NCBI GenBank assembly: GCA_022340665.1
Contig: JAJDNM010000034.1
Span: 1-51,493, forward strand
Source of the DNA: Acidobacteriota bacterium
GTDB taxonomy: Bacteria > Acidobacteriota > Thermoanaerobaculia > Thermoanaerobaculales > Sulfomarinibacteraceae
DNA length: 51,493 nt
Direction: 5' to 3'
The position numbers and the translations under genes were made by a program. Under the pieces are notes generated by a model. The model was not told the origin of the DNA and made no database searches. It saw nothing but the letters and a program-made list of their open reading frames with translations. Below, piece after piece: positions 1-51,493 of this stretch (positions within the stretch are counted from its first letter, which is position 1; each line of letters starts with the position of its first letter).

Positions 1-1443
1 GGAGGCCGGCTGGTCCCCTTTCTGCTCGAATCGGGCTATCGAGTCAGATGTCTGGCGCGGAGCCCGAAGAAGTTGAAGGACAGAGGCTGGGCCTCCGAAC
101 CGAAGGTTGAGATCGTCGCCGGTGACCTGGTGAACACCGAAACGCTCGGGAAACAGATGCTCGGTTGCAGCGCCGCCTACCACCTCGCGCACTCGATGGT
201 AGTTCGACGAGAGAGCCAGACCACCCAGGACGAGGAGCTCGCATATTGTTTCGCGCAAGCCGCCGCTCGAGCCGGGTGTGAGCGGGTTATCTATCTCGGT
301 GGACTCGCGGAGGCTCGTGAGCATGCGAGCGCACGCTTGCGCTCGCGCACGGAAGTGGAGGCTGCACTCAGGTCGGGCCCAACTCCGGTAACGGTCCTTC
401 GCGCGGGCACAATCATCGGCGCGGGTTCCGCGTCGTTCGAGATTCTGCGCTACCTGGTCGAACGGCAACCGGTGATGGTCGCGCCAAGCTGGGTAGGCCA
501 TCCATGCCAGCCGATTGCTGTTCGCAACGTCCTTCAATACCTCGTGTCGGCTCTGGAACGTGCGCCGTCGGCATCATGTTCATTCGACATCGGTGGACCC
601 AAAGTCGTTCCCTACAGAGAGGTGATACAGCACATGGCGAAGGCCCTGGGCCTTCCTCGCCGGCCTGTCCTGCCGGTCCCGCTGATGACCGCGCGAATGG
701 CTGCCCTCTGGATTCATCTCGTGACGCCGGTGAGCTATGGAACTGCGTTGCCCCTCGCGGACGGTCTCCAGATCGGAGCGGTGTGCCGCGACGAAAGCGC
801 CCAACGTTCGATGCCGCAGCGGCTGCTCGGTGTTCGCGAGTCGATTGACGATGCGCTCGGTAAGGTGGCCGCGGGTGCGGTGGAGACCTCGTGGACCGAC
901 GCTGGGCTGATTTCAGGCGACCCTGACTGGGCAGGGGGGACCGTATTCGTGCATCGAGAAGAAACCGAGGTCGTCGCGTCAGCGGAAGACCTGTTCCGCA
1001 GCGTCTGCAGGATCGGCGGTCGCCACGGCTGGTATGCGGCGGATTCCCTGTGGAGGCTTCGCGGACTCATGGATCGGGTGATAGGCGGACCGGGGCTCGA
1101 TCGGGGCCGAAGGAGTCCTGATCAGATTCGACACGGAGATGCTCTCGATTTCTGGCGTGTCACCGAGATTGAGCCCAACCGCTCTTTGATCCTGCGCGCC
1201 GAAATGAAGGTCCCCGGAGAGGCCATCCTGGAATTTCGAATGTGGCCGATGGAGTACCGGCCTGGCATGACCGTGCTCGAGCAGACTGCTCGCTTCACAC
1301 CAAAGGGCCTGACGGGGGTGTTGTACTGGTATTCCGTGTTGCCCTTCCACGGCATCGTCTTTCGCGGGATGATCGACGGCATTCGTCGCGCGGCAGAGAA
1401 GCGGGCTGCCGCCAATTCCGGTGACCCCCGTGTCTCGAGTTGA
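1..1443 (+). CDS. SDR-type NAD(P)-binding protein with C-terminal DUF2867 domain (5' truncated)
   Basis: The reading frame is open from base 1, so the true start lies outside the window. The first visible residues (GGRLVPFLLESGYRVRCLAR) are the end of the first Rossmann beta-alpha unit, and its glycine-rich loop is cut off. Residues up to about 300 look like an atypical SDR/NmrA-like epimerase (YHLAHSMV and RVIYLGGL segments). The last 150 or so residues (FWRVTEIEPNRSLILRAEMK, WPMEYRPGM) match the DUF2867 domain often fused to this fold. A TTG at base 73 could start a shorter frame but would remove part of the cofactor fold. The substrate cannot be read from the sequence. It is probably a cytoplasmic or membrane-associated oxidoreductase or epimerase. 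The family is fairly secure, the function is not. Confidence 0.85.
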   Translation, partial: GGRLVPFLLESGYRVRCLARSPKKLKDRGWASEPKVEIVAGDLVNTETLGKQMLGCSAAYHLAHSMVVRRESQTTQDEELAYCFAQAAARAGCERVIYLGGLAEAREHASARLRSRTEVEAALRSGPTPVTVLRAGTIIGAGSASFEILRYLVERQPVMVAPSWVGHPCQPIAVRNVLQYLVSALERAPSASCSFDIGGPKVVPYREVIQHMAKALGLPRRPVLPVPLMTARMAALWIHLVTPVSYGTALPLADGLQIGAVCRDESAQRSMPQRLLGVRESIDDALGKVAAGAVETSWTDAGLISGDPDWAGGTVFVHREETEVVASAEDLFRSVCRIGGRHGWYAADSLWRLRGLMDRVIGGPGLDRGRRSPDQIRHGDALDFWRVTEIEPNRSLILRAEMKVPGEAILEFRMWPMEYRPGMTVLEQTARFTPKGLTGVLYWYSVLPFHGIVFRGMIDGIRRAAEKRAAANSGDPRVSS

Positions 1444-1550
1444 GTGCGCGGCCAGGTGAAGGCCCGCAGAGGCGGGGGTGACTCACGTCTTCGGAATGAG
1501 AAAGACCGTCTGGTTGCCTCCCGAGGAGGTCGGGAAAGGTCACGGGCACC

Positions 1551-1577
1551 AAAAAACCCCCTCCACGTGGGAGGGGG
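1551..1577 (-). terminator. Rho-independent terminator of the RRM gene
   Basis: On the minus strand an 8-bp GC-rich stem (bases 1557-1564 pair with 1570-1577, loop ACGTG on the plus strand) is followed by six T residues. It sits 31 bp downstream of the RRM stop codon and fits a classic intrinsic terminator. Confidence 0.85.
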
Positions 1578-1607
1578 TCGATGGATCGCCTTGGCGGGCG
1601 AGGCTAT

Positions 1608-1895
1608 TTACCAACCGCCGCGGTGGCCGCCGCCACCACCGCCACCACGCCGGTCCTGGGCCACGTCGACCCGGATCGGTCGGCCGTCCAGCTGAAAGCC
1701 GTTCATCGCCGATATCGCCTTGTCGGCAGCCTCGTCATCGGAGAAGGTAACGAACCCGAAACCACGCGAGCGGCCGGTGTCGCGGTCCGTGATCACCTTG
1801 GCCTCGGTGACCTCGCCGAACTGCGCGAAAGCCTCGTGCAGCCCTTCGTTGGTTGTATCCCAGCTCAGACTTCCTACGAACAGTTTCTTGCTCAT
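1608..1895 (-). CDS. Small RRM-domain RNA-binding protein
   Basis: This is a 95-residue protein consisting of one RNA recognition motif plus a glycine/arginine-rich tail. RNP2 is LFVGSL (about residues 5-10) and RNP1 is RGFGFVTF (about residues 44-51), both intact with their aromatic residues. The end is QDRRGGGGGGGHRGGW, as in cyanobacterial and proteobacterial Rbp proteins. The frame stays open upstream, but the ATG at 1895 is preceded by GGGAG at a suitable spacing and begins exactly where RRM homology begins. It probably binds single-stranded RNA as a cold- or stress-related chaperone. It has its own terminator and a structured leader, so it is probably transcribed alone. Confidence 0.93.
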   Translation of the reverse strand: MSKKLFVGSLSWDTTNEGLHEAFAQFGEVTEAKVITDRDTGRSRGFGFVTFSDDEAADKAISAMNGFQLDGRPIRVDVAQDRRGGGGGGGHRGGW

Positions 1896-1913
1896 CGCTC
1901 CCGTTTTCCTTTC

Positions 1914-1966
1914 GGGGCTTCGCCGCCCCTCCGTCGCTCGGTTTCGGCAAATCTTCCATTTTGCCG
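1914..1966 (-). promoter_or_regulatory. Structured 5' leader of the RRM gene
   Basis: Two perfect hairpins lie in the leader. The first is 1945-1951 with 1960-1966 (CGGCAAA/TTTGCCG). The second is 1914-1918 with 1925-1929 (GGGGC/GCCCC) and ends just before the Shine-Dalgarno. A possible -10 (TATATT on the minus strand) is at 2006-2011, which would give a leader of about 100 nt. Long folded leaders are known for cold-inducible RNA-binding proteins; temperature control here is inference. Confidence 0.5.
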
Positions 1967-2063
1967 TTTCGCCGGACGCCCCGCTGGCATCCACAAAGGC
2001 GCACCAATATACATGGGAATTGCGGGTTTTCGGCCGAGATGTCGCTAGCCACGCTGGCAGCAA

Positions 2064-2693
2064 TCACGGGGTTGTCGCGGTGGTGGCCGGCGGGTAGCCG
2101 CATGCCGTCAGGAGAGTCGTGACGAGCTCGAGGCGCGTTCGCAAGGCGTCCGGGTTCTCGTCGAGGCGTCGCACGCGCGGTGACCACCGGATGTCGATCC
2201 GATTCGGATGGACGTGAACGCTCTCGAAATTCTCACTTGTGGCAAGGGCGCGTAACGCTTTGCGCACGGACTCAGTACCGAAGAGCGATCGCAGGCTGCC
2301 TTCATCGCTGCCGGCAAAGCGGAGGAGCGCATCGAGCTCGCGATCACTGATCTCGAAATCCTTGACGAGGCCGATTTTGGCCAGCAGCCGGCTGCCGGGT
2401 TTTTCGATCTCGGCGGTCCAGCGGCCCGGAGCGGCAATCGACATCTTCAGGGTGGCGCCTCCGCGGTCGTACTGCGAGGGATACTGAATCAGGTAACGGC
2501 ACGAATATCCTCGGTACATGCCGTCGACCGCGCCGCGAAGAAACCCGCCGTGCCGCGATGTGCCGAGCTCGAATGCAGGGCCCAGGAGCTCGGCCCGCCG
2601 CTGCCCCTTTCTCAGGAGCAGAAAGCCGGCGAGTGTGAGACCGGCCGTCACGACGGCTGCGACCAGGGCGATGTGCATCGTTGCCGGATCCAT
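2064..2693 (-). CDS. Membrane-anchored protein of unknown function
   Basis: I do not recognise this 209-residue protein. It has one N-terminal transmembrane segment (about residues 5-27, ALVAAVVTAGLTLAGFLLL) followed by RKGQRR, which suggests an N-out anchor with a cytoplasmic body. The remainder is a soluble alpha/beta region with no motif I can name. The frame could start at 2729, but that ATG overlaps a TTGACA -35 element. The start at 2693 lies 7 bases after the matching -10, so a leaderless start there is preferred. It is divergent from pheA, with about 85 bp between the two start codons. Tail residues are rich in Pro/Ala/Thr. Confidence 0.6.
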   Translation of the reverse strand: MDPATMHIALVAAVVTAGLTLAGFLLLRKGQRRAELLGPAFELGTSRHGGFLRGAVDGMYRGYSCRYLIQYPSQYDRGGATLKMSIAAPGRWTAEIEKPGSRLLAKIGLVKDFEISDRELDALLRFAGSDEGSLRSLFGTESVRKALRALATSENFESVHVHPNRIDIRWSPRVRRLDENPDALRTRLELVTTLLTACGYPPATTATTP

Positions 2694-2700
2694 GTCACGA

Positions 2701-2729
2701 ACATCAGTGTAACCGGTGGTCGGTGTCAA
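2701..2729 (-). promoter_or_regulatory. Sigma-70-type promoter, probably leaderless, of the gene ending at 2064
   Basis: On the minus strand TTGACA (2729-2724), a 17-bp spacer and TGATGT (2706-2701) are followed 7 bases later by the ATG at 2693. The predicted transcript starts at or next to the start codon. Confidence 0.5.
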
Positions 2730-2763
2730 GGGGCTCCGCAGTACCGATCGCGCTTCCTCGGGC

Positions 2764-2769
2764 TACAAT
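2764..2769 (+). promoter_or_regulatory. -10 element (TACAAT) of pheA
   Basis: TACAAT ends 8 bases before the pheA ATG and there is no Shine-Dalgarno between them, so transcription should begin at or within a base or two of the start codon. No good -35 is visible. Confidence 0.5.
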
Positions 2770-2777
2770 GCATCGCC

Positions 2778-3956
2778 ATGAATGATCTCGAGAGACTTCG
2801 CGGCAAGCTGGACGAGGTTGACCGGCGCCTGCTCGAGGCGCTCGGCGACCGGCTGAAGACGGTGGCAGAGATTGCGCGGGTCAAGGCCACGGGCCTGTCC
2901 TTTCTCCGTGACCACGACCGCGAGTCGGAGCTCCTGGAGCGGGTCGAGGGCTGGGCCAGAGAGCTCGGGCTCGACGGTTTCCGGACCCACGAGATCTACC
3001 GCGAGATCATCGCCATGTCGCTCAAGGCGCAGGAGGAAGCGCTGCTCAAGCGCGAGCAGGTGGAGCGCTCTGCTCGCGGGGCGCACCGGGTCGCATTTCA
3101 GGGTATCGAGGGGTCCTACAGTCAGCTGGCAGCTCGAAAGTACTTCGCTGTGCGGTCCGAGGGCATGGAGTTCGTCGGCACGCGGACGTTTTCCGAGGCG
3201 TTGACCCTGGCCGAAAGCGGAGAGGTGGGCTATGCATTCCTGCCGGTGGAGAACACCACCGCAGGCTCCATCAACCAGACCTACGATCTGCTGCGCCAGA
3301 CGGCTCTCTCGATTGTTGGTGAAGAGGTGCTTCACGTGCGCCACCGGCTTCTCGGGCTACCGGGTGCGAAAGAGGAGGGCCTGCGACGCGTGCTGTCCCA
3401 CCCGCAGGCGCTGACCCAGTGCTCGCGCTTCCTCGGGTCGTTGGAGGGCGTCGAACTGGTGGCATTCGTGGACACTGCCGCCGCGGCTCGAGAGGTGAGC
3501 GGCTCCGATGATCTGTCGCAAGCTGCCATCGCCAGTGCCGAGGCCGGAGAGATCTACGGCCTGACGGCGCTTCGCGACGGAATTGCGGATCAGGAGGAGA
3601 ACTGGACGCGATTCGTCGTCATTTCGGGCCTCGAGATCGAGCTCGACCCGCGCATTCCGGCAAAGACCTCGCTGGTGTTCACGACCCCTCACAGGGAGGG
3701 AGCGCTGGCCCACTGTCTTCAGATTCTCGCCGAACACGGAGTGAACCTGACCAAGCTCGAATCACGGCCCGTCCCGCAGCGCCCCTGGGAGTACCTCTTC
3801 TACGCCGACATCGAGGGATTCGTGGGGTCGGAGAGCACGAGACTGGCCGTCGCCGAGCTTCGGCGCGAGTGCCCGTATCTGAGGGTCCTGGGGAGTTACC
3901 CTGCGCGCACCACGGCCGACGGATCGGTTGATAGATTCTCGGAGGACGGCGTGTGA
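2778..3956 (+). CDS. pheA: Bifunctional chorismate mutase / prephenate dehydratase (P-protein)
   Basis: This 392-residue enzyme makes prephenate from chorismate and then phenylpyruvate, the committed branch to phenylalanine. Domains in order: AroQ-type chorismate mutase (about 1-90, with LRGKLDEVDRRLLEAL and LRDHDRE), prephenate dehydratase (about 105-285, with VAFQGIEGSYS, the PVENTTAGSI segment and the catalytic TRF motif in ENWTRFVVIS), and a C-terminal ACT domain (about 290-375) carrying ESRP, the signature for phenylalanine feedback binding. All key motifs are present. The frame extends upstream to 2550, but homology starts at MNDLERLRGK and a TACAAT -10 lies 8 bases before this ATG. The stop overlaps the GTG of the MOSC gene by 4 bases, so the two are translationally coupled. 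Confidence 0.96.
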   Translation: MNDLERLRGKLDEVDRRLLEALGDRLKTVAEIARVKATGLSFLRDHDRESELLERVEGWARELGLDGFRTHEIYREIIAMSLKAQEEALLKREQVERSARGAHRVAFQGIEGSYSQLAARKYFAVRSEGMEFVGTRTFSEALTLAESGEVGYAFLPVENTTAGSINQTYDLLRQTALSIVGEEVLHVRHRLLGLPGAKEEGLRRVLSHPQALTQCSRFLGSLEGVELVAFVDTAAAAREVSGSDDLSQAAIASAEAGEIYGLTALRDGIADQEENWTRFVVISGLEIELDPRIPAKTSLVFTTPHREGALAHCLQILAEHGVNLTKLESRPVPQRPWEYLFYADIEGFVGSESTRLAVAELRRECPYLRVLGSYPARTTADGSVDRFSEDGV

Positions 3957-4762
3957 TCCGCGTCAGCCGACTTTTCATTTACCCGATCAAATCGTGTCGT
4001 GGCGTCGAGGTGGGCGAAGCCCGGGTGGGCGCTACCGGTTTCGAGCACGACCGGCGGTGGATGCTCGTCGGTGGAGACGGTTCGTTTCTCAGCCAACGCG
4101 AATATCCGCGAATGGCGCTGGTCAAAGTCCGGGTTGGAGAGGACCGGCTCAGCCTGGCGGCCCCGGGTCTCCCGGCGTTCGAGGTGGGGTTCGGCGAAGA
4201 ACCGCGGCGGAGCAGTCGAGTCACCGTGTGGGACGACGTCTGCGAAGCCGTCGACGAGGGTGAAAAGGCTGCTCGTTGGTTCTCCGAACACCTCGGTGTT
4301 TCCGCTCGACTCGTGCGGCTGGCCGACGACGATGCGCGGCCGCTGAGCTCACCTGCGGCCCAGCCAGGAGATCGCGTTTCCTTTGCAGACGGCTTTCCGT
4401 TTCTCCTCCTTTCACAGGCATCGCATGACGGCCTCAACCGTCGATTGTCGCTTCCGGTGCCCATCGATCGATTCCGGGCGAACATTGTGGTGGATGGCTG
4501 TGAACCCCACGCCGAGGACCGGTGGGATCAGGTCCGCGTCGGTGAGGTGGAGTTCAAGGTCGCGAAACCGTGTGCCCGCTGTGTCATCACGACCGTCGAT
4601 CAGGCGACCGGGGAACGGGGCCGGGAGCCCTTACGAACACTCTCGACCTATCGGACGCGGGACGGCCAGGTGCTCTTCGGCCAGAACCTGGTGCACCGGG
4701 GTTCGGGGATCGTCCGGCTTGGCGACCCGGTGGAGATACTCGCCGATATCCGAAACCGATGA
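3953..4762 (+). CDS. MOSC domain protein (YcbX / mARC-like molybdenum cofactor sulfurase C-terminal fold)
   Basis: This 269-residue protein starts at a GTG that overlaps the pheA stop. The N-terminal MOSC beta-barrel (about 1-120) begins VSRLFIYPIKSCRGVEV, the usual opening of this family. The MOSC domain follows (about 125-265), with the conserved cysteine region KPCARCVITTVDQ (about residues 204-216) that in relatives holds the molybdenum cofactor or a sulfur. The ending FGQNLVHRGSGIVRLGDPV is also typical. Relatives reduce N-hydroxylated compounds together with an electron-transfer partner. No ferredoxin domain is fused here, so the electron donor is elsewhere. The family call is strong; the substrate is unknown. 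Confidence 0.9.
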   Translation: MIRVSRLFIYPIKSCRGVEVGEARVGATGFEHDRRWMLVGGDGSFLSQREYPRMALVKVRVGEDRLSLAAPGLPAFEVGFGEEPRRSSRVTVWDDVCEAVDEGEKAARWFSEHLGVSARLVRLADDDARPLSSPAAQPGDRVSFADGFPFLLLSQASHDGLNRRLSLPVPIDRFRANIVVDGCEPHAEDRWDQVRVGEVEFKVAKPCARCVITTVDQATGERGREPLRTLSTYRTRDGQVLFGQNLVHRGSGIVRLGDPVEILADIRNR

Positions 4763-4780
4763 TCAACCTGCGACAGTTGC

Positions 4781-4786
4781 TACAAT
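4781..4786 (+). promoter_or_regulatory. Extended -10 element of the CDF transporter gene
   Basis: TACAAT, with the extended TG motif one base upstream (TGCTACAAT), ends exactly 6 bases before the ATG at 4793. No Shine-Dalgarno is present, so a leaderless transcript is predicted. Confidence 0.6.
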
Positions 4787-4792
4787 GACTAC

Positions 4793-5698
4793 ATGCAAGA
4801 GCAGACCATAATGGCATCGAGATCAGCAAGGGTGTCTCAGGTGGGTTGGGTCGGTCTGCTCTGCAATCTGGCATTGGCGGCCGGCAAGGCGGCCGCCGGC
4901 ATCGCCGGTAACAGCCAGGCGGTGCTCGCCGACGCCCTTCACAGCTTGACCGATTCGGTGACCGATGTTGCGGTAATCCTCGGTGTCAAATATTGGACGG
5001 CGCCCGCCGACGAGGACCATCCGCACGGCCACGGGCGGATCGAGACCCTGATTACGGTGGCGATCGGCCTGGTCGTCGGTGCGGTGGCTGTCGGCATGGG
5101 TGCGCACGCCATCCGGGGTCTGCGCAGCGATGTCCTGATCGTTCCCTCAGGCGTGGCACTGGGCGTGTCACTGGCCTCGATAGCGATCAAGGAAGTTCTG
5201 TACCGATGGACCGCCAGGGTCGGACGCGAAGTGAAGTCACCGGCTCTGGTGGCCAACGCGTGGCACCATCGATCGGACGCGATCTCCTCGATACCCGCGG
5301 CGGTGGCGGTTGGGGTGGCTCTGATCGATCCGGAGTGGGCCGTGGTCGACAGGGTCGGTGCGGTGGTTGTGTGCCTCCTGATCCTGCAGGCGTCGTGGCG
5401 CATTCTTCGTCCCGCGCTGGACCAACTGGTTGACACCGGGGCGCCGACAGCCGCTCGGAAACGCATCGAAGAGCTTGCTTTGGAGGTCGACGGCGTGGAA
5501 GACGCCCACGCTGTGCGCACCCGGTACGTCGGATCGGAGCTGGCGGTGGATCTGCACGTGGAGGTGGATGGCGGGCTCAGCGTCGGCGAGGGTCACTCGA
5601 TCGCGGTTGCGGTGCGCAGGAAGCTGCTCGAGAACGGTCCTGACGTGACGGACGCAGTGGTCCAGATTGAACCGCACAAGCTGCCGACCGGGAGCTGA
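4793..5698 (+). CDS. Cation diffusion facilitator (CDF) family metal exporter
   Basis: This is a 301-residue CDF transporter. The first helices carry the metal-site signature SQAVLADALHSLTDSVTD (H and D residues, about 40-57), followed by the histidine-rich DEDHPHGHGRIETL loop (about 76-90) and the second site HHRSDAISS in a later helix. Six transmembrane segments are followed by a cytoplasmic ferredoxin-like domain (about 215-295) that dimerises and senses metal. Relatives export Zn, Fe, Mn or Co in exchange for protons; the specificity is not readable here. It is probably the first gene of a run with the glycosyltransferase and prenyltransferase, which follow at 15 bp and with overlap. An internal ATG at 4811 is possible, but the -10 spacing favours 4793. 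Confidence 0.93.
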   Translation: MQEQTIMASRSARVSQVGWVGLLCNLALAAGKAAAGIAGNSQAVLADALHSLTDSVTDVAVILGVKYWTAPADEDHPHGHGRIETLITVAIGLVVGAVAVGMGAHAIRGLRSDVLIVPSGVALGVSLASIAIKEVLYRWTARVGREVKSPALVANAWHHRSDAISSIPAAVAVGVALIDPEWAVVDRVGAVVVCLLILQASWRILRPALDQLVDTGAPTAARKRIEELALEVDGVEDAHAVRTRYVGSELAVDLHVEVDGGLSVGEGHSIAVAVRRKLLENGPDVTDAVVQIEPHKLPTGS

Positions 5699-5713
5699 AG
5701 GGGTTCGGGCTGG

Positions 5714-7480
5714 GTGGGCTCGTCATCATCAGGTGCCACCATGAAATCGAGTGGTCTGGGATTTTCAGCGTCGGGCGCGGTTGTGTGGCTTACCGTTGTT
5801 GCCCTGGCGGTCTCCTTCGGGATTGGTGGATACGGCCTGATCGAGCCTGACGAGGGCCGCAACGCCGAGGTCGCACGCGAAATGGCGGCGACCGACAATT
5901 ACGTGTTGCCGCACCTCAACGGGCTGCCGTATCTGGACAAGCCAGTTCTCTATTTTGCCGCGGTCGCCGGGATGGTCGAGTTCATGGGTCCGACCGAGCT
6001 CGCTGCACGAAGTGTGTCCCTCATGTTCGGCCTGGCGACGGCAGCCCTCGTTGGGGGGTTCGCCTATCGACGATGGGGCCTCGACGCGGCTGTGGTGGCC
6101 GCCACTGCGGCCGCCACCGCACCGCTCGCGCTCGGTCTGTCGCGGGTCGTGATCATGGACTCGATGTTGAGCTTTTTCGTGGCCCTCGCCCTCATGGCTT
6201 TTTTCATCGCAATCGAGAAACGAAACGGCGCTGAGGAATTGGCAGCGGGCGGCCGGACCTCGATGTACTGGACCCTGGTCGCGTGGGCGGCAATGGGGCT
6301 CGGCGTGCTGACCAAAGGTCCGGTTGCGATTGCGGTTCCACTTCTTGCAGCGACCGTCTACGGCATTCGAAGACGCTCCCTGCGTACCGTGTGGCACCCG
6401 TTCGGTTTTGTGACGATGTTGATCATCGTTCTGCCGTGGGTGTGGGCCGTCTTGCGGGAGGTTCCGGATTTCTTCAGGTATGTCGTCGTTACCGAGACGT
6501 GGGCGAGAATGACTACGGATGAACTCGGTCGGACAGAGCCTTTCTGGTTCTTCGTACCGGTCCTGTTGTTCGGTGCCTTCCCGTGGTCGTTCCTCGTGCT
6601 GTCGAATCTGCGAGCGAATTTGATTCCGGACGACCCTGACGACCGTTGGATCCGCCTCTATCTGTGGTTGTGGATTGTGTTACCGCTCGTGTTTTTCTCT
6701 CTTGCGCGCGGCAAACAGGAGCAATACGTGCTCCCCCTGATACCTGCGGTGGCGCTCCTGATCTCAGGCCAGTGGTCGGATCGCCAGAGAGGGGTTCGCG
6801 TGGCCGCATCGGCGTGGGCACTTCTCGGCCTGGCGGCATTGTTATATGCCTCTCTCGGAATGCCGGGTCTCGATACCTCGCGGGTTTCAGCTGCGGTGGC
6901 TTCGCGGACGGCGATTTTCTTCGGTGTGGTGGCACTGGTTGGGGCGTGTGTGGCCGGGTTCGGTTCTGTCGCGCGGTATTCTCTGGCGGTTATTGGCTTG
7001 GCATTTCCGCTGATGATGCTCCCAGTTGCCAGCTCCGTTCTGATGAAGGAGGTGGCGGCGAGTCGATCGACACGAGGTCTGGCGGCGGCAATCGAGGATC
7101 ACCTGACACCGCTCACCCAACTGCTGTGGATCGAGAGCTACGCACCTGGGATGTCGTTTTATCTGGAGAGGCCCATCCCAGTGGCGTCGATTGACGGTAA
7201 TGAGCTTCGGAGCAACTACATCCTTGGTCACGCGGAGGCATACTTCGACGAAGCGGGTGTGATTCGGCCGCTGGCTTCTGCGTGGCGGGAAATGGCGGCC
7301 TGCAACGGGCCGCAGTTCTTCCTTTTCGGCGTCAAGAAGCCAGATCTCCGGAAAGCGGCCGAGGCGGCAGGTTGGCAGCAGTTGACCAAAAACCGACGCT
7401 GGATGGTCTATGGTCCGGATTGCAGCCGAGAGACCGGGTCGGCCAGCGAACCGCCCGGCCGAGAAACGGTGGTGAATTGA
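5714..7480 (+). CDS. Membrane glycosyltransferase, family 39 / ArnT-like
   Basis: This integral membrane protein of 588 residues has about 11-12 hydrophobic segments. The first periplasmic loop carries LIEPDEGRNAEVAREM (about residues 37-52). The acidic pair and arginine there are the catalytic signature of the GT-C enzymes ArnT, PMT and relatives, which use a polyprenyl-phosphate sugar as donor. YLDKPVLYF follows, as in ArnT. The GTG at 5714 has AGGGG upstream; an ATG at 5741 is an alternative that keeps the first membrane helix. The stop overlaps the ATG of the UbiA-type gene, so the two are coupled. The acceptor (lipid A, protein or glycan) is unknown. Confidence 0.85.
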   Translation: MGSSSSGATMKSSGLGFSASGAVVWLTVVALAVSFGIGGYGLIEPDEGRNAEVAREMAATDNYVLPHLNGLPYLDKPVLYFAAVAGMVEFMGPTELAARSVSLMFGLATAALVGGFAYRRWGLDAAVVAATAAATAPLALGLSRVVIMDSMLSFFVALALMAFFIAIEKRNGAEELAAGGRTSMYWTLVAWAAMGLGVLTKGPVAIAVPLLAATVYGIRRRSLRTVWHPFGFVTMLIIVLPWVWAVLREVPDFFRYVVVTETWARMTTDELGRTEPFWFFVPVLLFGAFPWSFLVLSNLRANLIPDDPDDRWIRLYLWLWIVLPLVFFSLARGKQEQYVLPLIPAVALLISGQWSDRQRGVRVAASAWALLGLAALLYASLGMPGLDTSRVSAAVASRTAIFFGVVALVGACVAGFGSVARYSLAVIGLAFPLMMLPVASSVLMKEVAASRSTRGLAAAIEDHLTPLTQLLWIESYAPGMSFYLERPIPVASIDGNELRSNYILGHAEAYFDEAGVIRPLASAWREMAACNGPQFFLFGVKKPDLRKAAEAAGWQQLTKNRRWMVYGPDCSRETGSASEPPGRETVVN

Positions 7481-8379
7481 TGCCTGGAATCAGAGAGTTT
7501 GCGAGCGTGGCTCGTGCCCCTTTTCTGCTACTGCCCCCGACGCTGGTTGCTTCGGGTGCTGCGGCGGCCGCTTGGGACGGAGCATTCTCCTGGACGCGAA
7601 CCTTCCTTGCCGCTGTAGGTCTGGTGGCTCTGCACATGGCGGTCAATATTTTCAACGAGTGGAGCGACATGCGCACCGGGATCGACCTCGAGACCGAGCG
7701 CACGCCGTTCTCCGGCGGCAGTGGGACTCTGCCGGCCAGCGGTATGAGCCTGCGGACAGCCCTGGTCTTCGGCCTGGTCTGCAGCAGCGTCGGGCTCGCC
7801 ATCGGGTTGTGGTTCGTGTCGAAAGTCGGGTGGGTGCTGGTGCCGCTGATGATTGCGGGGGCGGTGTCCGTGCTCGCTTACACCGATTTTTTGGCGCGGA
7901 TCGGGATCGGCGAACTGGCGGCCGGCTTCGGACTCGGTGCGGGACCGGTGATCGGCAGTGCACTCGTGCAGGGCGGAGGGTGGAGTCACGCTGCCGTTGC
8001 TGCGTCGATTCCAGCATTCTTCATGACGTTCAATCTGCTTCTCCTGAACGAATTCCCTGATGAGGAGGCCGACCGCAAAGGCGGGCGGCGAAACCTCGTG
8101 ATTCTCTTCGGGAGGAAGTCGGCGGCCCGGATCTACGCTCTCGCGGGGTGTGCAACGCCCGCTTCGGTCGCGAGTGCGGTGGTCGTCGGTATTCTTCCGC
8201 CGATGTGCTTGACCGCGGCTTTGCCGTCACTTCTATTGACCAAGCCGCTCAAGTGGGCCTTCACCGATCCGTCGCAGTCGGTGCCCATTCCTGCCCTCGG
8301 CGCGAATGTCGTATGGAATCTGGCGACGAACACGCTCTTGGCGTTGGCTCTGGTTGTGGCGATACTTTTTCGGAGTTAA
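7480..8379 (+). CDS. UbiA-superfamily prenyltransferase (MenA-like)
   Basis: This is a 299-residue membrane enzyme. Two aspartate-rich prenyl-diphosphate/Mg sites are visible: NIFNEWSDMRTGID (about residues 54-67, the NxxxD-type motif) and NEFPDEEADRKGGRRN (about 189-204). The segment FSGGSGTLPASGM matches the MenA-like branch that prenylates dihydroxynaphthoate, but other UbiA members with similar motifs act on other aromatics. It overlaps the upstream glycosyltransferase gene by one base, so co-translation is likely. Its TAA stop is formed by the first unit of a 7-bp tandem array: the array continues straight out of the gene. Family certain, substrate not. Confidence 0.88.
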   Translation: MPGIREFASVARAPFLLLPPTLVASGAAAAAWDGAFSWTRTFLAAVGLVALHMAVNIFNEWSDMRTGIDLETERTPFSGGSGTLPASGMSLRTALVFGLVCSSVGLAIGLWFVSKVGWVLVPLMIAGAVSVLAYTDFLARIGIGELAAGFGLGAGPVIGSALVQGGGWSHAAVAASIPAFFMTFNLLLLNEFPDEEADRKGGRRNLVILFGRKSAARIYALAGCATPASVASAVVVGILPPMCLTAALPSLLLTKPLKWAFTDPSQSVPIPALGANVVWNLATNTLLALALVVAILFRS

Positions 8380-8511
8380 GAGTTAAGAGTTAAGAGTTAA
8401 GAGTTGAGAGTTGAGAGTTGAGAGTGGAGAGTGGAGAGTACTTCCTGCCCGTCCCAATGGGACCGGGAGGGTGGGTGGGAACTCTCAACTCAAAACTCAC
8501 AACTCAAAACT
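8373..8511. repeat. Heptad-arm hairpin element, copy A
   Basis: The left arm (8373-8439) is nine exact 7-bp units (GAGTTAA x4, GAGTTGA x3, GAGTGGA x2) plus GAGT. The right arm (8480-8511) is four units of the opposite orientation (AACTCNN) plus AACT. Between them is a GC-rich core whose CCCGTCCC and GGGACCGGG pair around a short loop. The first unit contains the stop codon of the UbiA-type gene. The element fills the gap between two convergent genes. Confidence 0.9.
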
Positions 8512-8519
8512 GCCGAAGG

Positions 8520-9722
8520 CTACGCGCTCCTGACCCCGTACCGCACCACCCGATTCCTCCCCTTGCTCTTGGCCCGATACAGGGCTCTGTCGGCCGCTTG
8601 TAGAACTGCCTCTGTGCCGACCGCCCGGGCGGAAGGTCCGGCAAAACCGATGCTCACAGATACGTTGATCAGCTTCGGAGATCGACTCTGTTTGCGCGGA
8701 GGATCGGGTTTCTTTCGTGGGCGGTTGGGCCCCCGAAGGGCGAAACGCCGGTTGGCGATCGCTTCCCGTACGTTCTCGAGCGGATCCGCGGCGCCCGACG
8801 GTTTGGTGCCCGGGAAGACGATCGCGAACTCCTCACCGCCGTAGCGATAGGCCTTTCCGCCGCCACCGACCTTCTGCAACTCGGTCGCGACCATGCGCAA
8901 CGCCTGGTCTCCCGCGGCGTGGCCGTGGCGATCGTTGAATCGTTTGAAATGGTCGACATCGGCCATCGCAATCGTGTAGTCGCCGTTGAGAGTGCGGAGC
9001 GCTTCCTCCAGCGCTCGTCTTCCGGGAAGGCCGGTGAGCTCGTCGTGATAGGCGAGGCGATAGGAATCCTCGACCAGTCCGGTCAGCAGCACGAGCTGTG
9101 CGGCGGTGAAGCCGAGGGTCGCTGCGTGGGGTCCTCTCCAGGAGAGCAGGGCGATGGAAGCAGCCACGATCACCCACAGCAGCGAACCCTCGAAAGTGGT
9201 GCGGCGGGCCGCGAAAGCCAGGGCGATGAATGCGCCAGCTATCAGAAAAACGAGTCGTGAGAAATCGGGCGATGTGAGGAGCTCACCGATGCTTCGGACA
9301 AGGCTGTTACCCGCTTCCGAAGGCACCAAACCGGCGACCTGTCCGACGAGGACCGCCTGGAGAACGACAATCGCTGCCAGAAGGAGGATCGTTGGCCCGG
9401 TGATCGGTTGCTCTGGAAGCAGCGAGAGCAGCGCCAGAGTGATCGGCAAGAAGAACGACAGGGTGGCGAGGCCGACCTCCGAAGACGGGTCTGCCAACGG
9501 GCCGCGGGAGAGGAAGTTCGCGAGCGCGACGGCGAGTGCGGCGATCACCAGCCGACCACGCCGGAACCTCCACCCGAGAACCAGCAGGAGAACCGCGAGG
9601 AACTCGGCGAGCACGTTGGTTATCGGTCGTTGCGCCTCCGGCAGGCCGGAGATGCCAGCGATCCAGGCCGCCAGAACCGGCAGACCCCCAACGACCATCG
9701 TGATCTTGCCGGCGCCCCTCAT
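8520..9722 (-). CDS. Membrane-bound diguanylate cyclase (GGDEF)
   Basis: This 400-residue protein has a hydrophobic N-terminal half with about 7-8 membrane segments (to about residue 225) and a C-terminal GGDEF domain starting at AYHDELTGLPGRRALEEAL. The active-site motif GGEEF is intact (YRYGGEEFAIVF), as are DVDHFKRFND for metal and substrate. It should make cyclic di-GMP from two GTP. The usual RxxD inhibitory site five residues before the motif is absent, so product inhibition at that site is unlikely. Two consecutive ATGs exist (9725 and 9722); the second lies exactly 6 bases after a TACAAT -10, so I chose it. A 35-residue basic insertion follows GGEEF (PNRPRKKPDPPRKQSRS). Confidence 0.92.
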   Translation of the reverse strand: MRGAGKITMVVGGLPVLAAWIAGISGLPEAQRPITNVLAEFLAVLLLVLGWRFRRGRLVIAALAVALANFLSRGPLADPSSEVGLATLSFFLPITLALLSLLPEQPITGPTILLLAAIVVLQAVLVGQVAGLVPSEAGNSLVRSIGELLTSPDFSRLVFLIAGAFIALAFAARRTTFEGSLLWVIVAASIALLSWRGPHAATLGFTAAQLVLLTGLVEDSYRLAYHDELTGLPGRRALEEALRTLNGDYTIAMADVDHFKRFNDRHGHAAGDQALRMVATELQKVGGGGKAYRYGGEEFAIVFPGTKPSGAADPLENVREAIANRRFALRGPNRPRKKPDPPRKQSRSPKLINVSVSIGFAGPSARAVGTEAVLQAADRALYRAKSKGRNRVVRYGVRSA

Positions 9723-9728
9723 CATTCA

Positions 9729-9734
9729 ATTGTA
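9729..9734 (-). promoter_or_regulatory. -10 element (TACAAT) of the diguanylate cyclase gene
   Basis: On the minus strand TACAAT ends 6 bases before the ATG at 9722 (3 before the ATG at 9725). There is no Shine-Dalgarno, so a leaderless start is predicted. Confidence 0.5.
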
Positions 9735-9769
9735 AGTTCGATAGTGGAGGCTTCAGGAAAAATGCGGGT

Positions 9770-10132
9770 TCAGCGCCGCCAACGCATCCGAACGAGATAG
9801 GTGTCGCCGGTGCGGGTCGACCACAACATGTTCTCATCATCCGGAAACTCGAGATCGTAGACGGTGGATTTTCCGCCTTCGGTCGTGACCTCGATGCGCG
9901 AGCCTCTGAGCAGCTTGTAGCTGGCCCATTCCTCGCCGTTCAGGCTGATGAAGGTCTCGGAGAAATTGTACGAGTCGGTGTTGGTGAAATCCATCTCGAC
10001 CTTGTGCCAGTCGCCCTGAATGCGTACGTTGTTGTTCGAGAGCACGGCAATGGTGTCGCGATTGGACCACAGCCACGCCGCGCCCACAGCCAGGACTACC
10101 AGGATGAACAGCCGAGTCAGGAAGGATTTCAC
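9770..10132 (-). CDS. Small membrane-anchored protein, unknown
   Basis: This is a 120-residue protein that I cannot assign. An N-terminal hydrophobic segment (about residues 7-22, LFILVVLAVGAAWLW) is followed by a periplasmic-looking beta-rich region with many aromatic and acidic residues (DWHKVEMDFTNTDSYNFSE). It starts at a GTG that overlaps the stop of the upstream transporter gene by 4 bases, so it is translated together with it. This pairing suggests a role beside the transporter, but that is inference only. No lipobox is present. Confidence 0.65.
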   Translation of the reverse strand: MKSFLTRLFILVVLAVGAAWLWSNRDTIAVLSNNNVRIQGDWHKVEMDFTNTDSYNFSETFISLNGEEWASYKLLRGSRIEVTTEGGKSTVYDLEFPDDENMLWSTRTGDTYLVRMRWRR

Positions 10133-11658
10133 GTGTTTTCTCCTTGCGCAGGCTGCTGGACCGCATATCTGTTATACACCAAGAGCCCGATCGCCGTCGT
10201 GATGGCGAGTCCCGCGAACAGCACCCACATGACACCCGGCCGGTCGACTCCGTATGGACCGTAGTGCTGATAGGCGAGGCCCGAAAGAAGGCCTCCAAAC
10301 AGGTTGCCAAGAGCGACGCACCAGTAAAAGTAACCCATGTACATGCCGACTTTTTCAGGGGGGGCGATACGCCCCGCGTACTCCTTGGAGCGCGGACTGG
10401 CCAGCATCTCGCCAACCGAGAACACGAGAACCGCCGCGACCACCACCCAGCCGGTCGCACCGGCGAGGTAGATCAGGAAGCTGACAACGGTTACTGTAAC
10501 GCCGAGAATGATGCTGGTGAGGGGCGACCTGCGGCGCACCAGATAGGCGATGAAAACCTGGAAGCAGATGATGCCGAAAGCGTTGAGGTTGATGATGTAC
10601 TCGGGCTTGATCTGACCGTTCTCGAGGAGGGCCCGGCTCCAGTTCGTGATATCGGCGCCGACCAGGCTGGCGAAGCCGGTCAACGCGGCGAGCAGATCTG
10701 ATGTGTCGATGTAATCGCGGATGTACTCGGGCAGGGTCATGAAGATCTGGTTGAAAGAGGTCCAGAAACCGGCCATCAGGAGCAGGAAGATCAGATAACG
10801 TCCCTCCCCGACCTTCATCGGCTGCAGCAGCCACGGCGCCGACTGATCTTTGCCTGCGGCCCGGAGCACCATGTCGAAGAGGAGGTTGAACCCGAGCCAT
10901 GTCGCTGCAAGCGCTCCCACCAGCGGGAAGCTCCACCATTTGGACCCCATCACCAACATGACCAGAAGGCCGGCGACGAGCACAAAGAAACGGGCGTTAC
11001 CCACGACGCCGATCATTCCGGAAAAGACCTCCCTGAGACTCCGTTGGCTTTCTGCCTGGGCGTCTCGAGGCGGTTCCCTATAGAGGGCGATGCAGGTGAG
11101 GCCCATGATGATGATCCAACTGGCGGAAGCCCAGAAGACGTACTTCCAATCCCAGCCGCGAACAATGCCGGCGACGATCGGGCCGATGAATCCCCCGATG
11201 TTGACCATCATGTAAAAGATGCCGAATCCCATCGATCCGGTTTCCTCGTTGGTTGTCTTGACAACGGTCGATATGACGACCGGCTTGAACATCCCGTGGC
11301 CGACCGCCACCAGGAAGTAGACCGAGAGAAATCCCCAGAAGGTGCGCGGTGCAGCGAGCAGTATGTAGGCCGGAGCCATTACGACCGCCGAAGCGAGGAA
11401 CATACGTTTGTAGCCGAAACGGTCGGCAAGGGCGCCGAAGACAGCCGGGAAGAGGTACAGGAAGAAGGTTGCGAGCCCCTGAATCACCCCGCGGTCTTCA
11501 GAGCTGAAACCGAGGCCGCCGTCGGCAACACTGTTGGTGAGATAGAGGGTGGATACCGCGTAGAAGCCGTACCAGCCCATGCGCTCGAAGATCTCCATTG
11601 CGTTGGCGGTCCAGAAGGACTGTGGGAATTGTCGCCAGACGGACTGTGTCTCGGTCAC
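10129..11658 (-). CDS. MFS transporter of the POT (proton-dependent oligopeptide) type
   Basis: This 509-residue permease has about 12-14 membrane segments. The first helix carries NAMEIFERMGWYGFYAVSTLYL, which contains the ExxER motif that couples protons in POT/PTR peptide transporters. LADRFGYKRMFLAS is the MFS loop 2-3 signature. Long hydrophobic insertions in the middle (GKDQSAPW to TLPEYIRDY) fit bacterial POT members. It probably imports di- or tripeptides, though the peptide-binding residues cannot be confirmed by eye. It overlaps the 120-residue gene downstream. It is divergent from the VWFA-like gene at 11823. Confidence 0.8.
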   Translation of the reverse strand: MTETQSVWRQFPQSFWTANAMEIFERMGWYGFYAVSTLYLTNSVADGGLGFSSEDRGVIQGLATFFLYLFPAVFGALADRFGYKRMFLASAVVMAPAYILLAAPRTFWGFLSVYFLVAVGHGMFKPVVISTVVKTTNEETGSMGFGIFYMMVNIGGFIGPIVAGIVRGWDWKYVFWASASWIIIMGLTCIALYREPPRDAQAESQRSLREVFSGMIGVVGNARFFVLVAGLLVMLVMGSKWWSFPLVGALAATWLGFNLLFDMVLRAAGKDQSAPWLLQPMKVGEGRYLIFLLLMAGFWTSFNQIFMTLPEYIRDYIDTSDLLAALTGFASLVGADITNWSRALLENGQIKPEYIINLNAFGIICFQVFIAYLVRRRSPLTSIILGVTVTVVSFLIYLAGATGWVVVAAVLVFSVGEMLASPRSKEYAGRIAPPEKVGMYMGYFYWCVALGNLFGGLLSGLAYQHYGPYGVDRPGVMWVLFAGLAITTAIGLLVYNRYAVQQPAQGENT

Positions 11659-11822
11659 TCGGTGTCTCCCAACGCGCTCTGCGCCACGTCACCGTACGGA
11701 GACTGCATGCGGGTGTCAATTGGTGTAGGACCAGACCTCGGGCTTCTCTTGTGACAAATCACCACCCGAATCGGGTAACTCCTCCGGGCTCGATGTCGTA
11801 CATTGACCAAGCGAGTCGATTC

Positions 11823-13139
11823 ATGGTGACCTTTGTATCTTTATTCCTCTGGCTGATGACCGGGGAGCAGCCGGTCAGGGTAGCGGTCGACCCGACGGTA
11901 GCGTCGGTCGAGATTCTGCTCGATGGACAGAGCATCGGGGTCGCGACCGATCCGGCTTGGCAGGTCACAGCCGATTTCGGCCAGCGCTTGCGACCTCACG
12001 AACTGGTTGCGATCGCGCGGGACGAATCCGGCCGAGAGGTCGACCGCGAGGTTCAGGTGATCAACCTCCCTCGACCGGAGGCGGAGGTCGAGCTGGTGTT
12101 CGAGGAAGGAACGCCAGAGGCGCCGACGTCGTTGCGAGTGATCACTGTGAGCGCCGAACGGCTCGAGCCGCTCGCGGTTTTTGCCACCTTTGACGGTGTG
12201 ATGCTGCCGAAGGAGGGTGACGGACGTTTTCGTCTGCCACCGTACGATCGCCGGCAGATGCACCTTGTTTCCGCCGAAGCGTATTACCCGGACGGGATCA
12301 CCGCTCGACGTGATGTCACGTTCGGAGGCACCTACGGCGGCAGGATTGCCACCGAGCTCACTGCCGTACCGGTGACCGTCGATAAGCGACGAGATCTGCG
12401 TGCCGGGGATCTCGGGGGACTGCTCCGGGCGCGCGGCGAGGTTCTCAGTGTTGCCGCCGTGGACCGTCCGGGCGGGCGGGTCTATTTCGTGCGTGATCAT
12501 TCGGCATGGCCGGCTCTTCGCAGGACCGGCTACCAGTTGGATCGGCGCCGGCACACGACTCGTATGAGGTTCAACAAATTGCTCTCCAACATGGCGCAGG
12601 GTCCCGGAGCCATATCGGAAATCCCGTCTCAGAAAGAGAGATTTTACCTGATCGTTCCCAACCCGGCCTTTACCCGAGGCCTGGCACTTTATCCGATTCT
12701 CCAACCCTTCAATATCGACCGCTGGGGGCTGCCGTGGCTGGCCACCCACCTGGTGAGCAACGAAGCCGCGATACCAGGACAGCGACTGCCCGATGCGGTG
12801 GCCGTGGCGGCGCTCCGGGCGGCGGGTGACGGCTGTCCTCGCGCCGTGGTGTTGGTGCTGGGCGGGGATGGGTTTGAGGCGGGCAACTATGGCGCCGTAG
12901 CTGTGCGCGAGTACCTGAGGACCCTCAAGGTGCCGCTCTACGTGTGGAGGGTCGCCGGTGAACCGATCACGCCCTGGGGTCGGGCGGAGATCGTCGACAG
13001 CACCCACTCACTGTCCGGGGCCTCGAAGGGTCTTCTCAAGGATCTCCGTCGCCAGTGGATCGTGTGGGTCGAGGGGCTCCACCTGCCGAATGAGATCGAG
13101 ATCGATGAAAACCGTTTCGGGATCCGTCTCGCAAACTGA
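11823..13139 (+). CDS. Secreted VWFA-like protein, function unknown
   Basis: This protein is 438 residues if it starts at the ATG at 11823, which gives a hydrophobic N-terminus (MVTFVSLFLWLMTGEQP) resembling a short signal or anchor. A TACATT -10-like hexamer lies at 11799-11804. The N-terminal part is made of beta strands and charged turns (VEILLDGQSIGVATDPAW). The C-terminal part has the pattern AVVLVLGGDGFEAGNYGAV followed by VPLYVWRV, like the end of the VWFA-related domain common in Acidobacteria. The metal-binding DxSxS motif of true VWA domains is not seen. A start at 11793 is possible but has no ribosome site. No enzymatic role can be named. Confidence 0.6.
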   Translation: MVTFVSLFLWLMTGEQPVRVAVDPTVASVEILLDGQSIGVATDPAWQVTADFGQRLRPHELVAIARDESGREVDREVQVINLPRPEAEVELVFEEGTPEAPTSLRVITVSAERLEPLAVFATFDGVMLPKEGDGRFRLPPYDRRQMHLVSAEAYYPDGITARRDVTFGGTYGGRIATELTAVPVTVDKRRDLRAGDLGGLLRARGEVLSVAAVDRPGGRVYFVRDHSAWPALRRTGYQLDRRRHTTRMRFNKLLSNMAQGPGAISEIPSQKERFYLIVPNPAFTRGLALYPILQPFNIDRWGLPWLATHLVSNEAAIPGQRLPDAVAVAALRAAGDGCPRAVVLVLGGDGFEAGNYGAVAVREYLRTLKVPLYVWRVAGEPITPWGRAEIVDSTHSLSGASKGLLKDLRRQWIVWVEGLHLPNEIEIDENRFGIRLAN

Positions 13140-13191
13140 AAAGGGGGCCGCAACGGTCACCCGGGCATTGGAACATCTGGGTTGATTGCGC

Positions 13192-13863
13192 TCAGTTGCG
13201 GGTCGGCTGGCCTGCAGGACCCGCCACCGCAAAATTCAACAGGGCGACGATGATCGCCGTCAGCTCGTGTTCGAAATCGAAATGATAGACCTCGAGACCG
13301 GGTACCGAAAAAGAGCTGTCGATTGAAGCAGGATGGCTTCCTGCCCACGACAGCCCTGCGACAACGGCTTCGATTCGAACAAGGAGGCGAAGCGCACCTG
13401 CCTCGTTCAGGCTCTCAATACGCTCGGCCATGGCGGGAGCCAGGGAGGACATCATTCGACGGTGGCGATGCCGGAACGCTGTCGTGGTTTCGAGATCGAT
13501 GTTTGGAATGATGGTGGAGTGGAGAAGCCCGTGGAGGCGAACCAGTGTGGCTTTCGAGACCAGCGTCGAGGAGATGGCACGGGCCGCGGCGGGGATTTGA
13601 ACGGTTCCTGCGTCCTCCCTGGCGAGGGCCTCGATCTCTGCGTACCAGGTGCCGAGTTGCTGCTCGAAGAGGCGGAGAAAGAGCTCCTCCTTGGTTCGGA
13701 AGTAGAGGTAAAGAGTTCCCTTGGCGATGCCGGCGCGTTCGGCAATTCTCTCCATCGAGATGTCGCCGTAGGACCAACCTTGGAGGAGCTCGCCGGCGGA
13801 TGCAAGGATCTGTTGGCGGCGGGCTTCTTTTTCCACCGCCCCGGTGGCCCGGCGTTTACCCAT
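13192..13863 (-). CDS. TetR family transcriptional regulator
   Basis: This is a 223-residue TetR-type repressor. The helix-turn-helix is intact near residues 28-58 (ISMERIAERAGIAKGTLYLYFRTKEELF), and the rest is an all-alpha ligand domain. A long imperfect palindrome directly upstream (13882-13915) is the likely own operator. It faces away from the second TetR gene at 14077 and the acyl-CoA ligase behind it. Its ligand is unknown; acyl-CoA or a hydrophobic compound is plausible from the neighbourhood only. The ATG at 13863 lacks a strong ribosome site. Confidence 0.92.
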   Translation of the reverse strand: MGKRRATGAVEKEARRQQILASAGELLQGWSYGDISMERIAERAGIAKGTLYLYFRTKEELFLRLFEQQLGTWYAEIEALAREDAGTVQIPAAARAISSTLVSKATLVRLHGLLHSTIIPNIDLETTTAFRHRHRRMMSSLAPAMAERIESLNEAGALRLLVRIEAVVAGLSWAGSHPASIDSSFSVPGLEVYHFDFEHELTAIIVALLNFAVAGPAGQPTRN

Positions 13864-13881
13864 GATGATTCTTGATTGAAC

Positions 13882-13915
13882 TGACCATAAGTCATTTATA
13901 AACGACTATTGGTCA
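13882..13915. promoter_or_regulatory. Probable TetR operator
   Basis: The inverted repeat TGACCATAAGTC (13882-13893) / GACTATTGGTCA (13904-13915) matches at 10 of 12 arm positions with a 10-bp centre. It overlaps a possible -10 (TATGGT on the minus strand, 13889-13884) of the TetR gene at 13863, as expected for autorepression. Confidence 0.7.
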
Positions 13916-14046
13916 TTTTTCAAACGAGGAGTATCCCCCCCAGTGCGGATTCGTCCTGGCGCGTGCCAAGGCTGTGCCTGCACAGGAGGTTTCGAGGCAT
14001 TCGCAGCGATGCCAGACCTTGACACGGTGCGTGGGTCGTTCAAACA

Positions 14047-14064
14047 TGAATGAGTGCTCATTCA
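14047..14064. promoter_or_regulatory. FadR-type TetR operator
   Basis: Perfect 8-bp arms TGAATGAG and CTCATTCA are separated by 2 bp. This closely resembles the TGAATGA...TCATTCA box known for TetR-type fatty-acid regulators (Bacillus and Thermus FadR). It lies just before the ribosome site of the TetR gene at 14077, which is co-transcribed with an acyl-CoA ligase. Confidence 0.85.
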
Positions 14065-14076
14065 CCGGGAGGACAC

Positions 14077-14712
14077 ATGCCGGAGAGCCAGAAGAGCCGT
14101 GAGTTGACGCCCCGCGAACAGAAACGAAACCGGATTCTCCGTGCGGCTATCGAGGTCTTCGCATCGAAGGGCTATTTCGCGGCACGCATGACCGACGTCG
14201 CCGCCGAAGCTGATGTGGCGGACGGCACTTTGTACCTCTACTTCGAGGGCAAGGAGCACCTGTTGATGTCGATCTTCGACGACGTTCTGGGACGCTTCAT
14301 CGACCATCTCGATGCTGAAATATCAGAACTGACTGATCCGATCGAGAAGCTCGCGGTGATGGTCCGGCTCCACCTCGAGACCGTCGGACGAGACCGTGCG
14401 CTGGCCAACCTACTCCAGATCGAAACCAGACACTCACGCCGATTCATGAGCCTTTTCACCCGTGGTAAACTCGGCGAGTATTTGAATCGGGTGCGCGACA
14501 TCATAGTGGAGGGCCAGGAGTTGGGCGTGTTCCGAGGAGATATCAGTCCCGGACTCGCCACCAATCTCGTCTTCGGTGCGGTCGACGAGCTTGTCACCAG
14601 CTGGCTGCTGGCCGAGCATCCAGGTGACCTCCTGCGCCACTACCGACCGCTGGTCAGCATGTTGACCGACGGCATTTCACCCTGTCGCCATCACGGGGGA
14701 GAGCAACCATGA
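14077..14712 (+). CDS. TetR family regulator, probable fatty-acid (FadR-type) repressor
   Basis: This 211-residue regulator starts at the ATG after GGGAGG (5-base spacing). An ATG-like frame start at 14050 falls inside the operator and is rejected. The helix-turn-helix reads MTDVAAEADVADGTLYLYFEGKEHLL (about residues 35-60). The ligand domain is alpha-helical, with RDRALANLLQIETRHSRRFM resembling acyl-CoA-responsive TetR proteins. The gene overlaps the acyl-CoA ligase start by 4 bases and is preceded by a FadR-like palindrome. I infer a repressor released by long-chain acyl-CoA that controls its own operon. Confidence 0.93.
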   Translation: MPESQKSRELTPREQKRNRILRAAIEVFASKGYFAARMTDVAAEADVADGTLYLYFEGKEHLLMSIFDDVLGRFIDHLDAEISELTDPIEKLAVMVRLHLETVGRDRALANLLQIETRHSRRFMSLFTRGKLGEYLNRVRDIIVEGQELGVFRGDISPGLATNLVFGAVDELVTSWLLAEHPGDLLRHYRPLVSMLTDGISPCRHHGGEQP

Positions 14713-16478
14713 CCGAGAAGACTGTCCTCGATCTGTACCGGTGCGATTTCGAAAACCCGAAGGAAGAGCACTATTTTCACTACACCCTCGACGGCCACAC
14801 CACGACCAGCACCGAGGAGTTCTTCAGCAACACGGCGGGACTCGCGGTCGGCCTCGAAAAGCTCGGCGTCGGCCGTGGCGACCGAGTGATGCTGTTGACG
14901 GACAACCGACCGGAGTGGCACATGGTGGATCTCGCCACAGTCGATCTCGGCGCCGCCGACGTGCCGGTGTACGGCACGCTGACTCCGTCCAAAATCGCTT
15001 ACCAGGTCAAAGACTCCGGCTCCAAGATCGCGATTGCTGAAAACGCAGAGCAAATGGCGAAATTCCTGCAAATTCGCGATGAGTGTCCGACTCTCGAGCA
15101 CGTGATCCAGATCGATGGCCCGTGTGCGGCTGGCGTGTTACCGCTGGCCGAGGTCATTGATACCGGGAGATCGGGAGAGTCGGAAGACCTTTTCTGGCAA
15201 CGCGCCGAGAGAGTCGCTGCCGAAGATCTCCTGACCCTGATCTACACCTCGGGCACCACCGGCAACCCCAAGGGCGTGGCGCTGACCCACGAAAACCTGG
15301 TGCAGAACGTTCTCCCATCTGCAGAGAGGGCCGCGGTCGATCGTGACGATTTCTGTCTCGAGTTCCTGCCCCTGTGCCACGTATTCGAGAGAATGCTCGG
15401 CTACCTTTACATGTACAAGGGAGTCACCAAGGCATACTGCTCCGTCTACCACGTCGGTGACCTGGTCGCCACGATCAAACCGACGGTCTTCGCGAGCGTG
15501 CCGCGAATTTACGAAAAGGTCTACGACAAGGTCAACGACAAGGTGAACAACTCGCCTGCCGTGCGCCGCGCGTTGTTCAACTGGGCGCTGGGAGTCGGCC
15601 GCAAGGCGTATCCCGAGAGACTTGCCGGGGGCGATCCCGGCGGGATCTCCTACCGGCTTGCGGATGCTCTCGTGCTGTCGAAGGTGCGGGAGGCCCTTGG
15701 TGGTCGGCTGCGGTTCTGCGTCTCCGGGGGCGCGCCACTGCCGCTGTTCATCAACGAGTTCTTCCACTCGGTCGGCATCCGGATCCTCGAGGGCTATGGC
15801 CTCACCGAAACCTCTCCAGTGATTTCAGTCAACGGATTCAGCGGTGGAGAGACGCGTCTGGGAACGGTGGGTCGCGCGATTTCGAACGTCGACGCCAAGA
15901 TAGCCGAGGACGGCGAGCTGTGCGTCAAAGGGCCGTCGATCATGAAGGAATACTGGAACCTGCCGGACAAGACGGCCGAGGTTTTCGATGCGGACGGTTA
16001 CTTCCTGACAGGTGACATCGCGGAAATCGACAGCGAGGGTTTCATCCGCATTACCGATCGAAAGAAGGACCTGATCGTGACCGCGGGTGGCAAGAACATC
16101 GCCCCGCAGCCGATCGAGGCAGAGCTCAAGCGCTCGCCGTTGGTCGACAACGCGGTGATCATCGGCGACCGGAGGCCGTACCTGGTTGTATTGCTCTCAC
16201 CCAACACCGAAGCCGTAGAACAGTGGGCTGAGAACGAAGGCGTCACCTACTCGTCGATCGGGGAAGTCACCAGCAATCCGAAGCTTGCCGAGGCTTTCGC
16301 CGAGGTCGTGGAAAACACCAACAATGGCCTCGCGAGTTACGAGCAGATCAAAAAGCACGCGATTCTGCCGCTCATGTTGTCGATCGAGGATGGGACCCTG
16401 ACCCCGACTCTCAAAGTCAAACGGCGAGTCGTGGAGAAGGAGTACCTGGACCTGATCGAGAGCCTGTACGAGGGCTAG
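14709..16478 (+). CDS. Long-chain fatty acid--CoA ligase (AMP-binding)
   Basis: This 589-residue enzyme activates fatty acids with ATP and CoA. The P-loop-like motif YTSGTTGNPKGVALTH (about residues 179-194), the GYGLTETSP motif (about 363-371), the linker/hinge TGDIAEID and ITDRKKDLIVTAGGKNIAP (about 449-467) are all intact. The architecture matches the FadD15/long-chain ACSL branch, including a long segment after YEKVYDKVNDKV. The final lysine-containing region TPTLKVKRRVVEKEY has the catalytic lysine of this family. It is translated with the upstream TetR gene. Expected role: entry of exogenous or recycled fatty acids into beta-oxidation or phospholipid synthesis. Confidence 0.95.
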   Translation: MTEKTVLDLYRCDFENPKEEHYFHYTLDGHTTTSTEEFFSNTAGLAVGLEKLGVGRGDRVMLLTDNRPEWHMVDLATVDLGAADVPVYGTLTPSKIAYQVKDSGSKIAIAENAEQMAKFLQIRDECPTLEHVIQIDGPCAAGVLPLAEVIDTGRSGESEDLFWQRAERVAAEDLLTLIYTSGTTGNPKGVALTHENLVQNVLPSAERAAVDRDDFCLEFLPLCHVFERMLGYLYMYKGVTKAYCSVYHVGDLVATIKPTVFASVPRIYEKVYDKVNDKVNNSPAVRRALFNWALGVGRKAYPERLAGGDPGGISYRLADALVLSKVREALGGRLRFCVSGGAPLPLFINEFFHSVGIRILEGYGLTETSPVISVNGFSGGETRLGTVGRAISNVDAKIAEDGELCVKGPSIMKEYWNLPDKTAEVFDADGYFLTGDIAEIDSEGFIRITDRKKDLIVTAGGKNIAPQPIEAELKRSPLVDNAVIIGDRRPYLVVLLSPNTEAVEQWAENEGVTYSSIGEVTSNPKLAEAFAEVVENTNNGLASYEQIKKHAILPLMLSIEDGTLTPTLKVKRRVVEKEYLDLIESLYEG

Positions 16479-16527
16479 CTGTGGCGTCTCACAAGGATGG
16501 TCAGTGAAAGGCAGAATCTGACAACCG

Positions 16528-18033
16528 CTACAGGCGTTCCACCACCAGAAGCGTGGCATCATCCTCCAGCGACCCGCCTCCGGTGTGGTTTTCCACCGCC
16601 CGGAGGATCTCGTCGCAGAGATTCTCGGCGGTAGGTTTTTCGACCGCGGCGGTCACCTCAGCGACCCGCTGAACCCCGAACTCCTCCTCGTGCGAATCTT
16701 CCGCCTCCGTGAGACCGTCCGTATAGAGCACCGCCAGATCACCAGGCTCCAGCCGCGCGGCAGATTCCGTGTACTTCGCCGAGTCGAGGATGCCGAGCGG
16801 CAGCCCGCTGCTCGTGAGCTCCTCGATCGAACCATCGGCCCGCCTGATGAGGATCGGGAGGTGGCCGGCGTTCACGGCTCGCAGCGAACCGTCGCGATCG
16901 ATACTGACCATGGCCAGGGTCGCGAATCGATTATCGGCGGTGGCTCCGAAAAGGTAGGCATTGATGCGTTCTGCAAGCTCGGCAAGGTCGCGCGATCCAC
17001 GCGCCATCAGGCGCACCCCGGCATGGACGCCGGAGGCGATCATGCCCGCTCCGACTCCCTTTCCGGATACATCGGTGACCGTGGCGATCAACGTATCGTC
17101 GCGGATCAGCACGTCATAGGTGTCGCCCGCGACCTGCCTGCTCGACGATGAACGAACGGCAAGACGAAATCCCTCGAGGTCCGGGAATTCCCGCGGGTGG
17201 AGGTGCGACTGGATGACGGCCGCCATCTCGAGCTCTCGTTTGAGCCGTTCACGCTCGAGCGATTCGCGCGTCAGCCTCACGTACTCCATTGCGACGGTAA
17301 CCTGAACCGCAAACAGCTCGAGCAGGCGCACATCGTTGGCCGCAAATGGCTCGGTGCCGGCTCTCGCCTCTTTGTCGGAAGCGACCAGCAGCCCGAGGGT
17401 TCCGGAATCGGTCTGCAATGGAAGCGCGACCACCTCATCGGTATAGATTCCGTGCAGCCAGGCTTTGCCGATTTCGTTTTCAGCGAGGCGAGTCGGACCG
17501 AAGCCGCCGGCGACGGCTGCCGACTCCGGCGAATCACCGAGGTAGAGATGTGCGGAGCGGACGCCGAGCAGCGCAACCAGGTGGCTGATCAGTTCTTCAG
17601 CGATCGCTTCGGTCTCGAGAATGTCGCCGATGCCGGTCGCGATGGAGCGGATTGCCTCGAGCTCCCAGAGGTGGATCCGTTCATCAAAGCGGCTACGTTT
17701 GAGCTCTTCGCGAAGCTGCCAGGCCCGGAGGCCGATCCTGACCGCATCGAGAGTCGATTCATCGAGACGATCGAGCTGGAGTAACCGCATGCACCAGTGA
17801 CCCTCACCGCTACCGAACGGGATCTCACTCCAGCCCTCGGTCGCGTTCTCGACCTGGGGAGAAACCGTTCTCGGCCAGCGGGCGACCGGATCCTCGCCGC
17901 TCTTCAGAACCCCCGCTCGCGAACCGGATTCCTCCACCACCACCCTGAGGATTTCTTCGGGGAGGTCAGGACCGGCGTGACCGCTGAGCGCGATATCCGC
18001 GAGGCGCAGCAGATCAGACAGAGAGGTCTCCAA
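16528..18033 (-). CDS. GAF-PP2C (SpoIIE-type) serine phosphatase, RsbU-like
   Basis: This is a 501-residue phosphatase. An N-terminal region of unclear fold is followed by a GAF-type sensor (about 130-250) and a SpoIIE/PP2C domain (about 275-500). Metal ligands are visible as VAGDTYDV, VTDVSGKGVGAGM, LYTDGLTEAED and EDDATLLVV. It should dephosphorylate the STAS antagonist encoded just upstream, with which it overlaps by 20 bases. It is the last gene of the sigma-54-driven partner-switching operon, and no sigma factor is encoded beside it. The GAF ligand is unknown. Confidence 0.93.
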   Translation of the reverse strand: METSLSDLLRLADIALSGHAGPDLPEEILRVVVEESGSRAGVLKSGEDPVARWPRTVSPQVENATEGWSEIPFGSGEGHWCMRLLQLDRLDESTLDAVRIGLRAWQLREELKRSRFDERIHLWELEAIRSIATGIGDILETEAIAEELISHLVALLGVRSAHLYLGDSPESAAVAGGFGPTRLAENEIGKAWLHGIYTDEVVALPLQTDSGTLGLLVASDKEARAGTEPFAANDVRLLELFAVQVTVAMEYVRLTRESLERERLKRELEMAAVIQSHLHPREFPDLEGFRLAVRSSSSRQVAGDTYDVLIRDDTLIATVTDVSGKGVGAGMIASGVHAGVRLMARGSRDLAELAERINAYLFGATADNRFATLAMVSIDRDGSLRAVNAGHLPILIRRADGSIEELTSSGLPLGILDSAKYTESAARLEPGDLAVLYTDGLTEAEDSHEEEFGVQRVAEVTAAVEKPTAENLCDEILRAVENHTGGGSLEDDATLLVVERL

Positions 18034-18382
18034 GGATGGCGGTTTGGGCAGCGTCGCGATCCGGAAAGATCGTCGCGTACTGTACGAGGCCCATGATTTC
18101 GAAGGTTTTGGAAATCGTTGGCGTTAGATTACAGAAGGCGAGTTGGCCCTTTTCGTCCATCAGCTTTTCGAGTATTTCGAGAAGGATCGAAACCCCGATA
18201 GAGTTGATGATCCGCGTGCCGTCGAGATCAATGAGAAGCTTCTTGCAGCCCTGACTCATCAAGGTGTTGGCCGCGTCGGCGATGGCCTGTCCACCTTCGT
18301 TATTGATGTATCCGGACGCGGCGATGACGCCAACGTCGCCAGAGATGAAATCCTGAGAGATCTTGATCCGCTCTTCGTTCAT
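18014..18382 (-). CDS. STAS-domain anti-sigma factor antagonist
   Basis: This is a 122-residue single STAS domain. The phosphorylation loop reads RIINSIGVSILLEIL (about residues 57-71). The serine in NSIG aligns with the site that RsbW-type kinases phosphorylate in SpoIIAA/RsbV. The overall length and fold pattern are standard. It overlaps the kinase gene upstream (4 bases) and the phosphatase gene downstream (20 bases), so stoichiometric translation is likely. Unphosphorylated, it should bind the kinase and release its target. Confidence 0.93.
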   Translation of the reverse strand: MNEERIKISQDFISGDVGVIAASGYINNEGGQAIADAANTLMSQGCKKLLIDLDGTRIINSIGVSILLEILEKLMDEKGQLAFCNLTPTISKTFEIMGLVQYATIFPDRDAAQTAILGDLSV

Positions 18383-18795
18383 TGTGTACCTTCCACCAGC
18401 TTGCGCATAGCTACCACGGTTTTGCCGGGTGTCGACTCTATCTGAACATCGTCCATCAGTTCCCTAATCAACGTCAGGCCCCACCCCCGTTTCGAGGCGC
18501 AACCAATGACTCGAGAAGCGCTGTTCTTTGGCGCCGTCTCCGGGTCGAATCCTCCACCGTGGTCCTCGACCTCTATTACGAGGCAACGTTTGGAATCGTG
18601 GTTGTCCTCCCGCAGCCGGACGGTCACCGGCCCCCCTCCGTGCTCCATGGCGTTCAGGCACGCCTCGACCACGGCCACGCTCGATGCCTCGACGTGCGTC
18701 TGGTGCATCCCGAGGGCGCCACCCAGGGTCTCTACAGCCTTGGCTGCCACCAACTCCACGTTGGGCACCACCGGAAGGTGCAGGACCACCTCCAT
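18379..18795 (-). CDS. HATPase_c anti-sigma factor kinase (RsbW/SpoIIAB-like)
   Basis: This is a 138-residue GHKL kinase. The N-box EACLNAMEHGG (about residues 44-54), G1 box EDHGGGFDP (about 76-84) and G2 box RGWGLTLIRELMDDV (about 102-116) are intact, so ATP binding and phosphorylation of the STAS partner are expected. It should hold either a sigma factor or another target when the partner is phosphorylated. No sigma factor gene is in the operon, so the target is encoded elsewhere or is not a sigma factor. It follows the 50-residue peptide gene by 7 bases. Confidence 0.92.
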   Translation of the reverse strand: MEVVLHLPVVPNVELVAAKAVETLGGALGMHQTHVEASSVAVVEACLNAMEHGGGPVTVRLREDNHDSKRCLVIEVEDHGGGFDPETAPKNSASRVIGCASKRGWGLTLIRELMDDVQIESTPGKTVVAMRKLVEGTQ

Positions 18796-18802
18796 GATGA
18801 GC

Positions 18803-18955
18803 CTACAACTGTAGCAGAACTCGCGTCAGCGTCCACGCAAGCTTGATGTGTGGGATTGCGGGGTCGAGGTTGAAGGTCAGCACTTGCGCCATGGCGACTG
18901 CGAGAGCAGTGATGGTCGCGGCAGCCGAAAAGCGTTGGATCGCAATGGACCTCAT
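18803..18955 (-). CDS. 50-residue hydrophobic peptide heading the partner-switching operon
   Basis: This small gene starts at the ATG at 18955 with a perfect GGAGG 7 bases upstream, and lies about 15 nt behind the predicted sigma-54 transcription start. The peptide opens MRSIAIQRFSAAATITALAV: a short basic end and then a hydrophobic stretch of about 18 residues, as in a signal peptide or single membrane helix, followed by an amphipathic tail (IPHIKLAWTLTRVLLQL). It resembles nothing I know. Position and ribosome site argue that it is real and made together with the kinase. It may tether or tune the switch, which is pure inference. Confidence 0.7.
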   Translation of the reverse strand: MRSIAIQRFSAAATITALAVAMAQVLTFNLDPAIPHIKLAWTLTRVLLQL

Positions 18956-18979
18956 CAAACAACCTCCGCTGTCACAAGT

Positions 18980-18996
18980 GGCAAGAACCGTGCCAA
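18980..18996 (-). promoter_or_regulatory. Sigma-54 (-24/-12) promoter of the partner-switching operon
   Basis: The minus strand reads TTGGCACGGTTCTTGCC. The GG and GC pairs are separated by exactly 10 bases, matching the consensus TGGCAC-N5-TTGC. Transcription should start near 18969, just before the GGAGG of the 50-residue peptide gene. Confidence 0.88.
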
Positions 18997-19021
18997 AACC
19001 CAACCCTGCATGTACACATCT

Positions 19022-19046
19022 CAATTGGTGTATTTTGCATCAAGTG
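19022..19046. promoter_or_regulatory. Proximal enhancer site (UAS1) for the sigma-54 promoter
   Basis: A 6-7-6 dyad, TTGGTG-N7-CATCAA (19025-19043), is flanked by CAA and GTG. It lies about 40 bp upstream of the -24 element. Its 25-bp sequence matches the site at 19102-19126 at 19 positions, exactly 80 bp away. Confidence 0.7.
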
Positions 19047-19100
19047 AAGCAGGAATGACTATTGAATGGTTGTTAAGTTGTTTTTAAGAGGGGATTAATA

Positions 19101-20582
19101 TCAATTGATGCTTTCTGCATCATGAGTTGCAAAACGCTGCAATTTTCTGTAGAGGGTTGTGCGATCGATGCCCAGGATGCGGGCGGCCTCCTGCCGGTTG
19201 CCATCCACCGCTCGCAGTACGGCCTCGATGTGGCGCCTCTCCACCTCGGACAGGCTTACGAGGCCGCCGGAGCTCGGATCTTGCTTGCTTTCGACGTCGA
19301 GCCGCAGGTCGTCCACCGTAATCGTCTCTTCCGGAGCCAGGGCGATGGCCGCCTGGATCGCGTTCTCCAGCTCCCGAACATTGCCTGGAAACGGGTGCGC
19401 CATCAGCGCTGCGAGGGCTTCGCGCGACAGTGAGAGGCCCGGGCGGCCGAACCGCTCACCATACAGCTCGAGAAAATGTCGCGCTAGAAGCGGAATATCT
19501 CCCCGGCGTTCACGCAGGGGTGGAACGTCGACAACGACCACCCGAAGGCGGTAATACAGATCTTGGCGGAACTCGCCCTGCTCCACCATTGCCTCCAGGT
19601 CGCGGTTGGTCGCGGTCACCAAGTGGATGTCGACCGGAATTCTTTCGCGACCGCCAAGCCGCTCGAATTCACGTTCCTGTACGACCCGCAGAAGCTTTGC
19701 CTGGAGTGCAAGAGAAAGGTCGGCCACCTCGTCGAGAAACAGAGTGCCGCCGTTGGCGAGCTCGATCTTGCCGTGCCGCCGCTGGACGCCGGTGGCTACG
19801 CCCTCTTCGATACCGAAGAGCTCGGACTCGAGGAGGGTTTCCGGAAGCGCGGCGCAGTTGAGCGGAACGAACGGCGCCCGCGCTCGATCGGAGAATGAGT
19901 GGAGGAGAAGCGCCACACGTTCCTTGCCGACCCCGGATTCGCCCCGTAGCAGCACGTTGACTCCGGTCGGAGCGGCTCGCCGTACCAGTTCCAACATGCC
20001 CTCGATCTGGCTCGACTCGCCGATGAAGCCCTCTCTCCGCGCGACGTCGCGAAGCGCCCGGTTTTCATCGGCCAGCCGCTGGCGATCACGCTCGATCGCC
20101 TGAATACGGCGCGCCGTGGCGACTGCTGTCGCGACCATCCGCGCCATCGACTGCAGCAGGCGAGCGTCCGTTTCGGAGAAGGGAATCCTCCCCTCGCGGG
20201 TTTCCTTGTCGGCGAGCACGACCATCCCGAGGTTGCGTTGCTGCCAGAAGATCGGGGCCGCCATCAGCTCGAATGGAGGTTCCTCTGTGTTTCGTTGCGT
20301 GCTGACCACCTGGCCGGCGGCGAGCTCCTCCAGAAGGTGGGTATCGAAGAAGGACCTCACGACCTCGAGGCTTTGCGGGAGCCCGACCGAGCGTACCAGG
20401 GCTTCCTGGCCGCCCGGATGGAGGGTGCTGACGAAGCCGGAACGTGCATCGAGGGTTCCCACCGCGCGCTGCAGCAGCTCCTCGATCAGCTCTTCCTCCG
20501 AAAGAACGCCGCCGATCGTCAGCGACAGATCGACCAGCGTCTCGAGCTGGAGGCCGCGCCAATCTCGGTAAAAAGAATCCAT
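19101..20582 (-). CDS. GAF / AAA+ / Fis sigma-54-type activator
   Basis: This 493-residue protein has a GAF sensor (about 25-165), an AAA+ domain (about 190-415) and a Fis-type helix-turn-helix (about 445-490, with RQEAARILGIDRTTLYRKL). Walker A is GESGVGKE, Walker B is GGTLFLDEV, and R-fingers are present. The sigma-54 contact loop, normally GAFTGA, here reads GVATGV: the phenylalanine is lost but the threonine is kept. It ends about 100 bp upstream of the sigma-54 promoter of the partner-switching operon, and the two dyads there are probably its targets. It has no receiver domain, so the GAF domain is the likely input. Confidence 0.93.
   Translation of the reverse strand: MDSFYRDWRGLQLETLVDLSLTIGGVLSEEELIEELLQRAVGTLDARSGFVSTLHPGGQEALVRSVGLPQSLEVVRSFFDTHLLEELAAGQVVSTQRNTEEPPFELMAAPIFWQQRNLGMVVLADKETREGRIPFSETDARLLQSMARMVATAVATARRIQAIERDRQRLADENRALRDVARREGFIGESSQIEGMLELVRRAAPTGVNVLLRGESGVGKERVALLLHSFSDRARAPFVPLNCAALPETLLESELFGIEEGVATGVQRRHGKIELANGGTLFLDEVADLSLALQAKLLRVVQEREFERLGGRERIPVDIHLVTATNRDLEAMVEQGEFRQDLYYRLRVVVVDVPPLRERRGDIPLLARHFLELYGERFGRPGLSLSREALAALMAHPFPGNVRELENAIQAAIALAPEETITVDDLRLDVESKQDPSSGGLVSLSEVERRHIEAVLRAVDGNRQEAARILGIDRTTLYRKLQRFATHDAESIN
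19102..19126. promoter_or_regulatory. Distal enhancer site (UAS2)
   Basis: TTGATG-N7-CATCAT has the same architecture and flanks as the site at 19022. It overlaps the stop codon region of the activator gene. Paired dyads about 80 bp apart and within 150 bp of a sigma-54 promoter are typical activator binding sites. Confidence 0.65.
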
Positions 20583-20692
20583 CTGTGGTCAAGTGTACCG
20601 TGAGACGTACACTGATACTGGCTTTCAGCGCCATCCGCCACCTGGCGGGGCGAGGGCGGGACATCTCCGATCGAAGTTACGGCAGACTCGAG

Positions 20693-20698
20693 TACAAT
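20693..20698 (+). promoter_or_regulatory. -10-like element upstream of the sulfatase gene
   Basis: TACAAT lies 43 bases before the chosen ATG at 20742, giving a short leader of about 37 nt. No convincing -35 is seen. Confidence 0.35.
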
Positions 20699-20741
20699 AC
20701 GCGGCCAACAACGACCCGTGGGGAATTTTCAGGGTATGTCG

Positions 20742-22091
20742 ATGCATCGCAAACTCATCTGTACGTCAACGTTCATCCTGCTCGCCGCGGTGGTGGTGTC
20801 GCCGGTTCCCTGCGAATCGGCCGAACCGGGCCCATCGGTCGTGATCATTACCGTGGATGCTCTGCGAGCCGATCACCTCGGTGCCTACGGTTACGCTCGC
20901 CCGACCTCGCCGGTCATCGATCAGCTGATGTCCGACGGCCAGCGTTTCGAACGCGCGTGGACGCCCGAACCGCTGACCGGGCCAGCCATGTGTTCGATGA
21001 TCACCGGCCTCTATCCGCACGTTCACGCGGCAACACGGAACGGCCTTCGCATGCGGGAAGGACTCGATTCGTTGCCGAAAATCCTGGCGAAAAACGGCTG
21101 GAAGACTGCGGCCTTCGTCGGCACCTGGACGCTTAAAGACAATCTGACACGCCTCGGCGAGCATTTCGACACCTACGGCGAGCGGCTCGAACGGCGTCGG
21201 TGGTTCGGCATTCTCAACAGCGAGGCCACCGCCGAAGACCTCACCGATGACGCCCTGGGTTGGCTGGGCGAAGAACGAAAAAAGGGACCGGAAAAACCAT
21301 TCTTCCTTTGGGTCCACTACATCGAACCACACGCGCCATATCGCCTTTGGGAGGAGTTCGCCGGCGGGCTGGGCGTCAACCCGGGAAAAGCCACCAAAGC
21401 CGACCGATACGACACCGAGATTGCAGCCGTGGATGAGTCGATCGGCCGGTTGCTGAACGGTTTGCGACAGGCGGTAGACGAGAAGGACCTCTTGATCGTG
21501 TTTACCGCCGACCACGGCGAGAGTCTGGGTGAGCACGACTACTGGGGCCACGGCCGATACCTTTACGAGCCGTCCCTCCGCATACCCCTCGGAGTCATCT
21601 GGAAGGGGGCCATCCGGGCAGGCACCGTCAGCTCCCAGGCGAATCTCCTCGATCTGATGCCGACCCTGCTCGAGCTCGTCGGGCTCGATGTGCCCCCGGA
21701 TCTGCCAGGTGCGAGCTGGGCAAAGACAGTCCTTGGTGGCGTCGAGCTCGAAGAACGCGTTGGCTGTTTCCAGGCCCATCGTGGCGCGGTCCATGGCGGC
21801 ACCCACGACAGCGACAAGAAGAGATCCAAAGGCCTCCTCTCGGTGGGCGTCATCGGGGGTGCCCGAAAAGAAATCGTCCACCTCGACCCGCAGACCAGGT
21901 TTCTCTTCAACCTCGACGAGGATCCGCTGGAGTTGCAGAGCGCGGTTCCGGCCGGCTCGCAACCCTCGAAGGAGCTGTTCAGTTGCCTGGCTGAGGTCTC
22001 TGATGGGCTCGGGAGCCTCGATCGGCTTGCCACGGAGAAGCTCGACGCCGAGACGGTCGAGAAATTGCGTGCGCTCGGTTATTTGGAATGA
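20742..22091 (+). CDS. Secreted sulfatase / alkaline phosphatase-superfamily hydrolase
   Basis: This protein is 449 residues from the ATG with AGGG 7 bases upstream (starts at 20718 and 20736 are less well spaced). A signal peptide is present (MHRKLICTSTFILLAAVVV, cut near CES-AEP). The metal-binding opening IITVDALRADHLGAYGY, the nucleophile region TGPAMCSMITGLYP and the late metal site FTADHGESLGEHDYWGHG are those of the sulfatase fold. The C/S-x-P-x-R formylglycine signature is absent; the threonine of TGPA is at the nucleophile position. It may therefore be a phosphodiesterase or transferase rather than a true sulfatase. It ends LRALGYLE, a common ending in this subfamily. Confidence 0.88.
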   Translation: MHRKLICTSTFILLAAVVVSPVPCESAEPGPSVVIITVDALRADHLGAYGYARPTSPVIDQLMSDGQRFERAWTPEPLTGPAMCSMITGLYPHVHAATRNGLRMREGLDSLPKILAKNGWKTAAFVGTWTLKDNLTRLGEHFDTYGERLERRRWFGILNSEATAEDLTDDALGWLGEERKKGPEKPFFLWVHYIEPHAPYRLWEEFAGGLGVNPGKATKADRYDTEIAAVDESIGRLLNGLRQAVDEKDLLIVFTADHGESLGEHDYWGHGRYLYEPSLRIPLGVIWKGAIRAGTVSSQANLLDLMPTLLELVGLDVPPDLPGASWAKTVLGGVELEERVGCFQAHRGAVHGGTHDSDKKRSKGLLSVGVIGGARKEIVHLDPQTRFLFNLDEDPLELQSAVPAGSQPSKELFSCLAEVSDGLGSLDRLATEKLDAETVEKLRALGYLE

Positions 22092-22138
22092 CCCTGCCGG
22101 CCATCTGATCTTCGGCCGGGCGGCCGGCCGCCGACGCA

Positions 22139-22621
22139 TCAGGGTTCGTTGATCAGATTTTCGAGGGCCGATCTCAGATCATCCATCTGATCTCCGCTCA
22201 ATCTCTGGCCCAGCTGACTCGCGAGGTAGAGCAAAATGCCGAACAGGCCGACCATCGGGATACTCGCCAGCGCCCAGGGAGTTCGGTCGGTTGCCCACTG
22301 CGCGTAGCCCCAGGTGCTGCCGACCAGGAGGGCGAACCCGAGACCGAAGGCTAAAAAGACGTACAGCGTCCACACGTTGGGTTGCGGTGCGAACTGGCAC
22401 CGGAGTCGCGATCTTTCGCCATCCTGATCAGCGGTGACGCTGAGCCACGGCGACCACAGTCGGCGGTCGCTCTCGGGCACGAACAGCTCTGCATGGCGGC
22501 CCACCGATACGCCGGCACAGTGGGGGCACTTTGGAAGGCGGTCGCGCAGTCGTTCCATGATCGCGTCGGCATCGCGGTCGAACTCGATTTCGAAGCGCGG
22601 CCTGATGCGCGCCGTGCTCAC
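22139..22621 (-). CDS. Membrane protein of unknown function with a CxxC motif
   Basis: I do not recognise this 160-residue protein. A cytoplasmic N-terminal half contains one CPHC pair (about residues 32-35), too little for a zinc ribbon on its own. Two transmembrane helices follow (about 84-105 and 115-135), with a short charged tail. It starts at a GTG and is convergent with the sulfatase gene, with an inverted repeat CCGGCC/GGCCGG (22097-22119) in the 47-bp gap. Its neighbours give no clue to function. Confidence 0.6.
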   Translation of the reverse strand: MSTARIRPRFEIEFDRDADAIMERLRDRLPKCPHCAGVSVGRHAELFVPESDRRLWSPWLSVTADQDGERSRLRCQFAPQPNVWTLYVFLAFGLGFALLVGSTWGYAQWATDRTPWALASIPMVGLFGILLYLASQLGQRLSGDQMDDLRSALENLINEP

Positions 22622-22782
22622 CGTAACGCTCTCTTCATATCAGAATTGATTCCGGGTCGCAGTGTATAACAACCGTGTGCCCCACCGGGAGTCGTCATCG
22701 AAGGCGGATTACGGACCGATGAAAAAGGGAATGTCGTGGGCGACTGGAGCGTTCGAACAGTGGTCGCGATAAAGGAGTCCTC

Positions 22783-23079
22783 ATGATCAAGCGCAGGAAG
22801 ATCAGTGGTTCGGACACGGTCAAAGTCAGCTTCATTCTGCCCGCCGACGACTCCCGGCTGCCGGCTTCCGTGGTCGGCGATTTCAACCAGTGGGATCCCA
22901 GTGCGGACCTCATGGTACGTCGCAGCAACGGAACCTTCAGCGCGGTGGTGCCGCTGGTCTGCGGAGAGACTTATCGCTTTCGCTACCGCTCAGACGATGG
23001 TGCCTGGTTCAACGAAGAAGCGGCTGACGGGTACGATGCCAACGTCCATGGTTCTACCGACTGTCTCATAGAGCTTTGA
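22783..23079 (+). CDS. Small CBM48 (isoamylase N-terminal-like) carbohydrate-binding protein
   Basis: This 98-residue protein consists of one CBM48 / early-set domain. SVVGDFNQWDPSADLM (about residues 31-46) and ETYRFRYRSDDGAWFNEEAAD (about 66-86) are the signatures of the glycogen-binding beta-sandwich found in branching enzymes and AMPK beta subunits. No catalytic domain is attached. AAAGGAG lies 6 bases before the ATG. Stand-alone CBM48 proteins of this size occur in several phyla; a regulatory role with a glycogen enzyme is inference. Confidence 0.88.
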   Translation: MIKRRKISGSDTVKVSFILPADDSRLPASVVGDFNQWDPSADLMVRRSNGTFSAVVPLVCGETYRFRYRSDDGAWFNEEAADGYDANVHGSTDCLIEL

Positions 23080-23387
23080 TCCGGGTGGGGATGAACCCCG
23101 CTCCAACAGTCTTCAGGGTCGGGAGACAGCGCCAGTGACCGGAGTCAGGAACAGGAACCGGGGCAGTGGTCATGCTCCGAGAGGCCGCCATGTTCACCTC
23201 AGGCTTCTCGCACACGCTCGTGCAGCCGAGCCTGAAGACTTGCAGATGGCTTTGGCTTTGATTGACGAGGTGCGAGCGGTGACTTGGCGGTTGTTGCACC
23301 CGAAGAACTGACGTGGCGGGGCCGACGAGACTCGACCACGGAGGGGCTGGGAGGGGTGGAGAAGTGGCGACGTCGAGGACATCCAGT
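23080..23387. other. Intergenic stretch without a supported gene
   Basis: No reading frame here has a ribosome site or recognisable domain. It contains a partial copy of the tRNA-Asp 3' end (23314-23335) and G-rich low-complexity sequence (23341-23365). It may be decayed DNA from a past insertion next to the tRNA genes. Confidence 0.5.
23314..23335 (-). repeat. Partial duplicate of the tRNA-Asp 3' end
   Basis: These 22 bases are identical to 23430-23451, the T-arm half, acceptor strand and CCA of tRNA-Asp. The copy is 116 bp downstream of the gene in the same orientation and diverges sharply at its inner edge. It could be an old attachment site or a tandem-duplication remnant. Confidence 0.75.
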
Positions 23388-23417
23388 GAAAAACAAAGGC
23401 CGCCCGTGGGGGCGGCC
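23388..23417 (-). terminator. Rho-independent terminator of the tRNA-Val/tRNA-Asp unit
   Basis: An 8-bp perfect GC stem (23398-23405 with 23410-23417, loop GTGG on the plus strand) is followed on the minus strand by TTTGTTTTT. It ends the tRNA transcript 13 bp past the tRNA-Asp CCA. Confidence 0.88.
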
Positions 23418-23429
23418 GACTTATTCACA

Positions 23430-23506
23430 TGGCGGGGCCGACGAGACTCGAACTCGCGACCTCAGGCGTGACAGGCCTGCGTTCTAACCAGCTGAACTAC
23501 GACCCC
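23430..23506 (-). tRNA. tRNA-Asp (anticodon GTC)
   Basis: A 77-nt cloverleaf with acceptor GGGGTCG/CGGCCCC, discriminator G and encoded CCA. The D-arm is GTTC/GAAC, the anticodon loop is CTGTCAC, and the T-loop is TTCGAGT. It is separated from tRNA-Val by 19 bp. Confidence 0.97.
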
Positions 23507-23525
23507 GCATCTGCCCGGTCAGAGT

Positions 23526-23602
23526 TGGTGGGAGGTGGGGGACTCGAACCCACGACCCCCTGCGTGTAAGGCAGGTGCTCTGACCAACTGAGCTAACCTC
23601 CC
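23526..23602 (-). tRNA. tRNA-Val (anticodon TAC)
   Basis: A 77-nt cloverleaf with acceptor GGGAGGT at the 5' end, anticodon loop CTTACAC, T-loop TTCGAGT and encoded CCA. It is the first gene of the two-tRNA unit. Confidence 0.97.
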
Positions 23603-23626
23603 GAACGGATGACCGTTGGGAGCGTT

Positions 23627-23655
23627 ATGGTAGAGGTCAATCCCATGTGTGTCAA
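23627..23655 (-). promoter_or_regulatory. Promoter of the tRNA-Val/tRNA-Asp unit
   Basis: On the minus strand TTGACA (23655-23650) and TACCAT (23632-23627) are separated by 17 bp. The -10 ends 24 bases before the tRNA-Val 5' end. Confidence 0.8.
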
Positions 23656-23725
23656 GCTTGTGGGAGTCGTCGGTCACGGGTTTTCCAAGACCGGTCGGTG
23701 GCTGACTCTCATCGATTTTGTTTGC

Positions 23726-23755
23726 TTTACAACTCCCCGCGAGACGCAATACACT
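23726..23755 (+). promoter_or_regulatory. Leaderless-type promoter of the gene at 23762
   Basis: TTTACA (23726-23731), an 18-bp spacer and TACACT (23750-23755) end exactly 6 bases before the ATG. There is no Shine-Dalgarno. Confidence 0.65.
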
Positions 23756-23761
23756 TGGGCC

Positions 23762-24880
23762 ATGAGTGACCCACATGAGATATGGCGTCTCGGGCAGTGG
23801 ATCGGCCGCCGAGAGGGCGGCGCGGCGCGTCTCTCGTGGGATGGTGGTGAACTGATAATTCGCGTCCACGACGGTCGAATACGCTTTGCCGAAGGGATCG
23901 ATTCGAATGAGCTCAGCAAACGGTTGAGCTGCCAACCGACCGGCCGGACAGATCTCCTGGAAGAAGCCCGCGCGCTGGCTGGCGAAGGACAGATCGCCGA
24001 GAACCACGCCATGAGTGCAGCCAAGGAGCTGATTCAAAAGGACCTCAATGCGTGGCTGCTCGATCCGAACCGGGAGCTGGAAATCATCGAGGGGGAACCC
24101 GACGAGGTTGACGGCGCTACGATCTCGATTACGCATGCTCTGGTCGAGCTGGTTTTGTCTGACATCTCGGGTGACACGGCCCGGGCGATTCTTCCGGACG
24201 ATGATGTGTTGCTCGCGCGCTCGCCAGGATTCCTCGAGCTCTACGCGCCGCTGCGTCTCTCGGAAGAGGCGGATTTGATCGTTTCCAGAATCACCGGCGA
24301 GAAGGCGGTCAACGAAATTGCAGAGAGCTCGGCTCACGGTGCGCGCGAGGTCATGCGTCTTCTCTCGGGCCTGGTCGTTACCGGAATTCTCGAGCCTGAA
24401 ACGCCTCTGCACATCAGTGACGAAGTCGACCTCCTCCCGGCGGAGGAGTTTGAAGTCGAGTCGAAGAAGAGCATTCCGGTCTCCTGGATCGTGGCGGCTG
24501 CAGCCGTACTCTTGGTCGTGCTCGCGGTGATCATCTTCATCATGACGCGATCCGGGGAGTCCGTGCCGGCGCAGGGCGCGATAGCCACTGAGGGACTCGC
24601 CTGGACGTTGGTGATCGACATGGGCTGTGAACCTCAGGACCTGCAAAGGGTGCTTCGAAAGGCCCAGGAGAATCCGAAGGCGGTCCGACCCGTTGCGACG
24701 GAAGCCAACGAGGACGGTGAGCAGTGCTGGCGCCTCGTGTGGGGCCGGTTTTCTTCCCGCGACGCAGCCATCGCAGCTACCGGCGGAGTGCCGGACGACT
24801 TGTTGCAGCAGGGCTTCGACCCGCATCCGATCGAACTGACCGGAGAAGAGACGGTGCCATCAGCCCCCGCGGGCGGTTAA
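23762..24880 (+). CDS. DUF4388-like / single-TM / SPOR-like protein
   Basis: This is a 372-residue protein. The N-terminal region (about 1-220) resembles DUF4388/PATAN-type modules (LSWDGGELIIRVHDGRIRFAEG), which often serve in signalling or gliding systems. One transmembrane helix follows (about 240-263, SWIVAAAAVLLVVLAVIIFIM). The C-terminal periplasmic domain (about 280-360) has the SPOR-like pattern CWRLVWGRFSSRDAAIAA. SPOR domains bind peptidoglycan stripped of stem peptides at division sites. Both domain calls are from pattern only. The frame is open upstream to 23609, but the -10 position sets the start at 23762. The next gene follows after 4 bp and has a related N-terminus, so they are probably partners. 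Confidence 0.7.
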   Translation: MSDPHEIWRLGQWIGRREGGAARLSWDGGELIIRVHDGRIRFAEGIDSNELSKRLSCQPTGRTDLLEEARALAGEGQIAENHAMSAAKELIQKDLNAWLLDPNRELEIIEGEPDEVDGATISITHALVELVLSDISGDTARAILPDDDVLLARSPGFLELYAPLRLSEEADLIVSRITGEKAVNEIAESSAHGAREVMRLLSGLVVTGILEPETPLHISDEVDLLPAEEFEVESKKSIPVSWIVAAAAVLLVVLAVIIFIMTRSGESVPAQGAIATEGLAWTLVIDMGCEPQDLQRVLRKAQENPKAVRPVATEANEDGEQCWRLVWGRFSSRDAAIAATGGVPDDLLQQGFDPHPIELTGEETVPSAPAGG

Positions 24881-24884
24881 TCCC

Positions 24885-26546
24885 ATGTCGATGATGCGAA
24901 ACCGACCCCTGCCATCCCTGATGGCTGATCTGGCAAAAGGCAAGGTCACCGGCACGCTCAGCTCGACCTCCGGCGGCCAGACCAGAGAAATCATGTTCAC
25001 CAACGGCGAGATCCGTGCAGCCCGTTCGTATGTCGAAGACGAGAAGCTCGGAACCTGGTTGGTGGAGCAGGAAGTTCTGACGGAAGACGATCGGGCGCTC
25101 ATGCTCCTCGCCCAGGGTGGCGGCGGCGATGAGCCTTTCGGTCAGATCCTGATCGAGAAGGGATACCTCACCCTCGAGGTGCTCGACAAAGAACTCGAAC
25201 AGCTTGCGCTCGAAATCATTCGTCGGGCGGCGAGAGCAAAGGGGGCGGAAAACGAGTTCATCGATGGCGCTGGGGAAGGTCAGCTCGATACGCTCCCCAA
25301 CGTCGTGACTTCCGAGGTCATCCTCCTCGCCGCGAGGGAGTTCTCGGACGTTGACGCGATCCGCGAAATGATCGGGTCGACCGACCGGATAATCAAGCTA
25401 AGGAGTTCGCTGAACGACATGCTCGAAGAGGTTCAGCTGACTCCGACGGAGGGATTTCTCCTCAGTCGCTTGGACGGGGCCGGCAACCTTACCGGACTGA
25501 TTCGGCTCTCCTCTCTGCCGGAAGAGGATACCTATCTGACGCTTTACCCCCTGTTGTTGTCGGGAACCGTGGTCATCCTCAGCGAGGACGGAGAACCGCT
25601 GCCGGAACCAGAGGTCGAGTCGACGGCGCCTCCTGAAGAGCAAGTACGAGAAGAGGTACCACAGGTCGAAGAGGCGCCCGCAGAGGATACCGGCGAAACC
25701 AAGGTGCCCGAGGAGAAACTGATTGAAGACGAGCCTTCTGGGGAAAAACCCGCCACCATCGCTGATGATGCGACAGAGCGTACGGAGGACGGCGTCGACT
25801 TCACCGAAAAGCAACTCGAGGAGCGTCGATTCATTCTGAAGCTCTCGGAAGACGTCACCAAGGTGGACCACTATCGCGCGCTCGGCCTCAAACGCACCGC
25901 CAACCCGAACGAGGTGGACGACGCTTGGAAAAAGCTCCAGAATCGTTACTCGCCGGATTCGGTCGCATCCTACCTGACGGACATGACCTCTCACCTCGAG
26001 CGGATCGTCGAGCGGGGCCGCGCCGCGCACGAGGTGCTTTCTTCGCTTCGTGACCGGTCGCGCTACGACAAAATTCTGCGATCACTCGACCGGGACTACG
26101 AAGCAATCGAGAAATCGCACAAAGAAGAGGAGGGCGCCAGAGCCCGTAGAGCGCTGGTCGAGGCGAACATCAAGCGAGCGGACGAGCTCATCAAACAAGA
26201 CGAGTTCTTCCTCGCCATTCAGCTGCTCGAGCAAGCGTGCTCAATTCAGCCGCGGCCGAGGGAACTCATCAAGCTGTCGCGGCTCCTGCAGCGCAACCCG
26301 CCTTGGGTGAACCGCGCGCTGGCATGCCTGCGGCGTGCGATCGAGACGGATCCGAAGAACGTAGAAGCGTGGCTGGAGCTCGCGGATTTCTGGCGGCGGC
26401 GCAATCACGCGGAACGTCAGCGCAAGTCCCTCGAAAGGGTCCTCGCGATCGATCCGGACCATGAAGAGGCGAACCAGATGTACAAGGACCTGGTGGGCAA
26501 CCGAGAACTGCAGAGACTGCTTCGCCGTGCCCGCCAGATGCGTTGA
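24885..26546 (+). CDS. DUF4388 / J-like / TPR multidomain cytoplasmic protein
   Basis: This 553-residue protein has an N-terminal DUF4388 domain (about 1-110, GKVTGTLSSTSGGQTREIMF, FTNGEIRAARS). A second module follows (about 110-235), then a Pro/Glu-rich acidic linker (about 240-300). Next comes a J-domain-like segment (about 325-400, DHYRALGLKRTANPNEVDDA ... RYDKILRSL). TPR-like repeats (about 415-545) end the protein. The HPD triad needed to stimulate DnaK is replaced by SPD, so it is probably a protein-interaction module only. The same combination occurs in delta-proteobacterial and acidobacterial signalling scaffolds. It lies 4 bp behind the SPOR-like gene and is followed by the NYN gene at 15 bp. 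Confidence 0.8.
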   Translation: MSMMRNRPLPSLMADLAKGKVTGTLSSTSGGQTREIMFTNGEIRAARSYVEDEKLGTWLVEQEVLTEDDRALMLLAQGGGGDEPFGQILIEKGYLTLEVLDKELEQLALEIIRRAARAKGAENEFIDGAGEGQLDTLPNVVTSEVILLAAREFSDVDAIREMIGSTDRIIKLRSSLNDMLEEVQLTPTEGFLLSRLDGAGNLTGLIRLSSLPEEDTYLTLYPLLLSGTVVILSEDGEPLPEPEVESTAPPEEQVREEVPQVEEAPAEDTGETKVPEEKLIEDEPSGEKPATIADDATERTEDGVDFTEKQLEERRFILKLSEDVTKVDHYRALGLKRTANPNEVDDAWKKLQNRYSPDSVASYLTDMTSHLERIVERGRAAHEVLSSLRDRSRYDKILRSLDRDYEAIEKSHKEEEGARARRALVEANIKRADELIKQDEFFLAIQLLEQACSIQPRPRELIKLSRLLQRNPPWVNRALACLRRAIETDPKNVEAWLELADFWRRRNHAERQRKSLERVLAIDPDHEEANQMYKDLVGNRELQRLLRRARQMR

Positions 26547-26561
26547 TCAGTCGCGCTTCCG

Positions 26562-27029
26562 ATGCCAGTTATCATCGACGGCAACAACCTGCTCCACACA
26601 CTTCCCGATCGCCAGAGGAATCGAAAAGAGGTTCGTCGACTCGCGCTCGAAACGGTTCGACACGAAACGATGCAGCTGGTCGTGGTCTTCGACGGACCCG
26701 CTCCGTCCGGATGTCCCGAGGTCGAGGTCCTCGGCTCGGTCACCGTCCGGTACTCGGGGTCGGCGAGTGCGGACGAGACCATCCTGCGTCTGCTGCCAAG
26801 CGGCAAAGCACAAGGCTGGGTCGTCGTGACCGATGACCGGGATCTCGGCAGGCGAGCGAGGGAGCTGGGTGCGAGCGTCCGGCCCGTGAGCCATTGGCGC
26901 GGGCGAAATCCACCTCGGCGACGGCGCGTGTCGACCGAGCCGAAGCTGTCCTCGCACGAGGTGGGTGAGTGGGAGGCATACTTTTCCGCCCCAGATGAAG
27001 AGTCCGTCACTGACCCGCATGATTCATGA
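26562..27029 (+). CDS. NYN-domain (YacP-like) putative ribonuclease
   Basis: This 155-residue protein starts MPVIIDGNNLLHTLPD, the conserved opening of NYN/PIN-like nucleases (D6, N8, N9). Other acidic residues at VVVFDGPAP (about 48), SADETILRLL (about 72) and VVTDDRDLGRRARELGA (about 88) fit the metal site. YacP-type proteins bind or cleave RNA such as rRNA or mRNA in Bacillus. The basic C-terminal stretch RGRNPPRRRRV may bind nucleic acid. It is the third gene of the run from 23762. A one-armed heptad array follows. Confidence 0.85.
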   Translation: MPVIIDGNNLLHTLPDRQRNRKEVRRLALETVRHETMQLVVVFDGPAPSGCPEVEVLGSVTVRYSGSASADETILRLLPSGKAQGWVVVTDDRDLGRRARELGASVRPVSHWRGRNPPRRRRVSTEPKLSSHEVGEWEAYFSAPDEESVTDPHDS

Positions 27030-27090
27030 AGCCTCGACGCACGGGTTGTTGCTGTCCGTCAGGCATCCTCGTTTCGGGTCGGAGGGTGGC

Positions 27091-27125
27091 AACTCAAAAC
27101 TCAAAAATCTCAACTCAAAATTCGA
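27091..27125. repeat. Heptad array, copy B (one arm only)
   Basis: Five in-phase 7-bp units: AACTCAA, AACTCAA, AAATCTC, AACTCAA, AATTCGA. The G-rich segment GGGTCGGAGGGTGG directly before it matches the right half of the cores in the two-armed copies. No left arm is recognisable, so this copy looks truncated. Confidence 0.8.
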
Positions 27126-27138
27126 ACGGGCCTTCGGG

Positions 27139-27167
27139 TTGGCAGGACCTGATGAGATCGGTAGAAT
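27139..27167 (+). promoter_or_regulatory. Sigma-70 promoter of the ALDH7 gene
   Basis: TTGGCA (27139-27144), a 17-bp spacer and TAGAAT (27162-27167). The leader would be about 28 nt with GGAGG 8 bases before the ATG. Confidence 0.75.
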
Positions 27168-27201
27168 CCCGGCGCGGTGAAATTACGCCGGAGGTTCACA
27201 G

Positions 27202-28758
27202 ATGGCCAACCACATCAACCAAATCAAGAAATCGTTCTCCGACCTCGGGATCGAGATGAATTTCGGGATCGAGGCATCGAATATCGGCGCCTGCACCGGC
27301 GAGTGGGTCGTCGCCGAAGACATGCACGAACTGATCTCGGTCAATCCGACTGACGGCCAGCCAATCGCTTCAGTCATCCAGGCGGATGAGGCGGCATACG
27401 AAAGGGTCGTGGCGACTGCAGCCGAGACCTTCAAGTCCTGGCGGATGATGCCCGCTCCGGCTCGCGGTGAAATCGTCCGTGACCTCGGCAACGAGTTGCG
27501 GATCTTCAAGGATCCCCTCGGCAAGCTCGTGTCACTCGAGATGGGCAAGATCCTCTCCGAAGGCCTTGGCGAGGTTCAGGAGATGATCGACATGTGTGAT
27601 TTCGCGGTCGGTCTCTCGCGCCAGCTTTATGGCCCTACGATGATGTCGGAACGTGCACGCCACCGGATGTATGAGCAGTGGCACCCGCTCGGCGTCGTTG
27701 GTGTCGTCACCGCCTTCAACTTCCCGGTCGCAGTATGGGCGTGGAACGCCGCACTTGCTGCCGTGTGTGGCGACACCGTCATCTGGAAGCCGTCGTCGGA
27801 CACCCCGTTGACCGCGATAGCCGTGCAGCACATCTGCAACCGGGTCATGGACCGCCATGGAGTGCCCGGGGTCTTCAGCCTCGTTGTTGGCCCGGGACGC
27901 ACGGTGGGAGAGCGCATGATCAACGATTCACGGGTTCCGCTCATCTCGTTTACCGGGTCCACCAAGATGGGCCGCCACGTATCAGAAACCGCGGCCCGGC
28001 GGTTCGGCCGAAGCATTCTCGAGCTGGGCGGCAACAATGCGATCATCGTCGCTGAAGACGCCGACCTCGAGCTTGCTGTGCGTGCCATTCTCTTTGCCGC
28101 AGTCGGTACGGCCGGTCAACGCTGCACTAGCCTGCGCCGTCTCTTCCTTCAAAAGGGTATCGCCGGTGAGGTCATCGATCGCCTGCTCAAGGCCTACCCG
28201 AGCATCGCCATCGGCGACCCGCTCGACGAAAACGTCCTGATGGGACCGCTTGTCAACGAACGTGCAGTCGAGGATCACATGGCTGCGCTCGAGGCAATTC
28301 GTGAGCAGGGCGGCGAGATTCTGTATGGCGGCGGTCGACCGGACCGTGAGGGCTTCTTTGTCGAGCCGACGATAGTCAAGGCCCGGCCCGACATCGAGAT
28401 CGCGCAGGACGAAACCTTCGCACCGATTCTCTACGTCTTCGAGTATGACGACCTCGGCGAGGCCATTCACTATCACAATGCGGTGATGCAGGGCCTGTCG
28501 TCAGCGGTCTTCACCTCGAACCTCCATACCGCCGAGAAGTTCCTTTCGCACGAAGGCTCGGACTGCGGCATCGCCAATGTCAACATCGGCACCTCGGGCG
28601 CAGAGATCGGCGGCGCGTTCGGTGGAGAGAAGGAGACGGGCGGTGGTCGCGAGGCCGGATCGGATGCGTGGAAAGCGTACATGCGGCGCCAGACCTGCAC
28701 CATCAACTGGGGTGGTGAACTACCATTGGCCCAAGGCGTGAAGTTCGACGTGGAGTAG
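27202..28758 (+). CDS. Aldehyde dehydrogenase family 7 (alpha-aminoadipate semialdehyde dehydrogenase-like)
   Basis: This 518-residue NAD-dependent dehydrogenase has its catalytic Cys in GTAGQRCTSLRR (about residue 309) and the general base Glu in LELGGNNAI (about 275). The cofactor loop FTGSTKMGR is present. The C-terminal block SDCGIANVNIGTSGAEIGGA and GGEKETGGGREAGSDAWKAY is diagnostic for the ALDH7 family (antiquitin), which oxidises alpha-aminoadipate semialdehyde/P6C in lysine breakdown and also other aldehydes. Length is normal. It has its own promoter and stands alone, as the next gene is convergent. Confidence 0.95.
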   Translation: MANHINQIKKSFSDLGIEMNFGIEASNIGACTGEWVVAEDMHELISVNPTDGQPIASVIQADEAAYERVVATAAETFKSWRMMPAPARGEIVRDLGNELRIFKDPLGKLVSLEMGKILSEGLGEVQEMIDMCDFAVGLSRQLYGPTMMSERARHRMYEQWHPLGVVGVVTAFNFPVAVWAWNAALAAVCGDTVIWKPSSDTPLTAIAVQHICNRVMDRHGVPGVFSLVVGPGRTVGERMINDSRVPLISFTGSTKMGRHVSETAARRFGRSILELGGNNAIIVAEDADLELAVRAILFAAVGTAGQRCTSLRRLFLQKGIAGEVIDRLLKAYPSIAIGDPLDENVLMGPLVNERAVEDHMAALEAIREQGGEILYGGGRPDREGFFVEPTIVKARPDIEIAQDETFAPILYVFEYDDLGEAIHYHNAVMQGLSSAVFTSNLHTAEKFLSHEGSDCGIANVNIGTSGAEIGGAFGGEKETGGGREAGSDAWKAYMRRQTCTINWGGELPLAQGVKFDVE

Positions 28759-28818
28759 GGGCGGGTCGGGTCGATTCAAAAACTACCAACGACGCCGGAA
28801 TCTGATCGAAAGAACGGA

Positions 28819-29835
28819 TTACGGAACGGTCTGTGACCAGTTGGTGAGGTCACCCGACTGGAACCCATCGGAGAACACAGCGCTATTGTCAGCGAGAGAG
28901 ACAACTGTTACGCCATAGTGGGCCATCCCGGAATACGACCCACCCCACGTCATTTGATGGTCCGTGTAGTCCCAGGTGTCGTGGATGTATATGAGCGAGC
29001 CAGCGGTGTTGTAGCCGTAACCGAGCATCGTGTGTCCCGCTACGTGAATGAGGACCGGCCGCCCGGCATCGATCTCCTGCTGGAACTGTTCGAACGAAAA
29101 TCCATACGGAAGCCCTTGCTCGATGATGTACTGGTTGAAGCGGTTCGTCACAACGTATCCCCGCGATTCGAAGAACAGTTGGAGACCGTATCCACCATCC
29201 GCCGCATAGGCCGAGCTCGAAAATTGCTCGCCGTTCGTCCAAAAATAGAATGTCGTTGCACCATCAACATTGTTGAAGTTCGACTGATTCGTCCTCATGA
29301 AATCCGCAGTGCAGTCGGTGGCCGTATGTTCGGGCCAGCCGTTAGTGATGAAAGGGTCTGGACCTGCGTTTCCATAATTCTCGTAGTAGTCATCAACGTG
29401 TCCCCTCACGGCGCGTCCATCCAGGCCCTGGTGGGTCGCGCTCAACGGACATTCCCCATATCCCCATGCGCTGTTGTCCATCGGACAGCGTCCGCCATTG
29501 GTGGGTCCGGTGTACATGTTGGGGTAGCCTGTGTTGTCGTAGTGCCCAGCGAGCATCGCCGCAGATGTCGCTGAACAGCCGTACGACCAATCGAAAGCCG
29601 GAACACTCGAAAGGACATTGACCCCCGCCGCCATGTTCGTTTCTGGCACGAGCGCGGCTTTCATTTTCACCGCGGGAGGAAGGCCGCCCGGTACAACGAT
29701 CCTGTCGAGAAGCGCCCCACCTGGCAGCTCGATTGTTTCAATGTCCCGCAGATCGAGGGGTGAGAGGGCGGAAACCGCTGAAGCTATTACGGCGATTACC
29801 ACCGTTGAAGTGAGGATTATTCTGCATTTCCTCAT
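28819..29835 (-). CDS. Secreted C39-like cysteine peptidase with a DGF/E-type C-terminal tail
   Basis: This protein is 338 residues from the ATG with GGGAG upstream (an upstream frame start at 29901 lacks a ribosome site). A signal peptide is present (MRKCRIILTSTVVIAVIASA). The catalytic Cys lies in WSYGCSATSAAMLAGHYD (about residue 86), the His in VLIHVAGHTMLGYGY (about 278) and an Asp in YIHDTWDYTD (about 296), as in the Peptidase_C39_2 family. It ends VFSDGFQSGDLTNWSQTVP, very similar to the end of the metzincin protease at 32659-34170. Substrate unknown; probably an extracellular or cell-surface enzyme. Confidence 0.85.
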   Translation of the reverse strand: MRKCRIILTSTVVIAVIASAVSALSPLDLRDIETIELPGGALLDRIVVPGGLPPAVKMKAALVPETNMAAGVNVLSSVPAFDWSYGCSATSAAMLAGHYDNTGYPNMYTGPTNGGRCPMDNSAWGYGECPLSATHQGLDGRAVRGHVDDYYENYGNAGPDPFITNGWPEHTATDCTADFMRTNQSNFNNVDGATTFYFWTNGEQFSSSAYAADGGYGLQLFFESRGYVVTNRFNQYIIEQGLPYGFSFEQFQQEIDAGRPVLIHVAGHTMLGYGYNTAGSLIYIHDTWDYTDHQMTWGGSYSGMAHYGVTVVSLADNSAVFSDGFQSGDLTNWSQTVP

Positions 29836-30006
29836 ACCCGCTCCCAACGTGTGTCGAGCCGCCCTCATATTCACGCTATCGACGTGGCTGTCACGAGTCA
29901 ATGAAGATAGGTTTTTTTAAACTAAATTTGACATTTGATAAGTGAGATATAACCTATTATGCTCTTGAATGGCCCCTGGACCCCTTGAAGTGATCACACT
30001 GCTACC

Positions 30007-31353
30007 ATGGTCCACATGGAAGGCACGGTTCTGGTCATCGACGACGACCCGGGGGTCCGAAAAGCGCTCAAACGCATCCTGACCGGGGCCGGCTATCATT
30101 TCGAGGAGGCCAGCGATGCCTTCCAGGCGCTGGAAGCCATCGATGCCAGCCCGCCGGATGCGGCGTTGCTCGACATCAAGATGCCCGGGTTGGACGGGCT
30201 CGGCTTGATGGAGAACCTCAACCAGCGGGGCCTCGAGATTCCAATCGTGATTCTGACCGGCCATGGCGACGAGTTCACCTCGAGCCAGTGCCTCGAAGCG
30301 GGCGCCGCCGGCTACCTGACCAAGCCGCCCGATCGGGCGGAACTGCTGCTTGCCGTTCAGGGAGCGGTCGCTCAGGGTCGGGTGAGAAAGGAGCTCGGCC
30401 GGATCGCCGAGCCACCACCACTCCTCGGCGACAGCACGGAAATGCACCAGCTACGCGACGAGATCGCCCGCGTGGCCCCGTCGCATGCGACGGTGATGGT
30501 CGAAGGCGAGTCGGGGACCGGCAAGGAGCTTGTGGCGAGGCGCTTGCACCATCTCTCCGACCGAGCGCGGCGCCCGTTCGTACGGGTCAACTCGGCGGCA
30601 ATCCCGGAGGAGCTCATCGAATCCGAGCTCTTCGGCCACGAGAAAGGGTCCTTTACCGGCGCCCACCGGCGCCAGGTCGGCAAGTTCGTCCAGGCCGACG
30701 GCGGGACGATTTTCCTCGACGAAGTCGGCGATATGAGCCTCAAGACCCAGGCCAAGGTGCTGCGGGTGTTGCAGGACGGGGAGGTCGAGCCGGTCGGTGC
30801 GGGTCGGGCCTTTCAAGTCGACGTGCGGGTCATCGCCGCGACCAATAAGAACCTGGTCGAAGAGGTGCAGGCCGGAAACTTCCGAGAAGATCTCTTCTAC
30901 CGGCTCGCGGTGGTGGTTCTCAAGACTCCACCGCTCCGGAAACATCCCGGGGACATCCCGGCCCTGGTCGAGCATCTCACCGATCAGTTCTGCCGGGAGT
31001 ACAACCGCCGACCCAAGACATGGGCGGCACCCGCTCTCGACCAGCTCGCCCGCCACCAGTGGCCCGGCAACGTGCGCGAGCTGAAAAACGTCGTCGAACG
31101 CGCCGTCATCATGGAGCTCGAGGACACCATCTCGGTAGTCGACCTGCCGATACTTCCGCAAAGCGGTGCCGCGGATTCGCTGCTCGACATTGCATCCCTG
31201 CAGGAGTTCCAGCGGCAATCCGAGATTGCCTTCCTGCTGCACCACCTCGAGCGCAACGGGTGGAACGTGGCTGCGACAGCTCGGGTCATTGGCACGCCGC
31301 GCTCCAACCTGTACAAGAAAATGCGTGCCTACGGCATCGAGCGGGAGCAGTAG
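30007..31353 (+). CDS. NtrC-type sigma-54 response regulator (REC / AAA+ / Fis)
   Basis: This is a 448-residue regulator. The receiver domain (about 1-125) has DDD near residue 14 and the phospho-acceptor Asp in LLDIKMPG (about residue 58). The AAA+ domain (about 140-370) has Walker A GESGTGKE, the sigma-54 contact loop GSFTGA (a standard variant) and GGTIFLDEVGDMSL. A C-terminal Fis helix-turn-helix ends the protein (ATARVIGTPRSNLYKKM). No histidine kinase is next to it. The stop overlaps the GTG of pyrE by one base. It could act on the sigma-54 promoter at 39682, but no shared binding site was found. Confidence 0.95.
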   Translation: MVHMEGTVLVIDDDPGVRKALKRILTGAGYHFEEASDAFQALEAIDASPPDAALLDIKMPGLDGLGLMENLNQRGLEIPIVILTGHGDEFTSSQCLEAGAAGYLTKPPDRAELLLAVQGAVAQGRVRKELGRIAEPPPLLGDSTEMHQLRDEIARVAPSHATVMVEGESGTGKELVARRLHHLSDRARRPFVRVNSAAIPEELIESELFGHEKGSFTGAHRRQVGKFVQADGGTIFLDEVGDMSLKTQAKVLRVLQDGEVEPVGAGRAFQVDVRVIAATNKNLVEEVQAGNFREDLFYRLAVVVLKTPPLRKHPGDIPALVEHLTDQFCREYNRRPKTWAAPALDQLARHQWPGNVRELKNVVERAVIMELEDTISVVDLPILPQSGAADSLLDIASLQEFQRQSEIAFLLHHLERNGWNVAATARVIGTPRSNLYKKMRAYGIEREQ

Positions 31354-31937
31354 TGAGCGGCGGCATCACCTTGCAGGATCTGACAGCCTGCGGGGCCCAC
31401 CAGCGAGGCCATTTCCTGCTCTCTTCGGGTCTGCACTCGGCGGACTATCTCCAGTGTGCACTCTATCTTGCCCACCCTCGGCGCTCGGCTCACGCGGGTG
31501 GATTGCTCGCCGGTGCGATCGTGGAGGCCGGTTTCGATCCGGAGATCATTGTCGCCCCGGCGATGGGAGGGCTGATCATCGGCCACGAGACTGCCCGCGC
31601 CCTCGACCTGCCATTCATATTCACCGAGCGAGCCGAGGGGGAGATGTTGCTGAGGCGTGGTTTCGGGCTCGCCCCCGGTCAGCGAGTGGTGGTGGTCGAA
31701 GATGTCGTTACGACGGGTCGCTCGACGCGGGAGGTGATCTCGATCCTCGAAAATCTCGGCGCCGAGGTGACCGGTGTGGCCTCACAGGTCAACCGGTCGG
31801 GCGACCCGCAGCCCTTCGCACCACTCTCCAGCCGCGCACTTCTCGAGGTCGAGTTTCCGACCTGGAAACCTGAAGAGTGCCCGCTGTGCCGCGATGGCGA
31901 GCCGATTGCCAAGCCGGGCTCACGACCGATCACATAG
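31353..31937 (+). CDS. pyrE: Orotate phosphoribosyltransferase
   Basis: This 194-residue enzyme of pyrimidine synthesis converts orotate and PRPP to OMP. The PRPP-binding motif VVVVEDVVTTGRST (about residues 111-124) is intact. The flexible loop and the start region (GAHQRGHFLLSSGLHSADYL, including the substrate-contacting serines) are typical. A C-terminal CPLCRDGEPIAKPGSR segment occurs in one branch of the family. The GTG at 31353 overlaps the regulator stop (TAGTG). The frame is open further upstream inside the regulator gene, but homology begins here. A heptad element starts 1 base after its stop. Confidence 0.95.
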   Translation: MSGGITLQDLTACGAHQRGHFLLSSGLHSADYLQCALYLAHPRRSAHAGGLLAGAIVEAGFDPEIIVAPAMGGLIIGHETARALDLPFIFTERAEGEMLLRRGFGLAPGQRVVVVEDVVTTGRSTREVISILENLGAEVTGVASQVNRSGDPQPFAPLSSRALLEVEFPTWKPEECPLCRDGEPIAKPGSRPIT

Positions 31938-31938
31938 G

Positions 31939-32077
31939 TAGTTTTGAGTTCTCGGTTTTGAGTTTTGAGTTCTGTTCGCTCACTCACGTTTGACACAGGG
32001 GTGGGTGGGGGGATAACTCAAAACTCGTAACTCAAAACTCGTAACTCAAAACTCAAAACTCAAAACTCATAACTCCG
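31939..32077. repeat. Heptad-arm hairpin element, copy C
   Basis: Left arm 31939-31973: five 7-bp units (TAGTTTT, GAGTTCT, CGGTTTT, GAGTTTT, GAGTTCT). Right arm 32015-32077: nine units, all AACTCNN, alternating CAA/CGT endings at first. The core hairpin pairs CACTCAC (31981-31987) with GTGGGTG (32001-32007). It lies between convergent pyrE and folK, and the last four units run into folK and provide its stop codon. Confidence 0.93.
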
Positions 32078-32565
32078 AGTATGGCGTCCGGCTCATGGCG
32101 ACGAGCCTCCTCGGCCAGCTCTTCAACCGTGAGTCCGAGGAACGGGTGAACCCAGTCGGCCGCGATCTCCGCCGCCGGCTCGAGGGCGAAACGTCTTTGG
32201 TGAAAACGGGGGTGTGGGAGCTCGAGGACAGGACCGCGGCAGACCAGATCGTCGGCCATAAGGAGGTCGAGATCCAGGCAACGAGGCCCCCACCGTTCCT
32301 CCAGCGATCGATCCCGCCCGGCCGCTGTTTCGAGTTGACGGCATCGATCCAATAGGTGCCTCGGTTCTCGTGGCCACGCGACGATCGCTGCCGCGTTGAG
32401 GTAGTCCGGCTGCGAGGGTCCAATCGCACGGGTGCGCCAGAGGCGAGAGGTCGCGAGAACGTCTCCGTCGCGAGCCAGACGATCGAGACAGTCTCGAAAA
32501 ACCGCCCGCGATTGGCCCTGATTGCTACCGAGACCGAGAAGCACTTTCAACAAGGATTCCATCAT
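32053..32565 (-). CDS. folK: 2-amino-4-hydroxy-6-hydroxymethyldihydropteridine diphosphokinase
   Basis: This is a 170-residue HPPK of folate synthesis. It transfers pyrophosphate from ATP to the pterin. Motifs GLGSNQG (about residues 11-17), the RWGPRCLDLDLLM signature (about 90-102, with the two Mg-binding aspartates) and LPHPRFHQRRFAL (about 116-128) are intact. The last residues (GVMSFEF) are encoded by units of heptad copy C, and the TGA stop lies inside one unit, so the array has replaced or extended the natural end. Two adjacent ATGs (32565, 32562) could start it. No clear promoter is visible. Confidence 0.95.
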   Translation of the reverse strand: MMESLLKVLLGLGSNQGQSRAVFRDCLDRLARDGDVLATSRLWRTRAIGPSQPDYLNAAAIVAWPREPRHLLDRCRQLETAAGRDRSLEERWGPRCLDLDLLMADDLVCRGPVLELPHPRFHQRRFALEPAAEIAADWVHPFLGLTVEELAEEARRHEPDAILGVMSFEF

Positions 32566-32658
32566 AGTTGATTTAGATCACAGGGTGACATCAACCCGCC
32601 CTGTAATATGGTAATGAGGGCGTTTTGCCGTTCAACGGCGTGTCGGGATGGAGAACAC

Positions 32659-34170
32659 ATGAAACGATCAAAGGCACGAACTGTGTTGGTGTTCGCCCTT
32701 GTTGCAGGTCTGTTGTCGTCAGCGAGTGCAGTTTCCGGCGCCAGGCCCGAGGGCTCCCACCCGGTGGTCCCTCGCCAAGACCGAGAGAGAAGGCCGGCAC
32801 TTGCCAGGATCCAGGGTGTACTCACGGTCGTGTCCGGTGACCCGCGACCAGGTAATCCCTTTCCTCCGGTCGAGACTATCTTCCTGCGACGAGCCTCCGG
32901 CGTCGAGATCGAATTGATCTTCGAACCCGAGCAACTGGCTGCCCTGGGCGGCACCTGGCAGCTCGACGGGCGGGCCGTCGAAGTGGTGATCGAACCAACT
33001 GAGGGAGCCATCGCGAAGTCTGCCGCCAGAATGCCCGCGCAGGTACGGTCCGCCCGACTGCTGAGAGACTCGACCTTCGACAAGGCAGCCGTTACCGCCA
33101 AGGCGGTCACCGGCGCGCAGCCGTGGGTGTCGATCCTCTGCAAGTTTTCGGACGTATCCGGTGAACCGAAACCTCTTTCGTTCTTCCAGGGGATGTACGC
33201 GTCGACCTATCCCGGGCTCGACCATTACTGGCGTCAGCTTTCATACGACACCGCCAACGTGTCGGGCAGCATGGCGGTGGCCTGGGTGACGCTGCCCTAT
33301 CCCGTGAGCCACTACGAGAGCACGTCGAGTGACAGGCTCAGTGATATGGCTATTGACTGCACCGCGGCGGCCGATCACCTCGTGTATTTCCCGGATTTCG
33401 TGGGCATCAACATGATGTTCAACGATACATTCGGCCCCTACGCGTGGGGTGGAAGCCGATACATGACCCTCGACGGTCAGACAAAACGATACCGGGTGAC
33501 CTGGGAACCCCCATGGGGTTACCAAAACATCGGCGTGATCGCGCACGAGATGGGCCACGGCTTCGGCCTCCCGCATTCGAACAACGCCGATGGTGATGCC
33601 GACCCTTACGACAATCCGTGGGACGTGATGAGTAACAGCTGGGGGTACGCTCTCAGCCACTCGACCTACGGAACGGTCGGCAAGGGGACCATCGGCTACC
33701 ACGCGGACATACTCGGCTGGATTCCGCCCTCGCAGAAGCTTGACGTAAACTCGGCCGGGATCTATACCGCGACGGTCGACAATCTCGAGCTACCGTCAAC
33801 CGCCAACCTACGCCTCATAAACGTTCAGATCCCCGACTCATCGATGCATTACACGGTGGAGGTCCGAGATCTCGTGAGCTACGACGCCAAGCTTCCGGGT
33901 TTTGCAGTCGTGATCCACGAGGTTTACCCGGGCAGGAAGGAAGACGCCTGGCTGGTGGATGTCGAAAACCCGGCCAATGGCGCCGATGCCGGTGCAATGT
34001 GGCTCCCCGGCGAGTGCTTCGAGGACGAGCCGAACGAGATCGAGATCTGCGTCCAGAGCCTGACCACCGAGGGCTACGTCGTCAGAGTATCGTATGGCGA
34101 CACCGGAGTGATCTTTTTGGATGGCCTCGAGGAAGGCAGTACCGCAAGTTGGAGCAGCACTGTGCCGTGA
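32659..34170 (+). CDS. Secreted metzincin-type zinc protease with a DGLE-type C-terminal tail
   Basis: This protein is 503 residues from the ATG with GGAG upstream. A signal peptide is present (VLVFALVAGLLSSASAVSGA). The zinc site is HEMGHGFGLPH (about residues 296-306, HExxHxxGxxH), followed about 20 residues later by the Met-turn WDVMSN, which together define a metzincin. The closest pattern I see is the M6/immune-inhibitor-like or unassigned bacterial group; no propeptide cysteine switch is obvious. A beta-rich C-terminal domain follows, ending IFLDGLEEGSTASWSSTVP. That tail matches the end of the C39-like peptidase at 28819. It is probably exported and processed or anchored through it. 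Confidence 0.88.
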   Translation: MKRSKARTVLVFALVAGLLSSASAVSGARPEGSHPVVPRQDRERRPALARIQGVLTVVSGDPRPGNPFPPVETIFLRRASGVEIELIFEPEQLAALGGTWQLDGRAVEVVIEPTEGAIAKSAARMPAQVRSARLLRDSTFDKAAVTAKAVTGAQPWVSILCKFSDVSGEPKPLSFFQGMYASTYPGLDHYWRQLSYDTANVSGSMAVAWVTLPYPVSHYESTSSDRLSDMAIDCTAAADHLVYFPDFVGINMMFNDTFGPYAWGGSRYMTLDGQTKRYRVTWEPPWGYQNIGVIAHEMGHGFGLPHSNNADGDADPYDNPWDVMSNSWGYALSHSTYGTVGKGTIGYHADILGWIPPSQKLDVNSAGIYTATVDNLELPSTANLRLINVQIPDSSMHYTVEVRDLVSYDAKLPGFAVVIHEVYPGRKEDAWLVDVENPANGADAGAMWLPGECFEDEPNEIEICVQSLTTEGYVVRVSYGDTGVIFLDGLEEGSTASWSSTVP

Positions 34171-34294
34171 CAAACGGGATCGTTGGGGCGTATATCGTTA
34201 CACTGAGACATTGGTTTTCGTGAGGCTCTGCGAAGTCAGACGCGCGCCACAGAATTGCCTTGGCTTTGCCATCCTACGACTGCACCGCATCTGC

Positions 34295-34300
34295 TAAAGT
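34295..34300 (+). promoter_or_regulatory. Extended -10 element of the PBP gene
   Basis: TAAAGT with TG one base upstream (TGCTAAAGT) ends exactly 6 bases before the GTG at 34307. The same nine bases occur upstream of pal. Confidence 0.6.
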
Positions 34301-34306
34301 CCACCC

Positions 34307-36916
34307 GTGATCAGGAAGAAGACCGTTCCTGCGGGAAAGACACCGCCGAAGAGCATCACTGGGGTGTTCAGGAAACTGACGTCCGGCAAGAGCTGGATGT
34401 CCCTCGCGATCGTGCTGCTGTGGGCGGCGGTTGCCGGCTGCCTGGTGGGTGCCGTCGGAGGGTGGGCGATTGCCCAGTTTCTGCGCGTGCCGCAGGTCGA
34501 TCTGCTGGACACCTTCGAGCCTGCCGCGACGACCCAGATCTACGCCGCCGACGGCCAGCAGGTCGCGTCCTACGCTCTCGAACAGCGCTTCGTGCTTCGC
34601 CCGGAGGAAATCCCCGAGCACTTCAAGCTGGCGGTGGTGGCAATCGAGGACGCCGACTTCTTCTCGCACGGAGGAGTCGATCCGCAGGCGATCATGCGTG
34701 CCGCGTGGTACAGCTTGTTGGATCGTCGGATCGGTTCGAGAGGTGGCGCGTCGACCCTGACCCAGCAGTTGGCGCTCAACCTGTTTCTCAAGCGCGAACG
34801 CACGATCGGCCGCAAGGTCAAGGAAGCGCTCCTCGCGATGGACATCGAGAAACGCTACTCGAAAGATCAAATTTTGACCATGTACGCCAACCAGATCTTC
34901 CTCGGCCACGGCGCCTACGGGGTGGAGGCGGCGTCCAACCTATATTTCGAGAAACCGGCCGCGGAGCTCACGCTGGCGGAGGCCGCGCTTCTGGCCGGGA
35001 TGATTCCGAGCGCCAACAATCTGTTCGACCCGATCCGGCGGCCGGAGAACGCGCTCGAGCGGCGCAATAAGGTCCTCGCGCGGATGCTCGAGCTTGGATT
35101 CATCGATCGAGAGGCGTACGAGGAGGCGATTGCGCAGGACCTGGGAGTCGACCTGCACCGCGAGCAGGTGGAGACCGGCGCCTACTTTCTCGAGATGACC
35201 CGGCAGGAGATCGAGCGCCGATATGGAACCGACGCCCTCTACACCAGCGGCCTTCAGGTCCATCTGACGATGGATTCGAAGCTGCAAGCAGAGGCGGAGC
35301 GGGCCGTTCGCGAAGGGCTCGTCAATCTGGAGATGACCTACATTGGATACCGTCGTCCGCCGAACGTCCTCGTAGATAGCGAGCTCGAGGACGTGGGTGC
35401 GTACCAGCATCCGAGCTGGGAGAACCTGGAGCTGGTCCCCGGTGCGATGGTGCATGCCGTTGTTCAGGAGGTGTCGACGCGAAAGGCGAATCTGCGAATC
35501 GGTGACCGCGCCGCCGAGCTTGGTCTCGGGTCCGCGAAATGGACGCGCTCGAACTCTCTCAAGAGGATCCTGAAGACCGGGGATCTGGTCTTCGTCAAAC
35601 TGCCCGATCCCTTGCCCGAGGATCCCGAGGCTGTGCTCTCGGTCGGGTTGCTCCAGGAACCCGAGGTCGAGGGCGCCTTGATCGCTCTGGACAACCGGTC
35701 GGGCGCGATCCTGGCTCTTGTCGGCGGGTTCGACTTCGAACGCTCCGAGTTCAACCGTGCGGTCCAGTCAGAACTGCAATGTGGCTCGGCCTTCAAACCG
35801 TTCGTCTATCTGACAGCCTTCGAGCACGGATTCACGCCGGCCGACACCGTGTTCGACGCGCCGTTTCTGCTCCCCGACAGTAATGGAGAGCTCACATATT
35901 GCCCGAAAAACTACTACGAAAAATATTACGGCATTACGACCCTGCGGCGAGCCCTCGAGCTCAGCTACAACGCGTCCGCGGTCAAGCTGCAGCAACTGGC
36001 GGGCAGTCGGTCGGTGGTCGAAACCGCACGGAAGTTTGGAATCAGCACCGAACTCCATCCATACCCCTCGCTGGCGCTTGGGTCGCTCGGAGTCCGCTTG
36101 ATCGATCTGGTGCGCGCCTACTCGGGGATCGCCAATCTCGGCGAGGTGCCGGAGCCGTTCTACATCGCCGAGGTCTACGACCGTGACGGGCGCCTGCAGG
36201 AGCAGTTCTTCCCACATACCGAGCGCGTCATGTCAGAGGCGGTGACGTACCTGGGACTGTACATGCTGCGGGGCGTCATCCAGCACGGTACCGGCAATAG
36301 CGCTGCCCGGTTCGAAGCCAATCTCGCCGGCAAGACCGGCACGACCGATCTCTACTCTGATGCGTGGTTCGTGGGCTTTTCGCCGCGCGTCACGGTCGGG
36401 GTCTGGGTTGGCCGTGACCTCAAGGCGCCGATTGCCAAGAAGATGACCGGAGCCATGGCCGCACAGCCGATCTGGAATGACTTCATGACAAATTACCTGG
36501 ACACGCTCACCCCGGAAGAGCTGGCGGAGGATTTTCAGGTGCCGCCAGGAATCGTCTTCACGCCGGTGGACGCGGCCACCGGAGAGCGCGCGGTGCCGCC
36601 GTGCAGCCACCAGCAAGAGGTGATTCTCGAAGCGTTCCTCGATGGTACCGAACCGATCGACCCGTGCAACGAGGAGATGGGGGAGATCATCAATCTTCCG
36701 TGGCCGTTCCAGCTGTCGTATTACTCACCCAAGCCGGGAGAGCCGATGCCGACCATGGAGGCGATCGGTTTTGCAGACGATCGGCTTCGACCGACGCCGA
36801 CACCGGAGCAGCAGGCGGAGTTGGAACGCATCGCCACCGATGAAGGTCCCTACGCTGCCGAAAAGCGCCGACTCAAAATGGGAGTGAGGAGACCTGAAAC
36901 GGACGAAACAAATTAG
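34307..36916 (+). CDS. Class A penicillin-binding protein (PBP1A-type)
   Basis: This bifunctional peptidoglycan synthase has 869 residues. It has a cytoplasmic basic end, one membrane helix (about 35-55), a GT51 glycosyltransferase domain (about 85-260; EDADFFSHGGVDPQAIMRA and RGGASTLTQQLALNLFL are the catalytic motifs) and a transpeptidase domain (about 430-760). The transpeptidase triad is present: SAFK in CGSAFKPFVYL, SYN in ELSYNASAVKL, and KTGT in LAGKTGTTDLYSDAWF. An OB-like insertion lies between the two domains. The C-terminal extension has three widely spaced cysteines. The GTG start follows a -10 at 6 bases. Its TAG stop shares its last base with heptad copy D. Confidence 0.96.
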   Translation: MIRKKTVPAGKTPPKSITGVFRKLTSGKSWMSLAIVLLWAAVAGCLVGAVGGWAIAQFLRVPQVDLLDTFEPAATTQIYAADGQQVASYALEQRFVLRPEEIPEHFKLAVVAIEDADFFSHGGVDPQAIMRAAWYSLLDRRIGSRGGASTLTQQLALNLFLKRERTIGRKVKEALLAMDIEKRYSKDQILTMYANQIFLGHGAYGVEAASNLYFEKPAAELTLAEAALLAGMIPSANNLFDPIRRPENALERRNKVLARMLELGFIDREAYEEAIAQDLGVDLHREQVETGAYFLEMTRQEIERRYGTDALYTSGLQVHLTMDSKLQAEAERAVREGLVNLEMTYIGYRRPPNVLVDSELEDVGAYQHPSWENLELVPGAMVHAVVQEVSTRKANLRIGDRAAELGLGSAKWTRSNSLKRILKTGDLVFVKLPDPLPEDPEAVLSVGLLQEPEVEGALIALDNRSGAILALVGGFDFERSEFNRAVQSELQCGSAFKPFVYLTAFEHGFTPADTVFDAPFLLPDSNGELTYCPKNYYEKYYGITTLRRALELSYNASAVKLQQLAGSRSVVETARKFGISTELHPYPSLALGSLGVRLIDLVRAYSGIANLGEVPEPFYIAEVYDRDGRLQEQFFPHTERVMSEAVTYLGLYMLRGVIQHGTGNSAARFEANLAGKTGTTDLYSDAWFVGFSPRVTVGVWVGRDLKAPIAKKMTGAMAAQPIWNDFMTNYLDTLTPEELAEDFQVPPGIVFTPVDAATGERAVPPCSHQQEVILEAFLDGTEPIDPCNEEMGEIINLPWPFQLSYYSPKPGEPMPTMEAIGFADDRLRPTPTPEQQAELERIATDEGPYAAEKRRLKMGVRRPETDETN

Positions 36917-37018
36917 GAATTCGGAATGAGGAATGAGGAATTCCCACCCCACCTCCCGTCCTGCGTCGGTGGGCGGGAGCTCAAAATTGAGAATTCAGAA
37001 TTCAGAATTCAGTTTTCA
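36916..37018. repeat. Heptad-arm hairpin element, copy D
   Basis: Left arm 36916-36943: GGAATTC, GGAATGA, GGAATGA, GGAATTC. Right arm 36977-37018: six in-phase units centred on GAATTCA x3. The core hairpin pairs CTCCCGTCC (36952-36960) with GGGCGGGAG (36971-36979) with one G-T wobble. The first base is the last base of the PBP stop codon; the far end is 4 bases from the thioredoxin gene stop. Confidence 0.9.
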
Positions 37019-37022
37019 ACCG

Positions 37023-37496
37023 TCAGCTTTCCTGCAGAAATCCCTCGACGGCCTCGAGGAAGCTGTCCGGAGGCATGTAACCTGGAATTCGGCCGATTTC
37101 CAGACCACTGCCGTCCAGAACGATGACCGTCGGGAGACCGTCGACCCGATACTGGTCGGAGAGTGCGCGGCCATCGCCTTCGACATCCAGGCTCAACGGC
37201 ACGACCTGGTCTTGGAGAAACGAGGCCACCCTGGCATCGCTGAGTGTTGTCGACTCGAGACGCTTGCACCAAACGCACCAGTCGGCATAGAAATTGACGA
37301 GCACCGGCTTGCCCTCGTCCTTCGCGCGTTCGAGCGCCGCCGGGAGGTCCTTCTCCCACTTCACGGCAACGGTGCGGTGGTTGCTGACGGTGTCGACCGG
37401 CCCTTGCGCCACCGGCTCGGAACGGTTGCAGGCGGATGACGCCACGAGGGCCGCGGCGGCGAGAATGAGAAATGTGCGCTGTCCGATACTCTTCAC
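37023..37496 (-). CDS. Thioredoxin-fold lipoprotein
   Basis: This 157-residue protein has a lipoprotein signal (ILAAAALVASSAC, lipidated Cys about residue 23). The body is a thioredoxin fold with active site WCVWC (about residues 73-77, CVWC) in VLVNFYADWCVWCKRLE and the cis-proline in GLPTVIVLD. It resembles the C-terminal domain of DsbD and other periplasmic thioredoxin-like reductases. It probably reduces disulfides at the membrane; partner proteins are not nearby. It starts at a GTG behind GGAGG. It is convergent with the PBP gene. Confidence 0.92.
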   Translation of the reverse strand: MKSIGQRTFLILAAAALVASSACNRSEPVAQGPVDTVSNHRTVAVKWEKDLPAALERAKDEGKPVLVNFYADWCVWCKRLESTTLSDARVASFLQDQVVPLSLDVEGDGRALSDQYRVDGLPTVIVLDGSGLEIGRIPGYMPPDSFLEAVEGFLQES

Positions 37497-37509
37497 GATG
37501 CTCCTCCAG

Positions 37510-37541
37510 GGCCGTCCTTTCGGCCGGTTGGCGTGAGTATA
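37510..37541 (-). promoter_or_regulatory. Promoter and leader hairpin of the thioredoxin lipoprotein gene
   Basis: On the minus strand an extended -10, TGATATACT (TATACT at 37541-37536), precedes a short leader containing the hairpin GGCCG-N6-CGGCC (37525-37510), immediately before the GGAGG ribosome site. Confidence 0.55.
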
Positions 37542-37593
37542 TCACCTTTTGGCTATACGCTTCTATGATATTCCGAAGCCTGAAGTTACGGCC

Positions 37594-37622
37594 TTGCGCC
37601 CGATTTGATCCCGTGACATGAT
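37594..37622 (+). promoter_or_regulatory. Possible leaderless-type promoter of the PP2C gene at 37629
   Basis: TTGCGC (37594-37599), a 17-bp spacer and CATGAT (37617-37622) end exactly 6 bases before the GTG start. Both boxes are weak matches; the spacing is the argument. Confidence 0.4.
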
Positions 37623-37628
37623 CCGCCC

Positions 37629-38861
37629 GTGCCACGACCCTCGATTTCGCTGTTTCGTCGTATAGAAAGTGCGCTCGAGACGATTTCACTCGGGTCGACA
37701 CCGCTGGAGACAATCCACCTCGCAGCTGATTTCATCGCCGACAGTTTTGCGGAAGATCTCGGAATCAAGGGAGGCCGGATCTACGCGCAGGATGACGGCA
37801 GTTTCGAGCTGGTCGAAACCTTCGGCGACGCATCCAGGGATCCGATCGGATTGCGGGTCTGGAAGACCTATCCGCCGTTCGATCGTTTACTCGACGTCGG
37901 TTCGGTGGTCATGCGGCGGGACGACCCCCGCCTCGACCAACGGCTCGAGGCGGACCTCGGAACGCGCGAATGGTTCGCGGCAGTGGCCGTCGCAGATGGG
38001 CGGTATGTTCTCTCTTTCGACGTCGAGCCGGCTGGCGGAGATCACGAAGACCTCGTCTCAACCCTCAACATCATCCGACTCGCGGTCAACCAGAAGCTGC
38101 GTGAAGAGAGGGTGAACGAGCTGGTCGAAGAGGCGCGGCAGATCCAGACCTCGATCCTTCCGCGCCAGCTTCCGCAGCCTGGAGACTTCGAGATCGCCGC
38201 GCGAACGGTGGCGGCGGAAGTTGTCGGTGGAGACTTCTACGACGTCATCACTCTCGACGATGATGTCTTTGCCGTGGCGGTCGCCGACGCCACCGGGCAC
38301 GGTCTCCCGGCTGCTCTCCAGGTGCGCGATGTTTTCACCGGGCTTCGAATGGGTCTTGCCAGGGAATTCAAGCTGACTCGTACAGTCGCCCGCCTCAACC
38401 AGATCATTCACCGCAGTCGGCTGGCGACCAAATTCGTTTCACTGTTCCTGGCCGAAATGAACCTCGACGGCAGGATCATATTCTGCAACGCCGGGCATCC
38501 CCCGGCGGTGCTGATGCGGGCGGACGGATCGGTCTCGTTTTTACGAGCGGGAGGAATGATACTCGGGCCGAGCGCGGATGCGCGCTATAGCTTCGGCATC
38601 GATCAGCTCGATCCGGGGGACCTGATGGCACTCTACACCGACGGCATCACGGAGGCAGCCGGCGAGCCCGACGGCGATGAGTATGGCGAAGAGCGTTTGG
38701 TGAGCGCAATGAGAGCTGCTCGCCACCTCGACCCGATCGCGATCGTCGATCGAGTTTTTTCGGACGTCGAGGAGTTCGCCGCAGTCTCACCACCGGCGGA
38801 CGATCAGACCCTTGTGGTCATTAAACGGCACGCACCAGAAATCGAGGAGATACCGGCATGA
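37629..38861 (+). CDS. GAF-like / PP2C (SpoIIE-type) serine phosphatase
   Basis: This is a 410-residue phosphatase. A GAF-like N-terminal domain (about 20-155) is followed by a short coiled coil with VEEARQIQTSILPRQLPQPG, the usual lead-in to SpoIIE domains. The PP2C domain (about 190-400) has metal residues in VGGDFYDV, VADATGHGLPAAL, LYTDGITEAAG and PADDQTLVVIK. Its substrate is presumably a STAS protein; none is beside it, but one is encoded at 18014. The GTG start has no ribosome site. The stop overlaps the next gene (ATGA), so it is co-translated with the beta-helix acyltransferase, an unusual pairing. Confidence 0.92.
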   Translation: MPRPSISLFRRIESALETISLGSTPLETIHLAADFIADSFAEDLGIKGGRIYAQDDGSFELVETFGDASRDPIGLRVWKTYPPFDRLLDVGSVVMRRDDPRLDQRLEADLGTREWFAAVAVADGRYVLSFDVEPAGGDHEDLVSTLNIIRLAVNQKLREERVNELVEEARQIQTSILPRQLPQPGDFEIAARTVAAEVVGGDFYDVITLDDDVFAVAVADATGHGLPAALQVRDVFTGLRMGLAREFKLTRTVARLNQIIHRSRLATKFVSLFLAEMNLDGRIIFCNAGHPPAVLMRADGSVSFLRAGGMILGPSADARYSFGIDQLDPGDLMALYTDGITEAAGEPDGDEYGEERLVSAMRAARHLDPIAIVDRVFSDVEEFAAVSPPADDQTLVVIKRHAPEIEEIPA

Positions 38862-39562
38862 TCGACTTCGGACCCGCAGCCTTCTTCGACCTCGCCGGCT
38901 TCTCCCATCCGGACCTTATGGCTCCCGAAGAACCGGTGTGGGCGGCCCTCGGCAAGAAGCTGAGTGGCTACCTCGAATCCTGGACGGACTGGAGCATCAA
39001 CATCGACCTGCCAGCCGGGGTACATCTCCTGGGTGATCGAATCGCCATTGCATCCGGTTGCTCGATCGAGCCTGGAGCAGTCATCATCGGGCCGGCGATT
39101 CTGGAGGAGAACGTCCAGATCCGGACCGGGGCCTACGTTCGGCAGAATGTGATCCTGACAGCCGGCAGCCTGGTCGGTGCCCACAGCGAGGTCAAGGGGT
39201 CGATTCTGTTCCCGGGCGCCAAGGCTCCGCACCAGGCGTACGTCGGCGATACGATTCTGGGCCGAGACGTCAACCTCGGTGCGGGCACGATTTGCTCGAA
39301 CGTCAAGAACGTCGGTCGCGAGGTCAGCTTTTCGGCGGGCGGCGAGACCCACCACACGGGGCTGAGAAAGTTTGGCGCTATCCTCGGGGATGGCTGCAAG
39401 ACTGGCTGCAATACCGTTCTCAACCCAGGTGTTCTGATGGGCCCTGGCTCGGTGACCTATACCAACGCGAGCATCCGTGGCGGTTTCTATCCCGCGGGCA
39501 CCCTCGTCAAGGTGCGCCAGACACAGCAGGTTTCCGAGATGCGGAAGCTGCAGCGAGAGTGA
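38858..39562 (+). CDS. GlmU-like left-handed beta-helix protein
   Basis: This 234-residue protein consists of hexapeptide repeats forming a left-handed beta-helix (about 65-225), as in the acetyltransferase half of GlmU and related sugar-nucleotide enzymes. Visible features are SIEPGAVIIGPAILEENVQI, the GSILFPGAKAPHQAYVGDTI loop and NLGAGTICSNVKN, which resembles the GlmU pyrophosphorylase-type C-terminus. The N-terminal nucleotidyltransferase domain of GlmU is missing and the first 60 residues are unrelated to it. It overlaps the PP2C gene start-to-stop. It may be an acyltransferase on an amino-sugar or a sensor scaffold. Fold secure, function uncertain. Confidence 0.82.
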   Translation: MIDFGPAAFFDLAGFSHPDLMAPEEPVWAALGKKLSGYLESWTDWSINIDLPAGVHLLGDRIAIASGCSIEPGAVIIGPAILEENVQIRTGAYVRQNVILTAGSLVGAHSEVKGSILFPGAKAPHQAYVGDTILGRDVNLGAGTICSNVKNVGREVSFSAGGETHHTGLRKFGAILGDGCKTGCNTVLNPGVLMGPGSVTYTNASIRGGFYPAGTLVKVRQTQQVSEMRKLQRE

Positions 39563-39568
39563 TCTAAG

Positions 39569-39674
39569 AATTCTCAATTCTTGATTCTCAATTCTCAATT
39601 CCCTTTCACCTCCAGTACTCAGGGACGGTGGGCGGTGGTAAATCCCAATTCCAGAATCCGAAATCCCAAATCGG
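39569..39674. repeat. Heptad-arm hairpin element, copy E
   Basis: Left arm 39569-39603: AATTCTC, AATTCTT, GATTCTC, AATTCTC, AATTCCC. Right arm 39640-39674: AAATCCC, AATTCCA, GAATCCG, AAATCCC, AAATCGG. The core can pair CACC-TCC with GGA-C-GGTG (one bulge). The two arms match less well than in other copies. A sigma-54 promoter begins 8 bases after the right arm. Confidence 0.85.
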
Positions 39675-39681
39675 CTTCTTT

Positions 39682-39697
39682 TGGCACCACAATTGCA
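39682..39697 (+). promoter_or_regulatory. Sigma-54 (-24/-12) promoter of the FecR/W-rich protein gene
   Basis: TGGCACCACAATTGCA: GG and GC are 10 bases apart and both consensus boxes are matched. Transcription would start near 39709; GGGAGG lies a few bases before the ATG at 39726. Confidence 0.85.
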
Positions 39698-39725
39698 CTT
39701 TTAGGGGTCGACCGGGAGGTGGAAG

Positions 39726-41813
39726 ATGAAAAAGGTCCTGATCGCGGGGTTGCTGCTCGCACTCGGCGGCGTTTCGATGGCCTCTGCTGAGGACGAAATG
39801 ACCTCGCTGAGCTACATCTCGTATCTCGAGCGCTACGCGACGGTCCAACCGGCCAATCAGGAAGAGAGTCTCGAGGCGGTCATCAACATGCCCCTGGTCG
39901 GAGGAGACCGCGTGGACACCGCTCGTGAAGCGAGAATGGAGATCATCCTTGCCGACGGAAACACCGTGTGGCTGGATGAGTACACAACCTTGAGTCTCGA
40001 CGCAGTCGCGTTCAGCCGGGATTCCGGTTCCGATCGCAGCGTGATGTACCTTGCCGAAGGCTCGATCATTCTCGAAATCACGGAGTTCGACCTCTCCGAC
40101 AAACCGATCCGGATCGACGGGCGTGCCGCCACCGTTTATCTCGACGCGCGTGGGCTCTACCGCGTGCGGGCATTGCCGAACGGCGGGCTGCGAGTCGAAG
40201 TCATGGACGGTCTCGCCGAAGCGGTCACCTCCTCGGGTGGCGTCCTGATTCGCGCACAGTCGTCGGCCGAGGTCGGGGCGGGAGCAGTGCAGCGGAGCGA
40301 GAACCAGGTTTTCTGGAGCGACGATTTCGCGGCCTGGGTGGACATGAGGCGACAGATCCCTGGTGGAGAGAGCTCCCAGCACGTCGATCTTCGGTACTCG
40401 CGGCAGGCTGCTCAGCTGGACAACTACGGGAGCTGGATCTACGTCGACTCCATCAACTCCTGGGCGTGGCAGCCGACAGTCGGTGTCGATTGGGCGCCCT
40501 ATCGGGCCGGTCGCTGGTACTGGACGCCGACCGGGTGGTCGTGGCTGTCGTACGAACCGTGGGGCTGGCTGCCCTACCACTACGGATCGTGGCACTTTTC
40601 AGTCGGGTTCGGTTGGGTGTGGGCCTGGGGCGGCTACTGGTCGCCCGCGTGGGTGAACTGGGTGTGGTGGCCGGGCTACGTTGGCTGGTGCCCCTACGGC
40701 TACTACAACAATTGGTATTGGAATTACTACGGTGGCTACTACCCCGGCCACTCGCCGCCTTATCGTCCTCCGTATCCCGGCGGCGGTGGCGGTAGTGCAG
40801 TTCCACGGAGGGACGTGATTCCGCCACGAAGAGCGGACAAACGCGTCACCGGATTGACCGGAGAGAACCCGAACCCGCACGCATCGCAAGCCGCGGTCGA
40901 TATCAACGGCAGGGTCCGCATGGCATCTGTCGATCGAAGAGGCTGGACAGCTGTCCGGCAAGAGGATTTCGCGAGCCCCAACCTGACTCGTCTCGCGTCT
41001 TCCGGTCGACGTGTGATGCCTGCTGAAGGCGATCAGATGGGCGTCGTCATGACCGGTCCGTTGGCGACGAGGTCGCCGTCGCGTGCCAAACCCTCGACGG
41101 AGCTCGAGCGCGTGTTCCGTGGGGTCGAGACAAGAAACCCGACAGACGTGTCCGCCCTGATGGCACGCGACGAATCCGCCAATCCTGATGCCGTGCGGCG
41201 GCTCGCCCGGCCGACGACGGTTGCGGACATCGGCCGGCGATCGGTCGAAGCCGCGGCGGTCAGTCGCAAGGCCGACTCTCTACGGCGGTCGTTGGCAGTG
41301 GGGTCTGCTCTCGAGACATCGACCGCCTCGCGTCTTGCGCAGCCCAACCGTTACCGGCCGACGATGTACGGCGAAAGCGGCGAGAAAAGCTCCGGATCGG
41401 CCTCTACACCCGGCACCTCGAGCGGTTCGAGACAGCTGGTTCAACCGCAGACCCGATCGCGCAGCGTGGATTCGGCACGTCCGGTTATCGTCCCCGGTTC
41501 ACGATCCTCGGTCTATAGCCGGCCGACCACCTCGACCTCTCGCACTTCGGCAACCGGCAGGTCGACCACCCGAGCGCCGAGCTCGGTCGGCAGCAGCTCT
41601 GGTCGCAGTAGCTCTCCGCGGTCGAGTTCCGTGAGCGGGTCCCGCTCCGCCGGCTCGCGATCGACAGCGGGTACGAGCCGTTCGAGCGGTGGCAGCTCGA
41701 GGTCGTCCGCCAGTGGCAGCCGGTCCTCCAGCGGCGGCTCCCGGTCGTCGGCCGGAAGCAGCCGCCCGTCGGGCGGTTCCTCGACGAAGAGCTCGGGGGC
41801 CAGAAAACGCTGA
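39726..41813 (+). CDS. Secreted FecR-like / tryptophan-tyrosine-rich / serine-arginine-rich protein
   Basis: This 695-residue protein has three unlike parts. A signal peptide (MKKVLIAGLLLALGGVSMASA) precedes a FecR-like beta domain (about 30-190, EARMEIILADGNTVWLDEYT, DGRAATVYLDARGLYRV). Next is an extraordinarily aromatic stretch (about 235-355) with recurring WxPYxxGRWYWTPTGWSW-type units, as in DUF6600-like proteins, ending in a YYGGYYPGHSPPYRPP tail. The last 250 residues are low-complexity Ser/Arg/Gly/Thr. The aromatic units recur about every 20-25 residues. Probably periplasmic or surface-exposed, possibly binding polymers; no function is proven. A sigma-54 promoter and ribosome site lie upstream, and the gene stands alone. 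Confidence 0.8.
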   Translation: MKKVLIAGLLLALGGVSMASAEDEMTSLSYISYLERYATVQPANQEESLEAVINMPLVGGDRVDTAREARMEIILADGNTVWLDEYTTLSLDAVAFSRDSGSDRSVMYLAEGSIILEITEFDLSDKPIRIDGRAATVYLDARGLYRVRALPNGGLRVEVMDGLAEAVTSSGGVLIRAQSSAEVGAGAVQRSENQVFWSDDFAAWVDMRRQIPGGESSQHVDLRYSRQAAQLDNYGSWIYVDSINSWAWQPTVGVDWAPYRAGRWYWTPTGWSWLSYEPWGWLPYHYGSWHFSVGFGWVWAWGGYWSPAWVNWVWWPGYVGWCPYGYYNNWYWNYYGGYYPGHSPPYRPPYPGGGGGSAVPRRDVIPPRRADKRVTGLTGENPNPHASQAAVDINGRVRMASVDRRGWTAVRQEDFASPNLTRLASSGRRVMPAEGDQMGVVMTGPLATRSPSRAKPSTELERVFRGVETRNPTDVSALMARDESANPDAVRRLARPTTVADIGRRSVEAAAVSRKADSLRRSLAVGSALETSTASRLAQPNRYRPTMYGESGEKSSGSASTPGTSSGSRQLVQPQTRSRSVDSARPVIVPGSRSSVYSRPTTSTSRTSATGRSTTRAPSSVGSSSGRSSSPRSSSVSGSRSAGSRSTAGTSRSSGGSSRSSASGSRSSSGGSRSSAGSSRPSGGSSTKSSGARKR

Positions 41814-41878
41814 CGCGCAAGCTGAAACAATTATTCGCATCACGGCGGACCCTCCGGCTTTAGTGCGTCCAGTCGCGG

Positions 41879-41884
41879 TATAGT
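41879..41884 (+). promoter_or_regulatory. -10 element (TATAGT) of cdd
   Basis: TATAGT ends exactly 6 bases before the cdd ATG with no Shine-Dalgarno. A leaderless transcript is predicted. No good -35 is visible. Confidence 0.6.
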
Positions 41885-41890
41885 TGCTGC

Positions 41891-42322
41891 ATGTCGGATC
41901 TCGATGAAACGATGATCGACCGCCTGGTTCACGCTGCTTCGATGGTGCGCGAAAAAGCTCACGCTCCCTATTCGCGGTTCACGGTCGGGGCTGCTGTTCT
42001 CGATGGCGAAGGTCGGGTGCACGTGGGGTGCAACGTCGAGAATGCATCCTACGGCCTCAGCGTCTGTGCCGAGCGGAACGCGATTTCGGCGGCGGCGGCG
42101 GCAGGTGCGGGACGCATCGACGGCCTGGCGGTCGTCACCGATACCGACCCACCGACCTCCCCGTGTGGCGCCTGTCGGCAGGTGCTGATCGAGTTCGGGG
42201 ATTTCCCGGTGATTCTCGCCAATCCGGCCGGCAAGCGAATCCTGACCACTGTCAGCGATCTCCTCCCCGACGCCTTCACCCCGGAATCTCTTCGGAAGAA
42301 CCTCGAGTCACGAAGCCCGTAG
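41891..42322 (+). CDS. cdd: Cytidine deaminase
   Basis: This is a 143-residue small homotetrameric-type cytidine deaminase. It converts cytidine and deoxycytidine to the uridine forms for pyrimidine salvage. The zinc ligands and catalytic acid are in VCAERNAI (Cys, Glu about residues 58-60) and SPCGACRQVL (two Cys about 90 and 93); the substrate loop NVENASYGL is intact. Length is normal. It starts 6 bases after a TATAGT box. A one-armed heptad array begins 10 bases after its stop. Confidence 0.96.
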   Translation: MSDLDETMIDRLVHAASMVREKAHAPYSRFTVGAAVLDGEGRVHVGCNVENASYGLSVCAERNAISAAAAAGAGRIDGLAVVTDTDPPTSPCGACRQVLIEFGDFPVILANPAGKRILTTVSDLLPDAFTPESLRKNLESRSP

Positions 42323-42331
42323 GGCGTCCGT

Positions 42332-42366
42332 AATTCATAACTCAAAATTGAGAATTCAAAATTCGC
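42332..42366. repeat. Heptad array, copy F (single block)
   Basis: Five in-phase 7-bp units: AATTCAT, AACTCAA, AATTGAG, AATTCAA, AATTCGC. No GC-rich core or second arm is recognisable, so this looks like a solo or decayed copy. Confidence 0.75.
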
Positions 42367-42447
42367 GAAAGTACGGCCGTTTTGCGACCACAAAACGCGC
42401 GTCGCCGTGCTGAAGTGGAACCGGAAAATTTCCCCGATTTACCCCCC

Positions 42448-42476
42448 TTGACACGGCGGTTTCCCGGTTCCATATT
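42448..42476 (+). promoter_or_regulatory. Promoter of the structured leader upstream of the SpoU gene
   Basis: TTGACA (42448-42453), a 17-bp spacer and CATATT (42471-42476). Transcription would start near 42483, at the first hairpin. Confidence 0.6.
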
Positions 42477-42481
42477 GGAAG

Positions 42482-42600
42482 GGTCCTCAGGGACCGCGGG
42501 TGTTTGACGGACCTCACAGCCGCGATACCCCCTGAAAAGGTCCGGGCGGGCACACCCGCCGCGACGAAATCCCGCTCCACGCGGGATTTCGTTATTTCTG
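42482..42600 (+). ncRNA. Candidate structured leader RNA or small RNA
   Basis: Three short perfect hairpins follow the promoter in sequence: GGTCC/GGACC (42482-42495), GGCGGG/CCCGCC (42545-42560) and a 10-bp stem GAAATCCCGC/GCGGGATTTC (42566-42590). The last is followed by GTTATTTCT and resembles a terminator. GGACCT (42510-42515) could instead pair with AGGTCC (42538-42543), which gives alternative folds. It matches no riboswitch I know. It could be a free small RNA of about 115 nt or an attenuator for the gene downstream. Confidence 0.45.
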
Positions 42601-42646
42601 CAATTCCCCCGGCAGTAACGCCGTGCGAAACTGCCGGGGGAATTGC
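42600..42646 (+). promoter_or_regulatory. 17-bp hairpin covering the SpoU ribosome site
   Basis: Bases 42600-42616 pair perfectly with 42630-42646 around a 13-base loop. The 3' arm contains the GGGGG tract that would serve as Shine-Dalgarno for the GTG at 42648, so the hairpin should block translation unless it is opened. Confidence 0.6.
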
Positions 42647-42647
42647 C

Positions 42648-43250
42648 GTGACCGATATGAAGCATCGACTCGCCATGGAACGGCGGCTAGCTCGCCGCGA
42701 ACGGCGGCGCGAGGAATATCGGCGGGGTCTCCGGCCGATGGCAATTGCAGCCTGGGAAATCTCCAAGGAGCACAACGTGGGCTCGCTGGTTCGCACGGCT
42801 CACGCGGTGGCGGCTGAGGAGGTCATCCTGGTTGGTGAACGGGAGTGGAACGTCGAGGCCGCCCGTACATCCGAGCTCTACACCACCGTCAGACAGCTGG
42901 CCGGGCTGGAAGCATTCAGGGCCCACCTGCAAGCACAACGATGGAACCTGGTGGCGGTGGAGCTCGATCAGCGCTCCGTCAGCATCTTCGATGCCGAGTA
43001 TCCGGACCGGCCGTGCTTCCTTCTCGGCGCAGAGCTCGGTGGCGTGCCCGAGCAACTTCTCGAAGAAGCGGCGCTCGTGGTTCAGATCCCCCAATGGGGA
43101 CTCGTGCCCTCTCTCAACCTGGCGGTCGCGGGCTCGATCGTCGCGTACGACTACCTCGCAAAGCTGAACAAAACCGGGCGACTCGCCCGACCGGACGGAG
43201 GTCTCGTCGAGGACGTGGGAGACCGGGATGACGGGGATCACACAGGATGA
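42648..43250 (+). CDS. SpoU (TrmH)-family RNA 2'-O-methyltransferase
   Basis: This protein has 200 residues from the GTG at 42648 (an ATG at 42657 is possible but 16 bases from the G tract). It is a SPOUT-fold enzyme. Motif 1 EHNVGSLVRTAHA (about residues 40-52), motif 2 FLLGAELGGVPEQLL and motif 3 VVQIPQWGLVPSLNLAVAGS are visible. The last normally reads IPM-x-G-x-SLNVSVA and is well kept. The basic N-terminus ERRLARRERRREEYRRG probably contacts RNA. It should methylate ribose in a tRNA or rRNA using SAM; the exact position is unknown. Its leader is heavily structured. Confidence 0.9.
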   Translation: MTDMKHRLAMERRLARRERRREEYRRGLRPMAIAAWEISKEHNVGSLVRTAHAVAAEEVILVGEREWNVEAARTSELYTTVRQLAGLEAFRAHLQAQRWNLVAVELDQRSVSIFDAEYPDRPCFLLGAELGGVPEQLLEEAALVVQIPQWGLVPSLNLAVAGSIVAYDYLAKLNKTGRLARPDGGLVEDVGDRDDGDHTG

Positions 43251-43294
43251 ATCGTCGGTCGTCAGGATCGGTTGTTCGTGCTGTGACGGCCTGC

Positions 43295-43300
43295 TAAAGT
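43295..43300 (+). promoter_or_regulatory. Extended -10 element of the pal-cpoB operon
   Basis: TAAAGT with TG one base upstream (TGCTAAAGT). The leader would be about 85 nt, with AGGAGG 5 bases before the pal ATG. Confidence 0.55.
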
Positions 43301-43391
43301 GGGCCCGCACAGGCAAAGTCGATTTGTATCGAAGACAACAGCGCCGCCCGCAATAGACACCCGGCGACAAGACCGGGCCAAGGAGGCATCA

Positions 43392-43967
43392 ATGCGTGAT
43401 GCGACACGTTTGGCAGCTACCGCCCTGATAATCATTTTGGCGTTTTCGCTCGGTGCCTGCAAAAGCAGCAGCCCAAAGATGGACGCGCCCCCGCCTCAGC
43501 CGACTCCGGTGCCGACTCCGGATGCCGATGCTGTGGCTGAAGAGGTCGTGCACGAGCCGGTGACCGAGACAATCGTGTCCGAGGAGGTCACGGAGGAGCT
43601 GCCCGATGACATCGCACAGCTCAACGCGAGGGGTTATTTGGCGGACGTCTTCTTCGACACCGACCGATTCGATCTCACCGCGTCCGGGCGAGATGCGCTG
43701 GCCGAGAATGCGGCGTGGTTGCAAAGGCACTCCACGATTTCGATTCTCGTCGAGGGTCATTGCGACGAACGAAACACCCGCGAGTACAACCTCGCGCTGG
43801 GCGAACGTCGAGCGAGTGCAGTGCGAGACTACCTGGTCTTTCTCGGCATCGCGCCACAGCGAATCCAGACCATTTCATATGGGGAGGAGCGACCATTTGC
43901 TCAGGGGCACGACGAGGGCGCGTGGAAGCTCAACCGTCGTTCCCACTTCGTGATCGTTGCGCGATAG
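43392..43967 (+). CDS. pal: Peptidoglycan-associated lipoprotein
   Basis: This 191-residue lipoprotein has a signal peptide ending in LGAC, with the lipidated cysteine at about residue 23. A proline/valine-rich linker follows, then an OmpA-like peptidoglycan-binding domain (about 85-190) with the diaminopimelate-binding pattern (VFFDTDRFDL, VEGHCDERNTREYNLALGE, RRSHFVIVAR). It anchors the outer membrane to the wall and is normally part of Tol-Pal. It starts at the ATG after AGGAGG; the longer frame from 43299 is rejected. cpoB follows after 10 bp. tolQRAB are not in this window. Confidence 0.95.
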   Translation: MRDATRLAATALIIILAFSLGACKSSSPKMDAPPPQPTPVPTPDADAVAEEVVHEPVTETIVSEEVTEELPDDIAQLNARGYLADVFFDTDRFDLTASGRDALAENAAWLQRHSTISILVEGHCDERNTREYNLALGERRASAVRDYLVFLGIAPQRIQTISYGEERPFAQGHDEGAWKLNRRSHFVIVAR

Positions 43968-43977
43968 GAGCGAGATC

Positions 43978-44814
43978 ATGTATCCAAGAGTTCTTCTCGT
44001 CGTCGGCATCGCGTTCCTGGTTCCGCTTGCCGCCTGTACCTCGTCGGAGGACATGGCACTTCTGCATCGGGAGATCACGGATGTCCAGCGGTCGGTTGAC
44101 AGTCTTCAAACCGAGGTTCTCGATCAGTCGGATCTGCAGAGCATGGAGCGATCGATGGAGGAGATGACGACAAAGAATCTCCGTTCCAACGCCGATCTCG
44201 CTCTCAAGGTCGAGGAGCTGCAGGAGCAGATCGAGGCCCTGCACGCCAGCCTCGAAATTACGACCAGGCGCTTGCAGGCCATATCGCAGGAGTTGGCCGC
44301 GGCGCGGGCTCAGGGCGGTACCGGCGTCGTGCTGCCTCCGGTGACGGTGGTCCCGGGTGGGGGTGGCGAGGGTTCGACTGCCGCCAATACCGAACAGTCC
44401 ACTCCGACAATGGCGGGCACCGCCGGCACGAGCCCGGACGCGCTCTACCGCTCGGCCTACGAGGACTATATGCGGGGCAATTACGATCTCGCAGCAGACG
44501 GCTTCCGCGAATACATGCGGCGCTGGCCCAACACCGAGCTCACCGACAATGCCCTTTATTGGGTTGGCGAGTGTCAGGATGCGCAGGAGAAGCCCCAGGA
44601 AGCCCTCGACACCTTCACCCAGGTCCTGGAAGATTATCCGACCTCCGACAAGGCGGCAGCGGCTCAGCTCAAAAAGGGCCTGATCTACCTCAAGATGGGT
44701 GACCAGGGGCAGGGTGTGGTCAACCTTCAGTACGTGGTCTACGAACATCCGGGTACTCGCGAAGCGGATCTCGCGCGCGAGCAGCTGCGCTCTCTCGGGC
44801 TCACCATCCGCTGA
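43978..44814 (+). CDS. cpoB: Tol-Pal system TPR lipoprotein CpoB (YbgF)
   Basis: This is a 278-residue protein. A lipobox LAAC is visible at about residue 20, so this version is a lipoprotein, whereas E. coli CpoB is soluble in the periplasm. A coiled-coil trimerisation segment (about 25-110, VQRSVDSLQTEV, VEELQEQIEALHASLEI) precedes a Gly/Thr linker and three TPR motifs (about 155-270, YMRGNYDLAADGFREYMRRW). It coordinates PBP1 activity with outer-membrane constriction in relatives. TAGGAG sits 8 bases before the ATG. It is the last gene of the operon and is followed by a large heptad element. Confidence 0.93.
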   Translation: MYPRVLLVVGIAFLVPLAACTSSEDMALLHREITDVQRSVDSLQTEVLDQSDLQSMERSMEEMTTKNLRSNADLALKVEELQEQIEALHASLEITTRRLQAISQELAAARAQGGTGVVLPPVTVVPGGGGEGSTAANTEQSTPTMAGTAGTSPDALYRSAYEDYMRGNYDLAADGFREYMRRWPNTELTDNALYWVGECQDAQEKPQEALDTFTQVLEDYPTSDKAAAAQLKKGLIYLKMGDQGQGVVNLQYVVYEHPGTREADLAREQLRSLGLTIR

Positions 44815-44827
44815 CGTGTCCACCATC

Positions 44828-45001
44828 GGATACTGGATACTGGATACTGGATGCTGGATTCTGGATACTGGATCCGCCTGTCCACCCCTGGACGCGTTGA
44901 TTTTGAGAAAACCGAACTGTTGCCATCCAATATCCAACATCCAACATCGAGTATCCAGCATCGAGCATCCAGCATCCAGCATCCAGCATCCAGAATCGCG
45001 C
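44828..45001. repeat. Heptad-arm hairpin element, copy G
   Basis: Left arm 44828-44876: seven units of GGATNCT type (GGATACT x4, GGATGCT, GGATTCT, GGATCCG). Right arm 44925-45001: eleven units of ATCCARC/ATCGAGC type, the reverse complement of the left arm. Between them is GTCCA-CCCC-TGGAC (44880-44893), a perfect small hairpin, plus about 30 bp of other sequence. This is the longest copy and has a heptamer unrelated in sequence to copies A and C. Confidence 0.93.
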
Positions 45002-45118
45002 CTCCCGGCTGCCAATCGGTGAAAATACAGCCAGCACTAGCCTAATTTCGACGTTTCCGCTATCATGTCCGACCCAGTGCCGCGCGCGCCGCGCGGGACG
45101 TGACGAAGGAGTGTTTCG

Positions 45119-45409
45119 ATGGCTACGATCAAAGGCACGAAGAAGCAAGCGCGTAAGCGCCACCGCCAGTCTCTCGAGCGGCGGATGCGGAACCGATCGG
45201 TTCGCACGCGCGTGCGTCGGCAGATGCGGCTGATGCGAGCCGCCATCGCCGAGGGTGACAAGAAAACGGTAGAGAAACTCCTGCCCGAAACGATGTCGAT
45301 CATCGACGTCGGCTGGCGCAAGGGCGTGTTCCACCGCAACACTGCGGCCCGATATAAATCCCGCATGGCGAAGCAGGCCCAGGCGGTGATCTCGGGCGCG
45401 AAAGCTTGA
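45119..45409 (+). CDS. rpsT: 30S ribosomal protein S20 (bS20)
   Basis: This 96-residue basic protein has the S20 pattern: MATIKGTKKQARKRHRQSLE at the N-terminus and KGVFHRNTAARYKSRMAK near the end (about 76-89). It binds 16S rRNA early in 30S assembly. AAGGAG lies 8 bases before the ATG. purC starts 4 bases after the stop, so they are probably co-transcribed. Confidence 0.97.
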   Translation: MATIKGTKKQARKRHRQSLERRMRNRSVRTRVRRQMRLMRAAIAEGDKKTVEKLLPETMSIIDVGWRKGVFHRNTAARYKSRMAKQAQAVISGAKA

Positions 45410-45413
45410 GGCG

Positions 45414-46322
45414 ATGAGTCAGGCCCTGCTCACCACCTCCATCCCTTCCGGAAACCTGGTGAGCCGGGGCAAGGTCCGCGACATCTATGCCACCGACCAG
45501 GCTCTGATCCTGGTGGCGACGGACCGTATCAGCGCGTTCGACAGTGTGCTGTCGCCGGGTATCCCCGGACGGGGCGAGATTCTCACCCGGCTTTCCACCT
45601 TCTGGTTCCAGCGATTTGCTGACCGCGTTCCGAACCATCTTGTCGCCACCGAGCTGACCGATTTTCCGGAGCCGTTCAGCGCCCATCCCGAGCTCGCCGG
45701 GCGGAGTGTCCTGGCGCGGAAGCTCGAGCCGATTCCGGTCGAGTGCGTCGCGCGTGGCTACCTCGCCGGTTCCGGGTGGAAGGAGTACCAGGCTGACGGC
45801 ACCGTGTGCGGCATCGAACTGCCGCCGGGGCTGACCGAGTCGGCCAAGCTCCCTGAGCCGATATTCACGCCGGCGACCAAGGCCAGCGATGGCCACGACG
45901 AAAACATCAGCTTCGAGCGGATGGTGGAGATCGTCGGCAAAGAGACCGCGACCAGCCTTCGCGACCTGACGCTCGAGCTCTACGCCGCGGCGGCCGAGTA
46001 CGCGCGCGATCGCGGCATCCTGATTGCCGACACGAAGTTCGAGTTCGGGTTCGATGAGAATGGGCGGATTGTCTGGATGGACGAAGCCCTGACTCCCGAT
46101 TCGTCACGCTTCTGGCCGGCCGACGACTACGAGGCCGGGCGGTCGCAGGCTTCATTCGACAAGCAGTACGTGCGCGACTGGCTCGAGGCCAGCGGGTGGG
46201 ACAAGGAACCGCCCGCCCCGACCCTTCCGCCCGAAGTGGTCGAGGGCACCCTGTCCCGCTATCGTGAGGCCTATCGCCTGCTGACGGGAGAAGACCTGGT
46301 TTTGGCGGCGGCAAAAGACTGA
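45414..46322 (+). CDS. purC: Phosphoribosylaminoimidazole-succinocarboxamide synthase
   Basis: This 302-residue SAICAR synthase joins aspartate to CAIR with ATP in purine synthesis. The N-terminal RGKVRDIYATDQALILVATD contains the nucleotide loop (GKVRD), and DRISAFDSVLSPGIPGRGEI follows, then ECVARGYLAGSGWKEY. The later segment LIADTKFEFGFDENGRIVWM and DEALTPDSSRFWPAD (about 200-240) is the metal/aspartate region. It is the longer form (about 300 residues) seen in Mycobacterium and eukaryotes. It follows rpsT at 4 bp. Confidence 0.96.
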   Translation: MSQALLTTSIPSGNLVSRGKVRDIYATDQALILVATDRISAFDSVLSPGIPGRGEILTRLSTFWFQRFADRVPNHLVATELTDFPEPFSAHPELAGRSVLARKLEPIPVECVARGYLAGSGWKEYQADGTVCGIELPPGLTESAKLPEPIFTPATKASDGHDENISFERMVEIVGKETATSLRDLTLELYAAAAEYARDRGILIADTKFEFGFDENGRIVWMDEALTPDSSRFWPADDYEAGRSQASFDKQYVRDWLEASGWDKEPPAPTLPPEVVEGTLSRYREAYRLLTGEDLVLAAAKD

Positions 46323-46366
46323 GACAGCATTCTTCGGGCACTACCCGACGAGCAGAGGAGATTCCC

Positions 46367-48448
46367 ATGACCGTGTATGCGACCGAGAACATTCGCAATG
46401 TGGCAGTGGTGGGTCACTCCGACACCGGCAAGACCTCCCTGGTTTCGGCATTGCTCTTCGACAGTGGAGCCGTCAACCGGCTTTGCAAGGTGGATGACGG
46501 CAACACCACGACGGATTTCGATGAGGACGAGCACGACCGGAAGATCACGATCAGCACTGCTGTCGCCCACTTCGAGCACAATGGGAAGAAGGTCAACCTG
46601 ATCGATACGCCGGGGTACGGCATCTTCACCACCGACGCGATCCAGGGGCTGAGGGTGGCCGACGCCGCCCTGATGATGATCTCTGCGGTCGGTGGTGTCG
46701 AGGTCCAGACGGAGAAGATGTGGAAGGCAGCTGCCGGATTCGATCTGCCCGTGCTCTTCGCGATCAATCAGATGGATCGGGACAGGGCGTCCTTCTCGCG
46801 CACCCTCGACTCGCTGCAGAAAAAGTACGGCCGCGAAGTGACGCCGCTGCAGCTGCCGATCGGCGCGGAGTCGAGCTTCACCGGAGTCGTGGACCTGGTC
46901 AGCGGCAAGGCATTCAACTGGGAACACGATGAGAGCGGCAACGCTACCGAAGGAGACATCCCCGCCGATATGGCAGACGAGGTGGCGTCGGCGCGGGAAG
47001 CTCTGATGGAAATGGTTGCCGAGCAGGACGAGGATCTGATGGAGGCATACCTCGAGGCGGGCGAACTCGACGCCGAAACCTTCGCGGGCGGCCTCAAAAA
47101 GGCAATCACCGCGCGCGAGCTCTTCCCCGTCTTCGCGCTCGCTGCCGGCAAGAATATCGGCGTGCAGCCTTTGATGAACGGGCTCACCGATCTCGTGCCC
47201 TCTCCAGACTGGCGGCCTGTCAAGGCGACGGTCGACGGCGAAGACCAGGAACTTGCGGTCTCGAAGGACGCACCCTTCGCTGCGTACGTTTTCAAGACCA
47301 TCTCCGATCCGTTTGCCGGTCGCATCACGCTGTTGCGGGTATTCAGCGGCGGCGTGGCATCTGATGCGAACGTCAGTAACGCAATCAACGGCGCGACCGA
47401 GAAGCTCGGCGGTCTGTCGGCGCCGCAGGGCAAGGATCTCGAGCATGTTACCGAGCTCGCCCCGGGCGACATCGGCGCCGTGCCCAAGCTCAAGGAGACC
47501 CACACCGGCGATACCCTGTGCGAGATCAAGAAAGCTATCGTCATCGAGCCGGTGCCGATTCCGGAGCCTGCAATCAGCTTCGCTCTTGAAGCCGGATCCA
47601 AAAACGATGAGAACAAGCTCGGGCCTGCCCTGGCCAGGATCCGCGACGAAGACCCGACCATCACGGTTGGCCGAGACCCGCAAACCAAGGAGATGCTGAT
47701 CTCGGGCGCCGGCCAGCTTCACGTCGAAGTCATGGTCGGTCGGCTCAAGAAACGTTACAACGTCAACGTCGTACTCCATCAACCGAAGGTCCCCTATCGC
47801 GAGACCATCACCGGCTCGGCAGAGGTCACCACCCGCCACAAGAAGCAGACCGGCGGTGCCGGCCAGTTCGCCCAGTGCGCGATCAAGATGGAGCCCAACA
47901 AAGGACAGGGCTACGAGTTCGTCGACAAGATCTTCGGCGGTTCGATTTCCCAGGGTTATCGCCCGGCGGTGGACAAGGGCGTTCAGGAAGCGGCCGAACG
48001 CGGTGTCCTCGCGGGCTACCCGATGGTCGACTTCAAGGTCACCCTGCTCGACGGCAAGGAACATTCGGTCGACTCGTCCGAAATGGCCTTCAAGATCTGC
48101 GGCCGCAAGGCCTTCAAGGAGGCCGCCAACCAGTGCAAGCCGATCCTCCTCGAACCGATCATGCAGATCGCGGTCTACGCGCCCGAAGACAACCTCGGCG
48201 ATGTGATGGGCGATCTCAACTCGCGCCGCGGCAAGGTCCAGGGCATGGACTCCGGGGACGGTACGACAACCGTCAATGCGCAGGTGCCGCTGGCCGAAAT
48301 GCTGACCTATGCGCCGACTCTCCGTTCGATCACCCAGGGCCGCGGCGACTACCACATGGAGTTCGCCGAGTATGCCCAGGTGCCTAAGCAGCTGCAGGAC
48401 AAGATTGTGGCTGCGGCGGCCAAGGACGAGGAGGAGGACGAGGACTAG
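46367..48448 (+). CDS. EF-G-like translational GTPase (EF-G2 type)
   Basis: This 693-residue protein has the full five-domain EF-G layout. P-loop: GHSDTGKTSL (about residues 16-25). Switch 2 reads DTPGYG where canonical EF-G has DTPGH, so the catalytic histidine is replaced by tyrosine. The guanine-specificity motif NKxD reads NQMD (about 138-141). These changes match the EF-G II paralogue group (as in Thermus), not the housekeeping EF-G. It may act in recycling, stress or translocation under special conditions. GAGGAG precedes the ATG. It follows purC at 44 bp. Its TAG stop shares its last base with heptad copy H. Confidence 0.9.
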   Translation: MTVYATENIRNVAVVGHSDTGKTSLVSALLFDSGAVNRLCKVDDGNTTTDFDEDEHDRKITISTAVAHFEHNGKKVNLIDTPGYGIFTTDAIQGLRVADAALMMISAVGGVEVQTEKMWKAAAGFDLPVLFAINQMDRDRASFSRTLDSLQKKYGREVTPLQLPIGAESSFTGVVDLVSGKAFNWEHDESGNATEGDIPADMADEVASAREALMEMVAEQDEDLMEAYLEAGELDAETFAGGLKKAITARELFPVFALAAGKNIGVQPLMNGLTDLVPSPDWRPVKATVDGEDQELAVSKDAPFAAYVFKTISDPFAGRITLLRVFSGGVASDANVSNAINGATEKLGGLSAPQGKDLEHVTELAPGDIGAVPKLKETHTGDTLCEIKKAIVIEPVPIPEPAISFALEAGSKNDENKLGPALARIRDEDPTITVGRDPQTKEMLISGAGQLHVEVMVGRLKKRYNVNVVLHQPKVPYRETITGSAEVTTRHKKQTGGAGQFAQCAIKMEPNKGQGYEFVDKIFGGSISQGYRPAVDKGVQEAAERGVLAGYPMVDFKVTLLDGKEHSVDSSEMAFKICGRKAFKEAANQCKPILLEPIMQIAVYAPEDNLGDVMGDLNSRRGKVQGMDSGDGTTTVNAQVPLAEMLTYAPTLRSITQGRGDYHMEFAEYAQVPKQLQDKIVAAAAKDEEEDED

Positions 48449-48603
48449 AATCCGGAATCCGGAATCCGGAATGAGGAATGAGGAATTCCCACCCGTCCTC
48501 CCGTGAAACGGAGGGCGGTTTTCTTGTCAGCCCGCAGTAGAGATCTCATGGATAATGCGGGCCAGGTCAAAACGTTTGAACGTTGAACCTTTCAACGTTT
48601 TCG
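48448..48603. repeat. Heptad-arm hairpin element, copy H
   Basis: Left arm 48448-48489: GAATCCG x3, GAATGAG x2, GAATTCC. The core has CCCGTCC and ACGGAGGGCGG, which can pair with small bulges, and is followed by TTTTCTT, so it could act as a terminator. A weak right arm (48569-48603) has units like TTGAACG/TTGAACC; its match to the left arm is poor. It fills the gap between convergent genes. Confidence 0.8.
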
Positions 48604-48605
48604 CT

Positions 48606-49982
48606 TCACAGCTGGGTGTCGTCGTCCCAATCGGCAATCTTCGCCAGATACTCCTCGTCCTCGAAGCGAGTGGGGTGGAAGGCGGGCGCGTAGTCCGGCA
48701 GCTCTCCTCCGACGATATGCGCCGCCACCAGCTCCGAGGTCGCCGCCGATGCCATCAGCCCATAACCCGAAAGCGCACCGTGCACGAAGGCTCCCTCGAT
48801 CGGCAGCGGCCCGACGAGCGGCCGGTTGTCATTCGTTTTGGTGTAGTAGCCGCCGTCGACATATGATTTCGGCATTCTCTCGACATAGGCTCCGAGGCCG
48901 GGAATCATGGTCGAGATCCCGCGCAGGCAGATCTCCGCGTAGTGGTCCGGGATCGGCAGCGGGAAGTTCTCCGCCACCGGATCGAGATGGTAGGGCCACA
49001 GAATCAGCAGGTGCCGGCTCTCTCCTCCACCTTCGATTCGGGCGTGGACTCCCGGCGGCATCTCGCCCGCCAGGATCTCGCCGTCGGGCAACCCGGCAAT
49101 GAACTCGCATTCCTCGTCAGTCCAGTCGAGCTGCTGTGGATCCTCCCAGATCATGAACGGAGCACCACGCGGCACCACGCCGAGGTGGTCCTCGATCGAC
49201 ACCTTGAGGTGGAGCTCGGAGAAGACCGGCAGCTCGAGACCGAGCAGGGCACCAACCTCTTTCAGCATCGGGCCGGCGGCCAACACGAACCGGGGGGTCG
49301 AGATCGACGTGATCCCACTGGCAGTCCCGACCTGCACCGAGGACACCCGGCGACCCGCCGTCTCGATCCACTCGACCCGGCCCTCGATCACCTCGACGCC
49401 CGCGGCCCTGGCCTCTTCCAGCAGCAGCATCCCGAGCTGCTGGCCGGAAAACCAGCCGCAGCGTCGGGCGTGCAGGACTGCAACCGTCTCCGGCGCGAGA
49501 CAGGGGAAGGCCTCGTGGATTAGTTCCTCATCGAGGATCAGGTCGGCCCCGTCCGGTGGCTGCTCCCAGCCCTGGGACAGAGCGGGCTGATAGTCGAGTC
49601 GCCCGCGGCTGCGGCCGTGGATCCGCAGCGGTCCCGCGCCGTAGCTCGAGGCGAGGACTCCGGCCTCCCGCATCTTCTCGGCCTGCTCCTGGTTGGAGGT
49701 CGCGTAGAGATAGCCGCGCCGGTTCATCAGGAAGCGGTTGTCGCTCGCCATCGCCAGCTCCTCGAGGAGGTCGATCGAGCGATTCATCATCCGCACCATG
49801 GAGTCGTCCGGCCCCGGCCACCAGTTGCGGTAGGCCTCGGTCGACTTGTCAGAGGTCAGGCTCATGGGCGGTCGCTCGTCCACCAGCACCACGTTTCGCA
49901 CCCCGTGCTTGACCGCCAGCTGCCAGGCGGTTGAGATCCCGGCGATCCCAGCGCCACAAATCACGACGTTAGCGGCTGGCAT
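48606..49982 (-). CDS. FAD-dependent amine/amino-acid oxidoreductase (DAO family)
   Basis: This is a 458-residue protein. The N-terminal FAD-binding loop is GAGIAGISTAWQLA (about residues 10-23), followed by an acidic strand end (VVLVDERPPMS). The DAO-family C-terminal FAD contact near the end reads TKTNDNRPLVGPLPIEGAFV and GALSGYGLMASAATSEL, as in sarcosine, dimethylglycine and D-amino-acid dehydrogenases. The substrate cannot be read from the motifs; related proteins act on N-methylated or D-amino acids. The start has no clear ribosome site. It is 27 bp from vapC and reads in the same direction. Confidence 0.88.
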   Translation of the reverse strand: MPAANVVICGAGIAGISTAWQLAVKHGVRNVVLVDERPPMSLTSDKSTEAYRNWWPGPDDSMVRMMNRSIDLLEELAMASDNRFLMNRRGYLYATSNQEQAEKMREAGVLASSYGAGPLRIHGRSRGRLDYQPALSQGWEQPPDGADLILDEELIHEAFPCLAPETVAVLHARRCGWFSGQQLGMLLLEEARAAGVEVIEGRVEWIETAGRRVSSVQVGTASGITSISTPRFVLAAGPMLKEVGALLGLELPVFSELHLKVSIEDHLGVVPRGAPFMIWEDPQQLDWTDEECEFIAGLPDGEILAGEMPPGVHARIEGGGESRHLLILWPYHLDPVAENFPLPIPDHYAEICLRGISTMIPGLGAYVERMPKSYVDGGYYTKTNDNRPLVGPLPIEGAFVHGALSGYGLMASAATSELVAAHIVGGELPDYAPAFHPTRFEDEEYLAKIADWDDDTQL

Positions 49983-50009
49983 GATTCGTGCGGGTCTCGG
50001 CCATCGTGA

Positions 50010-50429
50010 TCATGACCGGGATACCAGCTGAAGCGCCTCCCGCAAGGGCACCACTCGCACTTTCCCCACGGTTTTCCCAAACAGCTGGCCGAAGTGACGG
50101 CGATCTCCGGTCACCAAAAGATCCGCATCGGCCGCAGCCGCCGCTGCAAGAATCGGTGCGTCGTTCTCGGGAAGACCGTGACCAGTGGCCCACGAAACAA
50201 GCCCCGGTCCACCCTCTGGCACTCGCGTCAAGTGATCGGTAAGTACCTCCAGGTCATTTGCGGCAGAGGGATGTTTGACCAGGATGTTTCGTCTGGCCTC
50301 ATTGATGGCGTGCGTGGAGGACACGAGTTCACAGAATCCGTTTTCAGCCAATCTGAAAAGTCCCCGTGCGCGCCCGTCAATCGCTTGAGCGGCAGAGAAC
50401 AGTACGTTGGCGTCGAGAAAGAGGCGCAC
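50010..50429 (-). CDS. vapC: VapC-type PIN-domain toxin
   Basis: This is a 139-residue PIN-domain ribonuclease. Acidic active-site residues are at LFLDANVLF (D6), INEARRN (about residue 44), ENDAPIL (about 88) and VTGDRRHF (about 108), the usual four. Relatives cut tRNA or rRNA when freed from the antitoxin. The GTG start touches the stop of vapB (TGAGTG), so the pair is coupled. It lies 27 bp upstream of the FAD oxidoreductase gene on the same strand. Confidence 0.9.
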   Translation of the reverse strand: MRLFLDANVLFSAAQAIDGRARGLFRLAENGFCELVSSTHAINEARRNILVKHPSAANDLEVLTDHLTRVPEGGPGLVSWATGHGLPENDAPILAAAAAADADLLVTGDRRHFGQLFGKTVGKVRVVPLREALQLVSRS

Positions 50430-50678
50430 TCAAGAACCCTTGAGCCTCTTTTCGAGGTGCTCCCTTTCCTCGGGAGTCATTCGGTCCTCTTCCATGAACT
50501 CGGCGACCCGCGCATCGCTGTAGATCTCGATCGGATAGACCCCAGCGGGGCGGAGAAGAATAGCTCCGTCTGCAGTTGCCTCGACGAGCAGAATCGCCTC
50601 GGCTTCGATCCCCAACTGGTCAAGTACTGCCTTGGGTATCGAGACCTGTCCACGCTTTCCCAATTTCGCAGTTTCCAT
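50430..50678 (-). CDS. vapB: AbrB/MazE-type antitoxin VapB
   Basis: This is an 82-residue antitoxin. The N-terminal swapped-hairpin DNA-binding domain reads AKLGKRGQVSIPKAVLDQLG (about residues 4-23), as in AbrB/SpoVT. The C-terminal half (about 50-82) is charged and should fold on the toxin. It would repress its own operon through the palindromes at its start codon. It starts at the ATG within CATGAATTCATG. Confidence 0.9.
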   Translation of the reverse strand: METAKLGKRGQVSIPKAVLDQLGIEAEAILLVEATADGAILLRPAGVYPIEIYSDARVAEFMEEDRMTPEEREHLEKRLKGS

Positions 50679-50694
50679 GAATTCATGATATCAT
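50676..50694. promoter_or_regulatory. Tandem palindromes at the vapB start (operator)
   Basis: CATGAATTCATG (50676-50687) and ATGATATCAT (50685-50694) are two perfect, overlapping palindromes covering the start codon and a -10-like TATGAT/TATTAT. AbrB-type antitoxins bind such sites to repress their own genes. Confidence 0.65.
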
Positions 50695-50808
50695 AATACC
50701 GGATTTTCGTGAACAATTCACCAGTTTGCTGTTCTGAGACAGAGGGAACCCACAATTCGCCTTTTCAACAATGCCGGCCGGTTTCCAGCTATCATGCTGG
50801 TACCTCCT

Positions 50809-50891
50809 GCCGGAGTGGCGGAATGGCAGACGCTGGGGACTTAAAATCCTCTCGCCGTATGGCGGTCCGGGTTCGAATCCCGGCTCCGGCA
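50809..50891 (+). tRNA. tRNA-Leu (anticodon TAA)
   Basis: An 83-nt class II tRNA with acceptor GCCGGAG/CTCCGGC, discriminator A and no encoded CCA. The anticodon loop is CTTAAAA and the long variable arm is CTCGCCGTATGGCG-like. TATCAT at 50791-50796 (inside CCAGC/GCTGG) could be its -10. Confidence 0.95.
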
Positions 50892-50907
50892 TTTCAACGC
50901 CAGGGTT

Positions 50908-50930
50908 GCTCGTGCGCTAGGCGCACGAGC
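50908..50930. other. Perfect hairpin behind tRNA-Leu
   Basis: GCTCGTGCGC and GCGCACGAGC (10 bp, perfect) are separated by TAG, 16 bp after the tRNA. No T tract follows in either direction, so it is either a processing/termination aid or the boundary of the insertion to the right. Confidence 0.5.
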
Positions 50931-51115
50931 TCACGTCGAAGCCAGCCGATGGCCGCACGCCGCCTCCGACCATCCGCCCAGCGGCAGCGGCCATTGCGGC
51001 TGCCTTTCGCCGTGATCGACCCCCGCCTCCGGCACCAAAACATTACGAGTGAGTCCCTGTACCTTTTGCATGACGAACCTACTCAGAATTCCTCGGGAAT
51101 AAACAATGAGTGATT

Positions 51116-51151
51116 GCAAAGGTTGGCACCGATGCAAAGGGTGGCACCGAT
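51116..51151. repeat. 18-bp tandem duplicate at the probable IS end
   Basis: Two adjacent 18-bp copies (GCAAAGGTTGGCACCGAT and a one-base variant) end 19 bp before the transposase stop codon. They probably belong to the terminal region of the IS; the other end is outside the window. Confidence 0.55.
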
Positions 51152-51170
51152 GTGACCCGCCCCCAAGTTG

Positions 51171-51493
51171 TTAATCCAATCCCAATGTTAGGCCCTTAGC
51201 AGCCAAATCCCAAGGTTGAGGCAATGGCACCTCCCCTAGGGGAGGTGCAATCGCGATGGTTTCCGGTGCCGGCGGCCGATACCCCAGCGAGCTGTGAGGG
51301 CGCCTGGTGTTGTACTCCTGTCTCCATCTTTCGACCAGCACCTCCGCCTCCCTCAGGGTGAAAAAGATTTCGCCGTTCAGTAGCTCATCGCGAAGCTTCC
51401 CATTGAATGACTCGATATATCCGTTCTCCCACGGACTCCCGGGCTCGATGAACAGTGTCTTCACGTCGACCCGAGCCAACCACTCTCGGACAG
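51171..51493 (-). CDS. IS3-family transposase OrfB, C-terminal part (runs off the window)
   Basis: The frame is open to the last base of the window, so the N-terminal part is missing. Visible is the end of the DDE integrase core: VKTLFIEPGSPWENGYIESF followed by NGKLRDELLNGE, with the catalytic Glu in YIES, and the WRQEYNTRRPHSSLGYRPPA signature of IS3/IS150-type transposases. OrfA and the distal inverted repeat lie beyond the edge. Whether the copy is intact cannot be judged. Confidence 0.93.
   Translation of the reverse strand, partial: VREWLARVDVKTLFIEPGSPWENGYIESFNGKLRDELLNGEIFFTLREAEVLVERWRQEYNTRRPHSSLGYRPPAPETIAIAPPLGEVPLPQPWDLAAKGLTLGLD

Follow-up and report, generated by a model that had tools for sequence, protein, structure and literature searches.

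Tandem heptamers have been described in several bacteria, the closest known kind to the elements analyzed here being the stop-proximal inverted heptamers of Xanthomonas. The GGGAATC heptamers of Xanthomonas and the GGGGA(C/T)T heptamers of Nostoc/Anabaena (Rehm et al., 2015, PMC4692102) are approximately 90% intergenic, lie at a mean distance of 28 nt from the upstream stop codon and in some cases over it, are fewer between divergent genes, form 70-75 inverted pairs per Xanthomonas genome and occupy the same sites in relatives with variation in both sequence and length. One Beggiatoaceae genome contains many intergenic tandem TAACTGA repeats (MacGregor, 2015, PMC4679880), i.e., one fixed unit that is located mostly just upstream of start codons, with one indirect repeat only. 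Passages on Geobacter metallireducens (PMC2700814) describe tandem heptads at many loci, including one class of sites paired on opposite strands; unlike the present elements, these are interpreted as regulator sites or RNA elements, occur also inside genes and, in those passages, are reported without relation to stop codons.

The elements described below resemble the heptamers of Xanthomonas and Nostoc in their 7-nt tandem units, their intergenic location nearer to the stop than to the start and their inverted pairs. They differ in that the known heptamers consist of one G-rich, G4-forming unit per genome as opposed to dozens of mostly AT-rich units here, and in the presence of matched arms around a GC hairpin, replacement of units in place and protein tails encoded by arrays. 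In common with the TAACTGA repeats, many intergenic tandem heptamers are present in one genome; in contrast with those repeats, they are associated with stops, are inverted and comprise many units. REP, BIME and REPIN sequences, which are palindromes found behind genes and rarely near starts, contain no heptads, and differ further from the present elements in that no link of the latter to RAYT was found at two Y1_Tnp loci inspected. The P6b motifs of the Nostoc tRNA-Leu intron are presumably a case of heptad pairing. Passages on this intron (PMC4476775) describe repeat motifs of different classes in the P6b stem-loop, which lies within one intron and not at gene ends. To heptamers described in Xanthomonas and Nostoc without an assigned function, the present elements add many unit types side by side, co-changing arms, lasting sites and coding effects. 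Together, these features separate the view that sequence matters from the view that architecture matters, and make a 3'-end role and 7-nt slippage testable by comparison. They also reveal a simple route by which non-coding repeats can furnish essential genes with stop codons and C-terminal residues.

Period-7 arrays and element architecture

The window, i.e., the whole 51,493-nt stretch of DNA analyzed, corresponds to contig C34 in the 3.95-Mb draft genome of a marine-sediment bacterium related to Candidatus Sulfomarinibacter, and the EF-G that it encodes shares 82% identity with the Candidatus Sulfomarinibacter kjeldsenii protein. Candidatus Sulfomarinibacter is an Acidobacteriota genus from marine sediment in the class Thermoanaerobaculia, and heptad elements are not mentioned in the repeat-related passages on this genus (PMC8528874). 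The sample comprised 788 kb (approximately 20% of the genome), i.e., the window and approximately 737 kb of further stretches, the contigs being chosen with a bias to AACTCAA matches that affects array density but not distances. Genes in the draft genomes were called with a home-made program based on a Markov model trained on the own genome, with folK added by hand; stop distances are independent of start-codon choice but would carry noise from any miscalled gene.

Period-7 arrays numbered 160 in the 788 kb, 147 of them intergenic, while 0, 0, 6, 7, 1, 0, 0 and 7 arrays had periods of 4, 5, 6, 8, 9, 10, 11 and 12, respectively. At a lower threshold, 131 intergenic clusters were detected, 60 of which contained at least two arrays. 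Comparison of the window with Rfam at gathering score identified three tRNAs and no match for the heptad elements. Possible 8-nt units (CCTCCTAA) were noted in the array behind the orthologue of gene 27202-28758 in one congener (L089 of G004), suggesting that other periods may occur at some sites.

Approximately half of the clusters were two-armed and inverted, typically around a C-rich/G-rich hairpin core of approximately 40 bp, with a layout of left heptads, CCCACCCACCCTCCCG, loop, GGGAGGGTGGGTGGG and inverted heptads. Cores were mostly 30-50 bp in length and contained 66% GC as opposed to 36% for arms; the order of C-rich then G-rich was seen in 45 of 62 cores. A test for G4-type units located G-runs in the core and not in the units, of which there were 38 types, led by AAAACTC, AATTAGG, AGCATCC, AAATCCG and AATGAGG, the first two being the commonest (47 and 22 arrays, respectively). 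Matching of arms was evident from their likeness in inverted orientation, which was 0.730 within elements compared with 0.637 between elements (0 of 5000 permutations) and with 0.530 for direct orientation within elements. The presence of unlike arms in several elements (e.g., AGTTTTG with ATTTCGG), together with detection of one arm in approximately half of the clusters, indicates that full pairing is not strictly required. Predicted RNA folds of whole elements gave z values relative to shuffles of -5.0 for A and -8.8 for C, and moderate values of -2.5 for D and -1.6 for H.

Members of one family with GATGCTG/CATCCAG units (G000:C90:83206, C90:108819, C96:20128 and C148:68096) had a longer shared core, CGCCCGCCCACCCCTTGACAATTCAGC...TATCGATTCGTTGAATC, a pattern that suggests dispersal of these copies from one ancestor. 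A -35-box-like TTGACA was noted inside this core.

Location of arrays relative to stop and start codons

The original prediction held that copies A to H of the window begin at, share or supply stop codons, and the junctions claimed for them were recovered. Thus, the first unit of copy A (GAGTTAA, 8373-8379) contains the TAA of the UbiA-type gene, which belongs to the UbiA family PF01040 by Pfam; copy C starts 1-2 nt past the pyrE stop (1 nt had been claimed) and on its opposite side encodes the end and TGA of folK; copy D begins on the last base of a TAG, with a GGAATTC unit on the G of 36914-36916; copy H begins on the last base of the EF-G TAG (48446-48448); and copies E, F, G and B follow a stop by 6, 9, 13 and 61 nt. 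The gene before element D is of PBP1A type (Transgly/Transpeptidase), and its whole stop lies within AATTAGG if the array start at 36911 given by TRF is used. No right heptad arm was found for element H at the EF-G locus.

Table 1. Coordinates of heptad elements and adjoining features (positions in the window unless a locus is named)
Feature	Position	Strand	Basis
Element A left arm, GAGTTAA/GAGTTGA heptads including TAA 8377-8379 of UbiA-type gene	8373..8439	+	TRF, sequence, Pfam
Element A core, C-rich/G-rich hairpin with end GGGAGGGTGGGTGGG	8440..8479	.	sequence, core analysis, RNA fold
Element A right arm, inverted heptads, 8 nt from stop of GGDEF gene	8480..8511	-	TRF, gene calls
GGDEF gene, convergent to UbiA-type gene	8520-9725	-	
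Small uncharacterised ORF before element B, MPVIIDGNNLLH...	26562-27029		outside gene caller's set
Element B, single right-type arm AACTCAA, 61 nt behind stop of ORF 26562-27029	27091..27120	-	TRF
pyrE-type phosphoribosyltransferase gene, stop 31935-31937, adjoins element C	31353..31937	+	PF00156
Element C left arm, AGTTTTG heptads, start 31939/31940	31940..31971	+	TRF, sequence
Element C core hairpin, ..GGGGTGGGTGGGGGG	31972..32014	.	sequence, core analysis, RNA fold
Element C right arm, AACTCAA heptads; minus strand encodes VMSFEF and TGA 32053-32055	32015..32075	-	
folK (HPPK), array-coded 3' end	32053..32565	-	PF01288, E=2.2e-31
Element D left arm, TAG 36914-36916 of PBP1A-type gene in first unit AATTAGG	36911..36941	+	TRF, sequence, Pfam
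Element D core hairpin	36942..36984	.	sequence, RNA fold
Element D right arm, AATTCAG, 10 nt from stop of convergent thioredoxin-like gene	36985..37012	-	TRF, gene calls
Element E left arm, AATTCTC, 6 nt past stop of hexapeptide-transferase gene	39569..39601	+	TRF
Element E second array, AAATCCC	39640..39672	.	TRF
Element F array, AATTCAA, 9 nt past stop of cytidine deaminase gene	42332..42364	.	TRF, sequence, Pfam
Element G left arm, GGATACT, 13 nt past stop of gene 43978-44814	44828..44873	+	TRF
Element G right arm, CATCCAG	44925..44997	-	TRF
Element H left arm, GAATCCG/GAATGAG, starting on the last base of the EF-G TAG	48448..48486	+	TRF, sequence, Pfam
EF-G intrinsic terminator, CCGTCCTCC..GGAGGGCGG TTTTCTTG, right behind element H array	48493..48526	+	
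Inverted heptad pairs in G038	L129:15242-15510, L130:3507-3920, L126:11034-11135		

The claimed association of arrays with gene 3' ends, as opposed to an even spread over intergenic space, was borne out by their location closer to stops than expected from random placement in the same gaps. Thus, 29 of 61 elements in tandem gaps lay at most 20 nt from the stop compared with 11.2 expected from uniform placement with the same slack. With 50, 80 or 100 nt reserved before the next start, the corresponding counts were 17, 13 and 11 versus 6.3, 4.7 and 3.6 expected (P ≤ 0.00025), the last count being 11 of 19 elements (P approximately 5e-5). Where tandem gaps offered 60 nt of slack or more, a stop codon lay at most 20 nt away for 24 elements and a start codon for 2. 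Arrays overlapped coding 3' ends in 28 of 141 cases and coding 5' ends in 0 of 113 (P=3.6e-8); at least one sense codon was encoded by fifteen arrays and at least three by four. In contrast with closeness to stops, the base-level precision that had been claimed was not found. Thus, array starts were spread over approximately -10 to +15 nt without a spike on the stop itself, and 76 of the 97 arrays in the interval of -25 to +40 nt around a stop codon began at -10 to +14 nt, so that the relation is one of a zone of approximately 25 nt.

The supply of stop codons by arrays was reflected in stop codon usage, TAG and TAA together accounting for 44% at array ends as opposed to 27% elsewhere (P=0.0017). 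Arrays were shorter the farther they lay from the stop (Spearman -0.40, P=4e-5), as if the space between stop and core were filled by them. Elements were most frequent at convergent junctions (41%), compared with 23% at divergent and 15% at tandem ones.

FolK tails and comparison between species

The effect on protein C-termini that had been anticipated was evident for FolK, which ends in ...G-VMSFEF-stop, the last six residues and the stop being encoded by the array. Congeneric species that have the locus carry array-coded FolK tails according to their own unit (SFEF in G001, RNFEFSILNSQF in G003 and SFELRVES in G004), whereas array-free orthologues from other genera end in PFP, PFPVTPCSLQTP, PFPVVPSSLHV and others, the same ending not being found among orthologues without the array. 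The length of the tail in this genome is similar to that of one array-free orthologue (G014), which indicates that the array replaced the last FolK codons rather than simply prolonging the protein. Inspection by eye of pyrE/folK gap sizes in array-bearing and array-free genera revealed no clean step of +100 nt.

The presence of arrays agreed between congeners at orthologous gene ends, i.e., arrays were found at 15 of 22 ends that carry one in this genome as opposed to 7 of 52 that do not (P=7e-6, odds ratio 14). When arrays of one site were compared, their units were related yet changed (0.705 compared with 0.594 when permuted, 0 of 2000), those at the EF-G site of four species being AATCCGG, AATTAGG, AATTCGG and AATTTCG. 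The cleanest case of a kept place with a replaced word is the site behind gene 43978-44814 (44828-44997 in the window, and L094, L096, L084 and L085), where the words GGATACT, TAGCCCA, GGCTTGG, AGCTGAC and GCTGATA, mostly unrelated with the last two alike, were found in five species, two of them outside the genus. Since sites are mostly common to congeners while units diverge gradually, the suggestion of insertion at gene ends is weakened, and growth or turnover in place, the other possibility originally offered, fits better.

Few or no arrays were found in most other genera sampled. The genome G038 belongs to a different family within the class; its arrays, built from yet other units, were located 0-25 nt past stops and formed inverted pairs with inserts of approximately 30-320 nt. 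The units in this genome were very diverse (GAAGTCT, AGTCGGC, AGTTTCG, CGTAGTC and others) and some arms were approximately 150 nt in length. Near confinement of arrays to the genus, as indicated by the AACTCAA pattern alone, was rejected when unit-free period scans found other units elsewhere in the class.

Candidate explanations

The reading preferred here, at a rough probability of 0.45, is that of a recurrent 3'-flank element that is renewed by slippage and copying, with its site kept for a folded 3' end. The element consists of the stop, a heptad array, a C-rich/G-rich hairpin core of approximately 40 bp (in most two-armed copies) and an inverted array, and forms a long imperfect palindrome directly 3' of genes, often between convergent genes. 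Slippage of 7 nt together with hairpin-templated copying would renew and homogenise the arms, and renewed arms may wander across the stop codon, which would be tolerated when a fresh in-frame stop is provided by the unit. The site would be kept since a folded 3' end would be useful, either for transcript protection or as a transcription barrier, in the manner of REP sequences. This reading is favoured by the single period of 7, the excess near stops even with upstream space reserved, the overlap with coding 3' but not 5' ends, the frequency of elements at convergent junctions, the matched arms, the kept sites with changed units, the RNA folds of A and C and the inverted pairs of G038. Elements at divergent junctions, unlike or single arms and the moderate folds of D and H tell against it. 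We infer that the arrays probably belong to a hairpin element of gene 3' ends that slippage keeps renewing, and the hairpin may act in RNA.

Neutral slippage without function, in which 7-nt duplications occur everywhere and survive in 3' spacers while those elsewhere hit promoters, ribosome sites or coding sequence, is a possible though doubtful explanation. It accords with the free variation of units and with FolK tails that differ by species without visible constraint, and a preference for 7-nt slippage is a published proposal of Mrazek, as quoted in passages of PMC4679880 and PMC4692102. However, a 2.5- to 3-fold excess of elements near stops remains when 20-100 nt are reserved before the start, and inverted paired arms, the GC hairpin core and conserved sites need more than slippage. 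Insertion at gene ends of non-autonomous mobile palindromes (REP/REPIN- or MITE-like), perhaps by a Y1 transposase, appears improbable. No heptads were seen at the two inspected of five Y1_Tnp loci in the genome, sites are conserved while units drift, and no target duplication was evident between congeners, whose spacers are too diverged for such a comparison, although the presence of five Y1_Tnp genes, the recurrence of a limited unit set (AAAACTC and AATTAGG in particular) at many loci and the longer core common to several CATCCAG-family loci would be in keeping with mobility.

The location behind genes and the GC-rich stem cores would suit plain intrinsic (Rho-independent) terminators to which repeats have been added, and a textbook terminator does follow the EF-G array in three species (also G002 and G003). 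However, a U-tract was present at 6 of 105 array ends (5.7%) compared with 4.4% for shuffles and 8.3% for array-free ends with room, and by this lack of U-tracts the explanation, now highly improbable, is largely refuted. The suggested recruitment of arrays to classical termination sites is not supported for the same reason, EF-G being the clear exception and, among window copies, the only one with a GC hairpin and U-tract. Hardly any credence is left for back-up stops, i.e., for units that give stops in all three frames against read-through. While stops were more frequent in the sense than in the antisense orientation (0.086 versus 0.034 per nt), all three frames were covered in 37 of 97 arrays, fewer than the 57 predicted from composition-matched shuffled units, and several unit families (GATGCTG, ATTTCGG) lack stops, so that this explanation also is largely refuted.

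A stronger version of the preferred reading of a renewed 3'-flank element, which must be regarded as rather unlikely, is that of a self-renewing 3'-end palindrome in which place, period and inverted form would be selected and sequence would be free, with arms rewritten in concert and C-termini and stops rewritten with them. If true, this would be a 3'-end device defined by its architecture (7-nt step, paired arms and GC core) and not by a motif.

Two further observations concern gene ends in general. By scan, U-tract terminators were rare in the genome, that of EF-G being the textbook case. A separate family of palindromic heptads, AACGTTT/AACGTTC, was noted near gene ends at 48571-48600 in the window and at G000:C148:36732 and C132:109159.
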